A DNA stretch of 64,000 bases from the NCBI GenBank assembly GCA_010093605.1, contig MU004181.1, positions 806,001 to 870,000 on the forward strand. The letters are read 5' to 3'. Of this stretch, positions 1 through 64,000 are shown one piece after another; the first letter of the stretch is position 1, and every line of letters begins with the position of its first letter. Under the pieces are notes generated by a model. That model worked only from the letters and a program-made list of their open reading frames with translations, was not told the DNA's origin and searched no databases. Source of the DNA: Lophium mytilinum (Eukaryota > Ascomycota > Dothideomycetes > Mytilinidiales > Mytilinidiaceae). The position numbers and the translations under genes were made by a program.

Positions 1-927
1 TTGTTCAGCCTGTTGCTTGTCTTCCGCAAGCCATGGCAGAGTACGTCGCTTTGTCCGCGGCTTTTCCTCCTCTTTCACCACTGGCTGCGCTGGTATCCTC
101 CCTGGTTCAATATAGCCGAATTTGCGGATTTGGGCGACTTTTGGCGGCGTTTTGAAATGTTCCGCTGGAGATGATGACCATGGTAGCGGCAGGCTGCTAT
201 CTGGAACTTGCGGTGGGGATGACGGGATGGTGGGTAGTTCGGTGACGGGCAAGCGCTGGGGCGCTGGCTTAGTGACCGGATCTTTGGGTAGCGGATTGTG
301 AAAGGCTCCTGGCATTCGTCCTAACATCTGGGTCCCGTAACCAGAGTCCTGGCTGGTTCGCCTATTATGAGATGCCGCTGCGGCAGGGAGAGCTTTCGAG
401 TTCTGGAAAGCAGAAATGGTCGTTGAAGCATAGTTTGTCTTAGGTGGATCAGGGACCGTTGGGAGCTTGGGGTAGGTGACTGTGGCCTTCGTAGCAGGGT
501 TCTCCTCTTCTAGGTCAATCTCGCTATCGAAGTCATCCTCATCGAACTCAAAGCCCAGATCCTCGACTCCCATCTTCTTGGTCGGCGACTCGCGGATATA
601 CGTCGGATTGTGGTAAGAATTGCGCGGTGGCAACGTCGCGTTCTCGAAGTCGTTATCCTGGGCAATCAGCGCTTTTGCCAGTCCACTCGAATTCCGCTTG
701 CTCCCAATGGTCGGTGCCACGTTCCGTCCAAAGTCTGGTGCTTGACTCGGCCTCGTAATATTCCCTGTGCTAGTGTGAAGGGGGCGTGTTCCGTTGCGGG
801 GGATGTATTGTGGCGGGCTCATAGCATTCTGGATCGTTGGCGGGCTCGAAGAGAAGTGTTTGTCTATCTTGGTGATTTTTCGGGGCGGTTGGGAAGGTTT
901 ATGAGCAGCGACGGCTTGCTTGAACAT
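1..927 (-). CDS. PIF1-like DNA helicase, N-terminal part (partial)
   Basis: An open frame of 309 codons runs on the minus strand from an ATG at 927 to the window edge without a stop, so the gene continues outside. The visible part is a low-complexity, Ser/Pro-rich N-terminal region with an acidic patch (about residues 116-136) and no catalytic motif. Two short patches, SSSPAEHF (about residues 252-259) and KRRTLPWL just before the edge, resemble what I remember of the segment before the helicase core in fungal PIF1 proteins, 5'-3' helicases of nuclear and mitochondrial DNA maintenance. The helicase domain itself is not in the window, so the name rests on these short patches. It is divergent from the membrane protein gene that starts at 1758. 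Confidence 0.5.
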   Translation of the reverse strand, partial: MFKQAVAAHKPSQPPRKITKIDKHFSSSPPTIQNAMSPPQYIPRNGTRPLHTSTGNITRPSQAPDFGRNVAPTIGSKRNSSGLAKALIAQDNDFENATLPPRNSYHNPTYIRESPTKKMGVEDLGFEFDEDDFDSEIDLEEENPATKATVTYPKLPTVPDPPKTNYASTTISAFQNSKALPAAAASHNRRTSQDSGYGTQMLGRMPGAFHNPLPKDPVTKPAPQRLPVTELPTIPSSPPQVPDSSLPLPWSSSPAEHFKTPPKVAQIRKFGYIEPGRIPAQPVVKEEEKPRTKRRTLPWLAEDKQQAEQ

Positions 928-1757
928 GGTGGTGGTGGAGTGCCGGCGCGTAAGGAGTGGGGGGTGTGTTGGTGGAGAATTTGGCGTCCAGTGTTGTCGA
1001 GCGGCGGACCTTGTACCAGGCGATCGCAGCCAAGCGGTCAATTTAGTGAATGCGGAGAGCATACAGTATAAAAAGGAAAACACAATGAAACAGAGCAGGT
1101 AAAGGAAAAGCGAGTCGCGCGACGGCATCAAACGATGAAGTGCAGACGGCTTCGCGTCTGAGGGGGGAGACGCGATTGGGACGATCCACTTTCGCCGCCA
1201 AGAAGGTCGTCGCGCTATGCTCGATTCAGTGCGCTATCAACGACGTCTAGCATTCACCAGAATCCAATTTGGAGCAGTAGTCTCTAAACACTAGTTAATT
1301 AACACTGCCTTTAATGCGTGGATCTGTATCTAGATGAGCCTATCTATGCTAAGCGCCCGCGACAATATACACCCCTCCAAAGTGCCAAGTTAACAAGAGT
1401 TTCAGGTTGGGAGGGTTTTGGGCATAGCCACAACTCCGCCCTCCGTGCCTCACAACCACCGCTCAGTCCTTTTGCATAAGTATAGGTTCAACTCTCTTCT
1501 ATAAATCAAATCTCTCGATCATTCAACTTCATGTCCTTTCATCCCAGAGAGTAAAACGAAACTGCGCTGCCTTCATCGCGCATCAGTCTTTCGCTGCTTG
1601 CATCCCATCTTATTTTCGCAAAGAAGTTTTAATAAGCTACAACCATTGAGAACCAGCTGCTCAATCACTCATCACCTGCTGTAAACCAAGCTCGCACACC
1701 TGGAAATATATAGAAAAAGCGTTTATACATACCATCCGTCACGCGGTTGCAGCACAA
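928..1757. other. Intergenic, divergent promoter region
   Basis: About 830 bases between two divergent genes. Apart from the two 5' leaders I see no gene, RNA or repeat. The second half is A/T- and pyrimidine-rich, as expected for fungal promoters and leaders. Confidence 0.6.
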
Positions 1758-3275
1758 ATGGCCTCACCAGTCGAAGTATCATGGACCACTGTCCTCCTTG
1801 CTCTCCTGCCCGCTGTGATCACCGGCATCACCCGTCCCTCCGGCCGCATTTGCCGCATGTATCCAAGTTCTAGCGTCTATCTCCGCATCTTCCCCGTGCT
1901 TTCTGCCCTGGACGCCCTATCAAGCCTGCTTATAATCTCAAGCTGGGCAGTCTACAAACAGTACCGCTGTAGTCTGCTATTCGCCTTCCGGGGGCGCTTC
2001 GATGGCACTGATTGGGGCTCCTGGCGATGGCAAGAGAAGCTCGTTATTCCGAGGTGTCTATTCTTCCTGGTGGCGACGCTGCCTCAATTTGTGAAGCTAT
2101 TAACATTTCCCGGGGTCCTATGGGCGAAGGCAATAGCCACGTGCTTCGTGCTCTCCTTCCTCGTGGCCGAGACTCTTTTCGCGTGTCGGGTCATGCAGAT
2201 TCCAGACTTCGAAGCCGACGTCGAAGCCTGTAAAGTTTCGACCGACGCCGCCAAGCTTAAAGAAAATGATGCCAGCAAACCCGACAGAGTCTTCGGCAAC
2301 TTCTTCAAATACATCGAGCTGTCCGCCAGAGAACTCAGCCAACCTGCTTCCTCTCCTCCTGAACCATCCACGAACCGGGGGCCCTTCGTGCCGGAATGCA
2401 AAGGTGCCCACCCTCGGTGTTACATCAGCATGCGCATATCCAGCGCTGCCTACCATATCTGGATCCCAGCCTTCTTTTTCCAGGCCATGCAAATATCCTG
2501 GCACTTCCACGTCCTCGTGCACCCCTACCTTCACATCCTCGCCTCTTCGCTCTGCAAATATTCTATCGTTTTCACCCCCATGGTCGTCTTGAGCATGGTC
2601 GATTCCATGGTCACCGTCTTCTTAGCTCTCATTGCCTTGCTCCTCGGCTGCAACATACTCATAGTACGACTCTCCCGCTACTTCAACTTCGAACTGCGTG
2701 CCAGCATCGACGCCATGAACCCTGTACTAGGAGCCATGTGCGAGCTTGTGCGACTTGCAGTACTGACAGCGCCATTTATACTGCTATATGGACCTGTTAT
2801 CAAACCGATATATGATTGGTATCTGGGATTTTTGGACTCAACGCGGGGAGTTTGTACAACGACCTCAGTTGGGATGGTAGAGTGGAGTATTTTCACGGTG
2901 TACTTGCTATACGTGTGTTTGTATATCCGCGCTCTTTATCGGCACAATCATCCGGTTGAAAAGACAGCTGATGGAAAAGCCACTGATGGAGAAGCTGCTG
3001 ATGGAGAGGCTGCTGATGGAAAGACTTCTGAAGAAGAAGCTGCCGATGATAAGGGTCCTGATAAAAGGGCTACTGACGGAACGACTGCTGATGGAAAGGC
3101 GGTTGACGGAAAAGCTGCTTACGTAAACGTTCATGATGAAGCATTTGCCGGCCGGGAAGAGGGTGGTCGCATTGACGGTGGTAGAGACATCGAAGGCGAG
3201 ACATTGGAAGATAAGGATGAGGATCTTGGGCTGTCGGTTTCTGTTCAATCACCGGTGCTACCGCATACAAGCTGA
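1758..3275 (+). CDS. Multi-spanning membrane protein, unknown function
   Basis: A single open frame of 505 residues. I do not recognise a named family. Hydrophobic stretches near residues 10-28, 42-63, 98-146, 232-306 (several spans), 323-353 and 373-395 point to about eight membrane helices. After residue 400 the protein becomes a hydrophilic tail of degenerate five-residue units (ADGKA, TDGEA, VDGKA and similar) up to about residue 455, then an acidic end. The tail comes from an imperfect 15-bp DNA repeat at about 2955-3125. The first ATG follows a pyrimidine-rich leader and is used as the start. The fungal integral membrane proteins it resembles in general layout have no assigned substrate. 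Confidence 0.7.
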   Translation: MASPVEVSWTTVLLALLPAVITGITRPSGRICRMYPSSSVYLRIFPVLSALDALSSLLIISSWAVYKQYRCSLLFAFRGRFDGTDWGSWRWQEKLVIPRCLFFLVATLPQFVKLLTFPGVLWAKAIATCFVLSFLVAETLFACRVMQIPDFEADVEACKVSTDAAKLKENDASKPDRVFGNFFKYIELSARELSQPASSPPEPSTNRGPFVPECKGAHPRCYISMRISSAAYHIWIPAFFFQAMQISWHFHVLVHPYLHILASSLCKYSIVFTPMVVLSMVDSMVTVFLALIALLLGCNILIVRLSRYFNFELRASIDAMNPVLGAMCELVRLAVLTAPFILLYGPVIKPIYDWYLGFLDSTRGVCTTTSVGMVEWSIFTVYLLYVCLYIRALYRHNHPVEKTADGKATDGEAADGEAADGKTSEEEAADDKGPDKRATDGTTADGKAVDGKAAYVNVHDEAFAGREEGGRIDGGRDIEGETLEDKDEDLGLSVSVQSPVLPHTS

Positions 3276-5211
3276 TAGAGAGAAGGGCACCCACGGCGTT
3301 CCTTGCTCGCGACAGATACATGCAATATAAACAGCAACTATCACTGTTCTTGAAATGTATGCCTTGACAGCTGATACTAACCCAATGGATACTGCCGTAT
3401 GTCAGTCGCTTTGAATAACGATCAATGCAGGTATAGTGCGGCGGATGGGTCCGAACACGTCCTCTATCCATCTCACGTGTGAGCTTACCAATCTTTCATC
3501 CACGACTATAAGAGCTTTCCCTGCTTGCCTTTTGTTCTCCAGGAAAGTCCACCCTTCAACTCGGTACAAAATCGAGGAACCAATTCCTCATGGAAATCGG
3601 GGGCATTGGGGCTTGAGTTTCAAACAGTGTCGACAGATGGCATCAATGCAGTACATGTGTTCGCGCATCCTCAATGTGGAGGAGTAAAGCTCGATCTTGC
3701 AACAAAGGACCGCGGTACGGATTATGGTGGAGTGTGAAATGTGTGGGGCCGAGTTAGCGGTTGATGATGAAGAAAGTCGAAATTTTGAAATATAGGTAGG
3801 AGGCAGCACCGTTCGAAGATCTTGATAATACAAATCTTTCAATGCGTTACGGCAAGCCACGGTGAGACGAGATAATAAGGGATATTGCCGATGTCTAGCA
3901 CCTCCTAAAGACGATGAGCATCGAACCAAACTCGAGACCGCAACATACCCGCTCCAGTCCATCAGCAGCTTGCGGATGAGTCGTTGAACTTCATCCCAAA
4001 TTGCAGCGACTCCATTCTTAACGATATCAAGATCGTTTTGATCCCTACCCCAATCTCCCACCGCCACATCAGAAGTCTCCACCTCGATGTTAATCCAACA
4101 ACATTGCTCGACTAGTCGCACTGGTTTACTCCCCCACAGCAACATGCAAGACCGCAAGGAGCGTATCCTTTTCTCGCGAGTGGAAGGTTTTATTACCCCA
4201 TCTTGCACCCCTACCACATGAACTCCCACCACTCCCTTGACTCGGCGCGAAGGCTCGACGGCGAGGACTCGATCACGAGACTGAGCCCAGCCCACGTGCA
4301 ACCAACGTGACAAACCTTGCTGAAGGATATGAAACCTTCTGCCTTGCCTTCAGTTGAAGACATGAAGGAGAAAGCAGTGCACTTGGGGTTCTCTGGCTTG
4401 TGTGAATTCTCTGACTTGTGTGAAAGATGTGCACATGGATCCTGGTGGTGTGTGGTAGAGGGGATCAAATGATTCTCACTCGAGCTTCATGGTGTCTGCA
4501 AACTCGGGGTGAGTGTATGGATTAGGGCAAACGTGTGAATGTGATCGGTGATGCTGTTAAGCAAGGGAATAAAACGATGGAGGATATGGGTATCTCAGTT
4601 TGAAAAGAGATGGCAGGTAAATCGTAGAGATGAGGCTTTATGTATCGTGAGTACAGGTCGGAGGCACTCACCATCACTACTATCAACTTCAGCGACTCGT
4701 TCAAGTTCTCGCGCCAAGATGGTTTTGATCCCACCCAGCCAACCACCACCACATGAAAATATTGTGCCTAATTCACCCCCCTGAGCAGAAGATTCCAAAT
4801 TCGTCTCAAACTTGATTGAACAATGCCATTCTAGTCATGTCGCATCATCAGTACGCTCGAGAACATGAAAGTGCCTTAGCATTTCATAGCTGTTATGAAT
4901 GAGATGCAGAAGCTGTAGGGCGTACTTTCGATATGTGATAAATCTCGGGCCGTGCGTTTCTCCGACGCCTAACCCGATTCAATCAGCGAATCAATTCACC
5001 TCAGAGAAACGACCTGTCCGACTGAGCACTCTCTGCGCGGCTAGCAATCGGAATCTGCTGCGGACTTTTAGTACATCCAATTAATACGACGAGGGAAACG
5101 CTGCTCGAAACGCGACAGGACAACCGCGGGCTTGTGCATCTTGCTCCTCCAGCCCCATCAGTTATCCGCCTTGCATGCGGCGCTGCTAGCTGTGCCGAGT
5201 CCGCCACAACG
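3276..5211. other. Intergenic with promoter-like repeat modules
   Basis: About 1.9 kb without a gene I can support. It holds the first locus of paired CACGTG/TATA modules (3474 to about 4645, annotated separately). The remainder up to the coiled-coil gene shows nothing recognisable. Confidence 0.5.
3474..4645. repeat. Dispersed repeat with facing CACGTG/TATA modules, locus 1
   Basis: Four promoter-like modules can be read. Module 1 (+) has CACGTG at 3474-3479 and TATAAGA at 3507-3513. Module 2 (-) has TAATAAAA at 4188-4195 and CATGTG at 4215-4220. Module 3 (+) has CACGTG at 4293-4298 and TATGAAA at 4328-4334. A weak fourth (-) has a TACATAAAG-like box near 4637-4645. The spacings between the two boxes (27, 19 and 29 nt) match those of the corresponding modules at 36.6-38.5 kb (30, 19 and 29 nt), and a 20-bp string at 4292-4311 is identical to 37634-37653. 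The locus looks like a decayed copy of the one at 36.6 kb. No protein-coding gene is evident inside it. Confidence 0.5.
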
Positions 5212-6079
5212 ATGAATAACTTCCCGTCCTTCCTCGACACCTCCCAGGGAGTGGGCCCCAACGTCCCCCGCCAGGCTCCCTCACCCAGCTCCGCTTCCCA
5301 CCAAACCAACGGTATCGGCGGTATCAACAACAACATACCAATGGTGAACGGAATGCCGAGTGGCGGTCAGCAGACCGACATGAACCACCTGTGGGGCATC
5401 GTACAACAGCTCAGCGAGGTGCTGGCAGAGAACAGAGCGCAGACGGCGGGGATCGTGAACGGAGTGCAGCAGCTGCAATCGCGAGCGGCGCAAGACGGGG
5501 TATCGCCGACCATTGCGCAGGTCAATGGAGAACTGAATAGTATGCGCTCGACATCTCCGTTGAACTCGTACCGGACTGAGGACTGACGAGATATTTGTAG
5601 CAAATCGTGCTGCCGAGATCACAGCACTCCGCACCGAACTCAACGCAACCCAATCAGCACTCCAGGCCTCGTCCTCGCAAGCATCGTCTATGCGCGGCCT
5701 CCTCCTTGACTACGAAAACGCGCTTACTTTGGTGCTCGATAAGCTGCGCCCCTACGCGTATAACCACACCCAAGCCACCCTGGCACTCCATAAGCATTAC
5801 CAGCACCTGCTCGAGCAGGAGCGCGCTACAAGCCTAGAATTACGGCTGGAGCATGCGGAGTGGCAGGCTGGACTGGGACGGGTGGCAGATTATGCGCGGT
5901 TGGCTCTCAAGGCACAGAACCAAGGCGATTTGCCAGCAGCGAGGAAGATACAAGACCTGAAGGCTGAAAATCGGGTATTGCGGCGGCTAGCCGGCTGGGG
6001 AGATGCGAGTGATAGTGAGGAAGAAGAAGGAGAAGCGAGGGGACTTGGGCCGAGTCCCATGCCCTCGCAGCAAAGTTAG
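5212..6079 (+). CDS. Conserved fungal coiled-coil protein, unknown function
   Basis: Two exons, 5212-5539 and 5601-6079, joined across a 61-nt GTATGC...TAG intron, give 268 residues. Residues 1-75 are disordered and rich in Asn, Gln and Ser. From about residue 63 to 235 the protein is a helical, coiled-coil-like region with a heptad-rich start and a conserved-looking block (LLLDYENALT, then LRLEHAEWQAGL, ending KAENRVLRRL). The C-terminus has a run of Glu after DASDSE. I recall uncharacterised filamentous-fungal proteins with this block, but no function. The first exon could be extended upstream in frame to 5134. The ATG at 5212 is preferred because the upstream part is not conserved-looking. 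Confidence 0.7.
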
Positions 6080-7097
6080 GAGGTTTGGGGCACTTTAGCA
6101 AGCTGTGGGTGTGAACATTCATGCATAGCGCGGCGTTTTTGGGTGGATGGGTGATCTTATATGGATCGGGTGTTCTTCAAGTAGGTATTATGACATTAGG
6201 TCGAAAAGAAGCTGATAAGTGACCCCGTGGAGGGTGTGTAGTGCTAGTCTCTTCAGACGAATTGAAATCTATCTGGGCACAATGGTTCACCACTGCTTGG
6301 TGTACCCCCACAAGATTTCCAAGATCCAGCGGCCATGTCGAGGCTCAAGCATTACAGAGTAGACTACCTGTTGACTATCTGGTTGTTCAGCCACCAGGCT
6401 ACCTCCGACAGTGGTGTCGAGTGAGCAAGTTGAAGCTAAGCAGCAACAAATTCATGTGCCCAGACTTATGGCCCAGTACTGTACTTAACGGACATGACTA
6501 CTCGGGCGTCACTTCTGCTCGCTCGATTCCACTGTGAGGAGCTGCCCGACTCGCACGTTGTCAATCGATCAAAAGTTAAACTGCTTTCCACTGCATTGAT
6601 CTTCACATCGCATCTAAAATTTTGAAATCCATGGGGGTATCCTTAGCAGCGGTAAGAGGTAATTAAATACTTTTCCCATTGAGGTTGTTCCGTATGGCTC
6701 TGATGTTGCTTTCGTTGTAAGGAACAAATGATCTCTTTTATCACGGTACCGTGGTTTGGAGGTCCGCTCTGCGTTCTCATTGATTCTCCCAACTTTGGTT
6801 GACTGGACGCTTTGGGTTGCGCTCTGATGTGGGTCGCGCTCTGATATCGCTCTGATGATACAGAAGTATAAGTATTCGGCCCCCCGCCTCTTCGCTGTCT
6901 ACTACACCCACCTGCTCAATACTACCTCTTTGGCCGCTTCTTCCGCTATAGCAGAAAAAAACGGGACCGCTTCGTTACTTTTCGACGCCTTCTTCCGCAC
7001 CAGCAGCAAAGAACAAGCTACCTTCACGACCTCGTGTCTCGTCAAGCCCCGCCTCCTTCCCTTTTTCTTTACTTACTAGCACCTACCAACATCAACA
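6080..7097. other. Intergenic with one dispersed-repeat copy
   Basis: About 1 kb. A diverged copy of the 151-bp family lies near 6465-6620 (core CACTGTGAGGAGCTGCCCGA at 6530-6549). The last 250 bases are a promoter and pyrimidine-rich leader for the orphan gene at 7098. A small open frame at 6241-6537 lies over the repeat and is not supported as a gene. Confidence 0.5.
6465..6620 (+). repeat. Diverged copy of the 151-bp dispersed repeat
   Basis: It shares the order of short blocks seen in the tandem copies at 9056-9357: a GCTCGATTCC block, then CACTGTGAGGAGC, then an ACATCGCAT block near the end. Similarity is patchy and the limits are approximate. Confidence 0.4.
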
Positions 7098-9059
7098 ATG
7101 GAAGGTTTTGACTACGGTTCGTACCCCGCCGCTCCCGCATCTGGCAATACTTCTCGCCGTGGTAGACGCCGTGGCCACGTTGATCACTTCCGGCAGCAAG
7201 CCCTCGCGCCTGCTAGCCAAAGTACCCCTTCCGATTTGGACGGCGGAATGTGGATGCCCAATCAGCTTCCATCAGCCTGGTCTATGCCAGCCTCTCCGGG
7301 GTTGGAACATCGTCCTTTTCCCGAAGGACAGCAACAAGGGCAGCATCACGCCCCGCAGCCCTTGCCATACGGTGAGATTCTAGCGTACGGTCCAACTCTT
7401 TCTCACCCTTTGGGACCATTAGTCCCTTTTCACCATCTTCAAGAACAAGGGCGGCAAGTGTATGCGCAGCCCTCGTCACACGTCGGGTTACCAATGTACA
7501 GTCGCCCGCTTTCTCAGTCTTTGGGAGTACCAGTGCATCTTGTACCTTTTCAAGAACAGCGACAAGGGCCAGCATATCAGCCCCTGGAGCACTACGCTGC
7601 GTATCAACCTCCCCAGCCAGGCCCACCCAGAGGCCAAAACCAGCAACAAAGGCGCCCGCGTCCCCAATACGACCAGGGCAATGCGTTCAACTATCTTCCG
7701 CCACAAGGTCAATACGAACAGCAGCAAGGGTACACCCAGAGAGGGTTCCCTAATTATATTCCCACAGACCAGGCAGGCTACCTTACACCACAGCAGCAAT
7801 TGCAAGGAGGGTTCCCTATTCTGGCACCTAATCAAGAAGTAGGGCCGTTAGGGTATAATCAACATTTCTACCGCGACCAAGGCGCCTTAGTCCAGGCAGA
7901 GGCCCCTTTGCTGCAAAATGAATACCACGGAGAGCGCGGTCTACTGGCACAAAGTCAAGTTGAAGGGCAGCAGGGCTATGCCCAACCGGCCTCCCAAAAC
8001 AAGCACTCCGAGGGTCATGCAGTTCACCATTTACCGGCACAACTTCCAGAACAAGGGGTGCCCGAGGCTTTCAACCTCAACACCACGTTGTTAGATGTCG
8101 TCGCGAATATAGATCTAACAAAAGACGACGTAGACGCCCGTACTCTGTACTTCAGTGTCTTCAACCCAGGCTTCCTAGTCCAGGGAGTCGCCCCTCTTGG
8201 GGGACAATATCAAGAACAAGGACCGCAAGGGCTCGTGCCGCCGACCCCCCAACTTGCGCACTACCCGGGGTCTATAGAGGTTGATACGGATGCTACGGTG
8301 GACTATGGTTTTGGCCCTATCCATCGCGCCGTTGATCTAGGTTTTGCCATAGGCTTGCCTAATCTAGAACAAGTTGAGGAAGAAGTGGAACAAACGACCA
8401 CACAGGGTGAGCCCCAACTGGCGTCCTCCGAGGATCAGGCAGCGAATTTTCTTTCTCCACAAGATGGAGAAGAAGGACACCTTTTGAACCCCGAGCCCAC
8501 TTACTTTGAAGACGCCATGGACACAGATCAAGTGGAAGATCCAACAAAAGCTGACACTGAAGGTGACCTTGATTCGCTTTTCAATAGCAGTCCGGCACCA
8601 CAAGATGCGGAAGAACGGCAGCAAGTAACTGCACAAAGCGGCCCTCAAAATGGCGGCCACGCACAGGACGCCATGAACACCACTCAGGCGGAAGATTCAA
8701 CAATCTTCTCTCTTCCCGCTCCGGTCAGGAACAGTAACATTCCTCAAGACCAAGCCTTAGAGGACCCGTCGGCCGCCCCTCTCCCCCCTCCACAAATTGG
8801 AGAACAACACGTAAATCCACAAGTAGTCCCCCAAAATAACCACGCAGCGCAGGTCATAGCGCCCACTTTGGTTAGATTTACTCCTCCGGGTCTCTCTGAT
8901 GTAGACCTTTGGGATTATGGCTTGGTAGACCATGAAATTGGTGGCTGGGACCTCATGGAGGCCGACAACGTCGAAGATTTTCTTGATTTGGATAGGTTTG
9001 ATGGTCCATCCCTCAATCCCCCTCTTCGGGACCTGGATATCTTGGAAGACCAATGGTAG
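7098..9059 (+). CDS. Orphan Gln/Pro-rich protein
   Basis: A single open frame of 653 residues. The first 40 codons include a basic patch (RRGRRRGH). Residues 50-300 are rich in Gln, Pro, Gly and Tyr with repeated LPYG-, PLGPLVPFH- and QEQ-type phrases. The rest is acidic and ends in a run of Asp, Leu and Trp residues (DLWDYG, GGWDLME, DLDILEDQW). No domain is recognised and no membrane segment or signal peptide is seen. A Q/P-rich body with an acidic aromatic tail is typical of transcription activators or phase-separating proteins, but that is composition only. The gene is bracketed by copies of the same dispersed repeat (6465-6620 and 9056-9357), and its stop lies at the first base pairs of the tandem duplication. 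It may be lineage-specific. Confidence 0.6.
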   Translation: MEGFDYGSYPAAPASGNTSRRGRRRGHVDHFRQQALAPASQSTPSDLDGGMWMPNQLPSAWSMPASPGLEHRPFPEGQQQGQHHAPQPLPYGEILAYGPTLSHPLGPLVPFHHLQEQGRQVYAQPSSHVGLPMYSRPLSQSLGVPVHLVPFQEQRQGPAYQPLEHYAAYQPPQPGPPRGQNQQQRRPRPQYDQGNAFNYLPPQGQYEQQQGYTQRGFPNYIPTDQAGYLTPQQQLQGGFPILAPNQEVGPLGYNQHFYRDQGALVQAEAPLLQNEYHGERGLLAQSQVEGQQGYAQPASQNKHSEGHAVHHLPAQLPEQGVPEAFNLNTTLLDVVANIDLTKDDVDARTLYFSVFNPGFLVQGVAPLGGQYQEQGPQGLVPPTPQLAHYPGSIEVDTDATVDYGFGPIHRAVDLGFAIGLPNLEQVEEEVEQTTTQGEPQLASSEDQAANFLSPQDGEEGHLLNPEPTYFEDAMDTDQVEDPTKADTEGDLDSLFNSSPAPQDAEERQQVTAQSGPQNGGHAQDAMNTTQAEDSTIFSLPAPVRNSNIPQDQALEDPSAAPLPPPQIGEQHVNPQVVPQNNHAAQVIAPTLVRFTPPGLSDVDLWDYGLVDHEIGGWDLMEADNVEDFLDLDRFDGPSLNPPLRDLDILEDQW

Positions 9060-9357
9060 GCTGTAAATATAGGCACCCGGATATCATCACTGCTCGATTC
9101 CGGCCTTGCGCACTGGACACCACTGTGAGGAGCAGCCCAGATGGTTAATAGCTCGTGACTCAAGGAGTAGTCTGGTTTGCGTTGCTCAGAACTTGACATC
9201 GCATTGGGAGGCCATAAGTCTGGGCACTCGGATATCAGCACTGCTCGGATCTAGTCTTGCTCACGGGACACCACTGTGACGAGCAGCCTAGATGGTTAGT
9301 AGCTGATGAGCCAAGGAGTAGTCTAATTTGCAGTGCTCAAAATTAACATCGCATTGA
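9056..9357 (+). repeat. Tandem duplication, 151-bp unit, two copies
   Basis: Two direct copies, about 9056-9206 and 9207-9357. The CGGATATCA anchor is at 9078 and 9229, and the CGCATTG anchor at 9200 and 9350, giving a period of 150-151 bp. The copies differ at many positions, so the duplication is not recent. Related sequence lies near 6465-6620 and in an intron of the MPI gene near 11032-11140. Confidence 0.8.
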
Positions 9358-9600
9358 GACTTTCAAGTCTCATAAGGGATACCCCGAGAAGTAGTAAACG
9401 GGTGTGTGTAAAAATAGGGCCTGTTACTATCTCTATTGCAAGACAAGAAGCTCCAGAAGGCCCCTCGGCGGCAGCCCTTCTTCCTTTAAAAGAAGGCCAG
9501 CACGTAGTCACAGAAACATAGCCTGAGGGGGCGGTAACCTATCATGCCGCCCTTCTCCATCAATAGGAACACCGAGAAGAAAGAGACCATTAAAACCATC

Positions 9601-9690
9601 GAGAAGAAGGAGAAGAAGGAGAAGAAGGAGAAGAAGGAGAAGAAGGAGAAGAAGGAGAAGAAGGAGAAGAAGGAGAAGAAGGAGAAGAAG
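9601..9690 (+). repeat. GAGAAGAAG microsatellite, ten perfect units
   Basis: Ninety bases of perfect 9-bp units. It creates a 76-codon Lys/Glu open frame on the + strand and a Phe/Ser frame on the other strand, neither of which looks like a gene. Confidence 0.95.
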
Positions 9691-9817
9691 ATGTCGCTAC
9701 CGTTCACTCTCCCTACCCTAAGACCATGGATTGGTAATTCCAGGAGATCCGACGATGTTTTGAACACGGGGTAGCGGCGTCTGAGTGCTCTCAGCCTAGA
9801 AATCGAGAACTACACGG

Positions 9818-10500
9818 GATGTCAAAGTTGCGAGTGCGTGAATTGGAGCTGGATTTGCTTTGTAGAGTTCGATCATGCGAGATGCCCCTAAAGTGTGGAG
9901 CACAAAAACACCATCGATGTCACATCTCTGTGAGCACAGGAACTTTTGTGAAGCACCCCCGGCAATCGAGCACGAAGTAGTCATAGATGTCAGATCCTAA
10001 GGCTTTTAAATTGGACGTTCGATGTCAAATCTCTGCCAGTACAGGAAAAACTGCGAAGCACGCCTGGGGTATCGAGCAAGAGATAGTTACCAACGTCCGA
10101 CTTTGAAGCTCCTAAATCGCGAGCCTAGATTTCAGTACTGCACACATAGGCAATGCTGCAAGACACCCCGATAGTAATTAGCACAAGAAAATTCTAAGTG
10201 TCAAATTACAAATCCCCTAAATCGCACATGTCATTAAAAAATTCTGCTCACTCAGGAAACTCCTCAAGACACCCTAGGCCTATCGGACTTCACGCGATCA
10301 AGCATGTCAAATTTCAAAGCTCCTAGATTGCATGGGCGAACTTGCAATCCCGCACACATCGGAAAGATAGTAAGACACGCCAAAGCTATCGAATCTAAAC
10401 CGTCAAGAATGTCAAAGTCCAGAGCTTTCGAATCGAATGTCTGAATTTTTCAACCTGCACACCTAGGCAATAATGCAAGACACCCCAGGACTATCTATAA
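9818..10500. repeat. Degenerate tandem array, ~105-bp period
   Basis: Six copies of a GCAAGACACCCC-like block start at about 9949, 10053, 10158, 10264, 10370 and 10475, a spacing of 104-106 bp. A second block (ATGTCAAAT..AAAGCTCCTAAAT-like) recurs at about 9987, 10092, 10198, 10304 and 10409 with the same spacing. Units are strongly diverged, with irregular sequence at the left end. The array ends ten bases before the MPI stop codon. Confidence 0.75.
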
Positions 10501-10509
10501 TTTTACCAC

Positions 10510-12360
10510 TCAAAGCTGGCTCTCCTTCCCCTGCAATTCACAGAACGCCTTGAACGTTACCATTTCCTCCCCCTCATCGGCTTCGATCACCAGCTCCGCG
10601 GTCGCCCCCACGAAGTATACCCATCCCGTCTCGCATCTCTCCCTCTTCGGGCCCACGCTCACCCATCCGTTCCCTGATGTGCATAGTAGCACGCTCGGTC
10701 CCTGAATGGGCTCAAATGTGGCTTTTGCGCCTTTCTTGTTGAGCGAGGTGCGCACGACGGAGAACTCGTCGATGGGCGGGTCGTAGAGGATAGCGGCTGA
10801 GGAGGAGCTGTAGGCGGCAGCATTCAGGGTCACGTAGGGGTAGTCGGCGGGCGACATCTTTTGTGAGGTAGGCGAAGCGTAGGAGTAGGTGAGCATGGAG
10901 GTCAGGGTGGAGACGTCTTTGAATTTTGGAGTGAAGCCGGCGCGAACGACGTTGTCGGAAGAGGCCATGCATTCGATGATGTCTGGATGTGTTAGCTTGG
11001 AGCCGGAGTGATGCGATACTAGGTCGTAAGTTTGGGCGTATGGATATAGCACTGCTCAGGCTCCACTCTTGCTTGCTCGATAACACTGTAAGGAGTAGCC
11101 CAGCTAACAGATAATCAGTCGGCCAGAAGGCAGCCTGTTTTCTACTGCGTCGACCTTTGTATTGTGTTCGGAGTCTGAAAAGCGTATTGGGACACCCCAA
11201 GCAGTGATGAATGAATGTGCCCAAACTTGGGCAGGGGCACTGGTTTCAAGAGGGCCGGATACTTACCACCAGAAAGATACGCGTGGATGTCATCAGCCTT
11301 CAAGAACATCCCCTCGCCGACTTCCAGCTTCACATAGTTGAGGAAGAACTGCACGAAGAGGCCAATGTCTCCAGGGAACTGGCTGTTAAGACGAATGACG
11401 AGGTCCGCTAGCTCCTTGCCGCCGTTGGAGGGTCCGCCCTCGCCAGCGAATTGGGCACCCTCAGACTTTGCTGATTCGAGGAGCGAATACGTAGCCGATG
11501 CTAGAGCATCCTTATCCGCGTTCATGAGCGAGGTAAACGCTTCGCGCAAAGCCTTCTTATTGGCCTCTACATCCGCTTCCTTCTCGGATGTCTCCTGGCC
11601 TTTGATTGTAGACTCAAAGTTCTTAGTCTGCTCCTCGCCAACGAGCTTGCGGAGGGAAGGGATGGTATCGAGGAAGTGTGCGATTTCGTTCAGGGGTCGG
11701 AAGCCGCAGAGGCCGTCGAATGGGGTGACTGCGATAGTCATCTCGGGCTTGTGGTTGTCATCTATTCGAGGTGAGCGAAGACCAACGTCTAGAAACAGAC
11801 TGAAAACATACCCGGGTAGTTCTTAGGATCTTTGGCGTGTAGTTGCTCTGCAAGCTTCTTGTTCGGGTGTGCTTGTATGCTCAGAGCTTTATTGATTGAA
11901 AGCACCTTGAACAGGAAAGGCAGCTTGTGGCCGAATCGCTCGCTGATCTGTGTGGAGAGCAGAGCTTGGTTGTCTTGTACCATATCAAGAAGAGTTCGTT
12001 GCGTCTCGAGGTCCTTGGAGGGGAGGGAGGGGTGTGTTCCCATCCATAGCTACACCAGGTGTTAGTTGAGCTCCATAATCCCCTTACGATGTATTGAGCA
12101 TGCGAACCTCAGCATATGGCTTTTCTTCCTGGATGGAGAAGTCGTCTGAAGGGGTTGCGGCTGCGAATTTGGCGGCGGCAGAGTCCTTGCCGACCTTACC
12201 TGGATAGCTTCAGCCCATCCAGTTCTTGAGGTCATGGTGGGGTAATTGGAGGAACCAACCCCAGTCGTAGCTATTCACACCTATAATCAATTAGAGAAAT
12301 GAAGCTTCAGAGTACTGTGGAAGCCATACCGCATTGGAGACGAATCAACGGAATCTGCAT
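10510..12360 (-). CDS. Mannose-6-phosphate isomerase (type I)
   Basis: This cytosolic zinc enzyme interconverts fructose-6-phosphate and mannose-6-phosphate, feeding GDP-mannose for glycosylation and cell wall. Six exons on the minus strand: 12360-12330, 12280-12260, 12199-12108, 12049-11812, 11761-11267 and 10982-10510, giving 449 residues, normal for fungal PMI. Diagnostic stretches are [18 protein letters not shown] at the start, [13 protein letters not shown], the zinc-site [18 protein letters not shown] and AYLSG joined by splicing to [20 protein letters not shown]. Four introns are about 50-60 nt, while the last is 284 nt and holds a dispersed-repeat copy. All donors are GT (GTATGG, GTTGGT, GTTCGC, GTATGT, GTAAGT) and all acceptors AG. 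It is divergent from SGF29. Confidence 0.95.
11032..11140 (+). repeat. Dispersed-repeat copy inside an MPI intron
   Basis: The block order GGATATAGCACTGCTC, then TCTTGCTTGCTCGA, then CACTGTAAGGAGTAGCC, then AGCTAACAG parallels the 151-bp units at 9056-9357. It lies wholly within the 284-nt last intron (10983-11266) of the isomerase gene. Limits are approximate. Confidence 0.55.
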
Positions 12361-12706
12361 GGTAATTGAAGTGCGATTGAAGCCTGAATGAAGAGTGAAC
12401 AAGTGGTGTGGAAGGAATTGATATTGAAATGTAACGTCACCGCCCAACGAGAGCCCTGGTGTTCTAATAAAGTGTGGCCCGAGCTGCGCAAGGGGAGGCG
12501 TTTCCCGTTAAAGGCAAGCTCCTGCCGCCTAAAGTAACCTCATCTGTGCCTCTCCAGCAGAGCATTAGTGAACAAGGCACGCTCTGCACGGCTCTGAGTT
12601 CTTCACCTGCCTCTACCATTACAATCGGAAGATTTCAGCTTGCACCAACCTGGAGCAATTTACACAGCAAAGGGGGCGTTAGGACGCACCGGTCCGCGTC
12701 TACATC
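12361..12706. other. Divergent promoter between MPI and SGF29
   Basis: 346 bases. Nothing beyond the two leaders is recognised. Confidence 0.6.
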
Positions 12707-14336
12707 ATGGCCGCTCGCAATCGACCACGGGCTGGCCAGGTCAAGGACGAGGTAGATGAAGAGCGGAGCATATGGAGCCAGATACGGAGTGATGCCAAGA
12801 GAGGAGATCAGCTTCTGGTGAGCGCTTGTCCTCCATATCATGAAATTCAGAAAGAGACGGCAAGCCAGCACGTGATATCCTCTTCCTTAGGATGCTACAT
12901 ACTCGCGGCTTGTTCTGAAGGCGCATTGCTAACATGGGATACGATAGAAAACCTCGAATGAGCTCACAAAGCAGATTGTTGAACTGTATGAGAAGCAAAG
13001 CACATTGACAGGTATGTGCTGAGGCTTATAATCTTTGGACTCAAAGATATATAGCCTCCAAGACATCCTTCATCCTAGACCATCGCGTTTATCAAAATGC
13101 TAACAGAGACTCTTTCTAGCACGCGGCGAATCACCTTCCGCAGGCGTCGATACCGAGCTAGAAGAGCGCCTCCGCGCAAACATCAAACTGACCGAAGAGC
13201 TACAAGAGCTGATCGAAAGCGAAAACGGCAACGACATCCTCAAATCCCTCGAAATCCTAGCCGCCCTCCGCGATGCCCACGAACCAGATCCATCATCACG
13301 TGCTGGCAGCGCTGGCAAATCCCAACGCGACCGCAACACGAAGCGGAAGCACACCGAAACTCTCGAAGACCGCGAGAGCATAGAGTCGCCCGGCGTCTCA
13401 TCCCCGAAGGTCATGATCCCAATATCTGCCAGCAGGTTGGTGAAGAGTGCGGCTTCCAGGGCTAATTCCGTACCGGTTGCGCGAGAGGGATCTGTGAAGG
13501 CGGACGACGGGGGTGAGAGTGCGGATTCCTTGAAACGTAAGGCTCGTCTTTAGCTTGCCCTCTCTTATTCGCTTTTCTGCGAATCGCTTGTACAGGTTAG
13601 GCCGGATTGTGATGTACCAGATTCTCCAGTCCAAGGCTTCTTCAATTGCAATTCAAATCTCCTGCTCTACTGTTTTCCTCGCAACCTCGCCTCTAAACCA
13701 CTGCTGATAACACCCACCCCAAACTAGTCGCCTCCGAGAAACACAAACTCCACGTCCACACCGAAGTGCTCTACCGCAACAAAGCCAAAGCCGCCGAAGG
13801 CGAAGGGATCCTCTGCAGAGTCACGTCCGTGATAGGGGAGGGCAAGCAGCGCCGGTATAGCCTCCTTTCCATTATGTAATGCAAAACTCCGTCCCTTTAA
13901 CATCGATCCTCAAACCCTCTCCCTATCCTCCGCTCTTCAAAACACTTTACTAACACAGTCCATCAGCTATGAAATCATCGACTCAGACCCGGACCCCCCA
14001 ACCCCCTCCCTCCCCTACCGCGCCTCCGTTAACCACCTCGTGGCGATCCCCCCTCCCAGCGCCAACACCACCCTGCCTGACCTCCCCGCCAAGCGCCACG
14101 TGCTCGCGCTCTACCCGGGCACTACTACGTTCTACAAGGCCGAGGTGGTCGCTACCTGGACGTTGAAGAACCGGAAAGAGGAGAAGAAGGGCGACGGGGA
14201 TGTGAAGGAAGAAGAGGCGACTGGGACAGTGCCCGCGCCGGGGCCCGAGTATTTCGTGCGTCTGAGGTTTGAGGGCGAGGATGAGGCGGATCGGGAGTGT
14301 AGTGTGGAGAGGAGGTATGTGTTGCCGGATAGGTAG
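12707..14336 (+). CDS. SGF29: SAGA-associated factor 29 (Sgf29) homologue
   Basis: Sgf29 is the SAGA histone acetyltransferase subunit whose C-terminal tandem Tudor domain reads methylated H3K4 in the nucleus. Five exons, 12707-12817, 12948-13011, 13120-13536, 13728-13854 and 13967-14336, give 362 residues. The N-terminus is helical with ERSIWSQI and the following NELTKQIVELYEKQ. A disordered Ser/Arg linker lies at about residues 105-195. The Tudor part covers about residues 205-362, with VLYRNKAKAAEGEGILCRV, YEIIDSDPD, HVLALYPGTTTFYKAEVV and the closing RRYVLPD. A Lys/Glu-rich insertion between the last strands (about 315-335) is a usual site of variation. Intron phases fit throughout. Intron 1 (130 nt) and intron 3 (191 nt) are longer than others here. 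Confidence 0.92.
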
Positions 14337-15055
14337 CGGCGTTGAAGGCTGGGATTAGAGGGATTGAGACAGGGGTATCTGTTACTGAGGTAGGGGCTAT
14401 ATGTAATTGGGGATAGGATTGGGTAGGTTATTATTCAATGTGTTCCTCATACCCAACATGCAGAATGAGGCCAGAAGTGATGCTTTCTTGAGTTCGAGTT
14501 CCATTTATTGTGCGCAAACGTATAGCCATGACCATGCCCTTTGCAACCCCGCAAACTCTAGCAGCAACTTCGGTCTTCCGCAAATCACAACCACGGAAAC
14601 AGGAAACAGCACGCAATACGAAAGCAGGCGCACCCAATCTACACGTCATATAGTCTCGAATAAAGGGGGGGAAAGTAGGTATAATGAGGAGGAGGGGCAC
14701 GCCAGGGGTATCGATCACCCAATCCTTCGCCAAAAGACAGAGAAGACAGCGGAGAACAAGCTCACCGATTCGCCCGCGGAAAAACACGACCGAAAGAGTC
14801 GCCAACGAAAACGAAGAAGAAAAGGGACAATGGAACCCGAAAATGCGCTTTTTAGTCGCACGCAATGCAGAGTCCGTTTCTGTTATTACAAGGTGTAAAG
14901 GGGGTGTGCCGCGGGGGCTGACGAGATTTATAGCAATGGAATGTGGCAAGTGGGGAGGAGGAACGGAAGACAGGGGGGCTTGGGGATGGGTATTATGCTG
15001 AAGAGGAGAGGCGCATGCAAGTCGTAGAAGGGACGTGTCGGGAGGGCGTGGTTGT
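14337..15055. other. Convergent intergenic region
   Basis: About 720 bases between the 3' ends of SGF29 and the Arf gene. Open frames on both strands (for example 14431-15156 minus, 241 codons, which overlaps the last Arf exon in another frame) have no recognisable content. Confidence 0.6.
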
Positions 15056-15956
<901 letters not shown>

Positions 15957-16344
15957 ACTGTCGAAGTCGAGTTCTACGGTGCTCCAGTGGCCAGGAAGAC
16001 GATTCTGCGCAACTGTCGATCCGTTCGAGAGTAATTGGAGTGTAGAGAGCGCGAGGAGCGGAATCAGGCGGACGTGTTGATAGGGCTCGGCAGGACGCGA
16101 CGGTCGCGAAGGATGATTCCTGGGTGAGAGCGGGCGGCGTCGCACAATTGGACACGACAGGCGGGCCGGAGAATTTAGTAGGGTGAGAAAGTTGGGGGAG
16201 TGGGATGTTTTGGTGTTGTGTAAGGTGCTTGGGCTCTCTAGGAGGTCCTAGAGGTGCTGGCCCAGGGGCTAGCCGCCGCGTGTGGTTCAATCTGCGGCCA
16301 AGGCTAGAGAGCCCCGCTGAGCTTTGCATCTACCTATTCTCCGT

Positions 16345-16640
16345 GGGCAATAGAATAACATGCCAGCAAAAATCAGCTTGGCGAAATAACATGCCAGCAA
16401 ACGCATTGCAGACGCCACCGGCCTTGAGCGATGCCAAATCCAGTGTAGACCACTGCAAATCAGCATTACACCCCGGCCCTCGGCGTCCACAATTTGTTTT
16501 CCGGCATGCACAACTTACAACAGCTGCTCAGCCATCACGTGAGAGCTGAAAGCACCCACCAGCGACACACAACTTAGGAAATCCACCTTGCAGCAGCTGG
16601 TTTCCCCGGTCGCATGTCCTCTGTGAGTGCCTGTAAGGTA
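16345..16640 (+). repeat. Left terminal inverted repeat of the MITE
   Basis: It pairs with 16784-17076. Well-kept parts are the outer 40 bases and the inner block GCAGCTGGTTTCCCCGGTCG. It contains a palindromic CATCACGTGA near 16533, mirrored near 16880. Confidence 0.85.
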
Positions 16641-16783
16641 AGTAGGATAGAAAATTAGCTGAGGGGGACAGGAGAAGATAAGGGGAAGGCGTGCACGTGC
16701 ATGGCACGTGCTGAGTTGGCCGAGCAACCGCCAAATAACATAACACTCAGCCGCCCCCCAACCCTCTTCTTTCCCTCTTACAC

Positions 16784-17076
16784 ACCTTACGGGCACTCAC
16801 AGAGGACATGCGACCGGGGAAACCAGCTGCTGCAAGGTAGATTTCCCAAGTTTTATGTCGCTGGCGGGTGCTTTTAGCCATCACGTGATGGCTGGGCAGC
16901 TCTGCGCCGGTGTGCCGGGGCTGTGTGAGTTGTGCATGCTGGACGATTCTGCATAGACGCTGAAGTTTAACGCTACAGCCAAATCTGGCTTGGAGCGGCA
17001 ACGGAGGCGTCTCGCTTGAATTTCTGGCATGTTGTTTCGCCAAGCTGATTTTTGCTGGCATGTTATTCTATTGCCC
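16784..17076 (-). repeat. Right terminal inverted repeat of the MITE
   Basis: Inverted copy of 16345-16640. The terminal bases TTATTCTATTGCCC abut the right target duplication at 17077-17085. Confidence 0.85.
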
Positions 17077-17340
17077 ATTCTCCGTGCGACGACATCCTGG
17101 CGCCACTGATTAAACATGTACGATACAGGGGCAATTGGGTGATCAGAGGTGTTTGGCATTCACACTCGCGAATGCTTGCTGCAGCAGAATGGTGCCTCCT
17201 CCTGCATCAACCGGGGCGGGACCCCTATCTCGAGAATCTACCAAATTTCGCCCTGCATATAGGAGAGCCTCAATTGACCGGGGTACCTATATGCGAATTA
17301 CGGGACTTTGCAGAGACGTCGTCATGCGTCATCTTGCAAC

Positions 17341-18399
17341 TCAAAATCCATCCTCCAAGCCGGTGCTCTTCTCCTTATTAAGCCGTTCTTGGTTTGATTT
17401 CCACCACCATGTATGCGTCTCTTCAGACTCCGCACCCATCTTCTCGTCCCACGGCTTGGGACTGAGGATGTAGTGGATGTTCTTGACCTCGTTATCGCGC
17501 CATATCTGGTGATGTACGCCCTCCCGCCGCAGCGTCTTCAGGGCATTGTAGATGTACGGTATCGCAACCCATCGTCCCGAGAACAGATCACCGAGCAGCG
17601 ACTGGTCCGCAAAGTCATAGCTCGTGATTGCCGTGTCCTTGGACAGTTGCTCTGATATAAGGGCGTATACTTCAGCAGACGGGTTCACCACCTGCAGACC
17701 GCCGTTGGGGATACCGAGACCAAAGGAAGAGGGCGCGCCGTGGATCTGCGCATCGCCTGGGGTTTCGTGTTGAGACGTGAAAGCACAGTTCTCGGGTACC
17801 CTGTGCTTGCTGTCAGCTCAAGGTCGAGGGCATGCGGGTGTCACTGTACGTACCAGTCTTTGGGGTAATGGGGCTTCTTCAAGGGATTACAGACACAGGC
17901 ATGGCTTGCGCCAAACACCCGATTGCCTTTCCCTGCGAGACTTGGCGGATCAAGCTCGAGCTCCATCAGCTCATCCATGTTCCGCAGCACGAGCATGTCG
18001 CTATCCAGCTGCACCACCCGATCATATTCGACAAGTGAGAAGGGCGTCAGTTTGCTCCAGCAGTCGTAGAAGCGCGGGTCCTGGCTGAAATCTTTGTGTA
18101 CTGCCGGGAGCAGGTACTTCACATACTGCTTGGGTATTCCTCGAATATCCAACGCCTTGTGGCCCTCGGGAGGGAATGTGTCTGTGTAGAGCGCGACCAG
18201 TGGGTACTTGGAGCCATGCTTTTTCAGCGAATAGTCGAGGGTTAACAGGCCAGTCAAATACGCGGTATTGGTGATCAGCGTGGTCCACACTGTTGCGCCG
18301 AGTTAGCTACAGTGCATGAGAGCTAGTAGAGAGGGCTGGATTGCCTTTCTTGCTGTCCACGGCGCGAGGGGTCGCGGCATGTGCGGAAGGAGTAGCCAT
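17341..18399 (-). CDS. Glycosyltransferase family 8 protein
   Basis: A glycogenin/galactinol-synthase-like sugar transferase that would use a UDP-sugar and Mn2+. The acceptor is not predictable. Three exons, 18399-18345, 18289-17854 and 17800-17341, give 316 residues. Seen: VWTTLITNTAYLTGLLTLDY near the N-terminus, LVALYTDTFP, the metal-binding DSD at residues 114-116 in RVVQLDSDMLVLRNMDEL, the NPLKKPHYPKDW loop, and near the end HYILSPKPWDE, which fits the GT8 HxxGxxKPW position. There is no signal peptide or membrane segment, so it is likely cytosolic. Intron 1 needs a GC donor (AAAG/GCAATC), while intron 2 is GTACGT...CAG. Family members are common in fungi as glycogenin-like or stress-related enzymes. 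Confidence 0.88.
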
Positions 18400-18765
18400 C
18401 GGAACTGCGGGTATCTTGCTTGAAGCAATATAAGACGGGCAGGAATCTTAGTTGTTTTCGCGCGGCCGGGGACCACGATGCGTTTCCGAGAGCTACATGG
18501 TTGTAGTTGTGGTGGAATAGTCGAGTCCAGCACCATAGCGCCCACGCCGATTCGCTGCTGTCCGATCTCGGGAGCGCGATATGCAGTCGTCATCGGCGCG
18601 TTTAACCAGCATCAGCACTATTATTTTGGACCCTCGTTATCGCCGATATTTCCAATGATCGCGGCTGACTGAGTCAATGCCAGCCTGCCTGTACCCGCCC
18701 TTATACATGCTGAGCTCCTCCAGCGGCATGATCGCGAAACCCAAGCTACTGCTCCCTGGCCACCA
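18400..18765. other. Divergent promoter region
   Basis: 366 bases between the GT8 gene and the carrier gene. No further feature is recognised. Confidence 0.6.
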
Positions 18766-19937
18766 ATGTCCGCGGCGGTGAAGAGTTCTGTCAAGGATGG
18801 GCAGACTGCTCCGTCCGACAAGCAGCAGGTTGCTAGCCAAGGAGCAAAGAGCTACAAAGGCTTCGTAGCTGGAGTCTTTTCTGGCATTGCCAAATTATCA
18901 GGTATGCAATGGCCGAACAGTTTTCTAGACTAAGCACTGACTGTACGCAGTTGGGCATCCGTAAGCTCACACCTCACTCAAACACGCTTCACGCTCCTAA
19001 ACCGTTACCCACAGCTTCGATACTATCAAGGTTCGCCTACAGACCACGGACAAGTCGCAGTTCAAGGGGCCCTGGGAGTGCTTGAGCCAGACGGTCAAAA
19101 ATGAGGGCATCAAGGGTTTATACAAGGGTGCCACTCCACCGCTAGTTGGATGGATGTTTATGGACTCGCTGTATGTTGATAGCAGACGCGTCAAAAGCAT
19201 GGACTAATGGCATGGATAGGATGCTGGGCTCCTTGAACGTATATCGACGCCTGTTGAACGACAATGTCTTCAATCCGCGGCGAGCCTCGGCCGACTCAAA
19301 CCTAGGACATAAGCATTTGCCAACCATAGGCCACGCAATGGCGGGAGTGATGGCAGGAGCCACTGTGAGCTTCATTGCGGGTCCCGTTGAGCATATCAAG
19401 GCACGATTGCAGGTGCAGTATCAAGTGGAGAAGTCGAAAAGGCTATATACAGGACCCATTGACTGCGTCAAGAAAATGGTAAATACCTCGGCGATTCAAT
19501 TAAGCATATTAGCTAACAATATGCTGTAGTTCGGCGGATATGGTATCAGAGGAATCTACCATGGTTTAACAGCCACTCTTATCTTCCGGACATTCTTCTT
19601 CTTCTGGTGGGGTAGCTACGATATTTTTACACGAGCGTTGAGAGAGAACACTCACCTATCAGCCCCGGCCATCAACTTTTGGGCTGGTGGCGTTTCTGCT
19701 CAGGTGTTCTGGTTAACATCATACCCGTCCGACGTGGTCAAACAGCGCATCATGACAGACCCACTTGGGCCCGAACGGAAGTTTCCGCGATGGAGAGATG
19801 CTGCTAAAGCCGTGTATAGGGAGAATGGCTGGAGAGGTTACTGGAGGGGCTTCACACCTTGCTTTTTAAGAGCGTTTCCAGCGAATGCGATGGCTTTGGT
19901 AGCGTTCGAAGCCGTGATGAGAGGATTGCCGGAGTGA
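18766..19937 (+). CDS. Mitochondrial carrier (SLC25 family)
   Basis: An inner mitochondrial membrane transporter, with substrate not assigned. Five exons, 18766-18901, 18951-18960, 19015-19170, 19220-19478 and 19530-19937, give 322 residues. Three carrier repeats are visible with their signatures: HPFDTIKVRLQ (repeat 1, created across the 10-nt second exon), GPVEHIKARLQV (repeat 2) and YPSDVVKQRIM (repeat 3), each followed by a KGLYKG/GIRGIYHG/GYWRGF-type motif. The 10-nt microexon TTGGGCATCC is required to keep the frame and restores the invariant VGHPFD. Skipping it would break the frame. The closest general type is the amino-acid/ornithine/carnitine branch that includes Ymc1-like proteins, but I would not name a substrate. 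All introns are about 50 nt. Confidence 0.92.
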
Positions 19938-20861
19938 AAACTGCTGGTCGCATCTGGTATCTGTAAGTATATACCCACATAAAGCCTCGCGTCATGAGCG
20001 AGTTATCTGTAATCTTAGGGCGATTCCACTCAAACACATATGTACTCATATAGTCCATATCACGTGCCATTTTGTAATGGACTGCGGCCGACGCCCAGAA
20101 ATAGTCATGTCTCTGAACTGTCTTCCATCATTCCATTCATCACTATCCATCTCCTTCCAGCGTACTCACTCTCTAGTTGCTCTGCCTGATCGATAGGAGT
20201 GTTCTCAACCAGCACGTTTTCGCACACAAACGGGCTTCGTCGAAACGACAACAAACGCTTACAAGTGTCTCTCATAGGTTCAAACCCCTGTGTTGTTATG
20301 TCTCTAGCTACTTGTATGGTAAAGCTGCACTCACTAATCATGTTTTCTTTCATGTCCGAACAATGGCAGTATCCTAGACAGTATGCTACGCGGCTTCAAC
20401 CTTATGATGAGAGCGCCATGTTTGACGCATCGAGAATCGTCCAGTACGACCTCAAACTGTCACAATATTTCGTTTGTAACCCTTGATCAAGCTCATTTTC
20501 ATTATCACACAACCTCATATCTGGCTCTGTGGCTCAAACTATCGTCCCGCAAGTCTTTGCTCCGTTTGAGACCTGGCACCGTGCTCAGATTGCTGACTCC
20601 AGCTTTGTTAGTAACTTACATATCCCAAACGCCCAATGCGGTGTATATAGGGCAGTCATCAACAGTAAATTGAAAGTCCGTTTTTACTTCGTTTGTACGA
20701 CCGTCAAGACCCGTTTCTTTCGGCAGCTGAAATCTAGCATCGCGGGCTCTCTCAAGTTCAGATCAGGACTAAGCTGTCAGTATTTCAAGACCGTCCCCCA
20801 TTTCTTTGACCCACCTTCTAACTACTTGACAAGTAGGAAATACAGCCTCAGAACACCGCCA
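19938..20861. other. Intergenic upstream of the first Argonaute
   Basis: About 920 bases. A TATATAGGG box near 20643 could be the promoter of the Argonaute gene. The frame of that gene stays open upstream to 20529, but this part lacks conserved features and is taken as leader. Confidence 0.5.
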
Positions 20862-23800
20862 ATGGCCTATCGCGGAAATGGTCGGGGTGGTTCAGGGCCT
20901 CAGCCCTGTTATCAATGCGGCAACCTAGGCCACTTCGCTCGTGAGTGTCCACAGAATAGCCGGGGTTTTCAGGGTGGAGGTCGCGGTCAAGGTGATTCAG
21001 TGCGTGGTCTAGCTTCGCGGGGCGGATTCCCACCAGGATGGCGTGGACCATCTACAGATCGAGGTGGCAGAGGCGGTTACCAAAGCGGTTCTAACGGTCG
21101 AGGCCGTGGCGCTCCAAATGGGCCATACGGTCGGCCAGGTTCTGTCAATCATGGGGCCTCAACTGATATCCCCTTGCAGCAACGTCCACCATTGGAATTC
21201 CCTCAGACCCCAAGCACATGGGCCGAGAAAATTGCGAAGCTTGAGAAGATCGAACTAGACCAACTAGCCTCATTCGAGATACCCACGGCACCAACGGGTG
21301 GTACACGCTTACCGCCCAAAACATTCGTCTTATCCAACAATCTCCAGACTTCCCTAGCGAAGGTCAAACAAGAGATGCAGGAGAACGAAGAGAATTTTGC
21401 TGTACACACCATTCGGCCCTCGTTCGTCACCGCAGGGTCAGAGAGACAATCATCAATGTTGACGAATCACTTTCAAGTCACGCTCCCGACCAAAACGCTC
21501 TATGAGTACGCTATCCATGGATTTCCAGATGACAAGACCCGTAGGGCTAAGAAGCACATCGTCCTCGATATGATAAAAAGCTGTCCTCTTTTGCAAGAGG
21601 ATAACTTTGTTACTGACTTTGATGGCACAGTTGTCTCATGGGTCAAATTGCATGATCAAGAGCCTAAGAAAGATGAACACGTTAAAGGCAGCCACTGCCT
21701 CGTAGAGAGGAGACCTACCAACCTCGACATGAGCCTGCAATTCAAAGGCGAAGTCAAATTTGACGCCCTACTTCAACATACCAAGAGCAGCACCAATCCC
21801 GAGCATCTCAAACTTGACGCAAATCCAATAGTGAAGGCTTTGAACATGCTCATCGCTGACAAATCTTTCTCGTCTGCCGTCGGTCTTGAGACTGTGCAAG
21901 TGGGAGCAAACAGGTTCTTCCTCAAATCCGGAGCCAGGGCTCTCAAGGGCAGGAATGACAGCACCGAGAGTCCGCTGTGTACCATTCGAGGATACAGCTT
22001 GAGCACCAAACCCGCGATGGGCAGTACTCTGGTCAACATCAACACCGTTACCAGTGCGTTCTTTCGGCCGATTCTAGTCAGCGAGTTCATGATGAACTAC
22101 AGCAAAGTGCTTGCTAAGACAGACGCAGAGCTCTACGAGCTTCTTGTGGGACGTCGCGTCTATATTCTCTATGAGCGCGGCGACCCGAAACTTGATGCTC
22201 CTGAGGGTAGAGTGAGGACTATCCAGCGTGTTGGCAGAGACACACCCGGTGCAACCAAGTTTATAAAGAAAGGCACAACAGAAGAAATCACGGTTCAAAA
22301 GAACGTCGAAGAAAGTAAGCTTGTCTCCTTGCCACAACGTCCATAACTTACCTATACAGAGTCGATGAAGAAGCTTCAGCATCCCCATCTATACTGTGTC
22401 AATCTTGGGGGAAAGGACGAAAAGAAAGAGGCATGGTTCCCTCCGGAATCCCTTCGATTATTGCCCTACCAGCCGTACAATCGATTGCTTCCTGCCAACT
22501 TGACTTCGGCCATGTTGGACGCAGCATGCCGCAAGCCCGAGGAGAATCGGCACGCAATCATCGAAGAGGGCCTGCCCGCACTTGGAATTGACCCTAGTGG
22601 GGCTGCCTCCCCTGCTGGTGACGACAGTCTCTTCAAGGTCGATCCGGCCATGCTATCGGTACCCTCGCGTATCTTGGCCAAGCCAACGATACTATACACC
22701 GAACGACAGGCAACCCCTAGCGATAGTGCCCGGTGGAGCCTAGAAAGCCAAAGATTCCTGAAAACCACAGACGACGAGATCAAAATGCATGTCATCTTAG
22801 AGGGTGATAATCACAGGAACAAGCTCATCTACCACGAGGCGGAATACGTTGAAAAACTCATCGAAAGCTTGAGGAGTTACGGTCTGAAGGTGGTAGATGA
22901 TTACAAGGATACTTCGAAAAGCTGGCTTGGTTCTGGCAACTTCCTCGACAGCTTTCAACGTGAGCTTGACAAAGCAAAGAAAAACGGCTGCGACATTGTC
23001 TGCTTAGTTCTACGCAAAAAGAGCACCGATGTATACTCAGAGTTCAAAGTCATTGCGGACAGGGCGACGGGTGTGCACACGATCTGTCTGTGTGAGGATC
23101 GGTTGTTGAAGTTTGGCGGGGTGAAGAAAGATGTGATGGGACACCTCGCAAATGTCGCGATGAAGGTATGACTTTCTCCTCCATAAAGTGTCTTCTATGC
23201 TCTACTAAACCTATTAGGTCAATCTCAAATTTGGTGGCACCAATCATTCCGTGGCTGGCATCACGCCCTTTCTGAAGGATACCTTGGTACTCGGTGCAGA
23301 TGTCACACATCCCACAGGAGGCTCTGTCAATGGAACACCTTCTATTGCTGCAGTCGTTGGAAGCGTTGACGAAAATGGAGGCCGGATGTTAGGGTCCATG
23401 AGACTTCAACTTGAAGCAAGAAATGAAGTAAGTGCACCAGTCACCTCCGATTTATTGAAAGATTAGCAGACACTAATTCGTTGGGTACCAGATGATCGAC
23501 GAGATGGAATCGATGGTCAAAGACCGCCTCCATGCCTGGAAAGAGGCTAACGAGGGCAAGTGGCCACAGAACGTCCTGTACTATCGCGATGGTGTATCCG
23601 AATCCCAGTACTCGGCGGTCCGCAGAAAGGAGATCGGGGCAATTCGCGATGCTTTTGCAAACACCACTGACGTGAAGCCTCGCATCACGGCTGTGGTCGT
23701 AGCGAAGCGGCACGGAACTCGATTTTATCCCACTGACGATAAAGATCGAGTTCGTCATAATATGAACTGCCTTCCAGGAACGCTAGTAGAGAGCGGTGTC

Positions 23801-24295
23801 ACGTGAGTACACTTTACAATCCCAGAGAGTTTATCTGGGAGCAGCTATTGACGCGTACACAGGTCTCCGTATTACTTCGACTTCTACCTCCAAGCCCACA
23901 ACGGACTCCAGGGTACCGCAAGGCCTGCTCACTACTTCGTCCTCGAGAACGGCATGGATCTAAGCGCGAAGGACTTGCAGGATCTGGTAAACAGCCCCGA
24001 TCTCTACATCTCCCGATCTCCAATCATCTAACATCACACCCAGACATTCCGCCTCTGCTACACCTACGTCCGAGCCACCCTCGGCGTCTCGTACGCTCCC
24101 CCGGCTTACTACGCCGACCGGCTTTGCGAGCGCGGTCGCACGTATCTGAGAAACTACTTCAATGCGAAGCCACAGATGAGGGGCATGGACAAGGATACGA
24201 TTGATGCTGAGGCGAGAAGGTTGTGGGCTCGTGCGGGGAACAGTCGTGGTGATCCGTGGCATGAGAATCTTGACGATACGATGTTCTGGATGTGA
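20862..24295 (+). CDS. Argonaute with N-terminal CCHC zinc knuckle (copy 1)
   Basis: An RNA-guided silencing protein of the eukaryotic Argonaute family (QDE-2-like). Six exons, 20862-22314, 22360-23165, 23218-23427, 23492-23802, 23863-23986 and 24044-24295, give 1051 residues. Order: zinc knuckle C16-C19-H24-C29 (CX2CX4HX4C), an RGG/Gly-rich stretch to about 110, ArgoN from about 180, ArgoL1 near 375 (IRGYSLSTKPAMGSTLVNIN), PAZ about 400-540, MID about 690-755 (VYSEFK, then NVAMKVNLKFGG) and PIWI. Slicer residues: D781 (LGADVTHP), E823 (EARNE), D856 (YYRDGVSE) and D993 (AYYAD), a full D-E-D-D set. The MID glutamine (TQC in animals) is Ile here (TIC). The end DDTMFWM is shared with copy 3. It is first in a row of three on one strand. 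The RGG stretch may bind RNA or be arginine-methylated. The N-terminal knuckle is unusual. Confidence 0.95.
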
Positions 24296-25259
24296 AGGCG
24301 TTCGGGATGGCGTGTGGACGTGTTCTCGGCTAAAACGTGGGAAACTGGCAGCGTGGAGGAGAGGATGGAGGTTTGTTCTGATAATTTGGCCCATTTGAGG
24401 CTCTCGGAGGATGAGATGATTGAGGCGGCTCTGGGATAGAGATTTGTTTAATCCGGAGTCGAGTCTGATAGGTAATGGTGAAGAGGAGATCAAAGAGTGT
24501 ATAATTCAGAGGTCATGCTCGGATCCATAGCGTGGTAATTGTGCAAGCAATCATAGGTAATCTAGGTATGTGTTCAGGCTAAGCTACTCGTTTTCATTCA
24601 TACATTCACTCACTTCGCAATTGAATTCAAACAAGTTTCCAGCCCGTATAGTATACGGCTTTACTGACTGGTTGATGAGAAGCGCGCAATAGATTTCCTA
24701 GCGATTTCGACTGTAGGCAAAGAAGTGCTTTCGCGTTTTCAACGCAGCAAACGGAGCGCTTCGCCAGCTGACCCTGTATCAAACGACGCCCTGCCAGTAA
24801 GCCTCTTACGCCGCGGCCTTGTTGTCTGACGTCTTTCAACGTGTTTCCAAAGCGCATACCAACCGTGAGTTTCCTATCTTTACCCTAACGAATCAGATGC
24901 TAATGCGTGCAGGTAAATTTGCCTATAATGCGGGCTTGCTCCGAGCTTCACTAAGAAACACTTGAAGCAAGCCCCGTGTTTTTTCCACGGATTTCTGCTT
25001 TGCCTTCTCAAACATCACGTTTTTTTCCCGGTTGCGCCCAACAATCAAGCCTTGCTCTCCTAGAGAGTTTTCTGCATTGGCTCATCAAACGTCAAGCTCC
25101 AAGTCGGGCCTTTCGATATAAAGACACGAGCATTGAGCCGCTCGGAGTCTTTAGATTAGAACTTCGTCATCATTGAAAGCTCACCGACGGATTTGTTTTT
25201 GATTACCTTCATTCAAGACTCCACTCCCACAAGACATCGCTCACCCCAGATCGACTCCC
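24296..25259. other. Intergenic between Argonaute copies 1 and 2
   Basis: About 960 bases. A GATATAAAG box near 25108 could serve copy 2. I see no further Argonaute fragment or other gene. Confidence 0.5.
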
Positions 25260-28200
25260 ATGGCTCGGAAAAAAGGGATTGCCAAGCCCAACGATGACAA
25301 CTCAAGGTTGCTACGCGAAGGTATGAGGAAGACCTGGGATAAATCTCCATGCTTCAGGTGTAACAACGCGAGCCACCCTTCCAACCAATGCAGTGCAAAT
25401 GCCGATGCCACAACCTTCTTTGCCGAAAAGGACGGCGCCGTCGATACTGTCCACAAGAAAGAAGCAGATGAATGGTTCAAGACCTACGTTCTCAAGAATA
25501 AGGATGGGAAGTTTCCGCCGGAGGTAGCGCCCTCGATAAATACCCCAGCCGCTGCTGGTTTGTCTTCCACGTTACCGATTCGTGGATCCGGGAATGTTTC
25601 ACAGCAGACGTTCGGAGGAGCTTCTGCGAATGTATCAAGCCAGAGCCAGACACGTGTTCAGCAGCCCGATGAACCTCTTTTGTATGAGGAGTTTACCAAG
25701 GGGCGTTGGGAACGAGAAGATCCCATCACAAGGGGTGAAGGGCCGAAGGGTAATGAGCCATACGCAGGGGGAACTCATATTATCGAGCAGCCAAAGAACC
25801 CAAACAGAATAGGGGAAATCGTCAGAGTCATCGCGAATCACCTTCTCATTGAGAAGGTTCCAGAGTTGCTTAACGAGTATTCTATCGATTACAATCCGAC
25901 CAAAGGCCGCGTTGAAAAGCGAAGAATTTTCAATGCTTTGTTGGACTCGAAACTATTGGACCTGGACGGACTTGCTTGGGCCACTGATCATGAGAGACTG
26001 TGGATCAAAGATAAGACTCTTCCAAAAGAGTTAAAAGAGTTTTTGGATTTTCCATATACGAAGCCAAGCGGAAAGGAGGGAACAATGATCAGTGTGAACT
26101 TTAACTTCGACCGGGAAATCAAACCAAGAGACCTTCAAGATTCTGCAAAAAACGCCGAATTCCAGACGCAGACCACCACTATTCGAGCGCTGAATGCGAT
26201 CGTTTCTCGAAAGCTTGTTGAAGAGATGTTCACCAACAAGGACCAGCCAACTTTAAAGGGCATTACAATGACGAAAGCGAACAAATGTTTTATCAACAAT
26301 GGCATCAGCCCTCTCAAAGGAAGAGGCCTCGTTGCCGTTCGAGGATACTTCTTTTCCGTCCGGCCTGGAGAAAAGAATACTCTGCTGAACATCAATACCG
26401 CGACCTCTGCCTTCTTGTCGCCAATTCTGGTATCTCATTTCCTTCAATTGACCGGGAACAATAAAGCAGCAGCTGAAAAGCTTCTCAAAGGCGCGAAGCT
26501 CAGAGTGACTTACAACCGGATGGACAAGGCCGACGATTCTATCAAGGGTAGCCGGAACGATGAAGTGAACCGGGGAAAGATCTTTCGCCAGTTCGGTAAA
26601 GCGGCCCAAGATCAGGATTATTATATCGGAGAGAAGGGATCAAAGACACTAGGTGGGAAGGTCCTCGACTACTTCAAAGGTACGAATACGAAGACCGCTG
26701 TGCAAACCTGTCCTTGCAATTGGCTAATTCTGCTGGTTAGATTTGGGAGTGTCCGTAACCTCCGGATGTGCCTGTGTCAATGTTGGGCCTTTTTTTGATC
26801 CCGACGATAACGACGCAGCGAAAAACGCAGTCTGGGTTCCCGCTGAATGCCTCGAGATCCTACCAATGAACCCGGTCAAAACCACATTGGATACCGACCA
26901 TACTTCAGCAATGATGAACGTCGCAAATCGAGAGCCGGCAAAGAATGCCCGTCTGATTGTGAAAGAAGGCATCCGGCGCCTTGGAATCGACCAAAAGGAT
27001 GAACTAGTAAGTACAAGACCATTCACCTCAATCTCTGACTTGACTAAGCTTGAACACACATACTAACAAGCCGTAGGAAGACATCGGTTTCTCGATCCGT
27101 CCTGAACCTATCGAATTCGACGCTCGAATCCTTCCGCCGCCACAGTTATATTACAACGTCAACGGGCGCATCCGCTCGGTGGATCCCAAATTTGCAGCAT
27201 GGAATCTGAAGGGCGTCAGGTTCCAAGGGGCGGGGGTTGCAACAGCCTTGCACGTGGTGCACGTAAATGGTGGTCAAGAAAACCTTAAGCCATGCGAACC
27301 AGAGAGCCTCGGTCATTGGCTTCAAGAGAGTATGAAGGGACATGGAATGAAGATCCCTGGTACTTTCGACAAGAAAAAGGTGCATCACTTGTACGCTGAG
27401 GGCTCAACAAAATTCGCAAATTCTTTCCAGGATCTTTTGAGGTCTTTCGATGAGAAGGCTGTAACTTTGGTCATTCTACCTTCCCCAGATCAGCAACTCT
27501 ACAGCACGATAAAGCGCATAGGCGACACCAGTGGCGTTATAACTGTATGTTGCCAGAACGATAAGTACGACACGCAGACACTACGGGACAGGAAGCCATT
27601 GGGCAGACCGCCGCAAGACCCTAAAGATGCGCTGGAGCAACAACTCTCCAATCTCTCGCTCAAATTCAATCTCAAACTGGGGAAGGACACGCACCATTTT
27701 GACTCACATTTCATCAGAGACATGGATGGCACGATCATCATGGGCGCAGACGTCGGACACCCTCCTGTCGGAGGACCCGCGGCAAGCCCGTCTATCGCTG
27801 CGTTGGTCGCGAGCATCGACGGTAACATGATGAATTATCCAGCATCCATACGTCTGCAAGCGGGACGACAAGAGGTAAGCCTAAAGCTAGATTCTATGTT
27901 TCACATCGCTCACTATATTCAGACAATAGAAGATCTTCGCGGCATGGTCTCGGAGCGCCTCCGTGCTTGGAGAGAGAACAACAATAATAGCCTCCCTGAC
28001 CAAATCGTGTTCGTAAGTTAGCTCGACCAGGTTTTTATTCAAGATGATCTCTTACATTGACATCAGTTCCGAGATGGTGTGGCCGAAAATCAATTTGCAG
28101 ATATCAAGGAGAGAGAGGTAAAGGCCATCAAAATGGCTTACGATGATCTGAACGTCTCGAACCAGGCATATGCCGTCACATTCATCGTAGTCGGCAAGCG

Positions 28201-28848
28201 GCATCATACTCGGTTTTATCCCAAGCACTCAACAGACGCGACAAAAAATGGAAACTTGAGGCCAGGTCTCGTGGTTGATTCTGTTGTCACGACGCCAGGC
28301 CAGCAGGATTTCTTTTGTCAGGCACATGCAGCTATAAAAGGTACGGCTAGGTCCGCTCACTATCATATACTAGTGGATGAGATAAATTGGACCTTCGATG
28401 TCCATCAAGAAGTTGTAAGATACCGCGATTTCTTGTTCAATCTCCATGAATCTAACACCGTCAGGCCCACAAACTCTCCTATGCCTTTTCCCGCGCAACT
28501 AAAGGTGTCTCGTATTGCGCTCCTGCGTACCTTGCGGATCGTCTCTGCGAGCGCGGCCGTTGTTATTTGAGAGCATGGAAGCCGGGACCATCCTACGACA
28601 TACCCAAGCACAAGGAGCTCATTGACTGGTACAACAATGTCAAGCGGCAAGATCCAAAGCCAATGGGCAGGACTGTGAAGACAGGCGCCAAAGGAGAGGA
28701 ATTCCCAATCCTTACAAAAGTGGGGATGCAAACGTGGAGGAAAGAAATGGCTGCTCGATTAGCTAGGAGCACTGATTGGAATCCGAATGGAGCAGCCAGA
28801 ACGAATCCTTGGGACGCAAAGTTTGATAAAGTCATGTTCTGGATCTAA
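25260..28848 (+). CDS. Argonaute with N-terminal CCHC zinc knuckle (copy 2)
   Basis: Six exons, 25260-26679, 26741-27006, 27077-27874, 27923-28012, 28067-28414 and 28465-28848, give 1101 residues. A CCHC knuckle lies at C31-C34-H39-C44. ArgoN begins near residue 180 (EIVRVIANHLLIEKVPELL), ArgoL1 near 360 (VAVRGYFFSVRPGEKNTLLN), followed by PAZ, MID (QLYSTIKRIGD, TVC in place of TQC, LKFNLKLG) and PIWI. Slicer residues: D787 (GADVGHP), E828 (GRQE), D861 (FRDGVAE) and D999 (AYLAD). There is no RGG stretch, unlike copy 1. The C-terminal part carries a basic insertion of about 60 residues before the conserved end VMFWI. Three intron positions are shared with the other copies, while the one before FRDG is unique. 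Sequence divergence from copies 1 and 3 is large, so the duplication is old. Confidence 0.95.
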
Positions 28849-29205
28849 CGGAGCTGGGAATTGGCGCTGAGCATCGTTCACCACCTATTCAACTAGGTGT
28901 GCCCAGGAGAGGATCGGGGTCCTCCATGTATCAGTCGAGTTTGGTTGGAGGTTCTGATGTGACAGTGACACAAGAGACCAATGTAGGGCATTTGGTCCTT
29001 TTGTAGCTTGCTGAAGGTTCAGCACCGCATGATAGTAGCTAGATGTTGGAGAAGCGATAATTACGTTGGTGTTCATGTTTTGAACTCTTCTCTCACAAAA
29101 CTCTTCGTACTCTAGACATGTGCACGAGTAGTACATTATGCTCACGGGACATAGGTTTGCATGCAAGCTATGTCGGACATTTCCTGCCGAGTTTGGCTCT
29201 CCTGA

Positions 29206-29406
29206 AGCATCACAGTTTGCACTTATTGCCGAGCTACGGTCGGAATTTCATACGCTTCGCCATCGTACTACGCTGACAGGCATTGTGAACGGGGTAAGGC
29301 ATATCTGAGGAGGTGGTTAGTTCAGGGTGAACTGGGACAGCTACCTGCAAATGCTGATATCGACATGTCGATAGACGCGCATGCACGGGGAATGTTTGGA
29401 ACCTGA
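29206..29406 (+). pseudogene. Argonaute C-terminal exon relic
   Basis: In one frame from 29218 it reads TYCRATVGISYASPSYYAD followed by RHCERGKAYLRRW. This matches the last exon of copy 1 (TYVRATLGVSYAPPAYYAD, then RLCERGRTYLRNY) at 22 of 32 positions, including the final catalytic Asp. It runs on about 30 codons to a stop at 29404-29406 without the usual MFWM end. CACAG at about 29211-29215 may be the remains of the splice acceptor. No PIWI, MID or PAZ sequence is found upstream, so this is a fragment of a fourth Argonaute rather than a gene. Confidence 0.75.
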
Positions 29407-29645
29407 ATAGATATCGGTATCAAATTCTCTTCCTTGAAGAATTCAGACCTTAGTAGCAACGTTGAATCGCTGGGTGCCCTCATGTGACGTAATACTTTCT
29501 AGCTCTAGCGATCCCGCACAGACTCCGACTCCCACGTCCCCACGTCCCCTATCCCGCTCCATCCCGACATTTTACACTTAATTCTTTCAGCCTCAGACCC
29601 CTTGACTTTGGGATTCTGGGTTAGCACTCATTATTTATTCGATCG

Positions 29646-29834
29646 ATGAAGTATTCTAGTTCACGTGCTGCTAACAATTCCAGCCAACGCCCAAGAATAT
29701 GTTATTTCTGCAAGATAATTCGCCAGACACGTTCAAATTGCCTCAAGACCCAGTCATCGACTACTCGGAATTGCTATACCACCACAGATTTGATTCCTCT
29801 TGATTGGAGCAAGAGTGTGTCGAGCCTTTGCTAA
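29646..29834 (+). pseudogene. Possible zinc-knuckle relic of an Argonaute 5' end
   Basis: A 62-codon frame starts MKYSSSRAANNSSQ and contains CYFCKIIRQTRSNC. This keeps the CX2C and last C spacing of the CCHC knuckles of copies 1 and 2 but has Gln where His is needed (a one-base difference, CAG for CAC/CAT). The frame stops soon after. Given its place just upstream of copy 3, it may be the remains of an Argonaute N-terminal exon. The match is short and could be chance. Confidence 0.35.
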
Positions 29835-30350
29835 TGGCTCGCAAAAGGTTTTCGATCAAGGGGGGAGGGGGCAAATTCCTCGTACGCCAAAGCTTTTCGC
29901 ACGCAGCGAACTGTATAACGAGCCTGAAGCATATTTGGTATCCGGTTTGACAGATGGGAACTCCGAGAGGGCTCTTCCAATGCCAAATACACTGTGACCT
30001 CTCTCGCAACCGTTTGACGCTCAAGCGCGCCCTTCCAGAGGCGCTGCTGTTTTCTTCGACCCAAATAGACTACGAAACTGTCAAGCCCATTGCCTGTGAA
30101 TTGCGAAAAGAAAATCAGGTTGCTTGCTCGGTTTGTACATCTTGTCTAGCTCTTTCGATCAATCACCTGGACATGTGGTAGGCAACTGGGGCAGCTACGT
30201 TGATGGCTATATAACAGAGCATTCTTTCATCTTAAATGCTCCTCATCACGCTCGCCCTTTTCAGCGAAACTAGCTCATCAAAGCCAGCCTTCTTTCAATT
30301 TCTCAGCTTTCTTCGACTAGTCGAGCTTCTACCAGTATTTCCTCCTCAAT

Positions 30351-33300
30351 ATGGGAAAGAACAAGGGGGGTAAGGGGGGTAACCAGCGAGGTGGTTCTCA
30401 AAATGCCGCAGTAAATCTTTCAGACTATTTTGGAACCCGAGATAGGTTCGAAAAGAAGCTTCCAGGTCTTCAAAAACTCTTCGATCCTTCGAATTGCGAG
30501 ATTCATGTCGTTCGGCCTTCCTTCAACCGGCCGGTCCAGAACGAGCGTCACGCTGTCTATTCCAACCATTTCCAGGTCACTCTTCCCAAAGAGCAGCTCT
30601 ACCAGTACCACGTTGTTGGAATGGATCCGCCGCCCCCCGAGAAGAAGGACCAATCGAAGGAAGAAGAGCCACCAAACGATGGAAGCGACTCTGAGCAGCA
30701 GGGTGCATCAAAAGAAGAAGAATCACCAGCCGCTGGAAGTAACTCTGAGCAGCAGGGTGCGTCGACAGAAGACAAATCACCAAAAGAAGAAAGTGACTCT
30801 GAGCAGCAGGTTGCGTCAGAGGAACCTGAAGAGGAGTCCCTCTCCCGACGAGCCAAGAGACTTCTCCTAGACTCATTCATCAAGAAGTCCCCTGTTCTAA
30901 CGGCAGAGAAAGCTAATTTCGCAACGGACGACATGTCAGTCATCGTTGCCTGGAAGGACTTATCCGCAATCTATCAGAAAGATTCCGCAGAGGAGACCAT
31001 CCTGGAAGAACACGACGTCAAGCTCGGGTCGTCAAGCAAAGCACATACTTACAAGCTTCAGCTGAAGTTTATCGGTGAAGTCGATACGAAGTCGTTTCAA
31101 AAGATCTGTGCCGGAGATGTTTCGAAATTGCCATACGAGTTGTCGACGAAGAACACCGTTCCACACGCTCTCAATATCATCATATCACACGCAACGAGGA
31201 ATAACAAGGACCAGAGAGCCGAGAATTTCTCGGTAGGCGGGAAGAAGTGCTATCAAGTGAACACGAGGAAGCCATCGCATGGTCTAGAAATCTACAGCGG
31301 GTTCTTCTCCACGATCAAGACTTCAATGGGCACACCGTTGCTCAACGTGAACAGGACCACAGGCCTTTTCCTGCCGGGGAACAAGCGAGTCGACACCTTT
31401 GCGGCGGAGTACAAGGCTGGATGGCAGAAGGCACTCATCGGCACGAGGGTGGCTGTTCTTTATCAAAAGGTGAAAAAGGCAGAAGAAATTGCTAGACTTC
31501 ACCCTTCGAATCAGAATCTCTTCAAGGAGCGAACCATCAAAGGATTCGGCTTAATACCGTCAAAACAGACGTTCACGATGATTGACGCAGACAAAAATGA
31601 GACAGTTACATCTGTCAGGAAGTACCTGAAGGATAGTAAGTTTTCATCACTCACGAGTTAGGAAGAATGGCATTGACCAAGAACAGGGTACGAAATTGAT
31701 TTCACCGACAACCTTCCGTGCGTAGACTTAGGCTCGGGAAAGAAAGACGACCACGCCTGGTTTCCCGCTGATAAACTCGAGATTCTCCCATACCAGCCTT
31801 TTCGACTAGCCGCTCCACCCGATGTTACGTCTGACATGATAGCGCATGCACGCAAAAGCCCCGCTGAGAGTTGCATAGAGATCCTCGACAGTAAACTCAC
31901 ATTCCTGGGACTCCAAAATCGGAGTGACGGTACATCTCCTGTAAGCATATTAATCAATGTTCTGTTGTGTGCAGCATCTCACGAGATCAAGGTACCCGCC
32001 GACTTCGCCATAAAACCAGACATGGTCGCGATCCCCGTCAAGGTAATGAATGCGCCCAAGGTAACCTATGTTGATGCCAAAGGCCAGGAGAGCAAAGCCG
32101 CCGTCGAAGTAGGCGCATGGAATCTGAGCAATCAGAATCTTCTTTCCCCAGGCCGTCTCCGAGGCGACGTTTGGGTTGTCCATTCAAGCCCGGTTGATGC
32201 AGGTCAAGCCCAAAATTGGGGCAAAGCACTCTTCACAGAAATGAAGATTTACAAGATCAAAGTCCCAGCAGACACCAGAATCAGAACTATTGAGCTGCCT
32301 GATCTCAAGCGCAGTAACTTCGACGATGCGTTCAAACAAATACCTCAAGGGTCGCTGGTCATCTATCTAAACCCCGATAACAAAGCTCAACACGCTTCGA
32401 AGTTTGCGTATTCGAAGCAATGTGGAGATCAGACCTACGGACTGCAGACGATATGTCTCACTGCGGACAAAATGACAAAACTGGACAGCGGCGAGAGCAA
32501 AGCCAAATTCAAGGACTATATGGCCAACGCCATATTGAAAATCAACCTCAAGCTAGGAGGTTACAATCATAAAGTTGAACTGATAGGGTTCAATGCCAAT
32601 GGTCAGAATAAGAATTGGATGAAAGAGAGAAACAAGCTTGAGACCATGATCCTGGGCGCGGATGTTACCCATACAGGTCCTAAAGCTACGCCTAAGACCC
32701 CCTCTCTTGCCTCAGTTGTCGGCAGCGTCGAAGGTGACTTCGGGACGTACGGGGGGTCAATGAGGGCGCAAAGAGCCAACTCTGAGGTAAGTTTGAACCA
32801 AACATACTTGGGCCAAGTCGATTCTAAGTTTTAAACTAGCTTATTGCGGACTTCAAAGGAATGGTGATCGAGAGACTCCAAGCCTGGAGTAAGAGAAACG
32901 AGAACCGTTGGCCAAGCCAGATCCTCTATTACAGAGACGGCGTCGACGAAGGACAGTATTCCCAGGTTCGCAAAGAGGAGGTAGAAAAGATCAAGGATGC
33001 ATTCGCGGAATGCATCGAGCTTGATAAGAAGGAGCGCGAAATGAAGGAGGGCAAAGAGAAGAAGGGTAAAGGGAAGAAAGGCAAAGAGGAGACACCCGAA
33101 CCACCTAAGGTCACAGCCGTCATTGTCGCAAAGCGACATCATACACGCTTCTATCCTACGCAGGTCATGAATAAGGGTACCGGAGGGAATTGTGAACCAG
33201 GCACTGTTATCGATGTCGGGGTGACTGACCCCGTTTACTTCGACTTTTGTGAGTTCTTCTTCAGCGCCTCGCTTCAGTCCTACTTCACTACCCTTAGAAT

Positions 33301-33734
33301 GTAGTAAACTAACCTTCTTCACAGTCCTTCAGAGCCACGATGCAATTCAAGGGACCGCAAAGCCTTCGCATTACTTCGTCCTCAAGAACGAAATCGACCT
33401 GACAGCGGAACAACTACAGGAATTCGTAAGTTGATCTTCCTCGTACCCCGAGTAGCTCCCTAGTTCGAGACGCAATGCTCACCCAGTAACTTTAATCAAG
33501 ACATATCGCCTCTGTTACACGTATGTGAGAGCCACGAGAAGCGTATCATATGCGCCGCCTGCTTACTACGCTGATCGTCTTTGTGAGCGAGGCCGTAGTT
33601 ACTGCAAGGACTTCCTCGACGGAACTTATCGAAAGACGAGCAAGCAGTCGACAGACCACGCATGGAAAGAGGCATGGGGCCCCAACAAAAACCCTTGGCA
33701 CAAAAACCTCGACGATACTATGTTCTGGATGTAG
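30351..33734 (+). CDS. Argonaute without zinc knuckle (copy 3)
   Basis: Six exons, 30351-31635, 31687-31940, 31986-32786, 32840-33248, 33325-33425 and 33501-33734, give 1027 residues. The start MGKNKGGKGGNQRGG is Gly/Lys-rich and there is no knuckle. ArgoN (VYSNHFQVTLPKEQLYQYHV) is split by an acidic insertion with three 18-residue repeats around SEQQGAS (54-bp units, about 30660-30830). ArgoL1 (YSGFFSTIKTSMGTPLLNVN), PAZ (NLPCVDLGSGKKDDHAWFP) and MID follow. Slicer residues: D739 (GADVTHT), E780 (ANSE), D813 (YYRDGVDE) and D975 (AYYAD). A Lys-rich insertion (about 843-868) sits in PIWI. In MID the usual Tyr aligns with Phe and Gln with Ile. The third intron (31941-31985) would be only 45 nt and in frame without a stop; if retained, the protein gains 15 residues. 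Confidence 0.95.
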
Positions 33735-34562
33735 ATCTTGGCAATGATATCGGCGATCGGCTCCCGGGATGGGCTGCTTCAACAGCTGCTCTGAAAACGC
33801 GTATGCTACGGGCTTGCGATTGTGGTTGGTAGCTGTCGTGATAGGCTTCAGTAGTGGGATGTTATGATATGGTGCGTTGTTTCGAATTAGCATTTCGGAG
33901 TTTGGGGGTAGTGGTTAATTGCTGATGGTTCAACACCCTCGAAAAAAATGGTCTGAAGCAAAGGGGTTGGATTGTGACTAGATGGTTCTTTTTTCTTTTA
34001 GCAAGAAAATGATTTCCCTTACCAAATTCCGAGCTACGTGTTTCAACATCTGACAGGACGATCACGTGGAAGTTGAGGGGACATGTCTTGGCGGACTTGA
34101 CGTCACAGCTCTCTCCCAACGTCACTCCGCAAACCAAGAGAATGAGGCCTCTCCAAGCCTGCTAAAGACAGAACACCACATAAGCAAGGCGGTACCAAGA
34201 GCCAGACACCCAATTGCAGCTAAATTAGGGTACAGGAGCAACCGCAGCCTAAAGCCTGATCGATCTGGGCATGCAGCACAATTGGGTGTATGACAGGCCG
34301 GTAGAGCTAACAGCCCGCGTAGAATAGCCAGCGCCCCCGCCTGTGACGCACTTGAACTAGATGGCAGGTGCGGGTTTGCGTTGTGGCAGGCTAGCAACCG
34401 GGTGTTCTGCTATAGCAACGTCATGGCCTGAGACCCTTACTTAACCAAACCCTTTGTCTTGCGATTGAGAAACAACCACAACCACCTCACTACCCAAACC
34501 CCATTTCTCACAAGCACCACCTTACACCTCTGCACTTTAGAATACCTGACCGAGCAATCACC
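33735..34562. other. Intergenic after the Argonaute cluster
   Basis: About 830 bases. No gene or clear repeat is seen. Confidence 0.55.
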
Positions 34563-36188
34563 ATGGAAGCCATTAGCAATGTCACCAGTGCTGCGAGCAA
34601 GCTTATCTGGGGGGAGGGCGAGCAGGCCCAGGAGCGTACCGCTACAAACGAGACTGGCGGTTCAGAACCCGTCTCAGGCGAGCAGGGCAAGGGCACTGTG
34701 AGCGAGCCGTTCGACAAAGGCAACGAAGGTAAGTTCGAGCACTCAAACGTGACTGCCCCGCATTCCATCCACGGATATCGCTGCGGGGCGTACCACATGA
34801 GAAAAGAACACGGTTACGAGCAATTGGCTAATTGAGATGTCTACAGAAAACCCTATCTCCGGTTAGTAATATCCAGCTTTTTTGAGTTGTGAGCCCATCC
34901 CGAGCTACGCCGGCATCACCACCGCCTTTTGGATTCGAAGCGACGTCCCCAATGAGACCCCCATAGAAGGCACAAACGGTCTCTTGAGCAGGAGAGGATC
35001 TATAGAACGCCTCCCCAAAGCGCTCCCTCCCTCTCCAAACAACACCCGTCGATCCGAAGTCAACATTCCATTATTCTACCCACTTCGAACGACATTGTCC
35101 CACCCTCACCATGCCGTTCTTCCACCAAACCGAACGACGACTACGCAACAGCACCTCTCCCCTGGTTGACCGTACCCGTCCGCGGCTCGACCTCCTCATC
35201 CACGACAACTTCCACGAGTATACCGACTGTGACGGTTACTTTCATCTCAACATCTCCTCTCAACCCATCACTAACAGCTTCCGTGCCTTAGGCGAGCCCA
35301 CCCCCTCAACATCAACCTCAAACCCCACTTCCGGTCCTGATTCCACCTCCGCTACAACCAGCGAGATTCCGATCCGAGCGCACGAGACCTCCAAGACTGG
35401 CGACTTGTCCACTCCCTCTACGTCCACCTCAACCACTACTCCTGGCCCTAATCCCACCTCCGCCGCTGCCGGCGGTGTCCCGCACCCCGAGCATGAGACC
35501 TCCAAGACCGGTGTTGTAGGCAGCATGGGCTCTGACCCCAAGGGCAGCGACGTACGGCCCTCCGAGTCCACCGCCCACACCGGTCCCCCCGAAGCCGGCG
35601 CCGCCCCTACTCAGAAGCAGCAGGGTGCCGCGAACCCAACCGACGAGCCAGAGAAGGGCGAGTCGAAGTCGAAGTCGACCCTGAACATCGACGACATCGA
35701 CGGCGAGGAGGCGCTGAAGAAGAAGGACCCGAACGACCACTCGGGCGAGCCGATGCACATGCACGGTGGCGACGGAGCTGGCAGCGAGGAGAAGAAGGCG
35801 ACGAAGGCCGAGGAGAGGCGGGAGAGCAAGGCAGGGCAAGCGGGCGGACAGGAGCTTGGGAAGGAGGAGCATGGGACTGGGGAGCAGTGGGTGAAGGTAC
35901 GTTATCCCTTAACCCCTACAGCCGCCGATGTACGACATCCAGCTAACACGATACCAGACCTCCGGCCTCCACGCCGAAGGCGGCGACTTCGATGCCACCA
36001 AGCCAGGCGCCGGCCGCGAAGCCGACCGTCTGATGGAGCAGAAGGGCATCCACAAGACCAAGCCCGGCGAGGTTGCGAAGGACGACGCCTCGACCGCCTC
36101 CCCGACTCCCTCGAGCAGCAAGGAGAAGGTCAGCGTGGCCGACAAGATCAAGAACAAGCTGCACATTGGCCACAAGGACAAGCCGTAG
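34563..36188 (+). CDS. Disordered low-complexity protein, conserved C-terminal motif
   Basis: Four exons, 34563-34728, 34847-34861, 35292-35896 and 35958-36188, give 338 residues. The second exon is only 15 nt (reading ENPIS) and is followed by a long 430-nt intron ending CTAACAGC...TTAG. The N-terminus MEAISNVTSAASKLIWGE is followed by a GNEENPISGE patch. The middle holds two copies of a Ser/Thr/Pro block, each ending HETSKTG, then Lys/Glu-rich sequence. The end has the block GLHAEGGDFDATKPGAGREA and a basic VADKIKNKLHIGHKDKP tail. I recall similar C-terminal blocks in uncharacterised filamentous-fungal proteins, possibly stress-related, but no function is known. A single-exon reading from 35111 through the long intron is possible but starts without the conserved N-terminus. 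Confidence 0.7.
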
Positions 36189-36630
36189 ATGGCGACCCTT
36201 GGCGGCCTACTTCACATACCCATACCCATACCCATGCTTTTCCTATTCTGGCGCTGTGTTAGTACGATTACGAGACCCGGGTGATTGGCAGAGCTGCGAA
36301 TCCGACAGGGAAATCATGACGGCGGCGACGGCCTAGCGTGGGTTTTCTTCTCTTTTCTCATGAATTACCTCTGTACAATTAGTTTCTTACTTCGATAATG
36401 AAGCTATGGTTAAATGATCAGTGCTATCTTGTGTATACACCTGGCGTCTTCAGGACCCTTGCCATGACCAGAGCTGTATTGCCTTGAATGTTGGAAGTTT
36501 CGTTTATCTTCTTTGGAGTCCTCGCAGATTGACTACCTTCATGATGGAGATCTACTGGTCTTTGTTTCATTCAAAAGCTCGAGAGTTGAGGCTAGGTACC
36601 AGGAATTTTACCCGTGACTTGAAATTATCT

Positions 36631-37547
36631 CACGTGCGCGCTTAGTAACCACCCCCCTCCGACGCCTATAAAAGCCTCTCCGGCTCTGCTTTGTTTTTTC
36701 TCTTCGTGGGAGATCAAGTTTTGGGTCGGAACAACATCGCCTTCTGTAATAATTAATGGTGTCGGGTCGGTTGGGTCTGAATTTGAAAGTCCCAATGCGA
36801 AGATCGCATGGGAATCGAGCATTGGTGGTCTGAGTTCAAAACCTTCAGACGCACCGCATGATGTGGAGGATTCGGGGTGGGGGTCTGTAAAACGTGACTG
36901 CGCATCCTTTAATGTGGTGGAGCTGTCGCGGGGGTGGAGTAAAAATCACCACACAGATAACTGATGGGAAGAAGGGTGTGCTCGGGGAGGAGTTTCAGTG
37001 GATGTGGTGATGGAGGTCAATGGATTGGCTCAACGGAGGTAAGTATTGTCTTAAGAGACGTTGACTATACTGGGTTTCTTACAGTGTCGATGATGTGTCA
37101 GGGGCAAACTGGAAATTGAGCCAATCCGTAAGTGGTAGTGTTGATATTCAGCACCATCCGGCAGTGATGGCAATCAAATCTCACCGCAAGGCCACCAAAA
37201 CACCAGTTCCGCACCCAGCTCCATGTCTAGTTGCTGCCTTTTTTGATCCCATCCAAAACACCGAGACCGGCTCCAACTCCATCGCATTCTTTCACATATT
37301 TCGTTGATCTCCCCCCGAAATCCCACAAACTCCACCGACTCCATGTGGTCTACAAATCCTCAATTTTGATCCAACCCGACGAACAACCACCCCATCGGGT
37401 TGTAGTCAACTTGATTTTGATCGCCCTCCATTCAATCTCGCTCTCTGGGGTTTTGCTCCACCCCCGTCTCCATGCAAGACCATGAAAAACCCATCTGCCC
37501 CCTTCGAGCGAAAGATTTTATACCCCTTCTCGAACGCCCGTCACGTG
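36631..37547. repeat. Facing-promoter repeat unit 1, locus 2
   Basis: The left module (+) has CACGTG at 36631-36636 and TATAAAA at 36667-36673. The right module (-) has TATAAAA (read on the minus strand) at 37516-37522 and CACGTG at 37542-37547. The two boxes point inward across about 840 bases. The left module is like the one at 3474 (CTTAGTAACC and GCTTACCAATC after the CACGTG), and the right one is like 4188-4220 (both 19 nt between boxes, both with a GGGG just before the TATA box). The interior contains several TTTTGATCC-type words and no supported frame. Confidence 0.5.
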
Positions 37548-37634
37548 GATCCACACCGTTCACCTGACGCAAAGCGAAAACGGAACTCAATGCGAAGACT
37601 CTGGACTCATTCATGACCGAGGTCCGGGATAGAC

Positions 37635-38497
37635 CACGTGCAACCAACGTGACCCAGCTCCCGCGACGGTATAAAACCTTCTGACTCTGCTTTTGATTCT
37701 CAGTATGGAGGAGGGGGAGTTGGGGGATCAAAAGACGGGGAGAACCAGTCCAATGGCTCTGCTTGTGCAAACACCGGTCACTAAGAGCATTCATGTTGGT
37801 GGTGTGGCGGGAGATGAAAATAAGTCATGGAGTGGTTCGATGGTTGGAGTGTGGTTGCCGGGTGTGCAACAGTAGGCAAAGAGCGAAAGAATGTTGGGGT
37901 CGCGGTGGGGGATCAACTGTGATATGCCTCGGACCATACAGTGTTTGCGAGTGCGGTCCGTGGGGGGAAGCGATGGTGGTGTGCTTCAGGTTGGTTCGTT
38001 GATGCTGTTTGGTGGGGAAGGTTATTGCGAGAGATTGGTGTTGAATCGGAGAATAGTGAGTGTTTAGAAAGAGGACGTCCTACGCAGCTTCGATCAGGGA
38101 CCGAGATATTGATCATCATTATGAATTCTGATGGCCCCACCTCCCCCCAATCACTTCCTCTCCATGTATGAAAAGTGTTGTCCGAGTGTGTTCGGGCCCC
38201 TCTCCAGATCTCCCATCAGGCGAGAACTACGCGTGTTTTACACACTCCCACCATTGGGGGTTGTCGAATTCCCATTTGAAAGCCTGAATCCCACCCCAAG
38301 TCCACCACGCTCCATGTACGGAATGGCATATCGATTTTGATAAGTCTCCCACAAGACAAGCACAAGCCCATAAAATGTTTGAGATTAAGGGTTGCATCGC
38401 ATACCCAAGAAACTGACCGACCTCTGACTAAAGGAAAGAGTCCAGTGATGAGGAAGCTTTTATACCCTCAGAAGGAAGAACTTTAGTCTAGCACGTG
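37635..38497. repeat. Facing-promoter repeat unit 2, locus 2
   Basis: The left module (+) has CACGTG at 37635-37640 and TATAAAACCTTCTG from 37670. The right module (-) has TATAAAA at 38458-38464 and CACGTG at 38492-38497. The left module shares a 20-bp identity with 4292-4311 and the same 29-nt spacing as the module at 4293. A short frame (37693-37875) starts near the left TATA box but has no recognised content. Confidence 0.5.
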
Positions 38498-39538
38498 ATA
38501 CAGCTGATAAGCACATGCCACTAATTCACCTGCCCGTGTTCTCACATGCAGAGGAGAAACAAGCATCTAGCTAGTATATCGAAGACATGTGACGAAGCTT
38601 TGGCAAACAGATGTTTTGAGAAGACAATAGAATAGTGGTAGAACATTAAATCTGCTCGCGCACGTTGCGTAATCTATGTATCCCCTTTATCTTGTGTATA
38701 CCATACCATCTAATCCGTCGGGTCGATAATCGATATCTTCAATCACCCTCATTCTCAGAGAAAGATAGAAGCAATCGACAGTAGGTACCAGCTACATAAG
38801 AGACCAAACATCATTAGTTCCTAAACTCCTTCGCAATGAAATAAGGACAACTGGGTAGGGATATCTGATACAAAGATAGGAAGTAGCAAAGAAAGGGAAA
38901 CTGTGTCCCTTGAGGAAGATCGTCAAGGAAAGTCGTGAAATTTATATACAAGAGGTCTGGGTTTCGTTGAAATATTGGGATAGGAATGTTAGGCGAGTTG
39001 ACTCCGTTGAAGGAAGAGTGGCAGTCCGAACCCGTCTAGGGTATCCTAGACGGCTATCATGCATTCTCAATTAAAGGTATTCAGGTCTTTGGAGAGGGCT
39101 AGGCGAGTGTGCAAAGGCCTAGAAAGCGAATTGGAGAGCTGAACCACAGCGGTGGTCGGGAAGAAAGGTTGGCAACGACGTCCAAGAAGGTAAGATCCAG
39201 ACACAAACAGCAAGGACGAAAGAGACCTCGGAATATCTTTCGGACGATGAGAATAAAGGGTGATGATGCAGGACGTCATGCAACCCCGCGAACCACTCAT
39301 TAGCTCGCGGACAGGCCTCCGCAGGAAATAGTTGACGAGGCCTCCACACCAAATCGACAGCTGCCAAACTCGATCCGCAGTCCACTTTTTCTCCAGACAG
39401 ATCCAGCCAGGCCCTAGCGCTACCACCATCTCGGGTTCAGATGGGCAGATTACCACTTCATGCAAAAATGACAGATTTCAGCCCAATGTCCCTTCTTTCA
39501 CATGCCTAACGTGGTGGGACATGAGATTGTAGCTCGGC

Positions 39539-39967
39539 TCACAACTCTACGCCCTCCATATCCCGCATCAGCACTGCCATCTGGGCGCGTTTCGCCGCTT
39601 CCGCGACAAGGGCGTACTCGGAAAGCAGGTTCTTCGTCTCGCCGTTTGTGCGGCCGGCACCGTCGCGGTTGGGGCGGTAGTCGAAACTTGACTGTCTTTG
39701 CTCAGCGGCGTACTGCGGCTGCTGTGGTTGCTGAGACTGATTGTAGGAGGCCTGCTGTTGCTGCGGTCTTATCGCGCCGAAGAAAGGTTGCTGCGATTGC
39801 TGTGCTGATGGTGAAGGCATCGGAGCGGACGAGGAGGAGGGCGCTGTGAGGGAAGAGAGGGAGCTGCAGCTCTGGAAGGCAGAGCTGGACGCGCTGGATG
39901 GTGCGTTGGAGGACTGGAGGTGCGGGTAGGCTGGGCGAGTAAAGGGACTTGGGACGGTTGAGGACAT
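39539..39967 (-). CDS. Small Ser/Gln-rich protein with conserved-looking C-terminus
   Basis: A single exon of 142 residues. Residues 1-105 are Ser-, Pro- and Gln-rich and disordered. The last 35 residues form a likely amphipathic helix, ETKNLLSEYALVAEAAKRA followed by QMAVLMRDMEGVEL. I do not recognise a family. The contrast between a low-complexity body and a compact, codon-clean C-terminal helix suggests a real small protein rather than a chance frame. It lies alone between two non-coding stretches. Confidence 0.55.
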   Translation of the reverse strand: MSSTVPSPFTRPAYPHLQSSNAPSSASSSAFQSCSSLSSLTAPSSSSAPMPSPSAQQSQQPFFGAIRPQQQQASYNQSQQPQQPQYAAEQRQSSFDYRPNRDGAGRTNGETKNLLSEYALVAEAAKRAQMAVLMRDMEGVEL

Positions 39968-41014
39968 GTTGTGAGGTATGGCTGATTTGGTTCCCGTGGG
40001 CGAGGTCGAAGCTTAGAGCTGTCGGAGAGATGAAGAGATCTTCTTTCAGGTTCCAGGTGTCAGACTGTGGTGGCAGGTGGTGGTGTGGTATGTGGGGGTA
40101 GTATTTTCTGTGGAGGTGAATAGTGGGGTGGGTATATGAGCTGGCTGATGGAGCTTGAGACGGATCAGACAGCGTCCAGAGAGGATCTGGATGGGGAACG
40201 GAGCAAGAGAGACGGGCACGGAGAGAGGTAGGGAGTTGCAGTGTGGCAAGAAGGAAATATCTGGTGTCTCTGTCGCACGGCTAATGACACCGGGAGCTTT
40301 ACCGGACGCTCTTTGATGAGAGGCCGCGAGCTCATCCGAGGCTGCGTCACGCCGCCGCACGCCGTCCCGACTCGGCAAGACGGGCAGCGCGCGCCTTTCC
40401 CAGCACTGCAACCCGGGCGCCCTGAGTGTGCGATCAGCAGCGACAACCACGCCAACCTCCGCAAACAGCTGGAGATTCTGGGGATGAGGTGAGACTCAGG
40501 AGGGAGCGGATCGCAAGCCCGAACCGGACGACAGCAGCCCGTTCCAAGAGCGCGGAGGCGCGCTTCGGGGGCTGCTATACTGAGGGCTCTTGGCCTGAAT
40601 AGAATTGGGATTATGCACCAGTAGCGATGGGCAGATGCGGCTATAGAAGGCGGTAACACTGTGATAGCGGTAGCTCTTTTACGCAGACCTATATTCCGGA
40701 CATTCGACGATTCAAGTGCATACGAATGGCTATTACTCTGTGAAGTGGCTCAATACCAAGGGTCTACTGATTATCTAGTGACGGAAAAGAATCTATCATG
40801 TGGAACAATCTACTGATCTATGTGCACCTCAAGCGACGTTATTCTGCAGTTGTGAATGAGCTTGTGAAAGCCCAATGCGGCCAGGTTACTAGCCCCCCAC
40901 TTCGGGCGGCCTGCCCCGCCAAATCTGTGGTGTTCCGCCCGTGATACCGAGGAAAATTATTGAAGCGCAGACACGGAGCCGCCTCGAAATCTCCAGCTGC
41001 TGAACGTCGCAGCC
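39968..41014. other. Divergent intergenic region
   Basis: About 1.05 kb of promoter-type sequence between a small minus-strand gene and KTI12. Open frames at 40165-40659 (minus) and 40241-40492 (plus) overlap each other and have no recognised content. Confidence 0.5.
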
Positions 41015-42089
41015 ATGCCGGTGAGTACGCTTCTCTATTACTCCGTGTGTATCGGGAGCAGCTAGTCCGGGGATCCACGCTGATCGACCGAACAGCTCGT
41101 CCTCATCTCAGGCTACCCGTCGTCCGGCAAAACACAGCGCGCTCGCCAGCTACAGGCCTTCTTCGCGCAGAAGATTGAACAGGCTGCCGATTCTAGAGTC
41201 GCCCGACTCAAGCTCCATCTCATCAACGACCAGACCCTCGGCGTGGCTCGCGAGGTCTACCATACCGCCAAGGTAGAGAAGGATGCGCGTGCCGAGGAGT
41301 ACTCGGCCATCAAGCGCGTGCTGTCTCGGGACGACATAGTCATAGCGGATGGCATGAACTATATCAAGGGCTTCCGCTACCAGCTCTTCTGCGAGGCGAA
41401 GGCCGTCCAGACGCCCAGCTGTGTTGTACGTGTCGTCTGTCTTGGTCCCAGCAGCTCAAGCTGACATCCCAGAGGTGCATATAGGAACCCCCATCGAAAA
41501 GTGCAGGGACATAAATAAGAAGCTCCTGGCTGATAGAGACACCGATGGCGGATACGTGGAGGAAGACTTCGAGAATCTGATATTCCGATACGAGGAACCC
41601 AATGGCATGACCCGCTGGGACAGTCCGCTGTTCACAGTCCTCGACGAAGACGACACCCCTCCTTTCGACCAGATATGGGAAGCCATGGTAGGAAGTGACG
41701 GCAAGACGAAAGTAGTGAGACAGAACCTGGCTACTGTGCTGGTCAGTAGTCCCACAATTAAACTTCTACCTACCGTCAGCTAGGTACTGACTCTAAGCCA
41801 TTAGAAACCTGCCACGGAGCAGAACTACCTCTACGAACTCGACAAATCCACCTCGGACGTCCTCTCCCAAATCCAAACATGGCAAAAGGACCACCCAGGC
41901 GAAGAAGGCGGCACTATTCCCCTCCCAGACATTGGGAAGTTCATCGAGCTCCCAGCTTCGACTACGACACTCCCCCAACTTCAGCGCATTCGGCGGCAGT
42001 TCATTTCGATGAACCGGCAGCATTCGCTCTCGAAGGCACGGGTGAAGGACCTCTTCGTCGACTACCTGAACGATCAGTTCTTGCAATAA
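41015..42089 (+). CDS. KTI12: KTI12, Elongator-associated ATPase
   Basis: Kti12 is a P-loop protein that works with the Elongator complex in wobble-uridine modification of tRNA, in the cytoplasm. Four exons, 41015-41020, 41096-41425, 41475-41741 and 41805-42089, give 295 residues. The first coding exon is only ATG CCG. The second opens with LVLISGYPSSGKT, so the P-loop GYPSSGKT falls at residues 8-15. Further family blocks are SRDDIVIADGMNYIKGFRYQ, CEAKAVQTPSCVVHIGTP (across intron 2), RYEEPNGMTRWDSPLF and the closing FISMNRQH...LFVDYLNDQF. Length and block order are normal. Introns are 49-75 nt with GT/AG ends. Confidence 0.95.
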
Positions 42090-44649
42090 TGCAGCACTAT
42101 GACATTAGTTTGTGGACGCTGTTTTGACGCGGTTTGAAGTGCTTCAAGAAGCTTTCGGCAATAGAAAGAAGCCTCAGATCTATCTTTACCAGGCCTGAAA
42201 CCTAGCCGAGCTAACTCCGACGGTAGTAGAAGGATGCACACAGATTGAATCTGTGCACTATTGTTTCGGTTCCCATCAGTACGTTGAAGCACCACAACTG
42301 GTGTCAAAAGGCGTATGCAAATTCCATCCTAGTACTGCACCACAGCACTGGATTGGCCTGCTCCCTCGAGTTACACTAACGAATTCGAACCCACTGCGCG
42401 ACCTGAATAAATAATCCCCAGACCCCGGACGCAATGCTGTGGGATCAAACGCGTCTTTACCAACATATGCATCACGATAATTTCCCGCCCGCAAAGTCTG
42501 CAAGGGAGCAGCTCCTCAAGCTATGCGTCGGAGAGAGTTGCCTTTTAAATCCAAAGGATCAAAATTTAGAGGGATCCCCAGTCTTCGACCCCAGGGCTGA
42601 ACCTAGGCCAGAATTGTCAGCGTTACGAAGAATTTGTTGGTGGCGGATGTCGCCGCATCATGGATGGCGTGACACAACATCAAAACAAAAGCCTGGGAAA
42701 GGGTCTGGACAATGCCCTGTAAGGCCCCTTCCCGGGAATGATAATGGCAGTGAATTTCGGCACTTGGGATGCTAAGTAAGGGCTTCTAGGAAAGTAAATA
42801 CGTAGGTATCTGGGGGTGAGGTTTTCCCTCTACCGAAATGCCGATGAGACTTGAAAGGAATCGGAATATATCATCCACAACACGGAATATACTTTACCTA
42901 TATGTCTGATTCAATCTCTACAGCTTGAACTCCCCTCTTCTCCACAATCCAGCAACTCAATAATCCCCACAGCCCACGTTCTTGTCCTCCCCACCACGAT
43001 CCCCAGACCCAGGTCTCGACACCTCAAAAGCAGGCCATGATCGTACGACCGTGGCCCAGCCCGACGACCGCCCAGAGCCCTACCACTCTAATCCACGTGG
43101 AGATCTCAACCGCTCGCTATCTCGCTATCTCGCTCGAGCATACCTGATCTCACCGATCATGCATCTAGGATTCTCAACAGTCTCAGAATAACCAAGCTGC
43201 CTGCGCGTCTTCAATGGTCGCTGCACATCTTTCCACCAATCAGCTGTTCTTACGTGCTGACCTCAACACGCCCTCTCCAAGCCAAGGATATCGCATCCAC
43301 ACGCGTGGTTTCTTTCACGCTTCGTGGAAAACCAGGTGGGTAGGTAGGACCTCCCAAATCAGTCCTCTTCATCTTTCCTCCTACGTATCAAAAAAATCAA
43401 AGAGAAAAACCCCTCACGCGACGTCCTGCACTCTCCACCCTGCCACGCATCCAGTAATCCAGTTCCATCTCGCTTCCCCTCCCCACAGCCCCACCATCTG
43501 CATCTCGCACCACGCCCACTCCTTCCCCATTCCAGACTCTCTATAATCGCTACGAAGTCTTAAAACCTTCAAAAACCCCCCTCACGTGCTCCTCCATTCC
43601 GCCACTAGCCCTCCCCGACCTCCGACCCTCCGCCCCGGGCGAATGGGGAGTGATCGTCGCGAGTCAGCGGAATTACGCCCGCCCCGACGCCACGTGGAGA
43701 TCTCGTCTGTCTCTTGCCGCATCGCGCCTAGCGCGTGAGATTGGGGCAGCTAGAGCGCTTGCGATTGCTTGGAGTCGGTGATCGCAAAAGCCTTGATACC
43801 AGTAAGCGAGCGTGATGCGACTCAGGGTGGAGCATAGCGGCGCTACTATTCCGCCGCGCGCGACGTATCCACCGAGGTTGTGCCGGGGCTAGAAAAAGGT
43901 GCGTCCGGGTTGATGGATGAGGCTGAGGGGGGCGGTGAGATTGGGTGAGGGAATGATTGTGCATGGAGGCGTTTTGCGTTGGGGAGAGGGGATGGGTGAG
44001 CGGGAGTCAGGGACGGCATTGGATTAAGGTTTCGCGCGGCGACATGGAGAGCCAATGATAGGGTTTGAGATGTGGAAAAGCAAGTTTTGATTGTCTTGAT
44101 AGTGGCTATTTTGGGGGGATGGTGCTGGATAGCGATAGAGTTTGAACGCCGTGGGCTACAGGGGGAATACAGAGGGGTACAGAGGTCTGTTGACGACGAA
44201 AGAGAGCTACGGTGGGTCAAGGGAACGTGGGCGTAGAGACACCCCGTGAATCCGGGGCTAAGGAGACGAAAACGAAAAGGAGACAGCACGGTGGTATCTT
44301 CCCCAAAACCCGCGACAGAGGAACGAAAGAGGATATCAGGAGATTATGAACAGACGAATTAGATAGTGGAAACAAAATGTACTTGGTAGCAACCAATGGA
44401 AACGACTCAGACTCTCAACATAGAGTTGGTTAGATCCAATAAAAATATAGCAAAATTGCTCCAGAACCATCCCCTCCCCACAAAACCCCCCTAGCAAAAC
44501 ACCAGATCCCAGGAAAGATGTGAGGGTTTCCAGACAACACAACCCTACACTAGTGGTATACCCATCATGTCGCGTAACACCTTCGTACTCCTCTAAACCC
44601 AGCTTAAACCCTCTCTCCTCTGTTGGTCCTTTTTTGATATACTTACTCC
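42090..44649. other. Intergenic between KTI12 and the FacB-like gene
   Basis: About 2.56 kb, including the 3' ends of two convergent genes. The pyrimidine-rich part at 42900-43700 and the frames there (42982-43191, 43214-43546, 43846-44289 minus) carry no domain. No repeat shared with other parts of the window was seen. Confidence 0.5.
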
Positions 44650-47435
44650 TTAGATCCCATAGTTCCTGTCCAGCCCCGTCTCCGGAATCATGATCCCGTG
44701 AAACACCTGCTCCCCACCAGCCTGCGTCCCAAACTCACAATTCCCGAAATCCTCGCCGCTCGTTAGGCTCTCGTCGCTGAAGCTCAGCACACTCTGCGGC
44801 GGCTGCTGCGCGCCCATGTCGCCGAGGCCCCAGACGCCCGGCGCCCACGCGAGGTGCGCCTCCGCGCCTGCGCTGAGCGGGGGGACGTCGAGGAGTCCGT
44901 CGACAGGCGGGCCGCCGTAGATGGTGTCGTAGATATTCGTCTGGCCGTTGTCGAGGGAGGAGAGCAGGCGCTCCCAGTCGGTTGGCGAGACCTCGGATTT
45001 ACCGCCGATTGTGGCGGTGAACGGGTACGATGATAGAGGGTCTTGTGCGAAAGAGAGGTAGTCGAGGTTCGGGTTTTGGCGGAGGGCGCTGGTGCTGGGG
45101 CTGGCAGAGGGACGGCGCTTGGAGTTGTTAGACGGGATGGAGCTGCGGTGGGTGAGGGGGCTCATTGTGGGCTCGGAACGGGCGTGGCCTTGTTCGGAGC
45201 GGATTGAAGAGATACTGGAGGAGGATTGGTTGGTGTGCTGGGTCATTGAGGGAGTGATGGTGGCCAGGGTGGCGCGGCGGGATTCGTTGGAGCCGTTGCG
45301 GATATGTTTTGGGGTAAAGCGAGAGGCAATGGCTTTTAGGTGCTTTTGGGTAGCCCTGAATGTGTCTACAGGAGCAGGCATGTTGCCTTCGGAGTTGTGG
45401 CGGGATAACGAGATGGGCAGAGCTTTCTCTGCGCGGGGAACAGACACCATGGAGCAGCCTACGCGACGGAAGTCTGCCGCACCGGTCGCTGAGTTGCGGT
45501 CAAGCATCTCGATGACAGAGCATACTGTCCTCTGGCAGTCCTTGATTAGCTTGCCATCTTGGCTCAGAGTCAGGGTCTGGAACAGGAGACCAAATCCGGC
45601 CTGGACAAGGACCTCGTTCCGGTTGAGGCAGAATGAGAAGCTGAGGTTTCGCTCGTCCAGCAGCTGAACAATCTGTACGATGCTCTTGCTAGAGTCCGCA
45701 ACAGCAACAAGAGCCGATGATCCTCGGTCACCAATATTGGCAAGAACCGCTGGGCGATATACTAGCGAGCGAATATGGTGATATGCGAGCGACTGTCGAA
45801 TGTTAGCTGCGTGTTCCAGAAGTCACTGGCATGTGACACGTACCAGAATCGGCGACCGGCTACTCGTCACGTTCGTGCTCGGCTTATCCTGTTGGAAGTG
45901 TAGTCTGAGATGAGGAGCGAGGTTGTTCAACCAGTCCTCGAGCTCGTCGGCAAGCGACGTTAGTGCGCGGAAAGAGATTTCATGTGACGCCGACGCAGGG
46001 TAGAGTTCCTGGAGGGTTTTGGCGAGCACGCGAGTTACTCGGAACAGCGCGAGAGCACTGGAGAGTTTCGTAAATTCGCCGGGTAAAGTTGGCAAAAAGC
46101 CCTTCTCCGTGACATATTCGTCATCGGCATCCGCCGGGTACTCGCACTCGACATCTTCTTCCCGGAGTAGTTTGGGCAGTCCGAGATGCGCGGCGGAAAA
46201 GCTTTGAAAATTAGCGACAAGCCCCCAAAACTGGGGAAGATGCGTTCCTACCAATCGACCGTGTACAAGGTCCAGAACACCTTCTTTCTAGTCTCGCTAG
46301 TCAGAGCACCAAGCGCGAACCGTTTTTGGGACTGGTGAAGGCCTAAGCGTTGAGCCAGACTGACAGCCAGCCCCTTATACTTGAGAAGCCTGCCGAAATC
46401 GGACCGCAGGAGACTGTGGATTTGCGCAAGAATAAGGCATTGCAGTGTCTGCATGCAATTATCCATCAAAAACGAATCGAGCGCACTCTGCCACTGCGAC
46501 TCAAACGAGTCGAAGTCTTGACCCTCATGTGACTGTGAAAATTAGTAAGAGCTTTCACTATAAGCGACTGGTAACTTACATCGCTTGACAGTGCCGCGAT
46601 GCCAAATACCAAGTTAAGTTGCGCGATTGACTTTTTGTCGGTCATCGTTTCGGGGCTCGTGACGTACTTCTCGTACAAGTGGAGGAAAGTCGGCCGGTGG
46701 AGAACCGGGAACAGCGGCGCCCACTCTTGGAAGAAAATGTTGATCATCTGGTCAGACACCAGACGCGGCGGCGCTTTCCAGGAAACTGTGCGTTCTCGTG
46801 AATTGCTCGCTGATTCTTTCGAACCGTTGCCGAAAAAGGCTCCAGAGTGGATGTCTGCACATGGACGGCCTGTTTCTTGCACCTTGTGCTTGAAGGCGTC
46901 TACTGCTAGTTAGAATGCGACCTGAAAGACTGTTCCTGATAAGCATACCAATGAGTGTCCTCCCGCTTGATGTTCCAACGAAAAACGAATCGCAGTTCTC
47001 ATCGTCCAACAGCAGCGGGCTCTGCTGCACCTTGAACACGTCCTCTTTGTCGACCGTCTCTTCCCGACTTTCCATCTCTGGGCTTGTCGACGGCCTCCTC
47101 GGACTCAGCACCGGCTGCGGCGAATGTGAATGTATCCGGCTCAACATATCGATCTTCTCATCTTTCTCGTCGAGCAAATCCTTCAACTCCCTCACTTCGG
47201 CCTCGAGTGCCCTTACTCTCTCCTCTAATGACTCAGTGTATCCTCTCGGGAAGGCTCTGCGGCTCAGCTTGTCGCTCGTCTTGCACTCGAAGCCGACATT
47301 GACGCACTGCGAGCAGCTCGGGCGGATGCCGTCGCAGCGTATCTTTTTGGAGCGGCAGCGGTCGCAGGCCTGCGCGATGCGGGCCTGGGCGCTGCTCCCG
47401 ACCTTGATGACCTTCATGGGGAGAATGCCGGGCAT
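44650..47435 (-). CDS. facB: Zn2Cys6 transcription factor, FacB/CAT8 type
   Basis: FacB is the activator of acetate utilisation and gluconeogenesis genes in Aspergillus (Cat8 in yeast). Five exons, 47435-46949, 46899-46580, 46532-46252, 46201-45844 and 45792-44650, give 862 residues, the size expected for FacB. The zinc cluster is C24, C27, C34, C41, C44, C51. It is followed by the family linker [20 protein letters not shown] and a leucine-rich coiled coil (to about residue 100). The fungal middle homology region spans about 210-480 ([53 protein letters not shown] made across an intron). The C-terminal third is Ser-rich with an acidic, aromatic activation-like end. The linker and middle match FacB closely from memory. 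Confidence 0.88.
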
Positions 47436-49084
47436 GTTGGCGGTCGACGGGCGGATAGTGCGGTATATATGGCGCTCAGAAGAGTGAGTGCGTGGTTTAG
47501 TCCCGCAGGACGTCGGGTGAAAGTGCGGTAATTCGGCAGAGCACCATTCAGCGGTTCCGGGGGGCTGACGCGTGCGTTATTCGACGGTTATCGTGATAAA
47601 ATTGTGGTGTTGGGGCAAGAATATCGTGTGGTGAGGTGTGCGAAATGGGATGGGAGAAGGTATGTAGCAGATCAGGCGAGCACGAAACGGCGCTGGTGCA
47701 GCGCATATGAGTACGGGCTGGCTTCTTGTGGCGGGAGAGGGTTCAGCGGAGGAGCCGGCGGCGTCGTTGTGCACGCCTTACCCAGAGTGCGCTGGGTCGT
47801 TCAGCACCCCAGGAATGCATCACTTCGCGGGGAAAAGGGCCTTCTGCAGGCTGCGAATCAGCACACCCCCATTGCTGGCCCGCCCAACGTGCCCTCCCGT
47901 TCCTTTTTCGTCGCCAGAGCCCGGTCGCCTGCTGCCCCAGACTACTGCACCCTCCTCCAGGTCTCCGCAGCCTCTCCGCGTTTGGCCCTGCCGCACCCTC
48001 GAATGTGTTCCAGCGCCGAAACACGAGGCGCCGCGGCCACCCACGCTGGGGTTTTGCGGGGAAGCACCTGATGGGCTTGAAGAGACGGCGGGGAGCCGGT
48101 AATACTGGCTTTGTCCATCTCGATAGTGTCCCCATTTGCATCGTCATACACCAGATCTGCCGTCCTAGCTCTGGTAGCAGGCAAGAGGAAGCAGCTCCGA
48201 TCGAGAAAGAGGACATTCAGTTGGCCAGCCATGACAGCTGCGCGGGGCAAGGATTAGCCCCGTAAAGGGGTTGCCGCCAATGCTCACTGCGCCCATATGA
48301 CTTCCATCATGAAGCCACTTTGGGCCACTGTCCTGGGATGATTACGTCCTGCGCCGAATCACCTCGTTTGAGACCCTGCGCCGCGCGCCTTTCCAGAAGG
48401 TCGAGCAGGCCAGTATGGGCGAGGCCACGACCGTGCAGGTGAACACACGAGATGGCACCATCCTGGAAGCAAGTTGGGCCGGTGGGCTGCCCCACAACCA
48501 GCCAAGCCTGCCAGCGCGGAGTAACTCTTGAAATGTGGAGGTAGCTGCTCCGCCGTGTTGGGTCACTGAGATGTCGAAAGAAAGTTCAGGAATTTGGATG
48601 AAAGGTTAGTGCAAGGTCCGTGTATGTATAGTATCTCAGCGAGTGATAGCTGCTCGGAAGGGCGGCCAGTAGAGCCGGCTGACTGTTATCGCCCTTCATC
48701 ATGTTGGAGACGTGCGTTGGAGACGTGCAATCAAGGATGGAATTGCGAGGTGGGATCCACAGCGCCCAAGATCTTGTGTCTGCACCCGATCGCTGCAGGC
48801 ACCCCTCATGTAGATTCAGGAGAACTGCTGTGGAGCCAACTCCGGCGATAGATAGTCGGACTGATGAGGATCGTCATATATCTTCGCATTCATCTACCAC
48901 CGGTGGTATACATGCACCCGTTAGTCTCCGAAACGAATGAAAAAGTTAGTGTTCGGCCGATGAGAATAGTCGGGCGATGTGTGTATATGTTCGGTGAGGT
49001 GTCATGATAAGTGCTTGTGATATTCTCGAACAGCCGTAGCTATTGCTTTTCTACCGAAAGCAATTCTCTAATAAGCAGAACTGC
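47436..49084. other. Upstream region of the FacB-like gene
   Basis: About 1.65 kb. Overlapping G/C-rich open frames on both strands at 47600-48270 have no domain and are read as chance. A long upstream region is usual for regulatory genes of this type. Confidence 0.5.
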
Positions 49085-50903
49085 CTAAGTAAAATCTTCT
49101 TCTGCGGCCTCGTCATCGTCTAGGTCGAGATAATCCCTGACGACCTTTGATTGAACGAGGACAAGTTTCTGTATGTGTTCCACCGTCAGTGGCTTCCTCG
49201 GAGTTCGGAGAGCAGGATGCGGGGAAGATGGTGTCGGGAACAAGCGAACACATCAGCGTTGCCTGGTCTGGGGGTGGCAACCGCATGTATCTCTAGGGTT
49301 TGGATATCGCAGATGACGTACCTGGTCTTCGAGGTCTCCGTAGGCTCTCTCTAACAATGCTAGTTCGAGTTCGCGAAGTCGCCCGGCTAGCTTCCACGGC
49401 ATGTCTCTAATGGCGTCTCCTCTTTCGGGATCAACCATCTCGTAGAGCGTCTGAATTTGGGTTTCGACGCGGCCTTGCAGAATGGCAACCGCCCGCAATT
49501 GGTAGACGTCCCAAAGTGCTTCCTTTTGTAAAAGGCCTCTTAGATCTGCAGTGTCAGCCAGCTCTTCGCCTTTCCAAAGAGACTTCATCTCCAATTTGCC
49601 GTCGATTGTCTGCAAAAAGTTGATGCCGAGACCATCCTCTTCATTGATGCAGACCAGCCAAATGAAATCGCTTTCCCAGCCTGTGCGATCACCTTTATCG
49701 AACAGTCGAAATCCCGGTGCAGCGGTACTGACAACTAGCTTCGCTGCCCGAAGAGGGTCATCGTCTGGTATGGTGAGATCAATGAACATAACCCTCGCAG
49801 AGTCCATGGAGTCTTCTATGAATCCATATGAGAATATCATTTCGCACGCTCCTTTTTCGTCGCCATACCTAAGTTTGTCAGCTATCGTATCTCGTACAGG
49901 TACCGTCCCTTACGTGATGGTTATCTCCTCGTCTTTCTTGATAGTTTTGCCGTCGCGCAATATCAGCACTCCGTTTCCATCCTCGTCCTTTTCGTAGAGT
50001 GCGGCTGTCGCATCACCAGATGAATGATTCGCCATATCGACGCAAGGAACCATACAATCTCCTATGCCAGGGAATTCGAGGGCCCTAGATCGATACATTG
50101 CATCGACTTGCATCCAGTCGTCGAAAGTAATCAGGCCGTCGTCTTCATCCCACCAATACTTTCGACACCATTCGATATCAGCTGTGGCAGTCCGAACTTC
50201 TTCAAATTCCCGAAGTAGACTGTTCAGCTTTGCATTGATAGCTGATTTCAGTGTGGTTCCTAAGAGCAGTTCATGTTCGTCTTCGGTCCAGAACGTGGGT
50301 AGGAGCTCCTCAGGAAGAAATTTGATATATCTGTAAAACTCTCAGCCGCATGTTGATACACTCGAATACCAAATGCCGTACTCTGTCAGTGGACATGGCA
50401 CTCCCATACTCTCCGCTATATCTGGACATGATATTGAAGCTTGAAAGAGGAGGAACACCAATATGGCGCCTCTAGCAGTCTAAAATTGACGTCAGGTCTG
50501 ACTTTTGGCAAATTTAATTATCGCGATATTGACGTTGGTCATGGTAGTAAGATGTCTAGGAGATTGTAGGGGTTGAAGTTATGAATCTTGACGTGAATGA
50601 GAACGAACCTACCCTTCCGAACTGGCCTAAGGAGTCAAGGAGTTCTTTCAATTGCTGGTCAGCCTTTGCCGATACATTTACGCCTTCTAGGGAGAGTATC
50701 AGATCCGTGGGCACAACCACAAGAGATGGCCCTTTGCCTGCAGCCAATTCTCGCTCTGCTATAATAGTAGACCCACGGTCCTCAAATCCAGGCAATGGCC
50801 CTATCTTGATGCCGTTGAATGAGACGCCATTGAACTCTGCCCATGGCCGAAACTCGGAAATGGGGCGTCTGAGCCAGCCTTGTAGGCGCCCTCTTCGAAT
50901 CAT
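49085..50903 (-). CDS. SET-domain lysine methyltransferase (LSMT/RKM-like)
   Basis: A predicted SAM-dependent protein-lysine methyltransferase of the Rubisco-LSMT/Rkm/SETD6 class, which methylates non-histone proteins. Five exons, 50903-50613, 50479-50382, 50330-49914, 49868-49322 and 49168-49085, give 478 residues. Seen: an N-terminal SET half (GSTIIAERELAAG, VVPTDLILS), an inserted helical segment (about 120-230), the core DCMVPCVDMANHSSGDATA and EEITITYGDEKGACEMIFSYGF with the catalytic-type Tyr, then an all-helical substrate-binding-like C-terminal domain and an acidic tail. The frame is open upstream to an ATG at 51005. The ATG at 50903 is chosen because homology-like sequence starts just after it. 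Donor GTACGG and the other splice sites keep the frame. Confidence 0.85.
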
Positions 50904-52007
50904 CTTGGGCGACTGATTATTGAGGTTACGTTGAGGTTCTCTCTTAGCTTGATCGTACCAGGCGGCCACAATACGTAGACCAAGGACAGCCGCTAGGTCG
51001 GACAAACAGCCCGCAGTGTCTATATCAATTCCAAGGTTCTGCAGTCCTGCCAGGGCCTTAAGAAGAGAGCCGTAGTGAATATACAGGGCCGACTGGAAAT
51101 CGCAGAGGCCCGGGGAATCCTTGAAGGTTGTGGCACGGGACCAACCAGGAGACTTTTTGGAAAGGTTACTACAGAAACGAGGCCTTATCCAGATAGAAAT
51201 GAAGATGTTTTTAGGTGGCTGTCAGGTATCGGAGGAAGATCTGGTGGCAACAGATTGTTGGAACCAAAAAATGATGACTACAGTAGAAGGCGTAGTCCTT
51301 ACTTCACACGGTACCCGTGACGGAAGGGGTCGTATCAGGGGTCGTTACAGACGGGACTCCGTATACTTCCTAATACTCTGTACTGATTTGCCTGCTTCGT
51401 ACGAGTGAATCCGATTAGCTGGCTGCTTTCCTCTGTTGTGATGCTGACGAGTGCGGGGGATTCTTCATGCAGTCATGGCCAGCGCATTCCCAGGCCAAAC
51501 AAAGTGTGCCATTGGGTTTGCGATGAAACATGCCTTCCTAGCTCCTAGCGACGAGGTCCCTGGATGTTGTTGTGGCGGATTTTGGCGCACGTGCTTGGGC
51601 GCTGCGTAGATCGCAGCACGCTAAATTCCAATGTTTGTCAACACGGGATCGCCAATGCTAGAAGTGCTGGCCCTCCAGGCCTCTCTGCCTACAACTTCTC
51701 TACTTCTCCCACTCCGCTTCGATCCCACCACATCTTTACAGCTATTGTTTATTGCATGTCGGGACAAGCTCTGGAGACTCTTGCGACCACAACAATAGCC
51801 ACCAGCTCCATACCCACCCACCGCCTCAACACACCGCCGCCGCTCACCATTCTGACACTCTGCCATACTCGCCGTCCCAGTATCTGCTCGCTTCCGATCT
51901 TAGACTGAGACATATCTCACTGTGCGAAGACTCGAGAAAGGGAGGACTCCTCGGTGCTGTGCTTGCTCTCTGCCAACGGCGCATCTCCAAACACTGCCAT
52001 CACAACA
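50904..52007. other. Divergent promoter region, SET gene and CDC14
   Basis: About 1.1 kb. The first 100 bases may belong to the SET gene if the upstream ATG at 51005 is used. Nothing else is recognised. Confidence 0.5.
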
Positions 52008-54042
52008 ATGCCTCCTGGATCTGCGACCAGTTATGGGCAGGTTATCGAATACATTCAAGGTATGTTTGCGCAACAATGCGGATGCGAGACTCTTACCCTC
52101 CAATTGTTGTCTAATACTGACAATGGGACCTGTTAGACCGGCTGTACCTAGCCTCATACACCCATACTCCAGATGCCAACACACCGTTTCCCTACCCCAA
52201 ACAGAGTCGATCCCCCAGCAAGCGATCATCACGAGCGCAAGCAGGCCCCACAGCTACTGGACCGAAAAACCATCCTCCAGTCTATTTCTCCATCGATAAG
52301 AGCCTCTTATACAACGCCTTCCATGCCGACTTTGGTCCACTCCACATCGGACATTTGTACAGATTCGCGGTGCAGCTGCATGAAGTGCTGGGAGATCCGG
52401 GGAATGAGGAGAGGGCAGTCGTTTTCTGGAGCAATGCTGATTCAAGGAGTGAGTCCCCATAGCAACATTTGTTTTGGTCAGATTCTAATGTTTTGAAGGT
52501 CGCGCAAATGCGGCCTGCATCTTGGCCTGCTACATGGTCCTGATACAGTCATGGCCACCACATCTAGCCCTCGCGCCAATTGCACAAATGGATCCCCCGT
52601 GTATGCCGTTCAGAGACGCAGGTTACAGCCAGGCTGACTATGTGATCAACATCCAAGATGTTGTGTACGGAGTATGGAAGGCCAAGGAGGAGGGTCTCTG
52701 TGGGCTGAAGGAGTTCAGTTTGGAAGAGTATGTATAGCCGCCGCCATATCATGTGCGATGCTAACCTAAAGTCAGGTATGAGAAGTACGAGCGCGTCGAC
52801 ATGGGAGACTTCAACTGGCTGACACCAAGCTTCCTCGCCTTCGCATCACCACAACACAAGCCAACCCACGTGATACCACAATCCTCGCCGATGTATGACA
52901 CACTACCCACGAATATCGCCGATGTACAAAAATCCAACCTCCCCACGCCCTTCAAGAATGTGTTATCTCACTTCTCTGCGCGCAATATCGGTCTAGTCGT
53001 GCGACTCAACTCGGAGCTGTACTCGCCCTCATACTTCGAAGCGCTCAACATTCAGCATCTCGACATGATATTCGATGATGGTACTTGCCCGCCACTGTCA
53101 CTGGTGAAGAAGTGGGTCAATCTCGCGCACGAGGTGATTACCGTGCGGAAACAAGGGATAGCGGTCCATTGCAAGGCTGGTCTTGGTCGCACTGGGTGTC
53201 TGATCGGCGCATACCTAATATACAGGCACGGGTTCACGGCAAATGAGATCATTGCGTTCATGCGTTTCATGCGCCCCGGCATGGTTGTTGGACCTCAACA
53301 GCATTGGCTACATCTCAACCAAGGAACCTTCCGGGAGTGGTGGTACGAGGACACGATGAAGGCCAAGATGGCTGAGATGATGCCGTCTACACCCACGAGG
53401 ATTTCGCACAAGCAACGCCTTGCTAGTAACGGACAGACTTTCACACCCCCCAACGGTTCCCAGAAGCGGTCCGCTCTCGGCGAGATCCACTCCAACGACC
53501 AGAACAGCGGCAGCAGCTCCATGGTCCAAGACGAGAACCTTCCTGCTCCCACACCCGGCCAACCCCGGAAAACAAGCAAGCTATACGGCGGAGTCAGCAG
53601 CAGACACCCTTCTCCGCACCGAGCAGCGGAGAACGAGCCCTTTGTGAAGCCCGACGCCGAAATCACTACCATACAGCGATACACCCAAGGCGAGTCTGAG
53701 AGCGAGGAGGAATACCAACTCCGCCTGATGGCTCGGCGAACAGCATCGCGATCACCCATGTCCAAGGAGAAGCGCCGCGCCGTGAGCTGCACTACTACTA
53801 CCACCTCCACAATCACCACAACGGCATGGGTGCCCGGTGGCGAGAGCGACATCGAGAACCAAGGCGTCAACCGCCCCAAGACGCCCGCGCGGGAAAAGAG
53901 CGCAGGCCGCGGCGGCGACCTCAGCATCGGCAAGCGATCCAGCCCGTCACGACGAAGCGGAGAGCACAAGAGCGGTGTTCGCAAGGTCAGCGGGAGAGTT
54001 GGCAGCGTCGGCAACGCTACCCTCGCGCGTACCAAGTCATGA
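52008..54042 (+). CDS. CDC14: CDC14 dual-specificity protein phosphatase
   Basis: Cdc14 reverses CDK phosphorylation and controls mitotic exit, septation and, in filamentous fungi, development. It is found in the nucleolus and at septa. Four exons, 52008-52059, 52137-52448, 52499-52727 and 52776-54042, give 619 residues. The N-terminal DSP-like domain covers about 10-190 (YFSIDKSLLYNAFHADFGPL, YGVWKAKEEGL). The catalytic domain covers 200-390 with the P-loop HCKAGLGRTG (Cys330, Arg336), the general-acid Asp in FDDGTCPP, and MRPGMVVGPQQHWL. After 400 the tail is disordered, Ser/Arg/Lys-rich, with several SP and KR sites suited to CDK control and nuclear import. Domain order and length are normal. 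Confidence 0.95.
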
Positions 54043-55553
54043 GAACGAGAGAGTCCAGGTTCTGAATCATCGCGTGCATCATGGCGTCTCCTTCAAGTAA
54101 ACGGCATTGCTGGCGTACACTGGCTACTATGAGCTCATTCTATCCTCCTTCCCCGGTCTGGATGGTGCAACTCATCTCGATCATCTCTCCTCGGCGTGTT
54201 CCCTGGTTTGCGTCGCGTATAGGCGGTGGTGTTCTGGAAATCTTGGTGGCGGGCGTCTATTGTTGTGGTCTGGTCATTCTGCTTTCTTGTACCTTTTTCC
54301 CTCCTTTTCCTTTCCTTTTTTCCTTGTTGTGTTTGTTCATGGATTTCAGTTCATTTTCTGTCTCTTTCTGTCGAGCGACGGGCGTACATGACGTGCATGA
54401 CATTAAATGAGAGCGCGAGACAGTGTAATACTTCACCATGCTTCCCTCGCATGTGCTTGTGATGCGATGATTGATTGGATAGGTTTAGTGATTGGTATTA
54501 CCTGCCAATAGTAAGCTGGCAAGTGGTAAGCTACCTACGCTAGACGGAACTTGTTGGAAGCTCTTCTTGGTATCTCGATTGAGCATACTTCCACCACCAA
54601 TCCGGGACTCACTGCGACGAATTGGCAGTGCACTTGTTGAAGGTGTTTCTGGTGGTCCAAGACGACGCCGTTCTACTCGCAAACGCTGTTGCTAGTACTC
54701 CTCGATCTCCATGTATGTATGAGAGTCTCGTTGCCTCTTCTATGGCGGTGGCCCGGTGTCGCAGCATATCCGATAAAACCAAGGCCTCCGCCGCCCGGGG
54801 AGACTAAGCGGAGAATGTGTGAGTTTTGGGAGGACAATTGATAGTGATATTGAGACACAGATAGCGAGGGGAGAACGCCTGAGTGACAAAGAGAAGGGAA
54901 GGTAAAGAAGAAGCTCGGAACGTGGCAGATAACGGTAGGAATAAGGGGTGAAATGCAGTGCCCGGTCGCTGGCATTCCTTCTATATTCCAAGACACTTAT
55001 GGAGGAACCCTGGATGCGGTAATGAGGTGGCTGAAGAGTGGAATCACGCACCTGATTCGTGCGCGAAGCTAGAGATTAGAATCGAGTGATCAACTGGAGG
55101 CTAGAAATCACTCCTATATCCAGGCCCGAGGAAGGTGTGAGTGGCTTAGGAGGCCTCTCGCTTTTTGGATGCATTCATCGGCGGTGACGGGTTGATACGG
55201 GTAAAGTGACGTGTAAGAGCGAGCTGGTTGAATGCCTCCCGTTTGAAAGAAGATCGAAGGACGCACATTATATCGGGTAAGCTCTGACGATTCATTCGTG
55301 TAGCAAGCGAGTTCTAGTGAATTTGAAATGTAAATGCATTACCGTTGTTCCAGTCCTTCCGAATAATGGATCTGCTTGATCGCCAGCGCCCTTCTTCCAA
55401 TAAAAACATTAAACCACATCCACCAAGTCCACCACGTCCACCACGTCCACCACGTCCACCACGTCCACCACGTCTACCACATCCACCTGCAGAGCTTTGA
55501 ACGCCCTGGACTGCATCGCTGCTCAATGATTAGCTACTTCAGATACTCTCACG
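54043..55553. other. Intergenic downstream of CDC14
   Basis: About 1.5 kb with no supported gene. A 9-bp microsatellite lies at about 55418-55486. Short hydrophobic frames at 54081-54462 have no recognisable content. Confidence 0.5.
55418..55486 (+). repeat. TCCACCACG microsatellite, about seven units
   Basis: Nearly perfect 9-bp units, with variant units at both edges. It gives a His/Val frame on one strand and a Gly/Arg frame on the other, neither a gene. Confidence 0.9.
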
Positions 55554-56322
55554 ATGACTAAAGACGTCAGCAAGGGGCAAGACGATTCTGAGTTGCCACC
55601 TCTCGACGACAGACTGGTTGCATCAGCAGCTGCAAAGCTTAATGCTGCCAATATTCCCTCTGTCCTCTGGGGTAATTCCATGTCAACTATATTTGGCATT
55701 CTAATTATAGTTAATGTACGTACCTTGCGTTAATTTAAGCTAACCAGCTCTAATATGTGTCCAAGGGCATTGCCTTCGTTTTAATAATGATTTTATGGAT
55801 GCTGCCTTTAACACTCTTTAAGGTGCCGGGTTTAAAAAGTGTAAGTTAGAAGATTACAATAGTAATAAGAAACTTTTCTATGCTCTAACCCCTTACGCCC
55901 ATCTCTATATTACTAAATCCGAACGGCTAGGCCTCTATAAAAAATTTGACATTTTATGGCGGCTCCCAAATCTATTGGACGTAGACGGCGAAAGCATAAC
56001 TCTAGCATCTAATCTTAATCAACTACCCGGACTAGATATCCTAGGAAGAAGAGGGCGATACCAGCAGGATCTGCATCCGGTGCGTGTCCCATGCGTCTAT
56101 TAACTAGTTCAGGCCCTGCTTTTGCTTGTAAAGAGAGACCAGAATACGTACGGAGGATACTGGATGAACTGGATCAGTTATATATTAGAATATTGCACCG
56201 AAAACAGCGTCTTCGATGAAAGCCGACTGACTGGGAATTACAAGACGTACATCAACGCTTTCGTTGAGGGCGATCACAAATTGAGAAAGCAGGCTTTTGA
56301 ACGTATTGGCCTCACAGAGTAG
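55554..56322 (+). pseudogene. Decayed member of a conserved fungal family
   Basis: It starts MTKDVSKGQDDSELPP and reads IPSVLWGNSMSTIFGILIIV, then GIAFVL, then DAAFNTL and GFKKCKLEDYN, then a long block with FDILWRLPNLL, LPGLDILGRRGRYQ and YGGYWMNWISYILEY, ending RIGLTE. This order recalls a widespread family of uncharacterised fungal proteins that begin PSVLWGNYLLTIYGVP...DGVAFVV. The blocks lie in different frames with at least two breaks not explained by splicing, so the copy looks dead. The part at 55690-56050 is unusually A/T- and TpA-rich compared with its flanks, as repeat-induced point mutation would leave it. An intron near 56080-56117 (GTGCGT...TTCAG) still looks usable. Confidence 0.6.
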
Positions 56323-56824
56323 TTGGGCCGTAGGTGGGTCCTATATGTCCACCAGTCTCATCTTCAACCTTCTTTAGCCTCAAACGAACGTCGTTCAGTA
56401 TTACCATATCCAACTCATTTTCATATTCATAGCTCCTCACGAAACCATCTAGCCTTCATCTTTACAGAGAATAATGTCGTTGACGACGCAGACATCAGAC
56501 TTCTCCCTGCATTTTGAGGTCATCGCGGATTTAACGCACATAACCCCGTTCGTATTTCGGCTTTGCATGTTCGCTTTTCGCATTCATATGTCGATATTCC
56601 AGAACGGATTTGCGAGTACTTATCTCCGCGTAAGAGAAGATGCAGTCTCAGTTCTAGACATCTATATATCTATTTCGCTTTTGCCACCAAACTCATCTCT
56701 TCAGTATCTTCGTAATAGCCTCCACCCCCTTTTCCGGATCATAAACACATATCCTCAGCACGCCCCCATCCGCTCATTAAGACTAAACCCACCATCAAAG
56801 CCTCCACCAACCCCTCACCCCAAA
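56323..56824. other. Promoter and leader of the MDR gene
   Basis: About 500 bases. The frame of the following gene is open back to 56474, but this part reads like leader, and the ATG at 56825 in a CAAAATG context is preferred. Confidence 0.5.
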
Positions 56825-57943
56825 ATGCCCACCCACAAAGCCCTCCTCCTCTCCTCCCTCACTACCCCCATCTCCCTCCAAACCCTCCCCACCCCCTCCC
56901 CAACCCCAGGCTCCGCCACCCTCCGCGTCCTCGCCGCCGGCCTCCAATCCTACACCCGCGCCATCTTCACCGGCGCCCTCCCCTACCCCCTCGCCCTCCC
57001 CCAAGTCCCCGGCGCCAGCTGCATCGCGCGCGTCCTCGAACCCGGCCCCGACGCCACCGCCCTCCTCCCGGGCCAGCTGGTGTGGGTCGACGCCACCATC
57101 ACCGCGCGCGACGACCGCGACTGCAGCTTCCTGCTCGGGCTGCACGGCGGCGTGAGCGCGGGCAGCCAGAAGCTGATGCGGGAGAGCTGGCGCGACGGGT
57201 GCTACGCGCAGGTCGTGTGCGCGCCGCTGGAGAACTGCTATGCGCTGGACGAGGCGTTGCTTGCGCGGTACAGCGTCGAGGAGCTGGCGGGGCTGTCGAC
57301 GCTGCTGGTGCCGTTTGGGGGGTTAGAGGAGGCTGGGGTGGGCGCGGGGGTGACGGTGGTGGTGGCGCCGGCGACGGGGAAGTTCTCCGGGGGTGCGGTG
57401 GTGGTTGCGTTGGCGATGGGGGCGAGGGTGGTGGCGGCGGGGAGGAGTCCGGAGGGGTTGGAGAGGTTGAAGGGGTTTCCGGGGGCGGGGGAGAGGTTGA
57501 GGACGGTGCGGCTTGTGGGGGATGTGGAGGAGGATGCGGCGGCGTTGTTGCGGGCGACGGGGGGGAAGGGGGCTCAGGTTTATATGGACTTGTCGCCGCC
57601 GGCGGCTGGGAAGGATGGCTCGCCGACGCATGTTGCGGCGTGTTTGAGAGTATTGAAGAGGGGTGGGACGGCGCTATTTATGGGGGGCATCCAGGGGGTG
57701 GTGGAGGTGCCGTATGGGTTGATGATGTTTAAGAATTTGACGGTTAAGGGGAAGTTCATGTATGAGCGTGCGCAGGCGGAGAGGCTGATTAAGATGGTGG
57801 AGTTTGGGAGTTTGAAGATGGGGGAGGCGAGTGGGATGACAGTAGCGGGCACGTTTGGGCTCGAGGACATTGAAGAGGCTTTAGACTTGGCAAGTCAGAG
57901 GACGGGATGGGGAGGAGATGTGGTGCTCGTGCCGAATCCTTAG
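56825..57943 (+). CDS. MDR-superfamily oxidoreductase (zinc-less alcohol dehydrogenase-like)
   Basis: A medium-chain dehydrogenase/reductase that would bind NAD(P)H; the substrate is not predictable. A single exon of 372 residues. The N-terminal GroES-like part contains LPYPLALPQVPGASCIARVL and PGQLVWVDATI. The Rossmann part has VTVVVAPATGKFSGGAVVVA then MGARVVAAGRSPEGLERL, and near the end VEVPYGLMMFKNLTVKGKFM and GLEDIEEALD. The usual catalytic and structural zinc ligands are not evident, which fits quinone-reductase-like or isopropanol-dehydrogenase-like fungal members. The Rossmann glycine motif is changed to APATGKFSGG. Codons end heavily in G or C, giving several long shadow frames, in contrast to the neighbours. 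Confidence 0.8.
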   Translation: MPTHKALLLSSLTTPISLQTLPTPSPTPGSATLRVLAAGLQSYTRAIFTGALPYPLALPQVPGASCIARVLEPGPDATALLPGQLVWVDATITARDDRDCSFLLGLHGGVSAGSQKLMRESWRDGCYAQVVCAPLENCYALDEALLARYSVEELAGLSTLLVPFGGLEEAGVGAGVTVVVAPATGKFSGGAVVVALAMGARVVAAGRSPEGLERLKGFPGAGERLRTVRLVGDVEEDAAALLRATGGKGAQVYMDLSPPAAGKDGSPTHVAACLRVLKRGGTALFMGGIQGVVEVPYGLMMFKNLTVKGKFMYERAQAERLIKMVEFGSLKMGEASGMTVAGTFGLEDIEEALDLASQRTGWGGDVVLVPNP

Positions 57944-58266
57944 GCAGTCATGAAGTGGTGAGATTAGCGCGTGTCGGGGTCAGTGTTCAGGTTCTTCCTA
58001 ACGGGATAATAGTGGAAAGATTGTGTGAAGCTGACCGATGAATGGTGACCGTTAAGGATGCTGGTGCATGACATCCCCCGATGGAAGCGGGATCATTTTC
58101 TCAATATTCGAAATGTTTCCGGCCAGCATTGGATGTAGTTTCCTAGAGGATGGGAGGTAGGCCTTGTACCCAGCCAGCCTGGTAATGCAACGAACTGCAC
58201 TGCGGTAAAGGGACCTGTAATTTCATTACTTTTCTGAACGCTAGCCTTGTCATGCTTTCGATCTCT
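57944..58266. other. Convergent intergenic region
   Basis: 323 bases between two gene 3' ends. Nothing else is seen. Confidence 0.6.
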
Positions 58267-58923
58267 TTACGCTTCCCGCTCCTTTCCCTCGGCAAGCTTC
58301 GTCAACGCGTCCCCATCCACCCTCAATCCTACCCACTCCACCATTCTCTTTGCTCCCAGCGCCTCATAGAACTCTAGGCTCGGCTTGTTCCAATTCAAAC
58401 ACGACCACTCCAACCTCCCGCCTTTTATTCTGACTACCTCCTGCGCCAACTCCCGTATGAGGGCCTTGCCGTACCCCCTCTTCCTGTATTTCGGTTTGAC
58501 AAAGAGGTCCTCGAGGTAAATACCTGGCGCGGCGCGCCAGGTGCTGTAATTGTGGAAGTATAACGCCATACCTGCGACCTCGCCTTCGGGCGCTGTAAGG
58601 AGCAGCGTATTCGCGTAACCTCCAAATGTTTGTAGACGGGGTGCGCTGTCTTCATGCAGTTCCTTGCAGTCATGCGTGTGGTGGGGACAGGGCAAGGTAG
58701 GCGATTGTCGGAGAACGCGAGATGGGGCAAACGAGAGCGTGCGCGCGAGCGACTCTTCTGTCGCTAATACAGAAGATGTCTCGTTTTCATAGGCAGCGAG
58801 CTCGTGAATGAGAGCCAGAATGGTGGGGACATCTGGGGCTAAGGTTAGCGAATATTGCGGTAGACTTGAGCAGGATGGAGGACCTTCGCGTGTCGCAAGG
58901 TGGATTGTCGCCGCAGTAGCCAT
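58267..58923 (-). CDS. GNAT acetyltransferase, diamine acetyltransferase-like
   Basis: An acetyl-CoA-dependent N-acetyltransferase; the layout is like the small SSAT/Paa-type enzymes that acetylate polyamines or related amines. Two exons are proposed, 58923-58884 and 58832-58267, giving 201 residues. The 51-nt intron has GTCCTC...CAG ends with a CGCTAAC branch point. Splicing yields LATREDVPTILALIHELAAYE, the family's usual N-terminus. Without splicing the frame also stays open (218 residues) but carries a foreign-looking insertion. Seen: GGYANTLLLTAPEGEVAGMA, the acetyl-CoA loop YRKRGYGKALI in IYLEDLFVKPKYRKRGYGK, and WNKPSLEFYEALGA. A Cys/His-rich insertion (PCPHHTHDCKELHE) sits in the middle. 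Confidence 0.85.
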   Translation of the reverse strand: MATAATIHLATREGPPSCSSLPQYSLTLAPDVPTILALIHELAAYENETSSVLATEESLARTLSFAPSRVLRQSPTLPCPHHTHDCKELHEDSAPRLQTFGGYANTLLLTAPEGEVAGMALYFHNYSTWRAAPGIYLEDLFVKPKYRKRGYGKALIRELAQEVVRIKGGRLEWSCLNWNKPSLEFYEALGAKRMVEWVGLRVDGDALTKLAEGKEREA

Positions 58924-59267
58924 TGCTTAGAATGGGATGGATCGAAGACTATTGAGGAGGTGGAGGTTGAGAGGGAATTCCAAATGGTGGAAGACCTTAC
59001 AAAACACACTTCGCGCACGCCCTATGAGGTCGAATGACGACCAAAGGTGGGTGCTTACATACCAACGGCACCAGCCGATTGGATGCAGACGAGACAGCTG
59101 CAAACACCAAAAACACGCGAAGCTAGTGTCCGCTGGAGAGTTGGTAAAATATATCAGCCACGCGAAGAAGTGGCAAAACACTCTAGCCAGACTGCTGAGT
59201 GTTTAGCTGGTTCTTAAATGCTGTACTCTCCGAAGAGTCTCTCCAAACCTAGCAGAGCTTAATCGTT
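58924..59267. other. Intergenic region
   Basis: 344 bases. Upstream of the acetyltransferase and downstream of the LYR-like gene. Nothing else is seen. Confidence 0.6.
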
Positions 59268-60569
59268 CTATTGCGAATCTTTGTGCTGCAAGTTTCCGTT
59301 GTTCTGCAAAGGTTCGACGTTTCTCGGAGGCATCGGTAATCTTCCGCGTTCATCGACACCGGAAAACAAGAGGTCGGCCTCGACGGGATCAGTCCATACT
59401 CTTCGAAGACGCTCCTTTGCGGCCACAGAACCCCACACAACAGTCCACCTATTCAAGCTCGACTCCCAGACAAGCTTGCAGCAGAGTTGGGCAATACCAT
59501 GGTACAATCTCTGCATGAACCGAGGCGTGATGCGGTTGCGGCTCGTATAGTCTCTCGCATCGGTCGCAGTAGACTTCGGTGGATAGAGGCTATGCAGTAG
59601 ACGATTTTTAGCCTGATCCAGATCGGAGGCTGGGCCTGATTGTTCCAAGAGATGCAATGGTATCTCCGAGCTGAGGTCCGTGTTCGCGCCCTCTGGACGC
59701 ACAGTTCCTATTGAGCGTAGCGAGACCGGCTCCCACTTTATGTCACCAAGAGCAAGGCCGTGGAGTCTATCCCATTCTTGCTCTGGCAGTGGCGGCAGCA
59801 TCCTTTCCATAGCATACTTATACCAGTTTCTGACCATGTTCTTGGCACGTTTGACAGGCATGGGACGGCCCCAGCTGTTCGTGGTCGGCGCAATCAACGA
59901 GACTGACCTCAGAGCATGCCGGGGATTGCTTCGTGGCCGGTATTGACCGTTGGCCTGTATCACTGCCTCCAATTGCGGGTATTCCTTGGAGATTCTAATT
60001 TGAGCCTTGTCGCCTGATTTGCCCCTTGGAGCATCGAAGAATGAAAGCACCCTGCTGTCGTCATGGTAGAGCTCTTGCAGGGGCTTCTTGTTGTTTGCGG
60101 GAGTCTCTTTCAAAATGGCTCCAAGAGCATCCGAACTCTCTGGGATCGCAGGCTGAAGGAGAGGTTGTATCAACTCATGGCGCCGTCTCCCCGTCCGGCC
60201 ATATGCAGCAAGCAAAACTTTCCGAAGAGGGCGGTGTTCGCCATTGTTAGCTTGCCGAAGCAGCGAGAGAGCCTGGCGACCCTTTCGAAGTTTCTCTGAC
60301 GCTCTAAGGTCGATGTTGGCCGCGAGGAGCCGTTGCTTGGGTTTTTCGTTGATCTCCCTGAACGGCCGTGAAGCCTTGTCAATGGGCTGGTAGGATCGAA
60401 AGCGCCATAGGATGAAACGGTGGAAGTACTCGCGGGCAGTCTGGTCGGGCAGATAGGACGCTTCGCGGAGGAGGGCGCGACAGAGCTGGGTCGGCGAGAG
60501 GTGCTCGTTTGGGGGGGTGCCACGAATTTTGCGGGATGTAGCGGAGAGCAGCCGTGCGGTGGGCAGCAT
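59268..60569 (-). CDS. LYR-like (Complex1_LYR type) protein
   Basis: A single exon of 433 residues. The N-terminus (MLPTARLLSATSRKIRG) is basic and Ser-rich, as in mitochondrial targeting signals. Residues 24-62 read LSPTQLCRALLREASYLPDQ, then AREYFHRFILWRFR, the pattern of LYR-motif helices that bind acyl carrier protein in mitochondria, with Cys in place of the Tyr. The long remainder is basic and rich in Arg, with NRITPRFMQRLYHGIAQLC and WVV-type blocks near the end. I recall uncharacterised fungal LYR proteins of this length, probably acting in mitochondrial assembly, but the client is unknown. It is divergent from the APSES gene with about 480 bases between starts. Confidence 0.75.
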   Translation of the reverse strand: MLPTARLLSATSRKIRGTPPNEHLSPTQLCRALLREASYLPDQTAREYFHRFILWRFRSYQPIDKASRPFREINEKPKQRLLAANIDLRASEKLRKGRQALSLLRQANNGEHRPLRKVLLAAYGRTGRRRHELIQPLLQPAIPESSDALGAILKETPANNKKPLQELYHDDSRVLSFFDAPRGKSGDKAQIRISKEYPQLEAVIQANGQYRPRSNPRHALRSVSLIAPTTNSWGRPMPVKRAKNMVRNWYKYAMERMLPPLPEQEWDRLHGLALGDIKWEPVSLRSIGTVRPEGANTDLSSEIPLHLLEQSGPASDLDQAKNRLLHSLYPPKSTATDARDYTSRNRITPRFMQRLYHGIAQLCCKLVWESSLNRWTVVWGSVAAKERLRRVWTDPVEADLLFSGVDERGRLPMPPRNVEPLQNNGNLQHKDSQ

Positions 60570-61050
60570 GAGTGGACAGTACGGCGGACGGGCTTACGGC
60601 AGAGCCATAGACGCGTGTGGAGCGCAAATAGACCCGAGATAGCACGCTGTATGCCGTTTGGAAGGGTGATGTAGGGGCACTTAGCGGTGGATTTATTTGG
60701 GCCACGCTCCGAACTTTGGTTCTTCGGCCCACGACGCGAACCGGGCACGTCCAACCTGAAAGACGTCTTCTTCAACACCACGCCCCCATCACCACTCCCG
60801 CTACCCATCCCGTCTTCGCGCACCCTCTCCCGCCCGTGTCTCGGCCCCCGCAAACGTCTCCGCCGTGGAAATCGTGCTCGTGCCTGTCGCACCACTCACA
60901 TTCCCATCCCGACACCCCTCACAGGCTCGCGCCATGCGCTGAGCGTCTCCCGCCTACCGACTCACCGCGTTCTCCGTTCGCTGCACTATGCAAGTTGCGC
61001 GCTCGTCCTTGGCATCCTCGTTCCCCTCGGGCTCTCCCTCGCAGTCCGCC
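60570..61050. other. Divergent promoter, LYR-like gene and APSES factor
   Basis: 480 bases. The APSES frame stays open upstream to 60988, so the leader length is uncertain. Other frames here are chance. Confidence 0.55.
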
Positions 61051-63721
61051 ATGTACAGCAACTCTCCGCACCAGATGATGGTGCAACCCTCGCCATTTAG
61101 GAGTTTTGGTGACTCCAATGGCTACACCCACCCCATGGAGAAGCCGCAGATATACACAGTAAGCCACTCCCGCGCACGCTTCGTTCTCTGCTAATCTGGC
61201 TGCTAAGGCCGTGTATTCGGGCGTCTCCGTCTACGAAATGGAAATCAACCGCGTGGCCGTCATGCGCCGGCGCTCCGACTCCTGGCTGAATGCCACCCAG
61301 ATTCTGAAGGTGGCCGGCGTGGACAAGGGCAAGCGCACGAAAGTTCTGGAAAAGGAGATTCTCACTGGCGAACACGAAAAGGTGCAAGGTGGCTACGGGA
61401 AGTACCAAGGCACGTGGATAAACTACCGCCGCGGGAGGGAGTTCTGTCGCCAGTATGGAGTCGAAGATATCCTTAGGCCGCTGCTGGACTACGACATGAG
61501 TGCCGACGGAAGCGCTGGCCAGGGCATCGATACACCAACAAAGGAGCAAGCCATGGCAGCAAATCGAAAGAGATTCTACACAGCCAGCATGGATGGTCGC
61601 AACTCTACCCAAAACGTCGGCGGCACCTTTTTCTCAAACATCTCCTCAACAGCGACCAGCGCACTCGCTGCTATGAACAAAGTCGCACGTATGAACTCTC
61701 CCGCACCACGACCTTCGAGTTCGTCCCAGCGGAGATCCATGGGAAGGCCGTCGCAAGCACCTGTGGGCAGCCAAGAATCATTTCGGGGAAGCCAACAGAG
61801 CGCTCCAAGTCTTGCTTCTGAGCGGAGCTTTGGTGCGAACGGCACTGGCGATTCGGCCTATGCCACTCAGCGCTTCAGTGGAGACTACGATGGACCTACC
61901 GACTCCCAAGAACCACCCCGGAAAAGGATGCGGCCATCTCAGGAGGAGTCCTATTCCCAGCCAAACGGGGCCGAAGTCTCCATGCGCGAGGGAACGCCCA
62001 CCGAGCCTAGTGACTCTTTCATTTACCACCAGCCAGGACAGCATCTGACCACCGCCGACGGAGAAGTGCCCACTGCTCTAGCTCCACTCCCACCGCCTAG
62101 TGACGAAAGATCGGAACTGAAGCAGGCTATGTTGACTGATCTCTTTGCCGATCAGTCCAGGACCGATTTCTCAAACCATCCTGCCATCAAAGAGCTGTCT
62201 GGTTCTGATTTAGACATGCCTATTGATAATACCGCAAATACGGCATTACACTGGGCTGCTACTCTAGCTCGCGTGTCGCTTATGCGACTGCTTGTCTCCA
62301 AGGGCGCCAACATGTTCAGGGGCAATGCTGCTGGCCAGACCCCGCTCATGAGCGCTGTCCTGGTAAACAACAGTCTTGACCACAATAGCTTTCCTGAAAC
62401 GCTGGAAATTCTAGCACCTCTCATAGAGTTGAGAGACGCTCAAGGCCGAACTATTCTCCATCATATTGCCGTCACATGTGCCATCAAGGGTCGCGCTGCA
62501 TCAAGCAAGTACTACCTCGAAGCGCTTCTGGAATACCTCGTCCGAAGTAATACCGGTTCAAACAGTCAGTCAAACTCTTTCGACGGGAGCGGCAATTTAA
62601 CAACGAAGCCAATAGGCCTGATGAGATTCATGCAAGAAATGGTCAATGCCAGAGACAAAGGCGGTAACACAGCCCTGAATCTTGTAGCACGCATCGGGAA
62701 TCGTAGTATCATCTCGCAATTGATGGAAGTCCAGGCGGACCCCACGATACCGAATTACAAGGGCATGAGACCTATTGACTTTGGCGTGGGAAGCGAACTG
62801 GAACGCCCAGATCCGCCGTCCATGAGCCAGATGAGTTCGCCAAGCAAAAGCAAGGCACCATTGAGTAAGGTTGAGGAAACGAGCAGAGAGATGCTACCGC
62901 GTAAGTACTCCCTGAACCATGTACCACTTGATTGCCAGGCTCTCTTTGAGCGACTCTCCACAGAGACTGAAATACTAACATTCATCGCAGTCTTTCAATC
63001 CTTCCTTTCGCAAGCATCGACTCAATACAACCAAGAATCTCGACTAAAACAAGACGCCATAGACCGCTTGAACGAATCTATAGCGCAACAATCCGCGCTA
63101 CAGAAATCCGAATCGCTCCACCTCGACAACCTCCGCCAGAATCTGCGTGCTCGAACTGATCGCTCCCAACGAATAGTAAACCTCCGGCGCTGGGTAGATG
63201 CACAGCGACGCATGCTCATTCTCGCCGACCCTGCGGGCTTGCAGGGTGCTAACAAGATCCGGGTGGGCGACGCAGACGATCAGGGCGCGGGCGTCTCTAT
63301 CCGTCTCGAAGCCCTACCTGAGACGGCGAAGAGCGCGAGTAGGAGTTTGAATCTTCCGCCGTCATCGTCAACCGACTTTCTCAAGATCCCGCCGCTGCCA
63401 CTAGATGCGTCTAACATGTCTGCCGAGCAACATAACTACCTCTCTCGCTTACCAAGCGCGGCTGTGCTCCGCAGTAAACTGGAATTATATGTCGAAAACA
63501 ATTCCAGTCTCGCTGAGCGCAGCAAAAACCTGAAGAGAACGAACGGCGAGCTGGGGGTTACGTATCGCAAAGTTGTGTCGCTGTGCGCCGGCGTCGCAGT
63601 GGCAGATGTAGACGCAAAACTGACCTCGCTGATTGCAGCCATTGAGAGCGAGGAGGGCGACGCGATTGATCTGGGGCGCGTGAAGGAGTTTTTGAGGAAA
63701 GTTGAAGGGGTTGAAGGCTAA
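61051..63721 (+). CDS. APSES/ankyrin transcription factor (MBF, Mbp1/Res-like)
   Basis: The DNA-binding subunit of the MBF-type complex that drives G1/S genes through MCB sites. Exons are 61051-61158 and 61208-63721. A second intron, 62901-62990 (GTAAGT, branch ACTAACA, CGCAG), is likely; it is in frame, so the protein is 843 residues if removed and 873 if not. The APSES domain (about 40-140) has VYEMEINRVAVMRRRSDSWL, NATQILKVAGVDKGKRTKVL and the GGYGKYQGTWI loop. A Ser-rich disordered linker follows, with a basic patch PRKRMRP. Ankyrin repeats lie at about 375-565 (NTALHWAATLARVSLMRLLV, DAQGRTILHHIAV, GGNTALNLVARIGN). A coiled-coil C-terminus lies from about 620 on. An upstream ATG at 60988 would add 21 residues. 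Confidence 0.92.
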
Positions 63722-64000
63722 TCATGCCTCAGTTTCTCCACTCGATTCGATGCGCTTTTGTCTCGGATGTATCGCTCCGTGCTCCGTGAGCTGCAACGGG
63801 TAGGCTGGTTCTGTGTTATGATCCTTTTGTTGCTTTGTTCGTGGGGGGCAGGATCTGCTCCTTTGGATATCCAGGGCTTGCATACTGGCGTTCACTGCTG
63901 CGTTCCATTTTGTGGGATTGCCTTGGTTGTACGGGTTTATGACTACTTCTCTAATGTCTTTATTTCCTGCGATCCACTAACGACTGCTTGGATCTGAATG

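Follow-up and report, generated by a model that had tools for sequence, protein, structure and literature searches.

Argonaute specialisation is best known from plants, nematodes, and flies. The ascomycete Lophium mytilinum carries three Argonaute genes, designated AgoA, AgoB, and AgoC, side by side on one contig (C1, referred to as chromosome 1) of its 43.18-Mb genome of 24 contigs, and this arrangement raises the question whether the genes represent a local expansion, ordinary paralogues that happen to be neighbours, or members of an older silencing family of their own. The genes are located in a stretch of 64,000 nucleotides (C1:806001-870000), the whole of which is referred to as the window.

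This paper describes the trio by means of gene models, domain searches, genome-wide searches, and phylogenetic analysis. The data favour, with moderate confidence, the reading that AgoA, AgoB, and AgoC are functional genes and belong to an old family of slicer-type Argonautes that is centred on chromosome 1, distinct from the QDE-2 type, and probably defensive. This family would comprise AgoA to AgoD, perhaps together with AgoE. Taken together with their relatives, the three genes suggest an enlarged, perhaps specialised, RNA-silencing toolkit.

Gene models, domains, and catalytic residues

Gene models were constructed by spliced alignment with an intron length penalty, and those of AgoD and AgoE were made by hand. 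AgoA, AgoB, and AgoC consist of six exons each (Table 1), separated by GT-AG introns of 45-76 nt, and the spliced models contain no internal stops; the start codon is in each case the sole in-frame ATG downstream of the preceding stop. The least certain intron is the second of AgoC (31941-31985, 45 nt). The trio spans 12.9 kb with all genes on the forward strand, and the spacers measure 964 nt (AgoA-AgoB) and 1502 nt (AgoB-AgoC). The original prediction of three complete same-strand Argonautes, including its coordinates, was borne out by these open frames. Relic pieces had also been described between the second and third copies; a relic is indeed present there, but it is a single fragment and not several, and its strongest part, 33 aa at 29221-29319, gave its top score with AgoA.

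Table 1. Argonaute genes, relics, and N-terminal motifs; positions without contig name are those of the window.
Feature	Position	Strand	Protein length	Exons or remarks
AgoA	20862..24295	+	1051 aa	exons 20862-22314, 22360-23165, 23218-23427, 23492-23802, 23863-23986, 24044-24295
AgoA CCHC zinc knuckle, residues 15-31	20904..20954 (C1:826904-826954)	+		Pfam zf-CCHC (PF00098) 28.3 bits, cut-off 20.8
AgoB	25260..28848	+	1101 aa	exons 25260-26679, 26741-27006, 27077-27874, 27923-28012, 28067-28414, 28465-28848; strongly diverged PAZ region
AgoB CX2CX4HX4C motif, residues 31-44	25350..25391	+		exact knuckle spacing; no Pfam match at E 0.1
Argonaute relic	29119..29388	+		tblastn with AgoA, 39% identity, E 2.8e-13; fragment of PIWI C-terminus
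AgoC	30351..33734	+	1027 aa	exons 30351-31635, 31687-31940, 31986-32786, 32840-33248, 33325-33425, 33501-33734; without zinc knuckle
AgoD	C1 at 2.19 Mb, ~1.35 Mb from trio		1122 aa	
AgoE	C1 at 0.94 Mb		1058 aa	catalytically degenerate, fast-evolving
AgoF	C12			model without internal stop, lacking first exon
AgoG	C2			model without internal stop
AgoH	C15			model without internal stop, lacking first exon
Relic	C1 ~2120 kb			84% DNA identity to AgoG, 336 aligned positions
Relic	C1 ~1.3-2.0 kb			aligned with AgoF, 66.6% over 652 positions

The PIWI domain was recognised by Pfam above its cut-off (28.9 bits) in AgoA (250.4 bits), AgoB (242.4 bits), and AgoC (224.6 bits). ArgoN exceeded its cut-off in AgoA and AgoB and fell just under it in AgoC (30.7 versus 30.9), and ArgoL1 exceeded its cut-off in AgoB and AgoC and fell just under it in AgoA (20.3 versus 22). 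PAZ scored 20.0 bits in AgoA and 20.6 bits in AgoC, both under the cut-off of 28.8, and gave no Pfam match at E 0.1 in AgoB. Of the full domain set that had been assigned to all three proteins, PIWI is therefore certain, whereas each of the other three Pfam domains, and PAZ in particular, fell short in at least one protein.

Profiles of the paralogues that included AgoD scored the PAZ-sized segment of AgoB at 34.0 and 58.7 bits (best shuffle 2.4 and 5.0, from 281 and 285 scored shuffles, respectively), which speaks for homology of the PAZ region and not for an intact pocket, because the segments include the conserved L1/L2 flanks; against a profile of AgoF, AgoG, and AgoH alone this segment scored 4.7 bits, below the best shuffle (10.5). 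Since PAZ is weak in AgoA, AgoB, and AgoC, and is missed by Pfam in AgoB, binding of the guide 3' end may differ in the trio. AlphaFold2 modelling of exon 1 of AgoB and the first exons of AgoA and AgoC yielded unusable structures (mean pLDDT 30.9, pTM 0.16).

The intact D-E-D-D tetrad predicted for the trio was recovered on the gene models at all twelve residue numbers, i.e., D781/E823/D856/D993 in AgoA, D787/E828/D861/D999 in AgoB, and D739/E780/D813/D975 in AgoC. The tetrad of AgoD is DEDH. AgoE has no complete tetrad; H759 and T986 replace the first and last catalytic residues, D864 is kept, and the glutamate position is ambiguous (V or S). The MID pocket was compared at five positions aligned to human AGO3, which we take to be contacts of the guide 5' end. 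The residues Y, K, K, and K are retained in AgoA, AgoB, and AgoD, with F instead of Y in AgoC, while the glutamine position is occupied by I or V in AgoA to AgoD and likewise by V in QDE-2; AgoE retains one of the five positions. On these residues, AgoA to AgoD are most likely guide-RNA-loaded Argonautes with predicted slicer competence.

Argonaute complement, age, and descent of the trio

A PIWI search of the genome returned 16 places, corresponding to eight intact-looking genes and two relics, and among the 25 matches of a search with the AgoB protein the only extra locus was the relic between AgoB and AgoC. This amounts to eight intact-looking genes, five of which (AgoA to AgoE) are on chromosome 1, and three relics. 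The genome thus holds five intact-looking Argonautes (AgoD to AgoH) beyond the trio, and this expanded set and its relics agree with the earlier suggestion that more copies existed in the past.

The strong divergence noted at first sight within the trio was confirmed, at 30-35% identity over the full alignment and 39-50% for the MID-PIWI block alone. For the five gene pairs examined, pS of the PIWI block was 0.75-0.85, which is saturated or nearly so, and pN was 0.34-0.47; the values were 0.79 and 0.34 for AgoA-AgoC, and 0.78 and 0.34 for AgoB-AgoD. Long frames that are still open at such divergence point to constraint, and those of AgoA to AgoD would hardly be open otherwise. Recent tandem duplication was rejected as the origin of the trio, since the DNA matches between the genes extend over no more than 97 nt, at 75% (with stretches shared by design set aside), and synonymous sites have reached saturation or come close to it. 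Repeat-borne duplication was rejected as well, as the AgoB-AgoC spacer matched only itself in the genome, in a search that disregards simple repeats and words of very high frequency.

Maximum-likelihood trees were built from 305 MID-PIWI columns of 11 sequences and from 514 columns, running from the PAZ end to PIWI, of 10 sequences. QDE-2 of N. crassa (PDB 2yhb) was dropped from the second alignment because only its MID-PIWI part was covered, and AgoF and AgoH were entered in both without their first exon. AgoA paired with AgoC (bootstrap 80 and 96 on 305 and 514 columns, respectively) and AgoB with AgoD (96 and 94). On 305 columns, AgoH grouped with QDE-2 (98) and AgoF with these two (94), and on 514 columns AgoF grouped with AgoH (98). 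AgoG joined human AGO3 and Arabidopsis AGO10 (97 and 99), and our guess is that it is of the SMS-2 type. In the 514-column tree, AgoA to AgoE were separated from AgoF, AgoG, AgoH, and the sequences of animals and plants (support 75), and the 305-column tree placed the AgoB-AgoD pair with the QDE-2 group with a support of 39. AgoE weakly joined AgoA and AgoC (64 and 61), a placement that is unreliable because its branch amounts to 2.1-2.6 substitutions per site.

Monophyly of AgoA, AgoB, and AgoC was rejected (AU p 0.016 and 0.049, SH 0.046 and 0.137 on 305 and 514 columns), the second alignment being borderline, and sister relationships of AgoA and AgoB or of AgoB and AgoC were rejected in both alignments (AU p below 0.001). 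A clade of AgoA to AgoD was seen in neither best tree but was not rejected (AU p 0.29 and 0.53), and a clade of AgoA to AgoE was not rejected either (AU p 0.61 and 0.82), nor was a grouping of AgoB and AgoD with the QDE-2 type (AU p 0.66 on 305 columns, with AgoF, AgoH, and QDE-2; 0.19 on 514 columns, without QDE-2). The simple local expansion that had been envisaged for the trio is therefore not supported. Given the AgoA-AgoC and AgoB-AgoD pairs, the distant position of AgoD, and the AU rejection of a monophyletic trio, the tandem block accounts for the expansion no more than the chromosome as a whole does.

An identification of AgoA, AgoB, and AgoC as QDE-2 orthologues found no support either, since QDE-2 is placed with AgoH and AgoF in the best tree. 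The view that the trio is not of the ordinary QDE-2 type was thereby upheld, with the best trees keeping AgoA to AgoD apart from QDE-2. The trio resembles QDE-2 in its MID-PIWI sequence (35-42% identity in the compared block), in the D at the fourth catalytic position, and in the MID lysines, but differs in its grouping and in an intron of AgoA to AgoD that is absent from AgoF and AgoH, a comparison that covers only the MID-PIWI part of QDE-2. This phase-0 intron, directly behind the catalytic glutamate, is found in all four of AgoA to AgoD and is missing from the models of AgoE, AgoF, AgoG, and AgoH, favouring a common ancestor of AgoA to AgoD. A phase-1 intron at the PAZ end is present in seven of the eight genes, AgoG being the exception.

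A possible but clearly less probable reading is that AgoA/AgoC and AgoB/AgoD are two standing subfamilies of the fungal class, ordinary paralogues that are neighbours by chance, with nothing lineage-specific about them. Among the species compared, we take Z. tritici and S. nodorum to be Dothideomycetes. Four Argonautes are reported in each of these two fungi (Ago1-4 in Z. tritici, PMC8303167; S. nodorum, PMC10792503), which fits such standing subfamilies, as does the synonymous saturation or near-saturation, according to which the splits are old. However, eight intact-looking genes are just beyond the range of 1-7 per genome (mean 2.66) given for the Pezizomycotina in a 2014 survey (PMC4290597), and five of the eight are on one chromosome. 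Measured against the same sources, and against the four Argonautes of C. parasitica (PMC7648066), the two dispersed Argonautes originally taken as the ascomycete norm are too low a figure.

Because eight only just exceeds the survey range and both Z. tritici and C. parasitica have four, the Argonaute count is high and does not represent a new kind; what is unusual is the tandem arrangement of anciently diverged paralogues, together with the zinc knuckle described below. As in other multi-Argonaute ascomycetes, several divergent paralogues are present, more than the two of Neurospora, but here eight look intact, three of them packed into 12.9 kb and five sharing one chromosome. The cluster, seen here in this genome alone, may be common in relatives.

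The N-terminal zinc knuckle and a possible role in defence

Residues 15-31 of AgoA match Pfam zf-CCHC like known knuckles, and differ from these in sitting within an Argonaute; they are followed by an RG/RGG-rich stretch. The CX2CX4HX4C motif occurs in three of the eight Argonautes, always within the first 45 residues, i.e., in AgoA, AgoB, and AgoD (residues 20-33 of the latter, with no Pfam match at E 0.1), and was absent from the examined sequences of AgoC, AgoE, AgoF, AgoG, and AgoH, with AgoF and AgoH represented by models without first exon. Shuffled sequences contained the motif anywhere in 1 or 2 of 20,000 cases for each of AgoA to AgoE (AgoB, 1 of 20,000). Because Pfam does not recognise the AgoB and AgoD motifs as zinc knuckles, these may not bind zinc. 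Among titles and abstract openings from a full-text literature search no zinc-knuckle Argonaute was described, which is weak evidence of absence.

In the old chromosome-1 family that we favour, the MID pocket would hold the 5' end of a Dicer-made small RNA of 20-odd nt, the PIWI tetrad would cleave RNA complementary to this guide, and the paralogues would probably have divided their tasks according to the class of guide, the expression pattern, or the target. The knuckle of AgoA, and probably the motifs of AgoB and AgoD, could serve as a second RNA contact, helping to hold the target or the guide precursor. We infer that the trio is expressed, loaded with small RNAs, and able to slice, that the knuckle is functional, and that the role of these genes is defensive. 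In keeping with this reading, the genome contains two loci with Dicer-dimer matches and four with RdRP matches.

The likeliest task would be to counter mycoviruses or the transcripts of transposons. This leading guess is based on fungal Argonautes that restrict mycoviruses, namely QDE-2 (N. crassa), agl2 (C. parasitica), and AGO1 (C. higginsianum) (PMC7648066, PMC4890784). Specialisation against mobile elements or viruses, as put forward in the original prediction, is a reasonable guess. Should the paralogues prove to be expressed and to carry different small RNAs, deletion mutants of this ascomycete could be used to dissect Argonaute specialisation, and the effect of a zinc knuckle at the N-terminus of an Argonaute could be tested. 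An improbable elaboration is that AgoA to AgoD form a dedicated zinc-knuckle defence arm, in which the knuckle would capture RNA of viruses or transposons, slicing would be shared among paralogues that differ in their guide pockets, and AgoE, which is catalytically dead and evolves fast, would act as a decoy or would regulate the family. The three Argonautes with antiviral activity named above are of the QDE-2 type, to which AgoA to AgoD do not belong. A viral contig collection scanned with AgoF as query yielded no relatives.

Relics and repeat-induced point mutation (RIP)

In the relic at the end of chromosome 1, C to T and G to A changes make up 198 of the 218 substitutions relative to AgoF. 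The C to T changes affected 50 of 56 CpA and 45 of 62 CpG sites versus 10 of 48 CpC and 8 of 38 CpT sites, and the G to A changes affected 30 of 30 TpG and 45 of 62 CpG sites versus 9 of 39 ApG and 1 of 28 GpG sites. The relic has a GC content of 0.26 and a TpA/ApT ratio of 1.83 (0.57-0.71 in AgoA, AgoB, and AgoC). Judged by this substitution pattern, it is a RIP-mutated copy of the QDE-2-type gene AgoF, and the context bias of the changes indicates that RIP acted on a duplicated Argonaute. The combination of RIP and QDE-2-type genes is consistent with a filamentous ascomycete. No trace of RIP was seen in the trio, the RIP indices of which resemble those of the whole window, and the DNA of AgoA, AgoB, and AgoC is now apparently too dissimilar to be seen as repeats.

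That the chromosome-1 copies are on their way out, the cluster being a graveyard with few open members, as the three chromosome-1 relics and the degenerate, fast-evolving AgoE might suggest, is very improbable, since AgoA to AgoD retain whole frames and four catalytic positions despite saturated or nearly saturated synonymous sites, and only the relic between AgoB and AgoC best matches genes of the AgoA to AgoD type, the other two being copies of AgoF (contig end) and AgoG (~2120 kb). Five divergent Argonautes, of which three are adjacent and at least one has gained a zinc knuckle, persist on one chromosome of a genome in which RIP has demonstrably destroyed a QDE-2-type duplicate.

AgoE, a divergent paralogue

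About 100 kb from the cluster of three Argonaute genes AgoA, AgoB and AgoC, the same contig (C1) carries AgoE, in which catalytic residues have been lost, with H759 and T986 occupying their positions, the MID pocket is altered and the tree branch is very long. As read from its sequence, AgoE is a candidate inactive Argonaute paralogue. A mitochondrial-carrier domain piece is located a short way upstream of the cluster.

Positions of Argonaute-related and neighbouring features
Feature	Position	Strand	Description
AgoE	L013:1762-5101 (C1 about 940.3-943.6 kb)		Intact, 1058 aa
AgoF relic	about C1:1345-2004 (within L015, C1:1-8000)	-	Heavily RIP-mutated copy of QDE-2-type AgoF
AgoG-type Argonaute	L014 about 3966-4289 (C1 about 2120.5-2120.8 kb)		Broken fragment
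Mitochondrial-carrier piece	window 19146-19529	+	Pfam Mito_carr, 36.9 bits
Zinc knuckle	C2:2084318-2084365		Inside open frame of 1031 codons

Argonaute relics and RIP

The AgoF relic resides in the AT-rich end of C1 (GC 0.24 in L015), and its alignment with AgoF revealed C to T or G to A changes at 198 of the 218 substitutions. An RNAi gene, in the form of this copy, has itself been hit by RIP. The AgoG-type relic displayed 84% DNA identity to AgoG (336 aligned positions) and lacked RIP-like bias, as 14 of its 41 substitutions relative to AgoG were of these same two types. On C2, the zinc-knuckle open frame and AgoG are about 12 kb apart.
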